Shown piece after piece: positions 1 to 42,630 of a stretch of DNA of 42,630 nucleotides. The position numbers were made by a program, and so were the translations under genes. The stretch is from Nitrospira sp. (GTDB lineage Bacteria; Nitrospirota; Nitrospiria; Nitrospirales; Nitrospiraceae). Each line of letters opens with the position of its first letter. Position 1 is the stretch's first letter. The stretch lies in NCBI GenBank assembly GCA_029881435.1, contig JAOUMR010000019.1:1-42630 (forward strand), given 5' to 3'. A model generated the notes under the pieces. The model worked only from the letters and a program-made list of their open reading frames with translations. It was not told the DNA's origin and ran no database searches.

Positions 1-173
1 TGTCTTGTCGTGTGTTCGGACGTCTGCGACGGACTCTCCCGCTGATCGACAGGCTAGACACACATCCCCGTTCTGCAGCAGAAGGCCTTGGCCAACGTGA
101 CAATCCGATATCCTCACCAGTTCGATTTTTCTTGGGAAGCATGGCAGGGCGACTGCCTTAGGGAGGAGGACTC
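1..173. other. Upstream region of urease operon
   Basis: No gene is supported here. The stretch ends in a strong Shine-Dalgarno sequence (GGGAGGAGG) a few bases before the ureA start at 174. I see no convincing sigma70 or sigma54 promoter and no tRNA. The left edge may hold the non-coding end of an upstream gene, but nothing can be assigned. Confidence 0.5.
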
Positions 174-476
174 ATGCATCTGACCCCGAGAGAACAGGAA
201 AAACTGTTGATCTACGTGGCAGGACAGCTTGCGGCAGATCGCAAAAAGCGAGGCCTTAAGCTGAATCACCCTGAGGCCGTCGCATACCTCACGGCTGCCG
301 TCCTCGAAGGGATTCGTGACGGGAAATCCGTGGCCGAACTCATGAGCTACGGCGCGACGCTCCTCACACGTAAGGACGTCATGCCTGGTGTGCCGGAGAT
401 GATTCATGAGTTCCAAGTCGAAGGGACCTTCCCTGACGGGACCAAGCTAGTCACCGTTCACAATCCGATTCGATAG
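174..476 (+). CDS. ureA: Urease gamma subunit UreA
   Basis: This is the small structural subunit of nickel urease, which hydrolyses urea to ammonia and carbamate in the cytoplasm. At 100 residues it has the family's normal length. It opens with the typical [12 protein letters not shown] segment, carries the central helix around [10 protein letters not shown], and ends in the characteristic VHNPI. The ATG at 174 follows a perfect GGAGGA ribosome site. It is the first gene of ureABC-F-G-D, all on the same strand, with ureB starting 52 bases downstream. Identification is by motif and synteny and is very secure. Confidence 0.97.
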
Positions 477-528
477 GCCTGGGCGCAGACCCTAGTAGTT
501 ATCTCATAATCCCTGCAGGAGGGAACGT

Positions 529-1008
529 ATGGCAAAGAAGACCAAACGAGCTCCGGTGCGGAGACGGAAAGCCCCACAACGAGCAAAAGGTTTCCTGGCG
601 ACGATCAAGACTGAGTTGGCCAAGCCGGTGATACCGGGTGAAATTCTCGTCGCCTCCGGAGACGTGGAGGCGTTCCAGGGACGACACACGAAAGAGCTTA
701 CCGTCAAAAATGCAGCCGATCGACCCATCCAGGTCGGTTCCCACTGCCATTTTTTTGAGTCTAATCATGCGCTCATGTTCGACCGGGAAGCGGCATTCGG
801 ATTTCGACTCTGCATTCCTGCTGGTACTGCGGTACGGTTTGAGCCGGGAGAAGAAAAGCGGGTCACGGTTGTGGCCCTGGCCGGAAAACGGGTTGCACAT
901 GGTATCAATGGATTGACGGAGGGATCGCTCGATGACCCTCAAGTCAAGGGCAAGGCTCTCGCGCTCGCAACTGATCGTGGATTTTCTGGGAAAGGAGGGG
1001 GCAAGTGA
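529..1008 (+). CDS. ureB: Urease beta subunit UreB with basic N-terminal extension
   Basis: This is the beta structural subunit of urease. The core begins near residue 34 at VIPGEI, which is where most stand-alone UreB proteins start, and contains the family segment [19 protein letters not shown] (about residues 66-84). The protein is 159 residues, longer than the usual 100-120, because of a Lys/Arg-rich extension of about 33 residues at the front plus a glycine-rich tail. The start at 529 has a GCAGGAGGG ribosome site. The stop overlaps the ureC start as GTGA, indicating translational coupling. Confidence 0.96.
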
Positions 1009-2729
1009 AGATTCAAAGAAGGCAGTACGCATCCCTCTATGGCCCCACGACAGGGGATCGTGTCCGGCTCGCCGACACGGAATTACTCATTGAAGTGGAG
1101 AAGGATTTTACGGTCTACGGCGATGAGGCAGTCTTTGGCGGCGGGAAAGTCATTCGAGACGGGATGGGACAGTCGCCTCTGGCCACGAGTGCCAACGGTG
1201 CGCTCGATACCGTCATCACGAATGCCCTCATCCTGGATTATAGCGGGATCGTGAAGGCGGATATCGGCATCAAAGATGGGCGGATTGTCGGAATCGGCAA
1301 AGCGGGCAATCCCGATCTCATGCCGAACGTCACGCAGGGGATGGAGATCGGTGCAGGTACGGAGGTTATCGCGGGCGAAGGGCATATTGTGACAGCCGGC
1401 GGCATCGATAGCCATATCCACTTTATCTGTCCACAACAGTATTGGGACGCACTGTCGTCTGGCATTACCACCATGATCGGAGGTGGCACAGGCCCTGCCA
1501 CGGGCACCAACGCCACGACCTGTACGCCGGGGCCCTGGAACATCTATCGCATGCTGGAAGCGTCGGACGGCATTCCCATGAATCTGGGGTTCCTGGGCAA
1601 GGGCAATTCCTCTCATCCCGATGGGTTGAACGAGCAGGTGGAAGCAGGTGCCATCGGTCTCAAACTGCATGAAGATTGGGGGACGACACCGGCGGCGATC
1701 GACACCTGTCTCAGCGTGGGTGAGCGTTATGACGTACAGGTTGCGATCCATACCGATACACTGAATGAAGCGGGTTTCGTCGAGGACACCATCAAGGCTT
1801 TCAAGGGGAGGACGATTCACACCTTCCATACGGAGGGAGCTGGAGGCGGCCATGCACCGGATATCATCAAGGTCTGTGGGGAGCCCAATGTGCTTCCGTC
1901 GTCGACTAACCCCACCATGCCGTTTACAGCCAATACAATGGATGAGCATCTCGACATGCTGATGGTGTGTCACCATCTGAACCCACGGATCCCTGAAGAT
2001 GTGGCGTTTGCGGAGTCTCGTATCCGTCGTGAAACCATTGCGGCAGAAGATATTCTTCATGATCTCGGCGCGATCAGCATCATGTCCTCAGATTCTCAGG
2101 CCATGGGCCGGATCGGCGAAGTGATCATTCGAACCTGGCAAAACGCTCACAAGATGAAGGTTCAGCGAGGACATTTGTCACCGACTGGTGCAAAGGATTC
2201 CTCCCAGAGCGATAATTTCCGGGCCAAGCGTTATGTGGCCAAGTATACGATCAATCCGGCGATTGCCCACGGCATCGCGCACGAGGTCGGTTCAGTGGAG
2301 GTCGGTAAACTCGCCGATCTTGTGATCTGGAAGCCGGCGTTCTTCGGCGTCAAGCCGGAAATGGTGTTGAAAGGTGGGTTTATCGCTCAGGCTCAGATGG
2401 GCGATCCGAATGCCTCTATCCCGACGCCGGAGCCCATCATCAGCCGACCCATGTTTGGTGCGTTTGGAAGGGCATTGACCAGTACCAGCTTGACGTTCTT
2501 CTCTCAGGCTGGGTTGGATCGGGAAATCCCAAAGAAGCTTGGTTTGCAGAAGCGTGTGGCCGTGGTGAAGAACTGCCGGAGTGTGAAGAAGCGCGATCTG
2601 AAACTGAACGACTATCTGCCGAAAATCGAAGTCGATTCCGAGACATATGTTGTAACCGCGGACGGTATGCGGCTCACGTGCGAGCCCGCAGTTGTGCTGC
2701 CCATGGCCCAACGGTATTTCCTGTTTTGA
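1005..2729 (+). CDS. ureC: Urease alpha (catalytic) subunit UreC
   Basis: This is the catalytic subunit holding the dinuclear nickel centre. At 574 residues it is normal in size. By eye the active-site set is complete: H137 and H139 (HIHF), K220 in GLKLHEDWG (the carbamylated lysine), H249, H275 (FHTEGAGGG), C322 and H323 on the flap (VCHHL), and D363 (SSDSQAMGR), a constant offset of three from the Klebsiella numbering. Translation starts at GTG 1005, overlapping the ureB stop and preceded by AAAGGAGGGGG. An active enzyme is expected. Confidence 0.98.
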
Positions 2730-2745
2730 CGAGGAGAACAGCCGG

Positions 2746-2802
2746 TTGGGTTACGTGTCACAATATACCGCGAGGGTAGCCAGCCGGCTGTGTGTCTCTT
2801 GA
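2746..2802 (+). other. Possible short leader ORF before ureF
   Basis: A GAGGAG ribosome site at 2731-2736 is followed nine bases later by TTG 2746 (GTG 2755 is in the same frame), opening an 18-codon frame that stops at TGA 2800-2802. The stop lies seven bases before the ATG of ureF at 2810, which has no ribosome site of its own. A coupling or re-initiation role is inferred; the peptide resembles nothing I know, and it could instead be an accident of the spacer. Confidence 0.3.
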
Positions 2803-2809
2803 TGCCAAC

Positions 2810-3496
2810 ATGAATACGCCCTCGTTACTTGAAGGGTTGCGGTTTGTCGATACCTTCTTCCCTTCAGGTGGATACGCATTTTCTTCTGGATTGGAAGCTG
2901 CCGTGCAAGGTGGTGCCGTAAAGAACTCGGATCAGTTTGCGCGGTACATTGAGGATTTGCTGCGAGGTGGCATGAGCCGCCGAGAAGCCCTCGCGACAAA
3001 AATAGCCAATGCAGCGGGGTCTACAGGAAAAGCTTCGGCTGCGCTGGAAATTGATCGAAGGCTTGATGCCACAAAGCTGAGTCGTGAGTCACGGATGGCC
3101 AGCCGTCAGATGGGGCGGCAAGTGATTCGAGTCGCGGCAGATCAAATCAGAGCAAAGCCAGTCCTGAGTGAGTATCGTGATGAGGTGGAGTCTGATCGAG
3201 CTCCTGGTCATCTTGCGGTGACGTTTGGCCTCACTCTGGGTGCGTGTGGTTGGAGCCCGGAGGACACAGCCGCGGCCTTCTTGTACCAAACCGCAGTCGG
3301 GTTCGTCTCTGCGGCCATGCGACTGAGTCCGATCGGCCAACATGAGGGGCAGCGCATCCTGGGCGAGTGGCTTCCGATAATCGAGCGGATTAGCAGAGAG
3401 GTCGACTCGGATGCAGGGATGAGTTCATGGTCTCCTATTCAAGACATTTATTCGATGCGACATGGCTCTCTGGAGTGGAGGCTCTTTCGGTCCTAA
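2810..3496 (+). CDS. ureF: Urease accessory protein UreF
   Basis: UreF works with UreD and UreG in the GTP-dependent insertion of nickel into apo-urease and is thought to gate UreG. The N-terminus matches the family pattern: a short helix, then FFPSGGYAFSSGLE. The C-terminus ends in the usual short Arg-rich tail after a DIYSMRHG segment. Length is about 228 residues from ATG 2810; an in-frame GTG at 2792 would add six residues. Neither start has a good ribosome site, but a short ORF led by one ends just upstream, suggesting coupling. The ureE gene that often precedes ureF is absent. Confidence 0.9.
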   Translation: MNTPSLLEGLRFVDTFFPSGGYAFSSGLEAAVQGGAVKNSDQFARYIEDLLRGGMSRREALATKIANAAGSTGKASAALEIDRRLDATKLSRESRMASRQMGRQVIRVAADQIRAKPVLSEYRDEVESDRAPGHLAVTFGLTLGACGWSPEDTAAAFLYQTAVGFVSAAMRLSPIGQHEGQRILGEWLPIIERISREVDSDAGMSSWSPIQDIYSMRHGSLEWRLFRS

Positions 3497-3511
3497 GGAG
3501 CGAGGAGGCCT

Positions 3512-3580
3512 GTGAGCATCGTTTCGAAAGAGAAAGGAAAAGAACAGGCGGGTGACGGCGTGAGGCCTCCGGCTACCTGA
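3512..3580 (+). other. Possible short leader ORF before ureG
   Basis: AGGAGG at 3503-3508 precedes GTG 3512 and a 22-codon frame ending at TGA 3580. That is seven bases before the GTG (3588), and 13 before the ATG (3594), that could start ureG. It repeats the arrangement seen before ureF. The three-base gap between ribosome site and GTG is short. The peptide is Lys-rich with no recognisable family. It could be a leader, or a frameshifted N-terminal part of ureG. Confidence 0.28.
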
Positions 3581-3593
3581 TCTTGACGTGAAC

Positions 3594-4262
3594 ATGCATG
3601 ATCTGAATCGTGAGCATAGTCACAGCTGGTCTCCAACACAAGCGCGGGAAAAAGGTATACCGGTCATCGGTATTGGAGGACCTGTCGGCTCCGGTAAAAC
3701 GGCGCTTGTTGAAGCCCTGTGTCAAAGATTGCGTGATCGCTACAGCCTGGCCGCTGTGACGAACGACATTTTTACCAAAATCGATGCCGAAATTCTCACG
3801 AAACGCGCAGCATTGCCGCTTGACCGCATCCTGGGAGTCGAGACTGGAGGGTGTCCACACACGGCGATCCGGGAGGATGCGTCGCATAACCAAGAGGCGA
3901 TCAACGATTTGCTTCGGCGTCACCCCGATGTTGAATTGTTTTTTTTGGAAAGTGGCGGGGACAATCTTGCGGCCACCTTCAGCCCTGAGCTGGTGGACTA
4001 CGTGATCTACGTCATCGATGTGGCAGCTGGTGACAAAATCCCACGCAAAGGTGGCCCTGGCATCACCCGGTCGGATTTCTTGGTGATCAACAAGATGGAT
4101 TTGGCGCCGCATGTTCGCGCGGATCTTTCCCTGATGGATCTTGACACACGCCGCATGCGAGGTGATCTTCCCTTTGCCTTCACGAATATCCTTTCCGGTG
4201 AGGGGCTCGATTCTGTTGTAGCGTGGGTCGAACAGCGTGTCCCTCAGCGAGCCAGGCGTTAG
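3594..4262 (+). CDS. ureG: Urease accessory GTPase UreG
   Basis: UreG is the SIMIBI-class GTPase that delivers nickel to urease. From ATG 3594 (222 residues) it has the P-loop GGPVGSGKT at about residues 28-36, the invariant metal-binding CPH at 87-89 within [13 protein letters not shown], the SGGDN segment at 120-124, and the NKMD guanine-specificity motif at 166-169. A modest run of histidines ([11 protein letters not shown]) sits at the N-terminus, weaker than true His-rich UreG tails. GTG 3588 is an alternative start. It lies between ureF and ureD. Confidence 0.96.
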
Positions 4263-4267
4263 CAGCC

Positions 4268-5227
4268 GTGCGAGTTCGGAGAGGGAAGCGCAAAAGCGCG
4301 CCTCAGAAAACCAGTACTTCTCTAAAAAGAAAACCTTCTGGGGGAAGTGAGCCCTCTCAGAAAAAGAACCTACCCACACCGTCCTCAACCGAATTCGTCG
4401 GACGAGTCGGCGAGCTCAGGCTTCAGTACGCGAAGCTTGATTGTCGGACCGTCATTGCGCATTCGTATTTTACAACGCCGTGGAAGCTTCTTCCTCCCAT
4501 TTACCTCGATGAGACCGGAGCGGCCTATACGCTCTTGGTTAATCCCTCTGGTGGTCTGGTTGGGGGTGACGGTCTTTCCATCGACATGAATCTGGATCGG
4601 GATGCCCATGTCCTCATCTCCGCGCCTTCAGCCAATCGTGTCTATCGATCAGAAGAGAAACTGTCGGAGCAGCTCATCACTATCATGGTCGGGCCTCATG
4701 CAATCTTGGAATGGTTGCCGGAGCACACCATCCCGTTTGCCGGATCACGATTTCGGCAGGCGATTCACGCGAACCTCGCGCCGGGCGCCGCCATTATTTT
4801 ATGGGATGCGCTGGCCTCCGGGCGAATGGCCCGAGGCGAACGCTGGGCGTTTACCCACCTCGAGAATGAGATCCAAATTACGACTGCAACGGGAGAGTCG
4901 CTTGTTGAGCGCTACATCCTTGATCCGGCCACCGACCTGGGTCGGGTCGGCCTTGCAGAGGAATGGGACTACGTTGCATCCCTGTATGTGGTGAGTGATG
5001 CAGTGTCGCCGGAGATCTGGGCTGATCTTGAATCAAAGGTCGCTGCTATTTTGGGAGAGCTTCCGGGCCAGGTTCTAGGTGGAGTATCGAGACCGGCAGC
5101 CCCAGGCCTGGCGATTAAATTGTTAGCCAGGACGGCTCCCGACCTTACTCATATGTTTGATTTGCTATGGGCAGTCGTTCGTGAAGCATTGTGGAATCTC
5201 CCGCCTGTTTCCTTGCGGAAGTACTAA
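4268..5227 (+). CDS. ureD: Urease accessory protein UreD (UreH)
   Basis: UreD is the scaffold that binds apo-urease together with UreF and UreG. The core starts near GRVGELRL and includes NPSGGLVGGDGL, the hallmark of the family, followed by a beta-rich body with WLPEHTIPF. I chose GTG 4268, just after the ureG stop; an in-frame GTG at 4223 would overlap ureG. The first 35 or so residues are Lys/Ser/Pro-rich, look disordered and are not usual for the family, so the true start may be further in. This is the last gene of the urease operon. Confidence 0.88.
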   Translation: MRVRRGKRKSAPQKTSTSLKRKPSGGSEPSQKKNLPTPSSTEFVGRVGELRLQYAKLDCRTVIAHSYFTTPWKLLPPIYLDETGAAYTLLVNPSGGLVGGDGLSIDMNLDRDAHVLISAPSANRVYRSEEKLSEQLITIMVGPHAILEWLPEHTIPFAGSRFRQAIHANLAPGAAIILWDALASGRMARGERWAFTHLENEIQITTATGESLVERYILDPATDLGRVGLAEEWDYVASLYVVSDAVSPEIWADLESKVAAILGELPGQVLGGVSRPAAPGLAIKLLARTAPDLTHMFDLLWAVVREALWNLPPVSLRKY

Positions 5228-5280
5228 GACCTGTCGCCAGTCTTTGCCTATTATCCGTCGTTGCAGCTAGAGGTGGGAAT

Positions 5281-6159
5281 CTAAAGGTTTGAGACTTTGC
5301 CTTCCGCGGCAGAGGCGGTGCGGAGCGACCACGCGAGCCCAAACAGCGAAAGCGTGAAGATCAACCATTTCGATGGGTCGAAGTTATACCAGCGTGGACC
5401 ATTTCGGTAGTCGCTTTGGTGCGTATGGTGATAGTTGTGGTAGCCTTCGCCGAAGGTCAGGAGCGAAACCACCCAACTATCTCGGCTAGAGTCAGCTTGG
5501 CTATGTGGTTGGCTTCCCCAGAGATGACACACTGAATTGATACAGAAGGTCGAGTTCAGAACGGCAAATGTTCGGCCGACCCCGGCCAACATGAAACAGC
5601 CCAAGCCTTCCATCCAACCGCCATGTGCGAAACCTACCAGGAACGGCAGCGCAAGCCCTGACAGCACGATCAGCATATAGTACCGGTGCTGCCACATAAT
5701 CACCGGATCTTGCTTGAGTCGCGTCGCATATTTTTCGTCCGAGTAGTGCTCGTTGGAGAAAAGCCATCCACAGTGGCTGTGCCAGAATCCTCGCTGAGCG
5801 TTGTATGGATCAGCGTCTTGGTCGCAAGCCGCATGGTGACGGATGTGGTCCGCTGCCCACTTTAAGGCGGAATTCTGCAGCGCCCATCCACCCGCGATCA
5901 AGAAGGCGATCTTGACCCAGTCTGGACATACGAAACTCCTGTGCGAAATCAGCCGATGGTAGCCAACCGTAATGCCGAGTCCGGTAATCATGTACAGGAG
6001 CCCAAACATGGTCCAGTCCAACCAGGTATAGCCGACAAGGATGCCGTATGCTGGGACCCCGATCAGCGCGCTTAGCGTCACAATGCCGAATAGAAACATC
6101 GTCACGTAGACCGGATAGGTCCGTTTGAGCCGAATGGCGGATTCAGCGGGTGTCGTCAT
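5281..6159 (-). CDS. Membrane fatty acid (acyl-CoA Delta9-type) desaturase
   Basis: This is a di-iron membrane desaturase that introduces a double bond into acyl chains, probably to adjust membrane fluidity. The three histidine clusters are complete: H68-x4-H73 (HRLISH), H105-x2-HH (HIRHH) and H241-x2-HH within GEGYHNYHHTHQSDY. It is 292 residues with about four hydrophobic spans, and a NxxxH-type context near NSTFCINSVCHLWG, as in stearoyl-CoA desaturases. It is transcribed convergently to the urease operon and divergently from the 6516 gene. The natural acyl carrier cannot be told from sequence. Confidence 0.9.
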   Translation of the reverse strand: MTTPAESAIRLKRTYPVYVTMFLFGIVTLSALIGVPAYGILVGYTWLDWTMFGLLYMITGLGITVGYHRLISHRSFVCPDWVKIAFLIAGGWALQNSALKWAADHIRHHAACDQDADPYNAQRGFWHSHCGWLFSNEHYSDEKYATRLKQDPVIMWQHRYYMLIVLSGLALPFLVGFAHGGWMEGLGCFMLAGVGRTFAVLNSTFCINSVCHLWGSQPHSQADSSRDSWVVSLLTFGEGYHNYHHTHQSDYRNGPRWYNFDPSKWLIFTLSLFGLAWSLRTASAAEGKVSNL

Positions 6160-6325
6160 GCGAGTGTTAATCTACTAGTAAAGGAGAAGGGGGTATTCAT
6201 CCATGTAGGGCAGAAGCAATGAAGATGCTACGACTCAAAAACCGAGTGTCCAATTTTCCTAACTGTACCAGAGACGACGGTAAAATAGCTACTCCGGATA
6301 CGACGTTGAGGCCTCTTGTTTAACA

Positions 6326-6355
6326 TTGACAGTAGACGGTAATATTTCATATATA
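6326..6355 (+). promoter_or_regulatory. Sigma70-type promoter P1
   Basis: A perfect -35 box TTGACA (6326-6331), an 18-base spacer and TATATA (6350-6355) point toward the gene at 6516. It is read directly from sequence and would give a leader of about 155 bases. Confidence 0.5.
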
Positions 6356-6404
6356 TATTTGATCTGTGGAAGTTCGCCAGACGGTGTGGCTTGTGTGTAT
6401 GGAT

Positions 6405-6432
6405 GAGACAATGTTGTTCCCCAGTGTATAAT
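6405..6432 (+). promoter_or_regulatory. Sigma70-type promoter P2
   Basis: A perfect -10 box TATAAT (6427-6432) with a -35-like GAGACA (6405-6410, four of six matches) at 16-base spacing. Transcription would start near 6439, supporting ATG 6516 rather than ATG 6435 as the start of the downstream gene. Confidence 0.5.
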
Positions 6433-6515
6433 AAATGGGGAAAAAGCAAAGTGGAGAGAGCAAGTCAGGAACCATGATGGTTTCTCTTTATGGTCTATTA
6501 CAAGGAGGCAGTCCA

Positions 6516-7310
6516 ATGAAGAGTGCGTTATCTATAGTATTTGGCGTGGCCGCCGTCGCGTTGGTTGCGGCGCCCCTCACCTCGTATGCGGGGGGAACGA
6601 TCTCCGGGAAGGTGACCTATTCCGGTAAGCCGGAACAGAAAGAGTTTCTCTTTTCCAAGTTCCCTAATCCGAAGTTCTGCGTCAAGAATCCGAACAAGGA
6701 CTTGATTGATGGGGATAAGCGGTTTCTGAAGCAGATCGAAGTTGGCAAGGACGGGGGTTTAAAGGGTGCTGTTGTTGCAATTGTAGACATTGAAGATAAG
6801 GCGTTCATGGATGGCTATGCCGGCACGGAAGTCGGGGCTGAATTCTGTGAATTCTTGCCGTTCAGCGGCATCGTCGTCAATAAACGACCGTTTAAGGTTG
6901 AAAACAAGGATGCTGATCCGGATGATCCTAAGTCGGTGGCCGGTGTTCTCCACAACCCCCATAGCTTTGTCGTGAAGGGCAACTCATCAGCGACTGGGTT
7001 CAATATCGGCCTTGCGAAGAAGGGCGACACCTTGGAGAAGCCGGTTGTGTTTCGAGGGGGTGCGGAAAAGGTCGGGTACTTCCGCTTGCAGTGCGACCAG
7101 CACGAGTTTATGCAATCCTTCTTTCTCCCGGTCACCAACGCGCACTATGCCGTCGCGAAAGATGACGGATCATTTGAGATCAAAGATGTTCCTGCCGGGA
7201 AGCACAAGGTGGTAGCCTGGCACCCGTTTGCTGCAAAAGGCCAGAGGGTTGAGTTCGACGTCGATGTGACGGATGGGGGAACCGCTAACCTCAAGGCTGA
7301 GATCAAGTAA
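6516..7310 (+). CDS. Secreted protein with amicyanin-like copper-loop motif
   Basis: This 264-residue protein has a clear signal peptide, with cleavage expected after SYA near residue 25, so it is periplasmic. Near the middle are H146 and H149, followed by C193-DQ-H196-EF-M199, the C-x2-H-x2-M spacing of the type-1 copper loop in amicyanin. The C-terminal part (DGSFEIKDVPAGKHKVVAWH) is typical of carboxypeptidase-regulatory-like beta-sandwich proteins often encoded beside c-type cytochromes. ATG 6516 is preceded by AGGAGG with seven-base spacing. Copper binding and an electron-transfer role are inferred; a purely structural role is possible. It is a single-gene unit with its own promoters and terminator. 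Confidence 0.8.
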   Translation: MKSALSIVFGVAAVALVAAPLTSYAGGTISGKVTYSGKPEQKEFLFSKFPNPKFCVKNPNKDLIDGDKRFLKQIEVGKDGGLKGAVVAIVDIEDKAFMDGYAGTEVGAEFCEFLPFSGIVVNKRPFKVENKDADPDDPKSVAGVLHNPHSFVVKGNSSATGFNIGLAKKGDTLEKPVVFRGGAEKVGYFRLQCDQHEFMQSFFLPVTNAHYAVAKDDGSFEIKDVPAGKHKVVAWHPFAAKGQRVEFDVDVTDGGTANLKAEIK

Positions 7311-7340
7311 GCGACTGTACTTCAGCTGGTTCCGTGTGAA

Positions 7341-7378
7341 CGAAGGGCAGCGGAGCAATCCGCTGCCCTTCGTGTTTT
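7341..7378 (+). terminator. Rho-independent terminator
   Basis: A perfect 14-base-pair stem (7341-7354 with 7359-7372), a four-base GCAA loop, and then GTGTTTTT. It ends the transcript of the 6516 gene. Confidence 0.88.
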
Positions 7379-7443
7379 TAGTTGAATTCCAACATGTTCG
7401 TCACCTTGCCTTTCCGTTTCCCCTGTAGGTAATATGCCAATTT

Positions 7444-8451
7444 TTGAAGCCTAGGGCCAAAGGGACTGGTGTGTCACGAGAACTCTCGCTCGCGGAAGTG
7501 TTTCAGCTTGGGTACTACTGGGAAACCAAGATCCTGCTCACCGCGGTGAAGCTGGACGTGTTTTCTGCCATCGATACGAGACCAAAATCTACTCAGGACA
7601 TCGCAGAACGGATTGGCGCGGATGCCCCGACGCTTGGTATCCTTTTGAATGCACTCGTGGCGATGAAGCTTTTGAACAAAGATGAGGGGTTGTTCGGTAA
7701 TTCCTCTACGGCACTCGCATACCTTGTGAGGCATTCGACACAATATGTGGGGCACCTTCTGCTCCTGCATGATGCGGAATGGAACAATTGGGGACGATTG
7801 GAAGAGACGATTCGAACAGGGCATCGGATGGTTGATCGACATGTCTTTGAGACCGACCCGGAGCTGGGGAGTAACGTGCTGACAGTGCTCAACCGTATCG
7901 GCCAACAAAGCGGACCAGATTTGGCTAAGCGATTGAATTTAATAGGAAGAGAGCGGCTGTTAGATCTAGGGGGCGGGGCTGGTACGAACGCCATCGCGTT
8001 TTGCCAGGTGTACCCAGAATTGACCTCTACCGTGTTTGACCTTCCAGCCACGCTTAGGCTGACGGAAAAAACCGTGAAGGAAGCCGGGCTTGAATCCCGA
8101 ATTCAGTTATTGCCAGGGGATTTCAACTCGGATCCACTTGGTGGCCCATACGATCTCGTCCTGATGTCCGATATCCTGCATTACCAGACCTTTCAGATGA
8201 ATCAACGCGTGGTTGAAAAAGTCTTTGCCTCTCTTGGGTCGGGGGGGCGGCTTGTGATCAAAGACCGGTTCTTAGAAGTATCTGGTGCCGGCCCGGCTTG
8301 GACCACCGCATTCGCGGTTCATATACTCGTGAATACACAGCAAGGCAGTTGCTACCGGGCGAGCGATGCCACTCAATGGCTCACTGAAGCGGGATTTACC
8401 TCTGTTGCTGAGCTGGAAAAGACGGCTGTCGTGCAAGGTGTGAAGCCGTGA
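7444..8451 (+). CDS. SAM-dependent O-methyltransferase-like protein
   Basis: This resembles the acetylserotonin/hydroxyneurosporene O-methyltransferase family: an N-terminal winged-helix dimerisation domain (about residues 15-100) and a C-terminal Rossmann domain with the SAM-binding LLDLGGGAGTNAI, the acidic VFDLPAT strand, and SDILHYQ. The start is uncertain: TTG 7444 gives 335 residues, and GTG 7471, just before SRELSLAEVF, is an alternative; neither has a strong ribosome site. The substrate is unknown. It lies after a terminator and before the respiratory block, so it may be its own unit. Confidence 0.78.
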   Translation: MKPRAKGTGVSRELSLAEVFQLGYYWETKILLTAVKLDVFSAIDTRPKSTQDIAERIGADAPTLGILLNALVAMKLLNKDEGLFGNSSTALAYLVRHSTQYVGHLLLLHDAEWNNWGRLEETIRTGHRMVDRHVFETDPELGSNVLTVLNRIGQQSGPDLAKRLNLIGRERLLDLGGGAGTNAIAFCQVYPELTSTVFDLPATLRLTEKTVKEAGLESRIQLLPGDFNSDPLGGPYDLVLMSDILHYQTFQMNQRVVEKVFASLGSGGRLVIKDRFLEVSGAGPAWTTAFAVHILVNTQQGSCYRASDATQWLTEAGFTSVAELEKTAVVQGVKP

Positions 8452-8562
8452 CGCATTATGAGAGATTCGAACGAGAGGCGGGCGTTCCACGCACGCTCGG
8501 TGGATGACGCATTTGATGAATACGGATAGACGGATGGCGGAGCTCGTTGTCGAGACCTAACA

Positions 8563-9276
8563 ATGGATTGGTTACGGGAACCAGGGTTTTTCGGGACTCA
8601 TGCCACGATCGGAGCGGATTTAAGTCAGCTGATGGCGACGCTGTTTACCGGGTTATTCATCGTCGGGTGGTTCCAAGCTCGAAGGCGACAGGCTGATGCG
8701 CACCATTGGCTGATGCTGGGCGGCATGATTTCCATGCTCAGCTTCTTCATCGCCTATTATCTGTTTCGACAGCTTGGCGTCCTGGCGTTTGAGGGGAAAG
8801 AAGGATTTGGTGGTTCGCAGTCACTCTATGATTATGTCTTTATTCCGGTGCTCACACTCCACATCATTCTTGTCATCATCGGTCTGATCATGGCGGTCTA
8901 TATGATTGTGTTGGGCTTTCGTTCGCAGCAGTTCATCGATGGCATTCGATCTCTTCGAGAATCCCAGGTACTCACGACATGGAAAAAGATCGGCCTCATT
9001 TTCGGTGGGATTGCCACGGTCGTGCTCGGGCTCTTTTTCTCGCGTGTTGTGGCGGCGGGGTTTTCGATGCGGAAGCTGGAAGTCTATCTGGTGTTTCTTC
9101 TTCTAGTGGCGTTCGTGTTTGCGATCGAGATGACCATTCAACGGATTTGGCCTGATGGGGCAAAGCGACATCGGGCGCTCGGTCGGTTCACGATGGTTAT
9201 CTATTGCGTGTTGTTCGTCACCGGGAGCTTTACGTACACGATGCTGTATGTCCTTTACCCAGGGAAGATTGGATAG
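8563..9276 (+). CDS. DUF420-type polytopic membrane protein (CtaM-like)
   Basis: This 237-residue protein has about six or seven hydrophobic segments and conserved-looking histidines (AHHWLM, TLHIIL, RHRALGR). It resembles the DUF420 family, one member of which (CtaM of Staphylococcus) is needed for function of a haem-copper oxidase. It begins a run of closely spaced plus-strand genes leading to a bd-like oxidase at 10875, which fits a role in oxidase assembly or haem handling; that role is inference. The ribosome site is weak. Confidence 0.65.
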   Translation: MDWLREPGFFGTHATIGADLSQLMATLFTGLFIVGWFQARRRQADAHHWLMLGGMISMLSFFIAYYLFRQLGVLAFEGKEGFGGSQSLYDYVFIPVLTLHIILVIIGLIMAVYMIVLGFRSQQFIDGIRSLRESQVLTTWKKIGLIFGGIATVVLGLFFSRVVAAGFSMRKLEVYLVFLLLVAFVFAIEMTIQRIWPDGAKRHRALGRFTMVIYCVLFVTGSFTYTMLYVLYPGKIG

Positions 9277-9285
9277 CCCATTGAG

Positions 9286-9780
9286 ATGCTGACGTGCGGC
9301 TGTGGTCGTTGGATGCATACAGAGGGGATCGAAGAACGGATGAACTCCGAAGGTGCGCCTCAGGGGTTCATCCGATCGGAGTGCCGAGGTTGTGGGCTGA
9401 CGGTCGGTGTTGATGTGCCGGAGGGGCAGGCCGATGGGCTTGTCGATCGAATGTTGTGGACCGATGACGCATTGCACCGATTGGATCGCATGCCGCCGTA
9501 TCTGGCTGTGCTGGTCCGGGAAGACGTGGAGCACGATATCCGTCGTCACGGTCAGCGCGTCGTCACGCTTGATACGCTGCTACGTTCACGAACTGGGGAG
9601 CGTATTGAATGGGACTCTGAAGCGGAAGGGCGCTTGAAACGAGTGCCGGCTCCGGTTCGTGCCATGGCGCGGATCGAGCTTGAGCGGACAGCTGCGGATC
9701 GCGGCCTATCACGTGTGACGGTAGCTCTGATGGAAGAGGTCAAGGCCAAGTATTTTGGAATGGGGGCTCAAAAAGCTTAA
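9286..9780 (+). CDS. Zinc-ribbon plus PCP_red-domain protein
   Basis: A soluble 164-residue protein. The N-terminus has CGC (residues 4-6) and CRGC (about 33-36), a likely four-cysteine metal site. The C-terminal 60 residues, from IEWDSEAEGRLKRVPAPVR to the end, match the PCP_red helical domain best known from the C-terminus of light-independent protochlorophyllide reductase subunit B and also found alone in non-photosynthetic bacteria. Function is unknown; the setting next to an oxidase gene suggests tetrapyrrole or redox-protein maturation. It starts nine bases after the previous gene. Confidence 0.65.
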   Translation: MLTCGCGRWMHTEGIEERMNSEGAPQGFIRSECRGCGLTVGVDVPEGQADGLVDRMLWTDDALHRLDRMPPYLAVLVREDVEHDIRRHGQRVVTLDTLLRSRTGERIEWDSEAEGRLKRVPAPVRAMARIELERTAADRGLSRVTVALMEEVKAKYFGMGAQKA

Positions 9781-9798
9781 GGCGGGGCAAGAGCGACG

Positions 9799-10869
9799 AT
9801 GTTGCACAGAATGGCATTACGAGTGCTTCCGAGTCTGAGTCTGGCGGTGACGGAAGATTCTGTACGCCGAAAAAAGCGGATCGTGATGTTCTTACCCGGG
9901 CTGATCGCCTTTGGGGTGTATCGGCTGGCGAAGTACCTTGTGCCGATCACGGATCCCCTCGTGCTCTTGGCGGTCAGCAGTATGGTAGCAATGGTCACGG
10001 CACTCTTGGCCTATCGGGTTGGGCGTGCAGTACCCTGGTCTTCCATTGTGAGTCAAGACGGCTGGCATCTCCTCGGCTGGTTGGTCGGTTGGATCGGTGC
10101 CGCATATGGCATTCAGCTATCTCTGTTGGTTCTGACCTTATTATGGATCATGCACTACAGTTACCTCCAGCACCCTGAGGGGCCGGCGATGATGGCGATC
10201 ATCATCTCCTGCACGTCCGTTGCGCGCGATGCGTTTGAAATCGGGCATGTGCGTAAGCTTTCAGTGTTGGGCCGGCCGTTTCTCACTTTCCCGGATGGAG
10301 AGCAGTTTCGCCTGTTGGTGCAGCGCCGGGCTTTGCAATTGGGGCCCTGGGCCGTGGTGGGTCTGGGGATCGGTGCGATTGCGTCGTTGTCTGGGGTGGT
10401 GATCGTCGATGCACACAACGCCGCCCTGGTCCAGCTGCTGGGCGTGACGATTCTGGGTGGTGGCCTCGCCCTTTGCGCGTATTTAGGAGGGCTGAATCCA
10501 TCCACCTCTTGGGTACACACCTTCCGTCAGACGACACCGGCTGAATTGCTGAAATATTGGTGGTGGCCTGGGATGGCGTTTGCCTCTACCTATTATCTCG
10601 TGGCCATGGGGCTCGTGTTATTTGTTGCGAGGCAGCCGGTGATTACGTTGGGTGTAGCCGCTGCAATGGGTGCGTTTGTGGCGGCCATGATGGGTGTGTA
10701 CGGATACTACCTGGGGCATCGCCGTTACGTGGAAAACGAAGAGGCTCCACAACTTTCGAGCGGTATGTTGCGCTGTCCTTTCGTGATGGGGATTCTTGGA
10801 AAACAGGTTAGTTCGCCCCAACGTGTTGGGGCAGAGTTGGCCTTCGAGAAGAACGGAATAAAGGGGTAA
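9799..10869 (+). CDS. Polytopic membrane protein of unknown function
   Basis: A 356-residue protein with about eight hydrophobic segments, an Arg/Lys-rich cytoplasmic N-terminus and a soluble C-terminal tail after YGYYLGHRRYVE. I do not recognise the family. Motifs that may matter are IMHYSYLQHPEGP and the soluble loop GRPFLTFPDGEQFRLLVQRR. It sits 18 bases after the PCP_red gene and five bases before oxidase paralogue 1, so it is almost certainly co-transcribed with both and may be a partner subunit or assembly factor. Confidence 0.7.
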   Translation: MLHRMALRVLPSLSLAVTEDSVRRKKRIVMFLPGLIAFGVYRLAKYLVPITDPLVLLAVSSMVAMVTALLAYRVGRAVPWSSIVSQDGWHLLGWLVGWIGAAYGIQLSLLVLTLLWIMHYSYLQHPEGPAMMAIIISCTSVARDAFEIGHVRKLSVLGRPFLTFPDGEQFRLLVQRRALQLGPWAVVGLGIGAIASLSGVVIVDAHNAALVQLLGVTILGGGLALCAYLGGLNPSTSWVHTFRQTTPAELLKYWWWPGMAFASTYYLVAMGLVLFVARQPVITLGVAAAMGAFVAAMMGVYGYYLGHRRYVENEEAPQLSSGMLRCPFVMGILGKQVSSPQRVGAELAFEKNGIKG

Positions 10870-10874
10870 GAGGT

Positions 10875-12749
10875 ATGGGGCGAGTAGGTCGGGTGGTACG
10901 TTCCGTGTTCGGTGCCGCTATTGGCATCGCCTTTCTTGCGATCGCGATGGGATACATGTGGAACGGCCCTGCTCTGTCCTTTGCGGAGTCTTCGGTCGAT
11001 GTCTATTTCGGGACGGAGGGCACCCCACAAGGCCCTGCGGCTCCAGCTCCTCACGAAACCGTCTATCCGCAGATCAGTTCGTTGGACAGTCGAGTGCTCA
11101 TATGGTTCGTGACCCAGCAACATACGTATTTCGGCGGGTTTGTTCTCGCGCTTCCGTTGTTTTGCGCGCTGATCGAGTTCCTTGGATTAACAACGAAGAA
11201 GCCGGCGTTGGCGCTGCGCTACGACGGCCTGGCACGAGATCTTGCGAAGGTCGCCGTGCTGGCCCTATCCGTGACCGCACTTATCGGTAGCCTGATGCTC
11301 ACTCTGTTCATCACGCTCTATCCCAGTTTCATGAGCTACATGGGCGGGACATTCAAGGCATTCATGCCGCTCTACGCCGCGGTGTTGGTCGGAGAAGCGT
11401 TCCTACTAATCGTCTACTACTACAGCTGGAATCGGATGGCCGAGCGAGGCCTGAAGTGGATCCACGCGGCGATCGGCATCTTCGCGAACATCATAGGCAC
11501 CGCGTTACTGATGCTGGCGAACTCCTGGTCCTCCTTCATGATGTCGCCGGCCGGAGTGGATGCACAGGGGAGGTTTTTAGGGAACATCTGGCATCTCTTG
11601 CATTCCGCTCTCTGGAACCCCTTGAACGTCCACCGGTTTCTCGCGGACATCATGTCTGGTGGAGCCGTTGTGCTGGCGTATGCCTGTTATCGGTTTTTTA
11701 CCAGCAAGACCGACGAAGAACGAGCCTACTTTGACTGGGTGGGCTATGTCTTTTTGTTTGTCACGGTGTGCGCGCTTCTTCCCATGCCGATCGCAGGGTA
11801 CTGGCTGATGAAATCGGTGTTCGTGTTTCGTCAGACCATGGGTGTCACGATGATGGGTGGGTTGCTTACGTGGCTGTTTGTGGTTCAGGCGCTCCTGATC
11901 GGAGTCCTCTTTTTAGGGATCAACTACTATCTCTGGCAGAGTATGGCGAGGATCAAGGGAGGGGAACGGTATCAGCCCTATTACCAACTTTTGTTGGGCG
12001 TTCTGATGTTGGCACTCTTCATTTGGCTGACGCCGCACACCCTACTGATGTCTGCCACCGAGGTGAAAGCCATGGGAGGCGCTCAGCATCCCGTGATCGG
12101 CAACTATGGAGTGATGTCGGCCAAGAATGGTGCCGTCAATATCATGATTCTCGTCACCGCACTCAGCTTCTTGTATTATCGTCGCGCGAACCGAACGATG
12201 ACCATCTCGTGGGTCTGGACCGGAAATACGCTGATCACGGTACTCTATGTCGTTGGTGTGTTGAATGTGATCTGGTTGTCCATCTATGGGTTTTACTTGC
12301 CGGCCAAAGTCCGTGTCGGGCTTTCAGCTCCGCAAGCCCTTACGACGTTGACCGTGATTATAGTTGGGGTGGTGGTCAACCGTTTGATGCTTCGAGGCGC
12401 TGTGGTGCATGGACCGATTCAGTGGGGGAAGATCCCGCTGCGAGGCATGGTCGGATTATTTGGGCTAGCGGCGTCCTTCAGTTGGGTCATGGGTTTGATG
12501 GGCTACATTCGTTCCTCGGGACGTTTGTCCTGGCATGTCAGCGAGCTGATGGCGGATGTCTCCCCATGGGCCTTTACCCCGGACCTTCAATACGCCACGA
12601 AAATGGTGACTCTGAATATGGTGGTGTTCTGGGCGGCAGTTCTCGTGTTGTTTTGGATGTGTCAGAGGGGGCAGCAGCCTGCGATGGGTGAGGAATTCCA
12701 AGCGGAACAGGCTCCTTTACTCTCGCCTGTTCCCTCGCAAGAAACCTAA
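10875..12749 (+). CDS. Cytochrome bd-like oxidase subunit, paralogue 1 (diverged)
   Basis: A large membrane protein (624 residues, about 14 hydrophobic spans) homologous along its length to the protein at 16331. Both share a CydA-like N-terminal helix with a conserved His (H83 in TQQHTYFGG), ANSWSSFMMSPAG, WNPLNVHRF, WLTPHTLLMS and HPVIGNYGVMSAKNGAVN. It differs from paralogue 2 at a signature helix: H182 there is P165 here, and GWDKM becomes SWNRM. It begins with a signal-anchor-like helix and a Pro-rich linker. Proteins of this kind were proposed as a terminal oxidase in Nitrospira; whether this copy reduces oxygen is uncertain. Confidence 0.8.
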   Translation: MGRVGRVVRSVFGAAIGIAFLAIAMGYMWNGPALSFAESSVDVYFGTEGTPQGPAAPAPHETVYPQISSLDSRVLIWFVTQQHTYFGGFVLALPLFCALIEFLGLTTKKPALALRYDGLARDLAKVAVLALSVTALIGSLMLTLFITLYPSFMSYMGGTFKAFMPLYAAVLVGEAFLLIVYYYSWNRMAERGLKWIHAAIGIFANIIGTALLMLANSWSSFMMSPAGVDAQGRFLGNIWHLLHSALWNPLNVHRFLADIMSGGAVVLAYACYRFFTSKTDEERAYFDWVGYVFLFVTVCALLPMPIAGYWLMKSVFVFRQTMGVTMMGGLLTWLFVVQALLIGVLFLGINYYLWQSMARIKGGERYQPYYQLLLGVLMLALFIWLTPHTLLMSATEVKAMGGAQHPVIGNYGVMSAKNGAVNIMILVTALSFLYYRRANRTMTISWVWTGNTLITVLYVVGVLNVIWLSIYGFYLPAKVRVGLSAPQALTTLTVIIVGVVVNRLMLRGAVVHGPIQWGKIPLRGMVGLFGLAASFSWVMGLMGYIRSSGRLSWHVSELMADVSPWAFTPDLQYATKMVTLNMVVFWAAVLVLFWMCQRGQQPAMGEEFQAEQAPLLSPVPSQET

Positions 12750-12757
12750 GAAAGGGA

Positions 12758-13420
12758 ATGACGTCTATGGAGCGCCGTGTGTCGATGTATGCTGCAATTG
12801 TTCTGGGGCTCATTACGACTGTTTGTGTTTGGCAGGGCCCTGCAGCGGCCGAAGGACAGGTGTTGGTATTGGAAGATTTTCAGGCCAAGGAAGCTGATGG
12901 ATTTCCTTCGCAGTGGGATCACGAAAATCAGCGAAGTCAATCGAAAGGGCGTGACGCGTATAAGGTGCAGGCGGAGAATGGGGCCAGCTTCCTCTCAGCT
13001 AAAGATGCAGGCCAGCGGATCAAAAAAAAGAAAATCGATTGGGATCCTAAAGCGTATCCGATCCTGACCTGGCGATGGCGTCTCAATAAGGCTTCGAGTG
13101 GGACCGAACCACTTGCCGCCGTCTATGCTTCCCTAGACACCGATCTGCTCTTCATCCCTGTTTTTACGAAATACGTGTGGAGTAGTTCCAAACCCGAAGG
13201 CACGTTCACGGAAGGCGGTATGTTCAGCGGTTCGGAAATCGTCGTGCAGAGTGGGACGAAGGAAATCGGGCAGTGGTTTGAAGAACGGGTCAACGTGTAC
13301 GATGATTTTAAACGAATTCACGAGCATGAGCCGGCGGCGAAGGCCTGGGGCATCTCGATCATCGCGGCTCCCGGTGTCGAGATCGATTTTGGCCCGCTGA
13401 TTGCTGCTCCAGTCAACTAG
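12758..13420 (+). CDS. DUF3047-family periplasmic protein
   Basis: A secreted protein of 220 residues with a signal peptide ending near AAAEG (about residue 33). The body, with GFPSQWDHE, TWRWRLNK and a C-terminal beta-rich part with WGISIIA, matches DUF3047 proteins, which have a predicted beta-sandwich fold and no assigned activity. It starts nine bases after oxidase paralogue 1, so it belongs to that operon; ATG 12767 is an equally good start. A role in the periplasmic part of the oxidase complex is inference. Confidence 0.72.
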   Translation: MTSMERRVSMYAAIVLGLITTVCVWQGPAAAEGQVLVLEDFQAKEADGFPSQWDHENQRSQSKGRDAYKVQAENGASFLSAKDAGQRIKKKKIDWDPKAYPILTWRWRLNKASSGTEPLAAVYASLDTDLLFIPVFTKYVWSSSKPEGTFTEGGMFSGSEIVVQSGTKEIGQWFEERVNVYDDFKRIHEHEPAAKAWGISIIAAPGVEIDFGPLIAAPVN

Positions 13421-13456
13421 GAATCTGGATTCTCAGACTCGGGAAGGATTCGAGCT

Positions 13457-13819
13457 GTGGTGACGAAAGGAAAGGCGTTCGATATTGCTCTAGGGATGGC
13501 CGTGATGGGTACTGTCGGTACGCTCATCGGCCAGACGATGGGTGGTGGGCTGATGCCGCTGGCTATCGCCATTGGAGTCGTGCTCGGAGTTGTGATTGGC
13601 TTTCTTGGCGGCCGTCGATTTCTTGTCAGTATCCTAGCGGGGACGGTCATCGGCGGCGTATTAGCCTGGCTGATGGCGGGTGTTGATCGTATCTGGGTCG
13701 GCGCCGGAGCTGGAGCTGCCATGGGAGGATTTCTTGGTGTGCAGATTTCAATGTTGCTTGATGTGCGCGCTGCGAGGAAGGCGGCGACCGAACAGGGGCA
13801 GACATCGGCATCGTCGTAG
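13457..13819 (+). CDS. Small glycine-rich membrane protein
   Basis: A 120-residue protein starting at GTG 13457 behind GGAAGGA. It consists of three or four hydrophobic segments packed with Gly, Ala and Met (GTVGTLIGQTMGG, GVVLGVVIGFLGG, GAGAGAAMGGFLGVQ), giving GxxxG-type helix-packing repeats, then a short charged tail. I do not recognise the family. It lies between the DUF3047 and FGE-like genes on the same strand and is likely part of the same unit. Confidence 0.62.
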   Translation: MVTKGKAFDIALGMAVMGTVGTLIGQTMGGGLMPLAIAIGVVLGVVIGFLGGRRFLVSILAGTVIGGVLAWLMAGVDRIWVGAGAGAAMGGFLGVQISMLLDVRAARKAATEQGQTSASS

Positions 13820-13848
13820 CTTGTGATGACACGGCTGTAGAGGTATTT

Positions 13849-14742
13849 GTGGAAAATAAGGGTGTTCTCATCGGGTCCATCATCTTTGTCTTTGCCTCAT
13901 TTTTTCTGATGATCGGCCTGCTGGGCTATGAGTCATATAAGGCGAAGCAAATGAAAGAGCTTGCTGCATCGATCAAGTCGGAAGCTCGACCGACGGCGGG
14001 TAGCGTGCCGCTTCATGACTTCTCGATGTACAAGACGAAGATTGGGGATGAAGGTCGAGAAATGGTTCAGATCCCTGAAGGTCCGTTTACGATGGGGAGC
14101 AACGATGGTGATCCGGACGAGGCTCCCGAGCATCAAGTCTACCTAAAGGGGTTCTATCTCGACCGAAAAGAAGTCACGCAAGACGAATACATGCGGTTTG
14201 CGAAGATGACCAAGCGGGCTAAGCCAAGGATCGAGGTGTTCGACGACGACCAGTCGAAGATTTTGAAGCCGGAATTCTCGGCGATGAGTGTTTCGTGGGA
14301 TGAGGCGGTAGCCTACTGCAAGTGGGCTGGCAAGCGGCTTCCCACGGAGGCTGAATGGGAGAAGGCTGGTCGTGGTGAAAGCAGGAGGACATACCCATGG
14401 GGAGACAAATTTGTCTCCAAAGCCTCCAATGTGGACGGCAGCGAGGACGGCTATAAGTATTTGGCGCCACCTGGATCGTTCGAGGCAGGACGAAGTCCCT
14501 ATGGCCTCTATGATATGACGGGCAACGTTGCCGAGTGGGTTGAAGACTCTTACGACGAACACTATTACAAGAAATCACCATTTCGTGACCCTCAAGGGCC
14601 AGAGAGCGCAGACCTCAAAGTTGTCCGCGGAGGTTCATGGCGGGAAACCGAACATGCTGCAAGGTTGTCTAAGCGATTCGCGGCCAAGCATTGGCGGACA
14701 GACGTGACAATCGGCATTCGTTGCGCAAGTGATCTTGAATAA
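13849..14742 (+). CDS. Formylglycine-generating-enzyme (SUMF1)-like protein, copy 1
   Basis: This 297-residue protein has an N-terminal signal anchor (residues 5-25) and an FGE-sulfatase domain: VQIPEGPFTMGS, EVTQDEYMRFA, VSWDEAVAYCKWAGKRLPTE, YGLYDMTGNVAEWV and VRGGSW. The RGGSW block and what follows lack the paired cysteines that make true formylglycine-generating enzymes catalytic, so it is more likely a structural or binding FGE-fold protein, as is common in anaerobic and nitrifier respiratory clusters. The start is GTG behind GAGGT. A second copy follows after 28 bases. Confidence 0.82.
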   Translation: MENKGVLIGSIIFVFASFFLMIGLLGYESYKAKQMKELAASIKSEARPTAGSVPLHDFSMYKTKIGDEGREMVQIPEGPFTMGSNDGDPDEAPEHQVYLKGFYLDRKEVTQDEYMRFAKMTKRAKPRIEVFDDDQSKILKPEFSAMSVSWDEAVAYCKWAGKRLPTEAEWEKAGRGESRRTYPWGDKFVSKASNVDGSEDGYKYLAPPGSFEAGRSPYGLYDMTGNVAEWVEDSYDEHYYKKSPFRDPQGPESADLKVVRGGSWRETEHAARLSKRFAAKHWRTDVTIGIRCASDLE

Positions 14743-14770
14743 ATGAACAGAGCTTCGCGGCTAGATTGGT

Positions 14771-15667
14771 ATGTTAGAAGCTAAGTTTAAACTGATGTTT
14801 CTGTTGGTAGTACTGGCGTGTGCTGCCATGCCTATCGTTGCGATTCTGCGAGGTACGACCACGACCCCGTATGAGAAGTCGACACCCGGAAGCAGCACCG
14901 AAGCTGATCCAGAGACAGACGCCGCTTCCGGAGAGGAGCCAATTCAGGAAGAAGTGGTCACCATTCCATCTGGGCCGTTCGTTCGTGGAACGAATGGCGG
15001 TGGATTCGACGAACAACCACAGCGGACCATCTTCCTTGATGTCTTTTCGATCGATCGCTACGAAGTGACCAACCATCAATACCAACAATTTGTTGTGGCT
15101 ACCGGTCATCGAAAGCCAGGGTTGCCTTCGCGCTATGCCAAGAGTGGTAGCAAGGTGCGGGGCGTCAATCAGCCAGCTGTCTATGTTTCGTGGGAAGATG
15201 CAGCGGAATACTGTCGGTGGAGAGGTAAGCGGCTCCCGACTGAAGCGGAATGGGAGAAGGCTATGCGCGGTTCGGACGGGAGGCTCTGGCCATGGGGGAA
15301 TGATGAGCAGCCTCATAGCGCAAATTGGGCCCGCGTACAGGACGGCCATGAGGTCTCTGCACGGGTGGGGACATTTGCGACTGATAAGAGTCCGTATGGA
15401 GTTATGGATGGGGCCGGTAATGTCATCGAATGGGTGGCTGATTGGTACAACGAGACCTATTACAAGGATTCTCCGGAACAGAATCCTCAAGGTCCCGAGT
15501 ATGGAACCTATCGTGTGCTTAGAGGTGGGGGCTATACGACGACCGGTTTGGATATCCGGATTACCAGCAGGAGCAAGATGATGCCGGATTTTCGAGATGA
15601 GACGATTGGGTTTCGCTGCGCAATTTTAAAGGTGGAAGCACACGAAAGCGGAGAGGAAAACATGTGA
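14771..15667 (+). CDS. Formylglycine-generating-enzyme (SUMF1)-like protein, copy 2
   Basis: A 298-residue relative of the gene just upstream, again membrane-anchored by an N-terminal helix and followed by a low-complexity Ser/Thr/Glu linker (residues 30-60). The FGE domain shows VTIPSGPFVRGT, EVTNHQYQQFV, VSWEDAAEYCRWRGKRLPTE, GNVIEWVADW and LRGGGY. The catalytic cysteine positions are again missing. The tandem pair probably arose by duplication. A role in assembling or stabilising periplasmic respiratory proteins is inferred from position only. Confidence 0.82.
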   Translation: MLEAKFKLMFLLVVLACAAMPIVAILRGTTTTPYEKSTPGSSTEADPETDAASGEEPIQEEVVTIPSGPFVRGTNGGGFDEQPQRTIFLDVFSIDRYEVTNHQYQQFVVATGHRKPGLPSRYAKSGSKVRGVNQPAVYVSWEDAAEYCRWRGKRLPTEAEWEKAMRGSDGRLWPWGNDEQPHSANWARVQDGHEVSARVGTFATDKSPYGVMDGAGNVIEWVADWYNETYYKDSPEQNPQGPEYGTYRVLRGGGYTTTGLDIRITSRSKMMPDFRDETIGFRCAILKVEAHESGEENM

Positions 15668-15672
15668 AGAAA

Positions 15673-15777
15673 TTAGAGAAAATCAAAGTAGTATAGGATC
15701 AAAAACACGGCCAAAATGATGTTGACAACCATACCGACCAAAACTATAATGTCAAACACTTTTGAGTTCTTCGTCAC
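15673..15777 (-). CDS. Single-span membrane microprotein (34 residues)
   Basis: A GTG start at 15777 is preceded by AGGAG five bases upstream and opens a 34-residue frame: a short polar N-terminus (TKNSK) and one long hydrophobic helix ending in aromatic residues (LYYFDFL). It lies on the minus strand, tail to tail with the second FGE-like gene. Size and shape recall small subunits such as CydX, CydS or CcoQ, but there is no sequence match I can claim. The good ribosome site and clean helix argue that it is real. Confidence 0.5.
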   Translation of the reverse strand: MTKNSKVFDIIVLVGMVVNIILAVFLILYYFDFL

Positions 15778-15902
15778 GGTTTCTCCTGTTGTTTCGCACA
15801 CAAACGACGAAATTTGATAACACAGGGCTGGATGCCTGTCAAGAAAACGCAAGAATTCTGAATTACCCACCAATCTATATCTGATTTGGAGCAAGCACTA
15901 CG

Positions 15903-16028
15903 ATGGCAACATCTACTACTCCCGACAGCGACCTCAAAATAAAAATAGGCAAGATGATTTTTTACATCACCTGTGCCGTGGGTTTATGGTTTTTCTATTG
16001 GTTCGCTGGAATTCAGTGTCCTTGTTGA
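15903..16028 (+). CDS. Single-span membrane microprotein ending in CPC (41 residues)
   Basis: ATG 15903, with GGAG about 11 bases upstream, begins a 41-residue frame: a polar start (ATSTTPDSDLKIKIGK), one aromatic-rich transmembrane helix (IFYITCAVGLWFFYWFAG) and a C-terminal IQCPC. The two terminal cysteines as C-P-C could hold a metal, a haem thiol or a disulfide. It sits in the gap before oxidase paralogue 2. I know of no named family. That it is translated is likely but unproven. Confidence 0.5.
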   Translation: MATSTTPDSDLKIKIGKMIFYITCAVGLWFFYWFAGIQCPC

Positions 16029-16114
16029 GCTAGCAAAATTAGTCATGACTTCGAGATGTTATGCCGCGTAGCTTTTTTGGCTGATAAACGCCGTTAGTAG
16101 AGGAGAAGAGTGAA

Positions 16115-16246
16115 ATGAGCGCGCTGAATAATCCTGTCATTGCTGTAATTGTCTCTCTGATTATCGCGGTTGGCTACTTTACGCTAGTCGATCATTATTT
16201 GATGGATATGCAGGGGCTGGACTACTGGTACTTGTTCCGTCAGTAA
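16115..16246 (+). CDS. Single-span membrane microprotein (43 residues)
   Basis: ATG 16115 follows AGAGGAGAAGAG, a good ribosome site. The 43-residue product is one hydrophobic helix (VIAVIVSLIIAVGYFTLV) followed by a polar, aromatic C-terminus (GLDYWYLFRQ). It is the gene immediately before bd-like oxidase paralogue 2, 84 bases apart and on the same strand, the classic position of a small oxidase subunit. Membership of the oxidase complex is inference. Confidence 0.6.
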   Translation: MSALNNPVIAVIVSLIIAVGYFTLVDHYLMDMQGLDYWYLFRQ

Positions 16247-16330
16247 GCACAAGTGATGTAGTCAGGGTTTCTGAGAAGTTTCGTAAGTTTATTACAATTT
16301 TAACGTTCAGTGCGTCTAAGGAGGTATTCC

Positions 16331-18250
16331 ATGGGCCTATTAACCGGCAAGCGCGTGTTTTCGATTATGGCGCTCTGCATGATGGTTGGCCTCCTTCTGC
16401 TTCCGATCGTTGTGGCTCTGCCTTCGCCGGCTATCGGTGAAGAAGCTCCTGCTGTCGGCGATGAGGCAAAGAAGGATGGGGAGAAGGTTGAGAAGGGTCG
16501 GGATGTCTATTACAAGACCGAGGGTATTGTCGTCGGCGCCCCTGCCCCTAAGACCACGGATGGTCCTAAAGATTATCCGCGATACAACTTTGAAAGTCGT
16601 GTTCTGATCTGGTTTGCCAACCAGCAGCATCTCTATTATGGCAGCTTCGTGTTGGCAGTCCCGATCTTTTGCATGATCATCGAGTTCATGGGCGTCGTGA
16701 CCAAGGATAAGGCGCTTGCGAAGCGGTATGATCAGCTAGCCTATGACTTTATCAAAATTAGTCTCACGGCCTACTCATTAACGGCGATCTTGGGCGGCAT
16801 ATTGATTTTCACATTCCTGACGCTCTATCCGGCATTCTTCTCCTATTTGTCAGGTATTTTCCGCCCTGTCATGCATATCTATGCGTTGATGTTCGTTGCG
16901 GAGAGTGGAACCCTGTACATCTATTATTATGGTTGGGACAAGATGAGGGAAGGGTTCCTGAAGTGGATTCACCTTAGCATGTCGGTGGTCCTCAATATCA
17001 TCGGCACTCTGCTCATGTTCCTGGCCAACTCCTGGATCGGATTTATGATGTCGCCGGCTGGCGTTGATGAGCAGGGGCGGTTTCTTGGAAACATCTGGCA
17101 TGTCATCCATACTGCCTTATGGAATCCGCTTAACCTTCACCGGATCCTTGGCAATATGGCCTTCGGAGGCGGTGTGGTGGCGGCCTATGCAGCGTACAAA
17201 TTCTTGGCGTCAAAGACGGATGAAGATCGAGCTCATTATGACTGGATGGGTTATATCGCAATGGCGCTTGGTGTGGCCTTCCTGATTCCACTGCCGTTTG
17301 CAGGTTACTGGCTGATGCGCGAAGTCTATGCGTATCGCCAGCAGATGGGGATCACGTTGATGGGAGGGTTGCTCGCCTGGCTCTTTATTATTCAGGCGAC
17401 CATGATCGGCATTCTGTTTCTCAGTACAAATTATTATCTCTGGCAGGCAATGGGTCGGATGCGCGGCGCAGAGAAATACCAGCGCTATATCAAGTATCTC
17501 GTATTTTTGCTTGCCTGCGGCTACATCGTGTTTATTACGCCCCACACGATGGTCATGTCGCCCGCTGAATTAAAGGCAATGGGAGGTCAACAGCACCCGG
17601 TGTTGGGTAACTACGGGGTTATGTCCGCGAAAAATGGTGGTATCAACGTTATTATTACAACCACTGTGTTGAGCTTCGTCTGGTATATGCGTGGCAATAA
17701 AGTATCCACAGTCTCATGGGCGAAGTTTGGCAATATCTTCATGGGCGTCTTCTTTGTTTGCGCGTACATTAATATTATCTGGCTTGCTGTTTATGGGTAT
17801 TACATTCCAGCGAACGTGCGGGTTGGTTTGTCTGTCCCGCAAGTCGCGACCACTCTGTCGTGCCTGTTCTTCATGTTTGCCCTCAACAGTGTGATGATGA
17901 GGGGGGCGAAGCAGATGGGTCCAATTGAGTGGGGAAAGATTTCTGCTCGGTCGCAATATGCGCTCATTATGCTTGCGACCGCCTTTACCTGGATGATGGG
18001 TTTGATGGGCTACATTCGCTCATCCGTCCGGTTGTTCTGGCACGTCAATGAAATCATGAGGGATAACTCGCCATGGGCCTATACTCATACGGTCGGGTTT
18101 GCGGCCAATATGATTTCAGCCAACGTATTATTTTTCTGGATTAGTATTCTGTTTGTCTTTTGGTTAGGCAGCTTAACGGCTAAAAAGGTTCCAGTTGAAT
18201 CCAAGGCGGGAATTCCAGGAAGTGTCCCGCAGCCGGCTGCGAGTCATTAA
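16331..18250 (+). CDS. Cytochrome bd-like oxidase subunit, paralogue 2
   Basis: A 639-residue protein with an N-terminal signal-anchor, a charged linker (residues 40-75) and about 14 membrane spans. CydA-like features visible by eye are RVLIWFANQQHLYYG (H100, matching the N-terminal haem-ligand His of CydA), an EFxG segment, MHIYALMFVAES (H182) leading to YYYGWDKM, FLANSWIGFMMSPAG (compare ANGW of CydA) and WNPLNLHR. The canonical haem b558 His of CydA does not line up clearly. It corresponds to the bd-like oxidase proposed in Nitrospira as a terminal oxidase. The start at 16331 follows AAGGAGG; the in-frame upstream start has none. Three cytochrome genes follow. Confidence 0.88.
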   Translation: MGLLTGKRVFSIMALCMMVGLLLLPIVVALPSPAIGEEAPAVGDEAKKDGEKVEKGRDVYYKTEGIVVGAPAPKTTDGPKDYPRYNFESRVLIWFANQQHLYYGSFVLAVPIFCMIIEFMGVVTKDKALAKRYDQLAYDFIKISLTAYSLTAILGGILIFTFLTLYPAFFSYLSGIFRPVMHIYALMFVAESGTLYIYYYGWDKMREGFLKWIHLSMSVVLNIIGTLLMFLANSWIGFMMSPAGVDEQGRFLGNIWHVIHTALWNPLNLHRILGNMAFGGGVVAAYAAYKFLASKTDEDRAHYDWMGYIAMALGVAFLIPLPFAGYWLMREVYAYRQQMGITLMGGLLAWLFIIQATMIGILFLSTNYYLWQAMGRMRGAEKYQRYIKYLVFLLACGYIVFITPHTMVMSPAELKAMGGQQHPVLGNYGVMSAKNGGINVIITTTVLSFVWYMRGNKVSTVSWAKFGNIFMGVFFVCAYINIIWLAVYGYYIPANVRVGLSVPQVATTLSCLFFMFALNSVMMRGAKQMGPIEWGKISARSQYALIMLATAFTWMMGLMGYIRSSVRLFWHVNEIMRDNSPWAYTHTVGFAANMISANVLFFWISILFVFWLGSLTAKKVPVESKAGIPGSVPQPAASH

Positions 18251-18327
18251 CTAAAGTTTGGTATTGACGGTTGGCATAACAGTACGAGAGTGCAAGCTCT
18301 TTGCTGTAGCTGTAGGAGGTCAGGACC

Positions 18328-19635
18328 TTGGGTAACTTGATTGCAGAAGCAGTTTCAATGGGTTGGATGGCTCTTGCCATCATTGCGGGTCTGCTAGTTT
18401 ATTTTCAGGTGTCCATCAGCGATCCGGCTGCAAAAAAGCGAGCTGTATTTAAGACATTCATTGGAATGGTCTCTTGCTTGCTTCTGTTCATGGCAATTGC
18501 AAATTATAAAACGAATTTCTACGGGGAAAGTCGGCTGCTTCCCGTCTCTCTTGTGATGATTACCGTGACAACGTTTGTCATGGCGCTGTACTTCACCAAT
18601 TTGAGCGCCTTGCTGAAGATAGGCGGGATGATGTTTTTTATAGCTGCGTTTCTTTCCGGCTATGGAAACTGGTTGCCTCAGGTTGAAGGTGGCTTTCCGC
18701 CAGTAGAGGAAAAGAAAACGTGGGATTCGATGACCCCGGAACAGCTGGCTGATGAAGGTGAGAAAATTATCTTTGGGGGAGTTGGGAAGAATAAGGAGCA
18801 AGGTGCAATCGGCAAGGGGCAATGCCCACTGTGCCACGCATTCCATGCCGGGATGTTGGGTGAACGAGCTCCCAACCTATTAGGTATTCCTGAGAGAGCA
18901 GGTCAGATACTGGAAGATCCTAAATACTCCAAGGGGGATCCGTCGAAGCGTGAGTATGAACAGAAGGAAGCTTTCCCAGGGTCCGGCACGGCCGAAAGCG
19001 GGCTTGAGTATATCGCTGAATCCCACGCATGCCCAAGCTGCTATGTCGTAGCTGGCTATGGAGTGAAGGGGACGAACGATAAGCAGAGTCCAATGCCGGC
19101 AATTCATAAGCCACCAATTTCTCTTAGTCTTCCTGAACTGGCAGCAGTAGATATCTGGCTCTACAGTCGTGAGGGACGCGATGCCCCGTCGTTTGAAGAA
19201 ATTGTGAAAGCCTATGAGAAGTTTATTCCCGAAGCTGACCGTCCTAAGCAAGAAGAGGAAAAGGCTGCTGGGGCGACTTCACTGATGGCTGATGGGACTG
19301 AGCCAGTGGACCAAATTTTAGCTAAAGCGCAATGTGTGGCCTGCCACACCATCCCTGGAATCCCTGGGGCTATCGGGACAATCGGTCCCAAGCTGGAGGA
19401 AGGGACGACCGCTGCACTTCGTCTCAAGGACCCGGAATATAAAGGCACAGCCAAATCAGCTACGGAATACATCATGGAATCGATCGTCGATCCCAGCGCC
19501 TTTGTGGTGAAGCCGTTCCCTGATAACACCATGCCAAAAGTCTTTGGGCAAAAGTTGAGCGCTGGTGCCTTGAAAAAAATCGTCGACTATTTATCACAAG
19601 TGAAGACCGGAGCACCGCCACCAAAAATTTCGTAG
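18328..19635 (+). CDS. Membrane-bound dihaem cytochrome c
   Basis: A 435-residue protein with about four N-terminal membrane helices (residues 1-120) and two cytochrome c domains facing the periplasm. Haem sites are CPLCH (C166-H170) and CVACH (C336-H340). The domains look like a duplication: each has an ESI-type helix and a later Met-Pro ligand segment (SPMPAI, NTMPKVF). In domain 1 the loop that reads DPSA in domain 2 is CPSC (C235, C238). The start is TTG 18328 behind a strong AGGAGG. It follows oxidase paralogue 2 by 77 bases and likely carries electrons to it. Confidence 0.87.
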   Translation: MGNLIAEAVSMGWMALAIIAGLLVYFQVSISDPAAKKRAVFKTFIGMVSCLLLFMAIANYKTNFYGESRLLPVSLVMITVTTFVMALYFTNLSALLKIGGMMFFIAAFLSGYGNWLPQVEGGFPPVEEKKTWDSMTPEQLADEGEKIIFGGVGKNKEQGAIGKGQCPLCHAFHAGMLGERAPNLLGIPERAGQILEDPKYSKGDPSKREYEQKEAFPGSGTAESGLEYIAESHACPSCYVVAGYGVKGTNDKQSPMPAIHKPPISLSLPELAAVDIWLYSREGRDAPSFEEIVKAYEKFIPEADRPKQEEEKAAGATSLMADGTEPVDQILAKAQCVACHTIPGIPGAIGTIGPKLEEGTTAALRLKDPEYKGTAKSATEYIMESIVDPSAFVVKPFPDNTMPKVFGQKLSAGALKKIVDYLSQVKTGAPPPKIS

Positions 19636-19677
19636 CGTCCGGTTGCTTTTTATGCGGAGAGTAAAGGGAGTATCTCG

Positions 19678-20715
19678 ATGAAAGCATTGATGTCACTCAG
19701 CGCCTTGATTGGAGTAGCTGGGCTTCTCCTTCTGGGTGGGATGGTTCTCGATATTGTCCCATCCACTACCATACGGTTGGTGGAAGGCTATATGCCCATG
19801 CAGTTGTTGCTTGAAATGGGATGTTTCGTCCTTGGATTTGCGGGGTTGAGTTATATCTTGAATGCCATGGGAATGGCCATTCCACGGTTTTGGCAAGGCA
19901 TAGGGTTCTGGGTGTTCTTCCTGTTGTACCTCAAATATCGCGTCTATCCACCGATCCCATTCAGCGTGCGAGCCATGTATGGGACCGTGTCTCTTGTCGC
20001 CGTCTTTATGTGGGTCTCTGCTAACGAAGAAGATTGGCAGAAATTCAAGCAGCCTATCATGAACGTGCTCGATGCGCAGACTGGCATGAATAAACTCCTA
20101 CGCTATGCGTATCTTGTCCTCCTGCCGATCCTCATTGGGGGGTTTTCATTCAACGCGATGATGCCGAAATCTGAAGAGCCAATTGAGTTAAGAACCGTTC
20201 ATCCGGCACCCCCAGCGAGCACAAAAGTCCATGGCAAGACCTATACGTTGCAAACTTCACAAAATCCGTATCGCGTAAATACTGAGGGGAAGTACGATCA
20301 AGAATATACAAACGCCAATATTGTTGAACAGGGAATGGGGCGTTTGATGAAACCTAATGCCAATCCATGGGATGAAACGAACCAGGGTTACCTGAAGTAT
20401 GTACGAGAGGGTGGGGAGATCTTCTTTCAGAATTGCCATTTCTGCCATGGAGATAACCTGAATGGACGAGGCTTGCACGCCTTTGCCTTCAATCCAATTC
20501 CCGCAAACTTTACCGATCCTGGTACGATCGCACAGCTTCAAGAAACCTTTATCTTCTGGCGTGTTGCGAAGGGTGGTATCGGATTACCTAATGAGGGATT
20601 CCCTTGGGCCTCGGTCATGCCTCCCTGGGAACAGCATTTGACTGTTGATGAAATCTGGAAGGTAATTTTGTTCGAATATTGGCATACCGGCTACTACCCA
20701 CGAACCTGGGATTAG
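19678..20715 (+). CDS. Membrane-bound monohaem cytochrome c
   Basis: A 345-residue protein with four or five N-terminal hydrophobic segments (to about residue 160) and a soluble C-terminal cytochrome c domain with one haem site, CHFCH (C253-H257), and a probable Met ligand near ASVMPPWE. The fusion of a membrane module to a single cytochrome c domain recalls cytochrome subunits that accept quinol electrons, but I do not recognise the membrane part. ATG 19678 has an AAAGGGAG ribosome site. It is third in the oxidase paralogue 2 cluster. Confidence 0.85.
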   Translation: MKALMSLSALIGVAGLLLLGGMVLDIVPSTTIRLVEGYMPMQLLLEMGCFVLGFAGLSYILNAMGMAIPRFWQGIGFWVFFLLYLKYRVYPPIPFSVRAMYGTVSLVAVFMWVSANEEDWQKFKQPIMNVLDAQTGMNKLLRYAYLVLLPILIGGFSFNAMMPKSEEPIELRTVHPAPPASTKVHGKTYTLQTSQNPYRVNTEGKYDQEYTNANIVEQGMGRLMKPNANPWDETNQGYLKYVREGGEIFFQNCHFCHGDNLNGRGLHAFAFNPIPANFTDPGTIAQLQETFIFWRVAKGGIGLPNEGFPWASVMPPWEQHLTVDEIWKVILFEYWHTGYYPRTWD

Positions 20716-20777
20716 TAGCAAGCCGCACTGGTTGCTAGCACGGAAATACCGATCTACATAGGAAGAAGAGGGTAAAC

Positions 20778-22550
20778 ATGATGGACAGCATAACGTATAA
20801 GGCCGGGTTCATGACGGCTGCTGCCTTTGGGCTCTTTCTAGGCGCCAGCTTCGGAAGCACGGTTGTTTCGGCACAAGAGATGCCGGAAGGGTTTAAAAAG
20901 GGAGATCTCGCGCCACCCCCTTCCGCTGAAATGATAGAGGCTGGGAAACGGGTGTATTTCACTAAGTGCGTCTGGTGTCACGGTGTAGACGGTGCCGGTG
21001 ACGGCCCTGGTGCTGATCGACTTTGGCCCAGGCCGAGAAACTTCAATCAAGGAACCTTCAAGATTCGGCATACCGCGAGCGGTGAGCTTCCCCTGTTTGA
21101 CGCAAAAAAGCCAACTGATGGCCAAAACGATCTCTTTGAGACGGTTACACATGGATTGCCCGGATCTGCCATGCCACCGTGGGAAGGTATCCTGACAGAA
21201 GAACAGCGACTCCAAGTTTTATCCTTTGTTACGACTGAACTAGTGAAGGATCGTGAGTTTACAGATAAGGAGTCGGAAACCCAGACAGTCCTTAACCTCG
21301 GAGCGCTCAATCCGAAGGAGGCAACTGAAGAGAGTATAAAGCGTGGTGCGGAACTTGTCGTAGAAAAGAAATGTGTTGAATGCCATGGGATGGAAGGACG
21401 GGGCGATGGAAACGCCTTCAACCTGAAGGATGATTGGGGTTTTTCTATCCAACCGGCCGATTGGCACAAGTGTTGGAATTTTCGTGGTAGCCGTCAGGAT
21501 CCATATAATGTAAGGAACATCTTCCGGACGTTCTCAACCGGCGTCAATGGCACACCCATGCCATCATTCGCCGATAATACGACGGTCGATGAACGGTGGG
21601 ATATCGCCAACTTTGTCAACTCCCTTTGTGAACGAGATTCGTTGGGCAATCCTCTTCCAATCGATCCACTGACCGATAAGCCCAAAATCAATTTTGTGAT
21701 TCCGTCTGATCCTGTGGAAGGAGAAATCCCAACAGATATTGAAGCTGAGGCTTGGGCCAAAGCTCCGAAGCGAATTGTTGCGATGGGTGGGCAGATTACC
21801 CATAAGCCCAGGAACTTTGTGAATCGGATCGACGATATCTGGGTGCGGTCCCTCTATAATGAGCAACACATTGTCTATTTGCTGGAATGGGATGATCGGA
21901 CCAAGAGTGTAGCAGAGGGAAGGCTTCCGTGGGAGCCGACAGAGGTGAATATTGACGTGAAGGAGCAAGACCCAAAGACCGGTGAAGAAGGGTCGATCGC
22001 TTCTCACCAAAATAATTACACTGTGTATAACGATGCGATTGCTATCCAAACAGCGGTGAAGTGGAAAGAATTACCGGCTCCAATCAAGCCTCGATATTTG
22101 TTCGGCACTAATGAACAATTCCCAGTTGATATTGTGAAGTGGGAAGCCGATGGGTCTCTCCGTGCGTTCTTGGGTACTGGATGGGATAAGGACTTCGAGG
22201 AACGCGATAACTACGAAGAGGACATGAAGCTCTTATCGGCTGAATGGAAGAATGGCCGCTGGTATGTGATGATTCAGCGTCCCGTGGGGAATAATAAGGA
22301 TCAAGATTACGATGAAGACACCTTCTTTGAGGTGGGGCAATACATCCCGACCGTGTTCTTCGCATGGGATGGGCACAATGGTGATGCAGGAAGAAAGATG
22401 GCCGTCTCTGCGTTCTATTACACGTTTATGAATCCACCGGTTCCCCAGGAAACCTATATCTATCCAGTGGTTATCGCTGTGGGTGTGGTGCTTCTGGAAG
22501 GATGGGTCTTGACTCGTCGCGCAAACAAGAAGAAGGGGAAGATGCTTTAG
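20778..22550 (+). CDS. Dihaem c plus haem-b (NxrC/EbdC-like) electron-transfer protein
   Basis: A 590-residue exported protein. After a signal peptide (cleavage near VSAQ) come two cytochrome c domains with CVWCH (C64-H68) and CVECH (C199-H203), then from about residue 315 a beta-rich ethylbenzene-dehydrogenase-gamma-type domain (EWDDRT, DAIAIQTAVKW, YIPTVFFAWDGHNGDAG), and a C-terminal membrane anchor with a basic tail. This domain family includes the haem-b subunits of ethylbenzene dehydrogenase and the putative NxrC of nitrite oxidoreductases. No NxrA or NxrB lies nearby, so it probably belongs to the oxidase cluster or is a dispersed NxrC paralogue. Confidence 0.87.
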   Translation: MMDSITYKAGFMTAAAFGLFLGASFGSTVVSAQEMPEGFKKGDLAPPPSAEMIEAGKRVYFTKCVWCHGVDGAGDGPGADRLWPRPRNFNQGTFKIRHTASGELPLFDAKKPTDGQNDLFETVTHGLPGSAMPPWEGILTEEQRLQVLSFVTTELVKDREFTDKESETQTVLNLGALNPKEATEESIKRGAELVVEKKCVECHGMEGRGDGNAFNLKDDWGFSIQPADWHKCWNFRGSRQDPYNVRNIFRTFSTGVNGTPMPSFADNTTVDERWDIANFVNSLCERDSLGNPLPIDPLTDKPKINFVIPSDPVEGEIPTDIEAEAWAKAPKRIVAMGGQITHKPRNFVNRIDDIWVRSLYNEQHIVYLLEWDDRTKSVAEGRLPWEPTEVNIDVKEQDPKTGEEGSIASHQNNYTVYNDAIAIQTAVKWKELPAPIKPRYLFGTNEQFPVDIVKWEADGSLRAFLGTGWDKDFEERDNYEEDMKLLSAEWKNGRWYVMIQRPVGNNKDQDYDEDTFFEVGQYIPTVFFAWDGHNGDAGRKMAVSAFYYTFMNPPVPQETYIYPVVIAVGVVLLEGWVLTRRANKKKGKML

Positions 22551-22581
22551 TTTCACAAGAATAGAGAGAAGTGGAATGGTG

Positions 22582-22615
22582 GAGGGGGTAGGGTTACCTA
22601 CCCCCTCTTTTTTTT
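22582..22615 (+). terminator. Rho-independent terminator after the oxidase cluster
   Basis: A perfect 11-base-pair GC-rich stem (22582-22592 with 22597-22607), a GTTA loop and a run of eight T. It lies 31 bases after the stop of the NxrC-like gene and just before mobA, closing the cytochrome operon. Confidence 0.92.
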
Positions 22616-22624
22616 GAGTGTACT

Positions 22625-23248
22625 GTGAGCCCTATGCTGATTGCTGATGTCACAGGTGTTCTACTAGGGGGCGGAAAGAGCACCCGGATGGGACGGGATA
22701 AGCGGTTTCTTTCCATCGGCGGCCAGACCCTCCTTGAGAGAGGATTATGTGCGATGTGCGCACTGTTCCAACGTGTGTGTGTTGTGATTGGGCAGGACAG
22801 CCTTTCCCCTCCAGTTGAAGTGCCAGTCTTCCGTGATGTGGTTCCCGATTGCGGAAGTCTTGGAGGGCTCTATACAGGTCTTTGTGAAGCCTCAACCTCG
22901 TACATATTTGTGGCGGCCTGTGATATGCCATTTCTCAATGCGAATCTGGTCAAGTACATGATTGGATTAAAGGAGGAGGCAGATATCGTTGTGGCGTCTT
23001 GGAAGACCCGACTCCAGCCAACACACGCCATTTATTCAAAGCGATGTATGGCGAGTTTTGAGGATATGATTCGTAGGCAAGACGTGAAGATTCAGGCCGT
23101 ATTTCAGCAGCCTTCTCTCAGTGTGCGATTCATGACGGAAAATGAAGTGAGTCAGATCGACCCAGAAGGACGTTCATTCATCAATATCAATAATCCAGCT
23201 GATCTTGAGGCAGCTCGGTTGCTACATGGCGACCCTGCGCATTCATGA
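22625..23248 (+). CDS. mobA: Molybdenum cofactor guanylyltransferase MobA
   Basis: MobA attaches GMP to molybdopterin to make the bis-MGD cofactor used by DMSO-reductase-family enzymes, including nitrite oxidoreductase. The 207-residue protein shows the nucleotidyltransferase motif LLGGGKSTRMGRDK (about residues 13-26), DVVPDCGSLGGLYTG, AACDMPF and the terminal NINNPADL. The start is GTG 22625, with ATG 22634 as alternative; the terminator sits directly upstream, so this gene needs its own promoter. The product is cytoplasmic. Confidence 0.92.
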   Translation: MSPMLIADVTGVLLGGGKSTRMGRDKRFLSIGGQTLLERGLCAMCALFQRVCVVIGQDSLSPPVEVPVFRDVVPDCGSLGGLYTGLCEASTSYIFVAACDMPFLNANLVKYMIGLKEEADIVVASWKTRLQPTHAIYSKRCMASFEDMIRRQDVKIQAVFQQPSLSVRFMTENEVSQIDPEGRSFININNPADLEAARLLHGDPAHS

Positions 23249-23266
23249 CCTACCAACTGTGTAGGT

Positions 23267-24259
23267 ATGCAGATGAACCGAAACATCGTAATCATTCACC
23301 CCGGTGCTTTGGGGGATGTGTTGCTCGCTGTCCCGGCGATGAAGAAGCTGACTGCGAGATTCTCGCAGCATACAATCTTGCTGATCGCTCGTGCGCCTGT
23401 TAGTCGCTTGCTGGCTGAGTGTCGTGTGATCGATGAATGGCTATCCATAGAGTCACAGGCATGTGCTGGATTATTTACAAGGTTCGGTGGCCCATCCAAT
23501 GAGTTGCAATCGCGTTTGGCGCGATGTGATGCGGCTGTGGCATGGACCGAAGATACCGACGGTTCCCTGGCCAATGTTCTCGGCGAATTTGGAATACCGC
23601 GAGTATGGATTCAATCACCATTTTCTTCGGCTGTGAACGCAAGGCATCAGCGTGATCGTTTCCTTGAATCGGTTGGCGAAACAGGCACAGATGTTCTAGG
23701 AAATGACGGCCTGCACATTCCTGATCATCTCCTTGAGGAGGGTAGGGTATGCCTCCAGAACAGGGGCATCTCGCCGAATTGCTCGCTGGTGTTTGTCCAC
23801 CCGGGAAGTGGAAGTATCCACAAGTGCCTCAGGTCTGAGAAATTAGCCGGCATCCTTCAGCAATTGCAGCAGCGAGAGATGTCTCCCGTTCTGTTAGAGG
23901 GACCAGCTGATCAAGGTGCTGCGGAAGGTGTGCTGAAGCTGCTAAGTAAGAAGCCGCCGGTTCTGCGAGACCTCAACCTCTCGTTGCTTGCCGGAATCCT
24001 TGCGCATGCAGAGCTGTATCTTGGCCATGATTCAGGTCTTACACACCTGGCTGCTCTCTTGGGTGTGCGGACTGTTGTGGTATTTGGCCCGACAGACCAT
24101 CATCGGTGGGCACCGTACGGAGAACAAGTGACCATCGTACGCGGGGCACCCTGTGTTTGTCCCTCATGGGATGCAGTGAAAAAGTGCCACGAGAAACCTT
24201 GTCTCGACCTTCCTATAGAAGAAATTCTGACCGCAATGAAGCTTCAAACAGCGGTATAG
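23267..24259 (+). CDS. Glycosyltransferase family 9 (heptosyltransferase-like)
   Basis: A 330-residue protein of the ADP-heptose:LPS heptosyltransferase type. It begins with the family signature IIHPGALGDVLLAVPA, has the central FVHPGSGSIHKC (sugar-nucleotide domain start) and the C-terminal YLGHDSGLTHLAALLG and VVFGPTDHHRWAPYG. It probably adds a sugar to lipopolysaccharide core at the cytoplasmic membrane. It follows mobA by 18 bases. The exact donor and acceptor cannot be read from sequence. Confidence 0.87.
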   Translation: MQMNRNIVIIHPGALGDVLLAVPAMKKLTARFSQHTILLIARAPVSRLLAECRVIDEWLSIESQACAGLFTRFGGPSNELQSRLARCDAAVAWTEDTDGSLANVLGEFGIPRVWIQSPFSSAVNARHQRDRFLESVGETGTDVLGNDGLHIPDHLLEEGRVCLQNRGISPNCSLVFVHPGSGSIHKCLRSEKLAGILQQLQQREMSPVLLEGPADQGAAEGVLKLLSKKPPVLRDLNLSLLAGILAHAELYLGHDSGLTHLAALLGVRTVVVFGPTDHHRWAPYGEQVTIVRGAPCVCPSWDAVKKCHEKPCLDLPIEEILTAMKLQTAV

Positions 24260-24369
24260 ACTCTGCAAGTCCTCGTAATTCCAGGCAAAACCGTCTTGTC
24301 TCTCAAAACATCATATGTTAGAGTGCCCCGTTAATTTGCTTTTACTGGTAAGGGGTTAGGAGAAGCCTT

Positions 24370-26094
24370 GTGTCACAAGGTGTCGTACAGGAGAAGGTCA
24401 CGACTGCCCTGCTTAGCGCGCTAGACGGCGCGAGGCAAAAGGGACAGCTGAAGGCAACTGCTTGGCCAGCACTGACTCTGGATGCACCCAAACGACCGGA
24501 ATGGGGTGACTTGGCTTCAACAGTGGCCATGTCCTTGGCATCGTCCGAGCAGAAAGCGCCACACGATATCGCACAGATCATCGTGGAGAACCTTTCGCAA
24601 CGGGATCAGATTTTTGATCGTGTGGAAATCGTCCGCCCCGGTTTCTTGAACCTGACAATCAAGCCTGCGCTCTGGCAGGAAGTTCTCCATGAAGTTGGGG
24701 AACAAGGGACACGGTATGGTCAGGCCAATATAGGAACCGGTCGTCGAGTATTGGTCGAATATGTGAGTGCAAATCCGACCGGTCCGTTGCACGTTGGACA
24801 CGGGAGAGGCGCGGCCGTGGGGCAAGCCGTTTGTCGTTTGCTTGCGACGATCGGCTACGATGTTGTAGGTGAGTACTATGTGAACGACGCCGGACGACAG
24901 ATGAAGTTATTGGGCGCGTCAGTTTATGCTCGTTACCAGGAGTTGTCTGGGCGGACGATCGATTTCCCGGAGGATGGTTACCACGGCACCTACATCACCG
25001 CTGTCGCTCAACAGATTAGAGACCAGCTGGATCGTGTTGAAGGCGAGCTGACTCCTCGTGATCTCGAAGCTCGATGCAGGGCTCTGGCCTATCAGGAACT
25101 GCTTGGGCTCATCCGTGACGATCTCAAGTCATTTGGTATTGAGTTCCAATCCTGGTTCAGCGAAGCCACGCTGCTGGAATCGAAGGCCGTCGAGCGGGCT
25201 CTGGACGAATTAAAGACTCGTGGACTCTTGTTTGAACAAGAAGGCGCGTGGTGGTTTCGGTCATCGAAATACGGCGATGAAAAAGATCGTGTCGTGAGGA
25301 AACAGGACGGCGAATTCACCTATTTGGCTTCTGATATCGCATATCACCATGACAAGCTCCGGCGTGGGTACGATGTGCTGATCAATGTCTTCGGCGCTGA
25401 TCACCACGGATATATTCCTCGCATGCAAGCCGTGATGCAGGCCTACGGGCATCCGAAGGAGCGCCTACAGGTCGTACTTGTCCAGTTGGTCAAGCTGTTG
25501 CGGGGTGGAGTCGAAGTGAAGATGTCTAAGCGGACTGGGGAATTCATTACGATGCGGGAAGTCATCGACGAAGTCGGAGCGGATGCCGCGAAGTTCTACT
25601 TCTTGATGCGTGATTCCACGACTCATCTGGAATTCGATTTAGAGTTAGCCAAGCAGCGGTCTGCCGACAACCCTGTTTACTACGTTCAGTACGCGCATGC
25701 CAGGATTTGCAGCCTGTGGCGTGTGGCCTCCGAGCGGGGGATCGCGCGTCCATCCGCCGCGGAGGCGGATCTGACAGTTTTGACGGATCCCGATGAGTTG
25801 GGGCTGATCAAGAAGCTGTCCGCCTACCCTGAGGTCATTCAGGCGAGTGCGTTGGCCTTTGAGCCTCATCGTGTGACCTACTATCTCCAGCAATTGGCAG
25901 CGCAACTGCATACGTTTTATAACAAACATCGGGTGTTGCCTCCTGCAACAGATCAAGAGCATGATGAAACTGCGGCTGCTGAAATCGTTACCTCCAAGCG
26001 GACTGCGGCGAGACTCGTTCTGATGGGGGCAGTCCAGCAAGTCCTTAGGAATGGGCTCGAGGTGCTTGGTATCTCGGCGCCTGAGCACATGTAG
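24370..26094 (+). CDS. argS: Arginyl-tRNA synthetase
   Basis: A class I aminoacyl-tRNA synthetase, 574 residues. Signature motifs are SANPTGPLHVGHGRGAAVG (HIGH-type H141-H144), KMSKRTGEF (K384-R388), the N-terminal Add1 domain, and the C-terminal anticodon-binding helical domain ending in LGISAPEHM, typical of ArgRS. The start is GTG 24370 behind GGAGAAG. It heads a group with tgt, yajC and secDF. Confidence 0.97.
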   Translation: MSQGVVQEKVTTALLSALDGARQKGQLKATAWPALTLDAPKRPEWGDLASTVAMSLASSEQKAPHDIAQIIVENLSQRDQIFDRVEIVRPGFLNLTIKPALWQEVLHEVGEQGTRYGQANIGTGRRVLVEYVSANPTGPLHVGHGRGAAVGQAVCRLLATIGYDVVGEYYVNDAGRQMKLLGASVYARYQELSGRTIDFPEDGYHGTYITAVAQQIRDQLDRVEGELTPRDLEARCRALAYQELLGLIRDDLKSFGIEFQSWFSEATLLESKAVERALDELKTRGLLFEQEGAWWFRSSKYGDEKDRVVRKQDGEFTYLASDIAYHHDKLRRGYDVLINVFGADHHGYIPRMQAVMQAYGHPKERLQVVLVQLVKLLRGGVEVKMSKRTGEFITMREVIDEVGADAAKFYFLMRDSTTHLEFDLELAKQRSADNPVYYVQYAHARICSLWRVASERGIARPSAAEADLTVLTDPDELGLIKKLSAYPEVIQASALAFEPHRVTYYLQQLAAQLHTFYNKHRVLPPATDQEHDETAAAEIVTSKRTAARLVLMGAVQQVLRNGLEVLGISAPEHM

Positions 26095-26111
26095 TTGAGA
26101 GATCCTACGAA

Positions 26112-27290
26112 ATGATGCGCTATCAGAACGATCAGCCGGATCCGTATTGCAAGGGCCGTATCGGTTTGTTGACGACTGATCATGCGGTGGTTGAAACGCC
26201 GATGTTCATGCCGGTAGGCTCCTTGGGGCCCGTGAAGGGACTCGAGTCAGATGACCTTCAGAAATTAGGGTTTCGTCTTATCCTCAATAATGCCTATCAT
26301 CTGTTCTTGCGACCCGGTCACAAGATTGTCGCTGAAATGGGAGGGCTCCATGCGTTCACTGGTTGGCCGGGTGCCATCCTGACCGATAGCGGAGGGTTTC
26401 AGATTTTCAGTCTGGCGAAATTATGCGAGATTACCGATGACGGCGTCACATTTCAGTCACACATCGACGGCTCCACACATTTCATTACGCCGGAAAAAGC
26501 CATCGAGATTGAAGAGTCATTGGGGGCCGATATCATCATGGTACTGGATCAGTGCGTCGCACTTCCGGCCGATGGGCAAATGATCCAGGACAGCGTACGG
26601 CGGACCAGGCTCTGGGCAGAACGTTGTCAGGCGGCGCGACGAAGGACGGATCAGGCTTTGTTCGGCATTGTTCAAGGCGGATTGGATGCTGACGTTCGTG
26701 TCGCCGCAGCGAGAGAGTTAGTGGCATTGGGCTTTGAGGGATATGCGATCGGAGGGTTGTCGGTAGGGGAAGGAAAAGCCGACATGCACACGATGCTCGA
26801 TGTCACGGTTCCGGAGTTGCCGGAGAACAAGCCTCGCTATCTCATGGGTGTCGGGCACCCTGAAGATCTGGTTGAAGGTGTGGCTCGTGGGATCGATCTC
26901 TTCGATTGCGTGGTCCCGTCTCGGCATGGCAGAACGGGCTCGTTGTTTACGGCATCAGGTCGGGTGGTTATCAAGCAGGCGCAATACGCCAATGATGAAC
27001 GACCAATCGACTCCGATTGTGGTTGCCCGGTGTGTGGTCGATACTCGCGAGCCTATCTACACCACTTGTTCTTGGTCAAGGAGATGCTGGGAGCGCGGCT
27101 GAACACGATCCACAATCTTTGGTATTTTTCAGATTTGATGCGTCGAATGCGGGAGGCTTTGGCAGAGAAGAGGTTCGCCGCGTTCCGTGACGAGTTTTAT
27201 CATAATCGTAACCGGCAGGATGAGCTGTCCGGTCCCACGAACGATGAGCGGGAACCACACCCTCAATTTCATGGGAGTTGTCATACCTAG
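26112..27290 (+). CDS. tgt: Queuine tRNA-ribosyltransferase
   Basis: Tgt swaps guanine 34 for the queuosine precursor preQ1 in tRNAs with GUN anticodons. The 392-residue protein shows TDSGGFQIFSL (first catalytic Asp), GIVQGG, YAIGGLSVGE, FDCVVPSRHGR (second catalytic Asp) and the zinc site C303, C305, C308 plus a nearby His (CGCPVCGRYSRAYLHHL). It starts 17 bases after argS. The usual Nitrospirota and Proteobacteria neighbour order tgt-yajC-secD-secF is kept. A C-terminal tail of about 20 polar residues is unremarkable. Confidence 0.97.
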   Translation: MMRYQNDQPDPYCKGRIGLLTTDHAVVETPMFMPVGSLGPVKGLESDDLQKLGFRLILNNAYHLFLRPGHKIVAEMGGLHAFTGWPGAILTDSGGFQIFSLAKLCEITDDGVTFQSHIDGSTHFITPEKAIEIEESLGADIIMVLDQCVALPADGQMIQDSVRRTRLWAERCQAARRRTDQALFGIVQGGLDADVRVAAARELVALGFEGYAIGGLSVGEGKADMHTMLDVTVPELPENKPRYLMGVGHPEDLVEGVARGIDLFDCVVPSRHGRTGSLFTASGRVVIKQAQYANDERPIDSDCGCPVCGRYSRAYLHHLFLVKEMLGARLNTIHNLWYFSDLMRRMREALAEKRFAAFRDEFYHNRNRQDELSGPTNDEREPHPQFHGSCHT

Positions 27291-27309
27291 AATAGAAGGG
27301 ATACGTTCG

Positions 27310-27660
27310 ATGTTGATGGAATCAATCGCATGGGCGGAAGGAACGGGTGGAGGGAGTACAGCTGCGAGTGGAGGGGCGGGAGGGATGTTGTCGCTGATTC
27401 CGTTTCTCCTGATCTTTATCATTTTCTACTTTCTCCTGATCCGTCCGCAGCAGAAAAAGCAAAAGCAGCAGCAGGCGTTATTGGATACGGTGAAAAAGGG
27501 GGATAAGGTCGTGACGACGTCCGGAATCTGGGGCACGATCACCAACCTAGGGAAACAGACCGTGACGCTGCAGATTGCCGACAATACGAAGATCAAGATG
27601 CAGCGAGAGAATATCTCGCGTCTACGCAGTGAAGACGAGGATAAAGACAAGGACGCGTAG
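27310..27660 (+). CDS. yajC: Preprotein translocase accessory subunit YajC
   Basis: A single-span inner membrane protein of the SecDF-YajC complex, 116 residues from ATG 27310. The N-terminus is short and Gly-rich, followed by a helix (SLIPFLLIFIIFYFLLIRPQ), then the conserved KKGDKVVTTSGIWGTI domain and a charged tail. Longer in-frame starts would overlap tgt and lack the family N-terminus; GAAGGG upstream serves as ribosome site. Confidence 0.93.
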   Translation: MLMESIAWAEGTGGGSTAASGGAGGMLSLIPFLLIFIIFYFLLIRPQQKKQKQQQALLDTVKKGDKVVTTSGIWGTITNLGKQTVTLQIADNTKIKMQRENISRLRSEDEDKDKDA

Positions 27661-27689
27661 GGTATACGAACTAAGAGGTTTCAGACGAG

Positions 27690-29327
27690 ATGAAAAAAGT
27701 ACGTGGGCGCTTATGGTTGTTGGTATTGGTGATTCTCGCGTCGATGGTCTCTTTTCTGCCATCCTATCAACCGGCCTATCAAGCGATGCCCGGTTGGATA
27801 AAGGAGGTGCTGCCGAATAAGGGCATCACGCTCGGATTGGATCTGCAGGGTGGCATTCATATGGTGTTGGAGGTCGATGAAGACCGAGCCGTGGAGATCG
27901 CGGTAGACCGTTCGGTCACGGCCCTGCAGGATCTTGTCACTGAGAAAACACTCGCGATCGAATCGACAAAGCGAACGGCGCACGACCAAATCACTATTCT
28001 TGCGCAAGATGCAGATGCGAAAGCGGCGGTCGAAAAGTTGATCGACAACTTCCCCATGTTTATTGAGAGGGAATCGGCGGGGTCAGCCACGAGTGCGGTG
28101 TGGGCGTTGCGTGAAGCAGAAACGAAGCGGATTAAGGATTCGGCGATCAATCAAGCTCTGGAAACTATTCGTAATCGGATCGATCAATTCGGCGTGACCG
28201 AGCCTATCGTCCAACGGCAAGGGTTGAAGCAGATCGTCGTTCAGTTGCCGGGTGTGAAGGACCCCAAACGCGCAAAGGACCTCATTAAAGAAACGGCATT
28301 ACTTGAATTTAAAATGCTGGACGAAGATATCCGACTCGATCTGCCGGCGCGTGTGACGAGGGACAAAGAGGCGGAGGTGCTTCAGCAGTTCGCAAGCAAA
28401 CTGCCTGAGGAGGACCAGATCTTGTTCGAGCGGGCGGTCGATAAAGATACCGGTGTCGAATTTCGTATGCCCTATGTCGTCAAAAAGCGGGTCATGCTGA
28501 CCGGAGACGTGCTGAGCGATGCGCGAGTGTCCATCGGCCAATTCAACGATCCGTACGTGTCCATCACGTTCGATTCAAAGGGCGGGCAGGAATTCGAACG
28601 GATTACGGGTGAGAATGTCAAAAAGCGTATGGCAGTCGTCCTTGATAGCACGATCTACTCGGCACCGGTCATCCAGGAGCGTATTTCGGGAGGACGAGCT
28701 CAGATTACCGGGACCTTCACAACGCAGGAAGCCAACGATTTGGCGATTGTGCTGCGGGCTGGTGCGCTACCGGCGCCTCTGAAGATCGTGCAGGATCTTA
28801 CGGTTGGGCCATCGCTTGGACAGGATTCCATCGATAAGGGAGTCAGGGCGACATTGATTGCCGGTGCCTTGGTAGTTATTTTCATGGTCGTCTATTATCG
28901 TCTGTCCGGCGTGATCGCGGACTTCGCCCTGATCTTGAACTTGGTGTGTCTGATGGGGGCATTGTCCGCCTTGACCGCGACGTTGACCCTACCTGGCATC
29001 GCCGGCATCGTGCTGACGATTGGGATGGGTGTGGATTCGAATGTGCTGATTTTTGAGCGTATCCGTGAGGAACTTCGAGGGGGGAAGGCCGCACGATCGG
29101 CGATCGATGCGGGATATGACAAGGCACTATTGACGATCATCGATTCGCACGTGACCACGCTGATCACGGGGGTCGCGCTTTTCCTCTTCGGGACCGGACC
29201 TATCAAAGGGTTTGCCGTGACCTTGTGCCTGGGTATTGCGATCAATCTTTTCACGGCCCTGGTCGGCACGAAGGTTATCTTCGACGTTTTGTATAAGAAA
29301 CAGAAAGTGGAAGCGCTGAGCATCTAG
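27690..29327 (+). CDS. secD: Protein translocase subunit SecD
   Basis: SecD is the RND-type membrane subunit that uses the proton gradient to pull secreted proteins through SecYEG. The 545-residue protein has an N-terminal helix, the conserved GITLGLDLQGGIHMVLEVD, a large periplasmic domain (about residues 55-370) and a five- or six-helix C-terminal bundle with GVDSNVLIFERIREEL. It lies between yajC and secF, with secF starting just after. The sequence is intact and typical. Confidence 0.96.
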   Translation: MKKVRGRLWLLVLVILASMVSFLPSYQPAYQAMPGWIKEVLPNKGITLGLDLQGGIHMVLEVDEDRAVEIAVDRSVTALQDLVTEKTLAIESTKRTAHDQITILAQDADAKAAVEKLIDNFPMFIERESAGSATSAVWALREAETKRIKDSAINQALETIRNRIDQFGVTEPIVQRQGLKQIVVQLPGVKDPKRAKDLIKETALLEFKMLDEDIRLDLPARVTRDKEAEVLQQFASKLPEEDQILFERAVDKDTGVEFRMPYVVKKRVMLTGDVLSDARVSIGQFNDPYVSITFDSKGGQEFERITGENVKKRMAVVLDSTIYSAPVIQERISGGRAQITGTFTTQEANDLAIVLRAGALPAPLKIVQDLTVGPSLGQDSIDKGVRATLIAGALVVIFMVVYYRLSGVIADFALILNLVCLMGALSALTATLTLPGIAGIVLTIGMGVDSNVLIFERIREELRGGKAARSAIDAGYDKALLTIIDSHVTTLITGVALFLFGTGPIKGFAVTLCLGIAINLFTALVGTKVIFDVLYKKQKVEALSI

Positions 29328-29389
29328 CGATGACTTCATCGACGATGAGCGTTCAAGGGGAAACTAAGGGCCAGCAAAAGGGAGCGCGC

Positions 29390-30307
29390 ATGTTAGAGAT
29401 TCTCGGGAAGACCAATATTGACTTCATGGGCAAGCGCAAGTTCGCATTTTTCTTTTCAGGGATTATGGTCGTGCTCGGGCTTATCGCTCTCGTGCAGATC
29501 ACATGGGGATCAGCAAATCTGGGCATCGACTTCGCCGGTGGGACGGCCGTCCAGCTCAAGTTCGAGCAGTCAATCCGGATCGATGAAGCGCGTAAAGCTT
29601 TAGAGACGAACGGGTTGGGCAATGCGGAGTTGCAAGAATTCGGGCAAGACAACAAGCTGCTCATCCGAGTGAAGGCTTCAACGACGATCGAAGAGAAGGT
29701 AGCGGAACGCGTGGTGGACATTTTCAGCAAGGAGTTCCCGAGCCACACATTCGTGGTGGACTCAACGACCGAGATCGGACCGACGATCGGGAAAAAACTT
29801 CAAGAAGATGCCCTCGTGGCTATCGTCATCTCCTTTGCGGGTATCATTTTATACATTGCGGCGCGATTTGAACTCCGGTTCGGCGTGGCCGCTGCGTTAG
29901 CGACATTTCACGACGTCTTGGCCGTAGTCGGAGCTTTCTACGTATTAGACAAGGAGATCACCCTTTTGGTCGTGACGGCGCTCTTGACGCTGGCGGGGTA
30001 CTCATTGACGGACACCGTCGTCGTCTTCGACCGGATCAGAGAGAACCTCAAATCACGCCGACGCGAGAGTGAAGAAGCAACAATCAACACCGCCGTCAAT
30101 CAGGTGCTGAGCCGCACGATCGTGACGAGCGTGACGGTTGTGCTCGTCCTCATTCCATTGACCTTGACGGGGGGAGAAGTCCTGCACGATTTCTCATTAG
30201 CGCTTCTCTGGGGAGTCATCTTCGGCACCTATTCATCTGTATTCGTCGCCAGCCCACTCTTGCTCATGTGGCCGGGCATGTCGGGTCGACTCTTGAAACG
30301 AAACTGA
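29390..30307 (+). CDS. secF: Protein translocase subunit SecF
   Basis: SecF partners SecD. From ATG 29390, which has GGGAG five bases upstream, the protein is 305 residues and begins at the conserved FMGKRKFAFFFSGI region; an in-frame ATG at 29330, two bases after the secD stop, would add 20 polar residues and cannot be excluded. Family motifs are GIDFAGGTAVQL and the membrane segment TDTVVVFDRIRENL. It is the last gene of this operon. Confidence 0.95.
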   Translation: MLEILGKTNIDFMGKRKFAFFFSGIMVVLGLIALVQITWGSANLGIDFAGGTAVQLKFEQSIRIDEARKALETNGLGNAELQEFGQDNKLLIRVKASTTIEEKVAERVVDIFSKEFPSHTFVVDSTTEIGPTIGKKLQEDALVAIVISFAGIILYIAARFELRFGVAAALATFHDVLAVVGAFYVLDKEITLLVVTALLTLAGYSLTDTVVVFDRIRENLKSRRRESEEATINTAVNQVLSRTIVTSVTVVLVLIPLTLTGGEVLHDFSLALLWGVIFGTYSSVFVASPLLLMWPGMSGRLLKRN

Positions 30308-30336
30308 GCGAATGGTGGAATAGAAAGGCGTCGCTC

Positions 30337-30400
30337 GTGAAGCGTCGTTCGTCGCTCGTTTCCGAAGATCGTTCAGAGCATTTCACGAGATACGCTTCAC
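30337..30400. repeat. Inverted repeat and short tandem motif after secF
   Basis: The 130-base gap between secF and the kinase holds a perfect 9-base inverted repeat, GTGAAGCGT (30337-30345) and ACGCTTCAC (30392-30400), and the direct repeat CGTCGCTCGT within the left part. No T-run follows, so it is not a standard terminator. It resembles dispersed intergenic repeats; that resemblance is a guess from composition. Confidence 0.35.
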
Positions 30401-30437
30401 TCTTCACAGGTTTCCGCATCCTTTGCGGAGCATCCTT

Positions 30438-33400
30438 ATGACACTCTGGAGCCGGTCTCACAGTCTCCAGCAGAAGATCATCGCAGCGATTGTGATGGTC
30501 GGCCTCCTGCCACTAGTCCTCCTCCTGGCCTTGATTTACGTGGAAGAACGACGTGCCCTGCGTGAGTCCACGGGGGCTAATTTTAAAGAGGCGGCTGTTG
30601 AAGCAGCTCGTCGGATCGAAATGCACGTGAGCCGGAGTATGAATGAGGCCCAGCAACTGGCGACGACACCATTTCTCCGTACTTCGGTCTCGGAAGCCAA
30701 CCGTACCTATGAAGGCAAAGATGCGCAGCGCATTTCGGAAATCATCCAGGATTGGCAACAGCGCTGGACGCAACGTGATAAGCGAAGCGAGTTCCCTCTC
30801 TTTGTCAATCAAATCGTGACCAATTATTTGATTCGATGGCACGAAATTCGAAAATCCGACTATGTCGGCATCTTGATCACTGACGGACAGGGGGCCTTAG
30901 TCGTCAGCTCCATTCCGCAAGTAGAATACACCTATGCCAAAACCGCATGGTGGCAAGCGGTGGTCAAAGAGGGAGGTCAACAGCCCTATGTGAGCGAAAT
31001 CGCCTTCGACCCGGCCTTTGGGACTCACGTCGTCGTCGTGGCGGCGCCGATTTTCGACGATCAACGTCGTGCCGTGATCGGGACTGTGACCATTCTGCTT
31101 CGGCGTGACACGTTGTTTCAGTCCATTACGGAGGGGTCGTTTGGTGCGACGGGTCATGCCATTCTGTTCGATTCAGATGGGGGAGTGGTGATTTGTCCGG
31201 TGCTTGGGCCTGAAGCCCATTCCGTCGATTCCAAATTGCTCGCTGCACTGGAGGCGTTGAAATCCGGATGGGCAGTCGTGGAGGACGATTCTCACGGCCA
31301 TAAGCAGGCACTGATTGGGTACGCGCCTGTGCGGTTCGCCGATCGCCTCGCGAACGGGAGTCTGGGTGGAAAACGTTGGATCACAGTCGTGCGTCAGGAT
31401 CCAACGGAAACCTTTGCTCCGTTGGGCGAGTTGATGATCAAGATCGTAGTGTTTGGTGTGGCCGTGTTGATCGGGCTTGGGGCGATTGGAATCCTGGCTG
31501 CTCGTCGGATCGCGAAGCCCATTCGATTGCTGCAGGATGGAGTCCAGCAGATCGGAAGTGGTCGTTTAGACCAGCGGCTGGATCTAAAAACCGGCGATGA
31601 GATCGAACAGCTCGCCATGGCCTTCAATCATATGGCATCCAATCTGCAGCGTTCATTCGGTCAGCTGGAACAGCGAGTGATAGAGGTGCGGCAGCTGGAG
31701 GAGAAATATCGCGATCTGATCGAACATGCCCCTGAAATGATCTGCCAGCTGGATCGAGGCGGTCGGCTCGTTCACGTCAATAAAACCGGCCTCGACAAGC
31801 TTGGATATGCCCATGATGAAATCTTGGGCATGAGACTATGGGATCTCGTTCCTAATGGGCAGGAATCAAAGGTGTTGCACTATCTGGAACAGCTTGTCAG
31901 TTGTGGACAGAGCTCAATCGAGACTGTGTTGCTGGCACAGGATGGACGTCACATCGATGTGGAGATTCATGCAACGGCGCTGATCGATCAGGATCGAGGC
32001 GGGCTGGTGCACTCGCGTGCGTTTGTGCGGGATGTGACTGAACGGCGTCGATTGGAGCAGGAACTACAGCGGTACATGGCCGGCTTGGAACAGGCGATTT
32101 CCGATCGCACCAGGGAGTTAAGTGCCTCACAGGCTCGCTACAAAGCCTTGTTCGACTTCGTGGCTGATTCCGTCTTTATGGTGAGCCCAGCGGGATTGGT
32201 TGTCGCCGTGAATGCACGGGAAGCGCAAGTGTTGGGCTATGCCGAATCCGACATCATCGGAACAAATATTCTCGAGATTGTTCCACAGGAGTACCGTCAG
32301 GCCTTTACCGGCTGGTTGTGTGATGTCCGTACGGAAGCGCGGCAAGTCCCAACCCAGGAAATCATGGTGTACCACGCGGATCGACACGAGATGGCAGTGG
32401 AAATGGACTTGATTCGAGTGAGTGGGACTGATCCCTGGCTTGTGATGGTGCAGCTTCGCGACATTACCGATCGGAAGAAACTTCAGCGCCAGTTACAATC
32501 GTACCGCGAAGATCTCGAATTGAAAGTGAGTGAGCGTACGAGAGAAATCGAAGAAACCAAGCAGTATCTGGAAAATCTGCTCGAGAATGCCAATGATGTC
32601 ATTTATATCCTCGACCTGGATCAGCACTTCACCTACGTCAATAGCAAAGTCAATGCGTGGGGGTATCGCAAAGATGATCTAATCGGCCGCCCATATCTTT
32701 CGCTCCTGTCTCGGCGCCATCGAGGACGCCGACTGAAGAACACATTGGATATCGGCGCCAAGCAGGTGTATGAAGTTGAAGTCGTGACACGGTTGGGGGA
32801 ACCGCGCACGGTCATGGTCAGCGTATCTCCTCTGCAAGGGGTGGACGGTCACATGCTCGGAGTGCTTGGCATCGCGCGTGACATGACGGAGACCAAAAAG
32901 CTGGAGCGACAGGTTCGAAATGCGGAAAAACTGGCGTCCATTGGAAAGCTCGCTGCGGGGGTGGCGCATGAAATCAACAACCCCCTCGGAGGGATCCTGA
33001 ATTGTTTGTATAACCTCCAAAAGGGGACACTGTCGGCGGCACGTCAAGAGGAATATTGGGTTTCTATGGAGTCTGGCGTCCGGCGTGTTCAAAAGATCGT
33101 TCGACAGCTGCTCGATTTTTCGCAGCAGCACGAACCAGAGTTCAGCTTAGCTGATATCAATCGAATCGTTGAGCAGGTACTGGTGCTGACGACTCATCTC
33201 TTTGCTCCTAATAATATTCGCTTGGACATTTTCCCAGGTCATGACTTACCGAGTGTCATGGTCGATCGGCACATGATTGAACAGGTCTTGATGAATCTTA
33301 TTCTGAACGCCGTGCAGGCCATGAACAAGGGTGGAACGTTGACCATCCGGACATCCGTGGAAGAGGGAGTGTGCCGCGTGGATGTCACCGACACCGGATC

Positions 33401-33617
33401 AGGCATTCCGGCCTCAGTGCTCCCACGCGTCTTCGATCCATTTTTCACCACTAAAGGTGAGGGAGAGGGTACGGGACTAGGCCTCTCAGTCAATCTTGGC
33501 ATCATGGAGCGTCATGGAGGAAGAATTGTGGTGGAGAGTGAGGTCGGAAAAGGAACGACGTTTACCCTCTGCTTCCCCGTATCGCGAGTGCGCTCCCTTG
33601 CGGAGAAGGACGTATGA
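30438..33617 (+). CDS. Membrane sensor histidine kinase with extracytoplasmic domain and three PAS domains
   Basis: A 1059-residue sensor. Order: N-terminal helix (about 17-35), a Cache-like extracytoplasmic domain to about 335, second helix and HAMP (about 335-408), PAS 1 (about 420), PAS 2 (about 565) and PAS 3 (about 710), with coiled-coil linkers between them, HisKA with H844 in GVAHEINNPLGG, and HATPase_c with NLILNAVQAM, DTGSGIP and GTGLGLSV. ATG 30438 has GGAG seven bases upstream. The stop overlaps the response regulator start at 33614, so the two form a cognate pair. The signal is unknown; the NtrB-like H-box fits a sigma54 regulator partner. Confidence 0.92.
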   Translation: MTLWSRSHSLQQKIIAAIVMVGLLPLVLLLALIYVEERRALRESTGANFKEAAVEAARRIEMHVSRSMNEAQQLATTPFLRTSVSEANRTYEGKDAQRISEIIQDWQQRWTQRDKRSEFPLFVNQIVTNYLIRWHEIRKSDYVGILITDGQGALVVSSIPQVEYTYAKTAWWQAVVKEGGQQPYVSEIAFDPAFGTHVVVVAAPIFDDQRRAVIGTVTILLRRDTLFQSITEGSFGATGHAILFDSDGGVVICPVLGPEAHSVDSKLLAALEALKSGWAVVEDDSHGHKQALIGYAPVRFADRLANGSLGGKRWITVVRQDPTETFAPLGELMIKIVVFGVAVLIGLGAIGILAARRIAKPIRLLQDGVQQIGSGRLDQRLDLKTGDEIEQLAMAFNHMASNLQRSFGQLEQRVIEVRQLEEKYRDLIEHAPEMICQLDRGGRLVHVNKTGLDKLGYAHDEILGMRLWDLVPNGQESKVLHYLEQLVSCGQSSIETVLLAQDGRHIDVEIHATALIDQDRGGLVHSRAFVRDVTERRRLEQELQRYMAGLEQAISDRTRELSASQARYKALFDFVADSVFMVSPAGLVVAVNAREAQVLGYAESDIIGTNILEIVPQEYRQAFTGWLCDVRTEARQVPTQEIMVYHADRHEMAVEMDLIRVSGTDPWLVMVQLRDITDRKKLQRQLQSYREDLELKVSERTREIEETKQYLENLLENANDVIYILDLDQHFTYVNSKVNAWGYRKDDLIGRPYLSLLSRRHRGRRLKNTLDIGAKQVYEVEVVTRLGEPRTVMVSVSPLQGVDGHMLGVLGIARDMTETKKLERQVRNAEKLASIGKLAAGVAHEINNPLGGILNCLYNLQKGTLSAARQEEYWVSMESGVRRVQKIVRQLLDFSQQHEPEFSLADINRIVEQVLVLTTHLFAPNNIRLDIFPGHDLPSVMVDRHMIEQVLMNLILNAVQAMNKGGTLTIRTSVEEGVCRVDVTDTGSGIPASVLPRVFDPFFTTKGEGEGTGLGLSVNLGIMERHGGRIVVESEVGKGTTFTLCFPVSRVRSLAEKDV

Positions 33618-35059
33618 AGGGGTTGAACCTATTGCTGGTAGACGATGAGCCCTTGATGCGTCTATCCATGATGGATGCCTTGGAGGCTGTCGGGTGCCAT
33701 GTCCATGCGGCATCGACGGGGACAGAAGGGATAGAAGCGCTCCACGCAAAATCATTTGATGTGGTGATTACCGATCTTCGGTTGCCGGGCGAAGATGGGT
33801 TAGCGGTATTGAAGACGGCCAAGGAAAAGGATCCGCTAACTGAAGTGCTCGTCATTACCGCCCATGGCTCTGTGGAAACGGCGGTGGGAGCCATGAAGCT
33901 GGGGGCTTTCGATTATGTCACGAAACCCTTTCAGATGGACGAATTGCTGTTGATCGTCGAGCGGGTCAGCGCAGTGATTGCTTTGCGCCGAGAGAATCAG
34001 GATCTCAAGCACCAACTCGAAGATAGGTTTTGTTTTAATGGGATGTTAGGGGCGAACAGTCACATGCGTGCCGTCCTCGAAAAAATCAAATTGGTAGCTG
34101 AGACCGACTCGACTGTGCTGATCGTCGGTGAGAGCGGAACCGGCAAGGAACTTGTCGCGAACGCGTTGCATCAGAACAGCTCTCGGCGAGGATATCCCTT
34201 GATCAAGGTGAGTTGCGCAGCCTTGCCGGAGACTCTACTGGAGGCTGAGCTCTTCGGCCACGAGAAGGGTGCGTTTACCGGCGCATTGCGTCAACGACGA
34301 GGCCGGTTCGAAATGGCCAACCGGGGGACTTTATTTCTTGACGAGATCGGCGACATCTCGCCGGTCGTGCAGGTAAAACTCTTACGTGTCTTGCAGGAAC
34401 GGAATTTTGAACGAGTCGGGAGCAATGAGACGATTGAAGCAGATGTCCGACTTGTGTGTGCCACGCAAAAAGACTTGCGCAAAGAAGTGGCGCAGGGCCG
34501 GTTTCGTGAAGACCTCTTTTATCGACTCAACGTGGTGCCGATCGTCGTGCCGCCGCTTCGGCAACGGCAAGAAGACATTATGGTCATTGCCGAACATGTT
34601 TTGGAAAGTTGTTCGCAGAAGCTGAACAAGCAGTTGCGCGGGTTTTCTCAGCCGGCTCGTGAATTGTTGCTTCGCTATTCGTATCCAGGAAACGTCCGAG
34701 AGTTACAGAATCTCGTTGAACGGTCTGTCGCATTGGGACGAGACCGGGAGATGGTGCAACCGATGGACCTCTGTGGATTCCAATCCTGCCCCTACCAGGG
34801 GGGGGCTCCGCAAGAGGCCTGCGGCTTCTGCAGCGAAGGGTTAACCGGGGAGAAACGGAAAAAAGAAATGGCCATGACGTCACTGGCTGCGGCTCGAGAA
34901 GGCTTTGAGAAAGACTACATCGTCTCCGTGTTGGAGCGTGTCGAAGGGAGTCGCACGACCGCATCGAGAATCTTGGGATTGTCTAGAAAAGCGCTCTGGG
35001 AAAAGTGTAAACGTTACGGTATTCCATCGGCTCATAGTGACGGCGAAGCGAGCATCTAA
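33614..35059 (+). CDS. NtrC-family sigma54-dependent response regulator
   Basis: A 481-residue transcription activator. The receiver domain has its phosphoryl acceptor at D54 ([13 protein letters not shown]). The AAA+ domain has Walker A GESGTGKE (172-179), the sigma54-contacting GAFTGA (219-224) and LFLDEIGD. A Fis-type helix-turn-helix ends the protein ([20 protein letters not shown]). Between AAA+ and the helix-turn-helix lies an unusual segment with C387, C392, C403 and C406. It overlaps the kinase gene by four bases. Targets are unknown; I found no convincing sigma54 promoter in this window. Confidence 0.95.
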
Positions 35060-35136
35060 AGGGTGGTACCATGGGGGGCAGTGTGAGTCAGTCATGGGAT
35101 GCCGTTCTATTTTCGACTAGTAGGAGGATTGTGACG

Positions 35137-35544
35137 ATGAATGTGTGGAACCGGGTCATCAATATGTCATTGGGGGTTGTTCTTTGTGCCGGAGTTGTCT
35201 ATGCCGCTGAACCGGCCGAAGTGGAACAGTTCGTCAACGCTCGAATCGAGATTGGTGAAATGATGACGAATTATTTCAAGGGTGGGTCGGGTTATGGGGA
35301 CGGCCAACGTCCATCACAGGAGCAAATGCGCCAAATGGGAGCAGATATCAATGTGAAGCTCACGACGCTCTTGGCGAAACATGATCTGACCCTCGATGAA
35401 TACCGGAAACGCAGTCCGGAAGTATTTGCGGATGATGCGGCGGTCAAACAGTATCTCAGCGAGCATCCCGACCTCAGGCAACGCTACGAAGCTCTCCCAC
35501 TTGATCGGATGGGACGTGGTGGGAGTACAGGTCGTGGATACTAG
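35137..35544 (+). CDS. Small secreted protein of unknown function
   Basis: A 135-residue protein starting at ATG 35137, with AGGAGG nine bases upstream; a longer in-frame start lacks this. A signal peptide ends near VVYAAE. The mature part is helical and charged (EVEQFVNARIEIGEMM, LAKHDLTLDEYRKRSPEV) with a Gly/Arg-rich tail. The pattern of a short helix followed by ITPDEYR-like text is common in small periplasmic proteins of the DUF4168 type, but I do not claim membership. It lies just after the two-component pair. Confidence 0.7.
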   Translation: MNVWNRVINMSLGVVLCAGVVYAAEPAEVEQFVNARIEIGEMMTNYFKGGSGYGDGQRPSQEQMRQMGADINVKLTTLLAKHDLTLDEYRKRSPEVFADDAAVKQYLSEHPDLRQRYEALPLDRMGRGGSTGRGY

Positions 35545-35624
35545 GTCCGATCGGTGGTCTGAGCAAGGGCAATGTTCCTGTACGGCCTCTAGCAACATGT
35601 GTGCGAACCAATAGGCGTCTACCC

Positions 35625-36596
35625 ATGGAATATCGACATCTTGGTCGGTCAGGATTGAAGGTCAGTCGTCTTTCTCTCGGGACCATGAATTTTGGGCCAC
35701 ACACGACCGAGCCTGATAGCTTCGCTATGATGGACCGTGCCTTGGAGCTCGGCATCAACTGTTTTGATACCGCCGATGTGTATGGCTGGAAACTTGGTGA
35801 GGGCTGGACGGAGCAGATCATCGGTCGGTGGTTCGCGCAAGGCGGAGGTCGCCGGGATAAGGTGGTCTTAGCCACCAAGGTGTACGGCCGGATGGGCGAA
35901 TGGCCGAATCAGTCTCGATTGTCGGCTGTCCATATTAAGCGAGCCTGTGAGGAGAGCCTTCGTCGGTTGCGGACAGACTGGATTGACGTCTATCAAATGC
36001 ATCATGTGGACCGAGAAACACCCTGGGAAGAAATCTGGCAAGCGATGGAACAGTTGGTCAGAGAGGGAAAAGTTGTCTACGTCGGTAGCAGCAATTTCGC
36101 GGGGTGGCATCTGGCTCAAGCGCAGGAGACTGCGCGCAATCGGCACTTCTTGGGGTTGGTGTCTGAACAGAGTCTTTACAATCTGACCGAGCGGAGCATT
36201 GAGCTGGAGGTCATTCCTGCCTGTGAGAACTACGGTATTGGTCTCATTCCCTGGAGTCCGCTGGGGCGTGGGCTCTTGGCCGGTGTCTTACAATCCGCGG
36301 ACAAGGGACGTCGAGCGGATGCAGAATTGAAGCACAAGGTGATCGCGTCTCGTCCCACACTCGAAGCCTATGAAGCCCTGTGTGAACGGATGGGTGAACA
36401 ATCGGCTGATGTTGCGCTGGCCTGGCTCCTGCATCAACCAGTGGTCACGTCGCCGATCGTTGGACCTCGTACCATGGAACAACTCGAGGGGGCGATGCGA
36501 GCACTCAGTCTTTCGCTAGACAGCGACATTCTGAAACAGCTGGACGAGCTGTTCCCAGGCCCTGGTGGCGCCGCACCGGAAGCCTACGCGTGGTAA
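35625..36596 (+). CDS. Aldo/keto reductase
   Basis: A cytoplasmic NADPH-dependent oxidoreductase of about 323 residues from ATG 35625 (GTG 35601 is in frame). It opens with YRHLGRSGLKVSRLSLGTMNFG and shows the catalytic tetrad in context: Asp and Tyr in FDTADVYGW, Lys in LATKVY, His in YQMHHVD; then VGSSNFAGW, QSLYNLTER and IPWSPLGRGLL. It resembles the YajO/general stress protein 69 group. The physiological substrate is unknown. It is convergent with the ferredoxin oxidoreductase operon. Confidence 0.9.
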   Translation: MEYRHLGRSGLKVSRLSLGTMNFGPHTTEPDSFAMMDRALELGINCFDTADVYGWKLGEGWTEQIIGRWFAQGGGRRDKVVLATKVYGRMGEWPNQSRLSAVHIKRACEESLRRLRTDWIDVYQMHHVDRETPWEEIWQAMEQLVREGKVVYVGSSNFAGWHLAQAQETARNRHFLGLVSEQSLYNLTERSIELEVIPACENYGIGLIPWSPLGRGLLAGVLQSADKGRRADAELKHKVIASRPTLEAYEALCERMGEQSADVALAWLLHQPVVTSPIVGPRTMEQLEGAMRALSLSLDSDILKQLDELFPGPGGAAPEAYAW

Positions 36597-36635
36597 CAGC
36601 GGATCAATGTGAGCGATTCTACGAATCGTGGTCTG

Positions 36636-37055
36636 TCAGCGTGGGATCGTGTCGATTGCATGACCGCTGTCGGTTTCCTCGGGCGGCTGAGGATACAGTT
36701 GCGCGAGTCGCTCGATGAGAGGGGTGGCTTCAGGGCTGCTGGTGCGTGTCGGCTTGCTGGGTGCATGCTCCCAGGCTAAGACGTGAATCCCTGCCTCTGT
36801 CAGCCCGACGCGTATGATCTCTACCATTGCCTCAACGGTGAGCTCGGTCCAGGGTCGGAGGTTCAGGACTCGATCCTCCGGTCTGCCAGGCGGAGGGGAT
36901 TCATGAATGAGCCTCCAGCACCGGTTGAAAATTGTCGCGCGGAGGGATTTGGGGATATTGAGGGTGGTCAGACGAGACGTGCAGAGTGCCGTCACGAACA
37001 GGACGAACTGAAGATCCGGCATCTCGGGACGATGGATATCGAGTGTGTGCATCAT
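36636..37055 (-). CDS. Unassigned protein at the end of the ferredoxin oxidoreductase operon
   Basis: A 139-residue soluble protein. The start is ATG 37055, with AGGAGG six bases upstream (an ATGATG pair gives two choices). The N-terminus (HTLDIHRPEMPDLQFVLFVT) and a middle with RPWTELTVEAMVEIIRVGL suggest an alpha/beta fold; the tail is Pro/Ser/Thr-rich. I do not recognise a family. It has no cysteine cluster, so it is not a ferredoxin-type delta subunit, and it does not resemble a gamma subunit. Position makes it a candidate lineage-specific subunit. Confidence 0.65.
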   Translation of the reverse strand: MMHTLDIHRPEMPDLQFVLFVTALCTSRLTTLNIPKSLRATIFNRCWRLIHESPPPGRPEDRVLNLRPWTELTVEAMVEIIRVGLTEAGIHVLAWEHAPSKPTRTSSPEATPLIERLAQLYPQPPEETDSGHAIDTIPR

Positions 37056-37106
37056 CGAGGGCCTCCTACCTGAGGCGTCGGAAAGGGCTCGAGCCATGAC
37101 GATGCC

Positions 37107-37376
37107 TCAGTCACAGATGGTTGAGCGTGACACGTCGTCGTACACATCGGCGTAGATGTCGAAAAATGCGTCGATGCTGTCGAGTAGCTGTGCCTTGATT
37201 TCAGCCGCAGTGCCGTTCATCACGTGCAGCGTCATGTTACCGACTGAACCATCGGGAAGGAGAATGGGCACGCGCGGGTGGGTGAGCTCGTTCGCCGTGC
37301 CTTTATCCAGCCGCAAGCCATAGTTCAGGGCATAGCGGGACTTTGCAGTTGTGTTGGTTGATAGTGTGTCCATCAT
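37107..37376 (-). CDS. Small unassigned protein after the beta subunit
   Basis: An 89-residue protein from ATG 37376, behind a GAGGAGGGAG ribosome site. It has a beta-rich centre (HPRVPILLPDGSVGNMTLHV) and an acidic helical C-terminus (IKAQLLDSIDAFFDIYADVYDD). In five-subunit 2-oxoacid:ferredoxin oxidoreductases (ForDABGE of Hydrogenobacter) a small extra subunit accompanies alpha and beta, so it could be an epsilon-like subunit, but I see no motif to prove it. It lies between the beta subunit and the 139-residue protein. Confidence 0.62.
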   Translation of the reverse strand: MMDTLSTNTTAKSRYALNYGLRLDKGTANELTHPRVPILLPDGSVGNMTLHVMNGTAAEIKAQLLDSIDAFFDIYADVYDDVSRSTICD

Positions 37377-37419
37377 GAGCTCCCTCCTCTCAGGTCTTCC
37401 CCTGGGTGTATCGGCTGAC

Positions 37420-37470
37420 GGGTGGAAGATTCGAGTGCGTCGTATGGGCCTTCTCCCGAATCCTCCACCC
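37420..37470 (-). promoter_or_regulatory. Intercistronic RNA hairpin after the beta subunit
   Basis: Two 14-base arms (37420-37433 and 37457-37470) pair fully in the minus-strand transcript with a single G-U wobble; on the plus strand that position would be an A-C mismatch. The hairpin begins seven bases after the beta-subunit stop. There is no T-run, so mRNA stabilisation, processing or partial attenuation is more likely than full termination. Confidence 0.5.
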
Positions 37471-37476
37471 ATGTGA

Positions 37477-38367
37477 TTACGTCGTTGCGATTGCCGCCAC
37501 CGGCTTCTGGACGAACTCCTTATAGCCGTATCGCTCAGCCAGATAGGCCTTGGCGTCCTCACTGACATACTCGGCAAACTTGTACCGGTCATCTTCGACG
37601 GTTTTGGCGTCTGCCATAACCTGGTCGGTCGGAATCGCGTACTCGATGTTGCAGGACGTATAGGCCTGGATATAGGTCGGACCGACCTCGCGGGCGATCA
37701 GCACGGCCTTCTTGATGCAGCTTTCCACCCGGCGCGGATTATTCGGTACGACGGTGGCAATATAGGCGCAGCCGGCGATCTTTGCCATGGCGACCATGTC
37801 CATTTTCTCGAACTTCTTGCCGAGCGGGGCCATCTTGAGCACGGCTCCTCTCGTCGTCATCCCGCTCTCCTGTCCGCCCGTATTCCCGTACACTTCATTG
37901 TCCAGCATGATCGTCGTAAACCGTTCCTTCCTGAACCAGGAATGGAGGACTTGCTGGAATCCGATGTCAGCGGTGCCACCATCACCGGCCATCACCACGA
38001 CATCCTTGGGCTTGTCGCCGAAACGAATCCGCAATCCGCGCGACAGTCCACTGGCGACGCCGTTCTGGTCCCCATAGTTGCCGTAGACGAACGGAATCGC
38101 CGCCTGTGAAATCGCCAACCGGCCACAGCCGGCCGTTCCGACGGTAATGGTGTCTTCAGGATTCGGGAACGCGACGATCGCAAGCCGGATGAACAGGGTC
38201 ATCGCACAGCCGGCGCACATGGGATGCTCTTCGAGGATTTCTTTGAAGCTACCCATCTGCGATACGGTCGTTTTCTTCCCGAAGGGCCCGTGCTCCACCA
38301 TGTCCCGATATTCTTTCGGCATGAAGGTGTCGAATCCCGGGGTGAATTTCACATAGTCAAGACTCAT
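37477..38367 (-). CDS. 2-oxoacid:ferredoxin oxidoreductase, beta subunit
   Basis: The thiamine-diphosphate-binding subunit (296 residues) of a pyruvate or 2-oxoglutarate:ferredoxin oxidoreductase, used for CO2 fixation in the reductive TCA cycle or for oxidative decarboxylation. It has the [4Fe-4S] ligands C51 and C54 (CAGC), C81 (AGCGR) and C239 (TSCN), and the ThDP motif GDG (128-130) through LDNEVYGNTGGQ. ATG 38367 is preceded by GCGAGG. The alpha subunit is directly upstream. Pyruvate versus 2-oxoglutarate cannot be settled by eye. Confidence 0.92.
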   Translation of the reverse strand: MSLDYVKFTPGFDTFMPKEYRDMVEHGPFGKKTTVSQMGSFKEILEEHPMCAGCAMTLFIRLAIVAFPNPEDTITVGTAGCGRLAISQAAIPFVYGNYGDQNGVASGLSRGLRIRFGDKPKDVVVMAGDGGTADIGFQQVLHSWFRKERFTTIMLDNEVYGNTGGQESGMTTRGAVLKMAPLGKKFEKMDMVAMAKIAGCAYIATVVPNNPRRVESCIKKAVLIAREVGPTYIQAYTSCNIEYAIPTDQVMADAKTVEDDRYKFAEYVSEDAKAYLAERYGYKEFVQKPVAAIATT

Positions 38368-38528
38368 TAGATACCTCGCTCTCTGTTATCCGCGATTGCG
38401 GTGGTGATGTTTCCATCTCTTACATCGTCAACTGCGTGCCACGGCCTTCTGCCTTCTGGGCGGCTCCGCGTCGCCCTGTTTCTGGGTACGGCCGTGCTGC
38501 CGTTCGGCTCGTGCGTCGGGTGCATCAT
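38367..38528 (-). CDS. Possible 53-residue ORF linking alpha and beta subunits
   Basis: An uninterrupted frame starts at ATG 38528, overlapping the alpha stop as ATGA, and ends in a TAA whose last base is the first base of the beta ATG. Overlap at both ends is the usual sign of translational coupling. Against it, the peptide is Arg-rich with no hydrophobic core, and most of its Arg codons are AGA or AGG, unlike the neighbours. It may be a coupling ORF rather than a stable protein. Confidence 0.3.
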   Translation of the reverse strand: MMHPTHEPNGSTAVPRNRATRSRPEGRRPWHAVDDVRDGNITTAIADNRERGI

Positions 38529-39730
38529 CCACGTCCCGCCAGCACTCCCGATCGCATACCGATCGCCTTCTTGACTTCCTCTACGATCACTTCCGGCGGT
38601 AAGGTCATGCCGCCACAGACGCGCGGTCCGGCGACAACCCGCTCGCTGTTGGGGATGGTGGCCTTAATTTCTTTGGCCATCCATCCGATGACATTGAACT
38701 CGGGCACGATGATGTGCGAGGCATGCTTGGTCGCCTCGCGAAGTTCTTCTTCCGGCCATGGGCGCAGGGTCTTGATTTTCACCAGTCCAACGCGCACTCC
38801 CTCATCGGCGAGCAGACGGATGGCTTCCCGTCCCTGGGAGACGGCAGTTCCCGAGGAGATGATGAGAATGTCGGCATCGCCGTCTTCAACATCGATCAGG
38901 CCATCCAGCCAGGCGATGGTGTGCTTGCGCGACCGTTCCGCGGCAGCCCAGACTTCCTGTTGCCAGCTCGCGTGCGTGGCGTAGCTGATGTAGTTGCTCT
39001 TCATCACGAAGGGATCGCGCATCATCCGGACCGGTGGACACTCCATATCCATGCAGGGCACGGGCGAGCGATAGGGATCATAGGGTGGCAGGCACATGTC
39101 CTCTGGCGTGAGATCGACGACGTCCTTCGTATGGGTGACGAAGAAGCCGTCGCAACAGAGAGCCAATGGCAAATGCACGTCCGGCTCTTCCGACACCATA
39201 TAGCCCTTGAGGATCCAGTCGTAGAAATCCTGTGCGGTTTCGGCATGCCAGACGAGCATGCCCGTATTCATGAGGTAGGCGATCTCGATCGTGTCCGGCT
39301 GGATCGACAGGGGAGAATTGATGCCGCGACAGGTCACGATACATTGAATCGGCAATCGGGCTCCGGCCCACATCGGAAAGTTTTCCATGGCCCGCATGGT
39401 GCCTGGCCCGGCGGTCGTCGTGAAGACACGGGCCCCGCCAAAGGCGGAGCCGGCGCACTGTGACATGACCGCAAATTCGCTCTCACCACGGAAATAGTCG
39501 CCGATATACCCCTCGGCAAAGAGCTCGCCGCACAGGGCGGCTGCCTCGCTCTGGGGCGTAATGGGGTAGGCCACCATAATATCGACATTGGCCCGCTTCA
39601 CGGCTTCCTTAATGACTTCGCTGCCGGTAAAAAACGACGCCGTGCGAGGCGCGTCGTTCATCATCACGCGTGAATCGGTGATGACTTGACCCTTCTTATT
39701 CTTGGTTCCGATGATGGCTGTATTCTCCAT
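38525..39730 (-). CDS. 2-oxoacid:ferredoxin oxidoreductase, alpha subunit
   Basis: A 401-residue subunit. The N-terminal pyrimidine-binding domain begins after a polar leader, with FFTGSEVIKEAVKRAN and MVAYPITPQSEAA, then GESEFAVMSQCAGSAFGG and TTTAGPGTMRAMEN; the C-terminal domain includes LIISSGTAVSQG and VGLVKIKTLRPWPEEEL. There is no fused gamma domain and no ferredoxin domain. ATG 39730 has AAGGGAG six bases upstream; longer in-frame starts are not supported. It follows an IscA-like gene by 59 bases and is read with the beta subunit. Confidence 0.92.
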   Translation of the reverse strand: MENTAIIGTKNKKGQVITDSRVMMNDAPRTASFFTGSEVIKEAVKRANVDIMVAYPITPQSEAAALCGELFAEGYIGDYFRGESEFAVMSQCAGSAFGGARVFTTTAGPGTMRAMENFPMWAGARLPIQCIVTCRGINSPLSIQPDTIEIAYLMNTGMLVWHAETAQDFYDWILKGYMVSEEPDVHLPLALCCDGFFVTHTKDVVDLTPEDMCLPPYDPYRSPVPCMDMECPPVRMMRDPFVMKSNYISYATHASWQQEVWAAAERSRKHTIAWLDGLIDVEDGDADILIISSGTAVSQGREAIRLLADEGVRVGLVKIKTLRPWPEEELREATKHASHIIVPEFNVIGWMAKEIKATIPNSERVVAGPRVCGGMTLPPEVIVEEVKKAIGMRSGVLAGRG

Positions 39731-39789
39731 AGCGTACTCCCTTCCTGTTGACGCCGGTGGCCGGCGATCTAACGCACCGTACGATGACG

Positions 39790-40110
39790 TTACGCGCTGA
39801 ATGAGCTGCCACACCCACAGGTCGTTTTGGCTTGTGGGTTCTTGATTGCAAAGCCGGAGCCTTGCACACTGTCCAGGTAGTCGACTTCGCAACCGGCCAG
39901 TAGCGGGGCGCTCTGGGAGTCCATGATGACTTTGACGTCGCCTTTTTCGATCACCGTGTCGTCATCGCCCATGGTGGACTCGAAGGCCATCCCGTACTGG
40001 TAGCCATGGCACCCACCGCCTTTGACGAATACGCGCAAGCCGACCGTATCTTTCTCTTCCTGTATGAGTTCTCGGATCTTTTCTTCTGCCGTCTGTGTGA
40101 TGGTAATCAT
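39790..40110 (-). CDS. Iron-sulfur cluster A-type carrier (IscA/ErpA-like)
   Basis: A 106-residue A-type carrier that binds and hands over Fe-S clusters. The three conserved cysteines are present: C34 in GGGCHGYQYG, and C98 and C100 in TTCGCGSSF. ATG 40110 has AGGAG eight bases upstream, better than the longer in-frame start. As first gene before the Fe-S-containing ferredoxin oxidoreductase it probably helps load that enzyme, although it could serve the cell generally. Whether it is IscA, ErpA or SufA cannot be decided. Confidence 0.92.
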   Translation of the reverse strand: MITITQTAEEKIRELIQEEKDTVGLRVFVKGGGCHGYQYGMAFESTMGDDDTVIEKGDVKVIMDSQSAPLLAGCEVDYLDSVQGSGFAIKNPQAKTTCGCGSSFSA

Positions 40111-40778
40111 ATGTATGGCTCCTTTTCTGAATTGTCTGATGTGGTCGATAGATCTCAGCTCCACTCCTGTGTGGAGGGACCTCTGCCACCCCAGCGTCCA
40201 GGGCTCTTGGACACAGGGCGTCTACACAGGCATTTCGATGAACATGCGGCGCAAGGGCGGCGGAGACCAGGGAATCGGTCGCGCAGGAAAGGGAGTGAGG
40301 CGCGAGGATAGGACGGTCGGCGTGGCTCAGTACGTCATAGCATCACCCTGGGCGCATTAGATATGAGAGTCAAGCGCTATTAAGGGGAAGGAGCATGAAA
40401 AGAGCAGTGCCGGCGAGAGTCACTCTTCTGCTGCTGCATCCTGCCACTACATTGCAACGTGCCAGTATCGTTGAGCTATTCCGGCCTGTAGCAAGTAGCT
40501 CACATTCGATCTGATGTTCGGTGTGGGATTGGGATCGAGAGGTTCACTTGTGGAACGGCAAGATTGACCAGCCGCGATGGCCAGTATCGGACAATTAGGG
40601 AAGTTCGGCGCCGAGATCGCACCGCCGTAAAGCGGTCCTCAGCCATGCTGCATTACCGGATCGGGCTTCAGCTGCAACAGACAGCGCTGATTGTCAGCAC
40701 TATGCCACAGAAGCTCCGACGCCAGAACGCCTCGAATTCGGGAACGCCCAGCTATCTGTTATCAGCTGCAAGGCCATA
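40111..40778. other. Long intergenic region without a convincing gene
   Basis: This stretch of 668 bases holds the upstream region of the minus-strand Fe-S/oxidoreductase operon and then sequence in which I find no supported gene. Short frames exist, one at 40395 of 39 codons, but its ribosome site is too close to the ATG. Small hairpins occur near 40160 (CTCCAC with GTGGAG) and 40197 (GTCCA with TGGAC). It may contain decayed coding sequence. Confidence 0.45.
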
Positions 40779-41822
40779 TTAGCCGGTGCCTGCCCCTGGG
40801 TCTCGCATACCCGAGAGGATGGCGATGATGTTGATTACAGACGCTGTGGCCTCGGCACAGAGAGCCGCTTCGCGAAATTCAGCGGTGCGCTTGTGAGTCA
40901 GTTCGTTCGCGAGATCGAGTGATGCCTTGGCATGCTTTCTGGCGATCGAGTTTGATTTTCCAGCGACCTCCACCGCGAGGTATCGATCGAGCATGCGCTT
41001 CGCGTCGGTGTTGCTGACTTCGACGTCATCCAAGGGAGGGTGCCGATCAGGGTCGAAAACAGTCTGGGCCAAGGAGATAATCGCCTCGCGACACAGGAGG
41101 CCGACCGCTTGAAACTGTTCCTCGTTTGTCGCCGACTCTAGACGTGACCGTGCTTCGCCCAGTGTTCTGTCGACTCGAGCCCAGCCAGTGGGCCCAGGAA
41201 ACACCTCTGTCCCGCGCGAGCTGGGACCTTCTCGGAGTCGTGTCTCGATCGGGCCGAATAGCTCACGAATGTACTCGCGGCGGGATTGGTATGTAGGAAG
41301 ATCGCCGCTACTCCACTTGCCGTACCAGTCCCAGAGATCTGCGTATGGGACGGGATTGTGCAAGCCCCGAGTCTGCAACTGTTCTGTCAGTTCTGAGTAC
41401 ACTTGCTTGTAGTTGGAGTTGACGCTGTCGATTCTCGGGCCGCCTGTCGACACTGCGATCATGATATTTCGAACTCGGTCGAGCAGTTGAAGAATCTCGT
41501 CAGTGTCGTCGGGAGAATCCTTCAGTGAGCCTGGATCGAGGCGATAGATGATGCCAGTGATCTCCATGTTTTCGGCACGCGGCGGCCAGATCTCCAAGAC
41601 AGCGTCGAGGATGGCTTCGTTGTCTTCCCGGGAAAGCGCACGCAACTGGTCGTAATCCGAGATCGGCGCATAGATCTCTGCGGTTGTGATTAGAGAGAAA
41701 AGTAGACTCCCGTACGTAGAAGAGACATCGAAGTCGACCAGCGCCCGGGACAGCAGCTTCGCCAAGTCGTGGCGACCTCGGTGGCAAAGGACTGTGGCTA
41801 CGGCACCCAGTGATTCCACCAC
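40779..41822 (-). CDS. Hypothetical protein with helical C-terminal region
   Basis: A 347-residue soluble protein from GTG 41822 (a second GTG follows directly; GGAG lies just upstream). The N-terminal half is helical with a DYDQLRALSREDNEAILDAV segment; the C-terminal 120 residues are strongly helical and alanine-rich (LLCREAIISLAQTVFD, ARKHAKASLDLANELTHK). The C-terminal part reminds me of HEPN-like helical domains in abortive-infection-type proteins, but I cannot confirm it. It lies in a loosely packed region with no operon partner, consistent with an accessory gene. Confidence 0.7.
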   Translation of the reverse strand: MVESLGAVATVLCHRGRHDLAKLLSRALVDFDVSSTYGSLLFSLITTAEIYAPISDYDQLRALSREDNEAILDAVLEIWPPRAENMEITGIIYRLDPGSLKDSPDDTDEILQLLDRVRNIMIAVSTGGPRIDSVNSNYKQVYSELTEQLQTRGLHNPVPYADLWDWYGKWSSGDLPTYQSRREYIRELFGPIETRLREGPSSRGTEVFPGPTGWARVDRTLGEARSRLESATNEEQFQAVGLLCREAIISLAQTVFDPDRHPPLDDVEVSNTDAKRMLDRYLAVEVAGKSNSIARKHAKASLDLANELTHKRTAEFREAALCAEATASVINIIAILSGMRDPGAGTG

Positions 41823-42103
41823 GGCTCCGTGCGCGGCTCAACTATGTTTAGGACGATCCATAATAAGAACCGGATTTGCCAATTTGTATTCGTATAAAAC
41901 GCCACCAGGGTTCGTGAACAATACGCCATAATCGACGTTCATTCAATGAGTTGCGACTGAGGAACTATGTATCACGGGTTCTTACACGGATCGGCGTAAG
42001 GTCCCCCAATTTTGAGAAGGCTCACAGCCCTATCCCACTGCACACGCCTGCCAGTCTCTCTGGGACGTGCTTGGGTAGTCCGCGACCTGGCTGGCCTCTC
42101 CTG

Positions 42104-42412
42104 TCACGATGAAGCGAGCGAATAGCTGTAGTCGCGTTCCAACGAGCAGACTTGCACGCGGTACCCAGAGTAGAACGTGCTCCGTCCGAGTTCTTGAGCC
42201 ACTCGATGGTCAGGATGTTCCCGCCAGGCTTGATGAGTTGTTTCTGACGAAAACTCGACGATTGAGACTCGCTCGCCATCTTCGGCCACGAAGCTCTTCT
42301 GTCCGATGAAACCCGGCATAGTCACCGCCAATTCACGAATTGTTTTGGCATACGCGTAATATTCCGCTTGGTGTTCCGGCTTGAGGCGGTTGCGAAAAAT
42401 GGTCACGATCAT
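42104..42412 (-). CDS. Antibiotic biosynthesis monooxygenase (ABM)-domain protein
   Basis: A 102-residue protein with the dimeric alpha/beta-barrel ABM fold: VTIFRNRLKPEHQAEYYAYA, MPGFIGQKSFVAEDGERVSIVEF and TTHQAWREHPDHRVAQELGR. Such proteins act on quinones, haem or other small aromatics, or have unknown roles; the specific reaction is not visible. ATG 42412 has a strong AGGAGG nine bases upstream. It stands alone between two gaps of roughly 280 and 130 bases. Confidence 0.82.
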   Translation of the reverse strand: MIVTIFRNRLKPEHQAEYYAYAKTIRELAVTMPGFIGQKSFVAEDGERVSIVEFSSETTHQAWREHPDHRVAQELGRSTFYSGYRVQVCSLERDYSYSLASS

Positions 42413-42540
42413 GGGGTGTTTCCTCCTTCCCTTTCAGAGGACCAGTACAGGCGACGCTAATCAAGACCTTGCCTCATGACGGGTCTTCACTCGTGCTGAA
42501 CTCGAGCGAGAAGCCGGTGGCGTGTCCACAGCTGCTCGAT

Positions 42541-42630
42541 TCATGCTCCTTCCATTTCTCGAAAGGAGCGCAGGAATGTGGCCGGCGTCAGGATGCGAGT
42601 ACCATTGGGGTCCGCGGGTATTTTTTTTAA
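42541..42630 (-). CDS. C-terminal fragment of a gene cut by the window edge (PIN-like?)
   Basis: Reading leftward from the right edge, an open frame of 29 codons ends at TGA 42541-42543, with a C-terminus containing NGTRILTPATFLRSFREMEG. The pattern of a strand followed by LTPATFL resembles the last strand and helix of PIN-domain toxins, where a TPxxFL motif is common. With so little sequence the assignment is tentative; it could also be chance coding. Confidence 0.3.
   Translation of the reverse strand, partial: LKKIPADPNGTRILTPATFLRSFREMEGA

Follow-up and report, generated by a model that had tools for sequence, protein, structure and literature searches.

A pair of diverged cytochrome bd-like proteins beside c-type cytochromes in Nitrospira, with a histidine/proline contrast that probably does not mark a lost haem ligand

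The window considered here, meaning the whole stretch of DNA analyzed, comprises 42,630 nucleotides of a contig (JAOUMR010000019.1) from a nitrite-oxidizing Nitrospira sp. It carries, on the forward strand, two genes for CydA-like membrane proteins, BD4 and BD3. Both reading frames open with ATG, and that of BD3 lies within an enclosing ORF that opens at a GTG at 16310. The two genes, the codons discussed below, and the neighboring genes are as follows.

8563..9276, + strand: membrane protein with DUF420, opening the BD4 block conserved in Nitrospirales (Pfam DUF420, synteny)
9286..9780, + strand: PCP_red-domain protein, BD4 block (Pfam PCP_red, synteny)
9799..10869, + strand: membrane protein without a family, BD4 block (weak sub-threshold DUF4010 match, synteny)
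10875..12749, + strand: BD4 (bd-like_4), CydA-like membrane protein, 624 aa, with H83, P165, Y167, E174, SWNRM, and H253 (ORF, Pfam, PDB fold matches, residue check)
11367..11369, + strand: P165 codon of BD4, counterpart of BD3 H182 (alignment, residue check)
11394..11396, + strand: E174 codon of BD4, corresponding to Glu107 of E. coli CydA and intact in this genome (alignment, residue check)
12758..13420, + strand: DUF3047 protein, BD4 block (Pfam DUF3047, synteny)
13457..13819, + strand: small hydrophobic protein, BD4 block (synteny)
13849..14742, + strand: formylglycine-generating-enzyme-like protein, hydrophobic anchor at the N terminus, adjoining BD3 (resemblance to GldK/PvdO/EgtB models far below cut-offs, synteny)
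14771..15667, + strand: second formylglycine-generating-enzyme-like protein, adjoining BD3 also outside Nitrospirales (resemblance to the preceding gene, synteny)
16331..18250, + strand: BD3 (bd-like_3), CydA-like membrane protein, 639 aa, with H100, H182, Y184, E191, GWDKM, and H270 (ORF, Pfam, PDB fold matches, residue check)
16874..16876, + strand: H182 codon of BD3 (alignment, residue check)
16901..16903, + strand: E191 codon of BD3, the equivalent of E. coli CydA Glu107 (alignment, residue check)
18328..19635, + strand: membrane-anchored c-type cytochrome with two CxxCH motifs and one CPSCY (Pfam, motif check)
19678..20715, + strand: membrane-anchored c-type cytochrome with one CxxCH motif (Pfam, motif check)
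20778..22550, + strand: alternative NxrC (alt_NxrC_2) with two c-type haem motifs and an EB_dh domain (Pfam Cytochrom_C and EB_dh, motifs; size and domains as in Table 2 of PMC6606698)

The sequence-only reading had described BD4 and BD3 as paralogues along their whole length, with H182 and GWDKM in one copy set against P165 and SWNRM in the other, and both observations hold, as do the motifs that it listed as shared. By BLASTP the two proteins are 53% identical over 561 aa (641 to 647 bits, far beyond chance). Inspection of each codon confirmed H83/H100, P165/H182, SWNRM/GWDKM, and the histidines further along. The contrast extends to the clade level: in the first set of orthologues, the position is His in 113 of 116 BD3 proteins and Pro in 84 of 86 BD4 proteins. 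Pfam Cyt_bd_oxida_I (PF01654; cut-off, 26.2 bits) matches the N-terminal half of both BD4 (60.7 bits) and BD3 (70.7 bits). Every PDB match to their AlphaFold2 models below an E value of 0.001 is a CydA chain, with TM-scores of about 0.5 to 0.6 by target length for models of moderate confidence (pLDDT, 77 and 76).

The pair has already been named and described, BD4 being bd-like_4 and BD3 being bd-like_3 of Mundinger et al. 2019 (PMC6606698), who report both for all Nitrospira. The published cluster likewise contains a bd-like protein, two c-type cytochromes, and a dihaem alternative NxrC; another bd-like copy lies within a few genes of it, and the N. moscoviensis locus has the same gene order as the window. 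Residue-level divergence of the two copies, loss of the Glu107 equivalent, and the distribution of the second copy outside Nitrospira are not discussed in the accessible part of that paper. The genome encodes two further bd-like proteins, on another contig.

The closest solved fold is that of E. coli bd-I CydA, with which BD3 and BD4 share an N-terminal half containing equivalents of His19, Glu107, and His186. The His19 equivalent is kept in all complete rows of the alignment save one aberrant BD4 row, and the His186 equivalent (H270 in BD3, H253 in BD4) is kept in all rows. The Glu99 and Glu107 pair of quinol-oxidizing CydA is incomplete: the Glu99 site is Tyr in both window copies (Y184 and Y167), and both have the Glu107 equivalent. 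Profile similarity to E. coli CydA covers only BD3 residues 89 to 337; beyond the end of the match, near residue 337, no similarity to the Q-loop/GRQPW region was seen, and the MAFFT-aligned positions of the quinol-site residues Lys252 and Glu257 hold Leu or Met in BD3 and BD4. The Met393 region aligns unreliably, equivalents of Met393 and Glu445 are not recognizable, and, unlike canonical cytochrome bd, neither copy has an adjacent CydB gene. From these comparisons, BD3 and BD4 are cytochrome bd superfamily members that appear to lack the canonical quinol-binding Q-loop. Such proteins are filed under OR-N, and the placement of BD3 and BD4 there rests on PMC12342949 and PMC10839748.

The sequence-only reading had gone on to suggest that BD4, with P165, has lost a possible haem or metal ligand, which in BD3 would be H182, and that it has acquired a different substrate, a non-oxidase role, or a regulatory one. 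We consider this reading highly improbable. The near-constancy of His in BD3 and its replacement in every BD4 orthologue seen would fit it, but both the register and the predicted helix face speak against it. In the profile alignment to E. coli CydA (17 to 19% identity), A97 corresponds to H182, E99 to Y184, and E107 to E191, which places H182/P165 two residues before the Glu99 position. The one-residue gap in this alignment falls at E. coli Leu101, an insertion that is missing from the Geobacillus enzyme (PMC8951039), and no gap is needed to align the CydA of another Nitrospira genome (L210), which shares the 7-residue spacing. Facing was derived from an ideal helix and this low-identity alignment rather than from model coordinates. 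It would turn H182 away from the haem side of the helix, at 180 degrees to E191 and at 160 degrees to both Y184 and W202.

Variation at the site points the same way. Some deeper-branching BD3 proteins of family f30, from relatives retaining the whole cluster, have Ala at position 182; relatives outside the BD3 group have L, I, V, Y, F, A, or W; and the bd-like_2 group, to which the proposed terminal oxidase belongs together with close relatives, has L, I, V, Y, or F. On register, helix face, and variation at the site, P165 as a lost haem ligand was rejected as very unlikely.

H182 is also strongly conserved in BD3 of other orders, which implies that it does something there, and the residues found in relatives suggest that His is the derived state of BD3. 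To speak of "loss" would then reverse the polarity, or at best go beyond what is proven. It is quite possible that H182 is a gain specific to BD3, with a putative structural or proton-transfer role, for instance where BD3 touches a cytochrome or another protomer, and that the corresponding contact in BD4 differs. His is conserved inside the BD3 group and absent from relatives outside it, and a helix-start proline at position 179, otherwise conserved, is lost in BD4, with proline at 182 appearing only in families f1 and f2. Against this, Ala is tolerated in f30, and the tree does not firmly settle the order in which BD3, BD4, and the Y182 paralogues split. A gain of H182 is compatible with the explanation that we prefer overall, set out below.

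Proline was also tried as the defining mark of the BD4 clade and rejected because the early BD4 branches in f30 have Gly or Trp at the P165 site. The copy with P165 does fall in a well-supported clade (100/99), as an H-to-P definition would have it, but proline itself marks just a sub-clade of BD4. No BD4 orthologue seen has His. BD4 may be the sister of Y182 paralogues from other orders, a grouping with support of 88/96 and a long branch.

BD4 is under looser constraint than BD3 and evolves faster. For the same genome pairs, dN/dS is 0.050 to 0.091 for BD4 versus 0.014 to 0.031 for BD3 (ratio, 2.4 to 3.6), and median identity in the most distant band is 63% versus 81%. BD4 was also considered as a decaying copy, which its low dN/dS and intact frame led us to reject; it is a paralogue of long standing in which the candidate haem ligands are retained. 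Between the two groups, 54 positions differ while being at least 90% conserved within each, and 203 are conserved alike; H182/P165 is just one of the 54. The Glu107 equivalent, invariant as E191 in all 116 BD3 orthologues, is lost in 14 of 86 BD4 orthologues. Such loss was rejected as a general BD4 trait, as 72 of 86, including the BD4 of this genome (E174), retain the residue. Its repeated loss nevertheless seems a better signal of divergence than H182/P165. The proposal that one copy has taken on a different role is accordingly borne out in part: the BD4 clade shows signs of an altered role, but ligand loss through H-to-P is not supported.

Our homologue scan of genome contigs yielded 80 loci, all from Nitrospirota. 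The BD4 block (the DUF420, PCP_red, 9799, BD4, DUF3047, and 13457 genes) stays together in Nitrospirales, where it occurs in families f1, f2, and f30, and is absent from the other families of the class that were examined. In loci long enough to show both, it immediately precedes the BD3 cluster, in the same orientation. The block is confined to Nitrospirales families that also have NxrA; this shared distribution represents a single branch of the tree and is suggestive rather than statistical proof. Both copies are present in all 46 f1 and f2 genomes of the phylum sample, and the f30 clusters have both. Other orders and family f31 have BD3 and its cytochromes but not the block, and BD3 clusters are also found in class members without detected NxrA.

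The cohesion of the block and the occurrence of BD3 with its cytochromes elsewhere without it, together with the candidate haem ligands retained in BD4, could indicate that BD4 is the core of a complex of its own with the adjacent DUF420, PCP_red, and 9799 membrane proteins, having its own electron donor or acceptor. We find this doubtful, given that the block runs straight into the BD3 cluster downstream of it on one strand, that every f1 or f2 genome with BD4 has BD3 too, and that the Glu107 equivalent has been lost several times.

The explanation that we prefer, and hold to be reasonably probable as a whole, combines a BD3 complex, BD4 as a diverged accessory protomer there or in a sister complex, and an H182/P165 difference that is no ligand loss. 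Gene order and the literature suggest that BD3 most likely forms the core of a cytochrome-c-linked membrane complex with the c-type cytochromes encoded by the next three genes, the alternative NxrC among them. Through this complex, which would be tied to nitrite oxidation, electrons would be exchanged between the membrane chain and nitrite oxidoreductase. BD4 would most likely be a diverged accessory protomer, whether of this complex or of a sister one. Two observations limit this explanation: BD4 has a conserved gene block of its own, and most BD4 orthologues keep the Glu107 equivalent.

What the BD3 complex would do with its electrons bears on the route by which nitrite electrons reach O2 in Nitrospira or are driven in reverse to make reducing power, and bd-like proteins are central to proposals about it. 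PMC3578206 and PMC6606698 propose, in part on the grounds that anaerobic anammox bacteria share the cluster, that the complex does not reduce O2 and instead anchors NXR or returns nitrite electrons to quinone (reverse electron transport). The proposed terminal oxidase is bd-like_2 (NIDE0901, the proposed Nitrospira complex IV; here L006:14764-16785) rather than bd-like_3. Bd-like_2 is 42 to 43% identical to BD3 and shares with it the His19, Glu107, and His186 equivalents, the C-terminal histidines, and a Tyr where CydA has Glu99, but its locus contains Rieske/cytochrome b genes and it has L, I, V, or Y in place of His at 182. A role of BD3 in reverse transport or anchoring is plausible, if somewhat short of probable: a canonical quinol site is not recognizable in BD3, which keeps the equivalent of Glu107, proposed to be the last residue to hand on protons when the E. 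coli enzyme reduces O2 (PMC13189123), and some BD3 clusters belong to the class members without detected NxrA. Such a role is compatible with our preferred explanation, whose electron acceptor is left unspecified.

A more specific form of the argument, which we regard as unlikely, is that BD4 is a second protomer with relaxed catalytic demands, found only in nitrite-oxidizing Nitrospirales, a BD3-only complex having become a BD3/BD4 heterodimer as nitrite oxidation arose. A related system is the OR-N-type CydA, or CydAA', of Murali, Gennis and Hemp 2021, described in PMC12342949 and PMC10839748 as nitrifier CydA-superfamily proteins without the quinol site that are proposed to pair as two paralogues and use cytochrome c; the pair named there is OR-N1 with OR-N2 (NIDE0901-like), which is not clearly BD3/BD4. 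Since the H/P difference is probably no ligand loss, experiments would be better aimed at the Glu107-equivalent site and the BD4 gene block. A BD3/BD4 heterodimer, if real, would be a bacterial counterpart of CydAA' beside nitrite oxidoreductase.

The two CydA-like proteins are 53% identical across 561 aa, and the N-terminal halves of both match Pfam Cyt_bd_oxida_I; every residue that the sequence-only reading had named in them was confirmed. They are listed here with a candidate NxrC gene of the same contig:

10875-12749, + strand: CydA-like protein of 624 aa (BD4)
16331-18250, + strand: CydA-like protein of 639 aa (BD3)
20778: alt_NxrC_2 candidate of 590 aa, with two CxxCH motifs and an EB_dh domain

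As published, N. moscoviensis has four bd-like copies, of which bd-like_1 and bd-like_2 (the proposed terminal oxidase) share one region, bd-like_3 adjoins an alternative NxrC of dihaem type and a pair of c-type cytochromes, and bd-like_4 lies a few genes off (PMC6606698). The four-copy set of the present genome is the one reported there, the two further bd-like proteins being found on another contig (C135), alongside Rieske and cytochrome b genes. N. moscoviensis has its cluster genes in the order found here, and the predicted product of the gene at 20778 fits alt_NxrC_2. Because the cluster layout is like that of N. moscoviensis, we treat the protein at 16331 as bd-like_3 and that at 10875 as bd-like_4, a pair that is already named in the literature. 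AlphaFold2 models of BD3 and BD4 (pLDDT 77 and 76, pTM 0.78 and 0.77) matched only solved CydA chains at E < 0.001, with moderate TM-scores and poor full-length superpositions.

The difference between BD3 H182 and BD4 P165 had been read as the loss of a possible haem or metal ligand, which register, helix face and variation at the position do not support, as far as sequence can tell. When the BD3, BD4 and bd-like_2 families were aligned by profile to canonical CydA (E. coli and 28 sequences of the phylum), they agreed in register: E. coli His19 fell on H100/H83 (BD3/BD4), Ala97 on H182/P165, Glu99 on Y184/Y167 and Glu107 on E191/E174. The one gap, of a single residue, sits at E. coli Leu101, described in a review as an insertion missing from the Geobacillus enzyme (PMC8951039). 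The CydA of L210, from another Nitrospira genome, shares the seven-residue distance from Glu to Glu and aligns gap-free, carrying Gly at position 182. A one-residue shift of the register is possible, yet it would still leave H182 off the Glu99 position. Ideal helix geometry turns H182 away from the conserved side, with angles of 180 degrees to E191 and 160 degrees to both Y184 and W202, residues of that side.

Among 116 BD3 orthologues of 58% identity or more, position 182 is His in 113 and Ala in 3, whereas its BD4 equivalent is Pro in 84 of 86, with one Leu and one Gly; it is Y, L, I or V in bd-like_2 (n = 9) and I, Y, W, F, L or A outside these three groups. In family f30, an early Nitrospirales branch with NxrA, BD4 has Gly there (L255:11884-14331, L256:7337-9379, L257:2-2440, L258:13010-15052) or, in the fragment L245:3-1361, Trp, and BD3 has Ala in some genera and His in another. 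A tree computed without the columns of this helix recovered BD4 as a clade (100/99) containing a Pro sub-clade (100/100) and a Gly/Trp sub-clade (100/100). Counts and tree together therefore restrict His to the BD3 group and make non-His general in BD4, but proline, as a clade marker, is limited to one BD4 sub-clade. The proline that starts the helix (position 179; 99% in BD3, 100% in bd-like_2) is also lost in BD4. One BD4 gene, L138:2750-4444, has its frame disrupted near this helix, probably by an assembly error, and was excluded from the counts.

That BD4 has diverged in function is nonetheless supported, on grounds other than ligand loss. At least 90% conservation within each group but with different residues was found at 54 positions, against 203 conserved alike. 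The His19 and His186 equivalents are kept in both, except in gapped, frameshifted or ambiguous rows, and BD3 H405, H422 and H571 are also present in BD4. E191, counterpart of the proposed terminal proton donor in O2 reduction (E. coli Glu107; PMC13189123), is invariant in the 116 BD3 orthologues; of the 86 BD4 sequences, 14 have T, V or Q instead, scattered across several branches. For the same genome pairs, dN/dS was 0.050-0.091 in BD4 versus 0.014-0.031 in BD3 (ratio about 2.4-3.6 where both were computable), so that BD4 evolves faster yet is still strongly under purifying selection.

In loci of sufficient length, the gene order in Nitrospirales is DUF420, PCP_red, g9799, BD4, DUF3047, g13457, two formylglycine-generating-enzyme-like genes, BD3, two cytochromes c, alternative NxrC and a mobA-like gene; the exceptions are a few stand-alone extra BD3 copies. 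Additional BD3-like copies, 74-80% identical and lacking the usual neighbours, occur at L072, L157, L172 and L174. The PCP_red-domain protein (9286-9780; domain named for protochlorophyllide reductase) belongs to the conserved BD4 block, here in an organism that is not phototrophic, and the cytochrome adjoining BD3 (18328-19635) has CPSCY in place of a possible third CxxCH haem motif. The BD3 cluster is described as highly transcribed, with a proposed role in connecting nitrite oxidoreductase (NXR) to the membrane chain (PMC6606698, PMC3578206). What was observed is gene content, conservation and distribution; on the functional side, where we argue from sequence throughout, nitrite electrons would travel by way of the alternative NxrC and the c-type cytochromes to BD3 haems, and on to O2 or quinone as final acceptor. 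BD4 may serve as an accessory protomer or, alternatively, form the core of a sister complex.

Within the phylum sample, BD4 was present in 46/46 genomes of families f1 and f2 versus 0/6 other members of the class, and NxrA in 38/46 versus 0/6, most of its matches having at least 83% identity. Both are present in f30. The BD3 cluster occurs without the BD4 block in other orders of the class and in the Nitrospirales family f31 (L253, L254; G229, G250), where neither the BD4 block nor an NxrA match was found; f31 is possibly a non-nitrite-oxidising sister family within the same order. The shared distribution of the BD4 block and NxrA is an association, not a test, because it reflects a single tree event and NxrA is often missing from draft genomes.

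In other orders of the class there is a further bd-like paralogue whose position 182 is Tyr (L063:7898-9820, - strand; L065:9332-11353; L260:11495-13447; L246; L247; L248), possibly the sister of BD4 (88/96); in L063 it lies upstream of the BD3 cluster in divergent orientation. A tandem pair of bd-like genes at L057:7668-11781, one interrupted by an in-frame TAA, has Trp at position 182 and Phe replacing the Glu107 equivalent.
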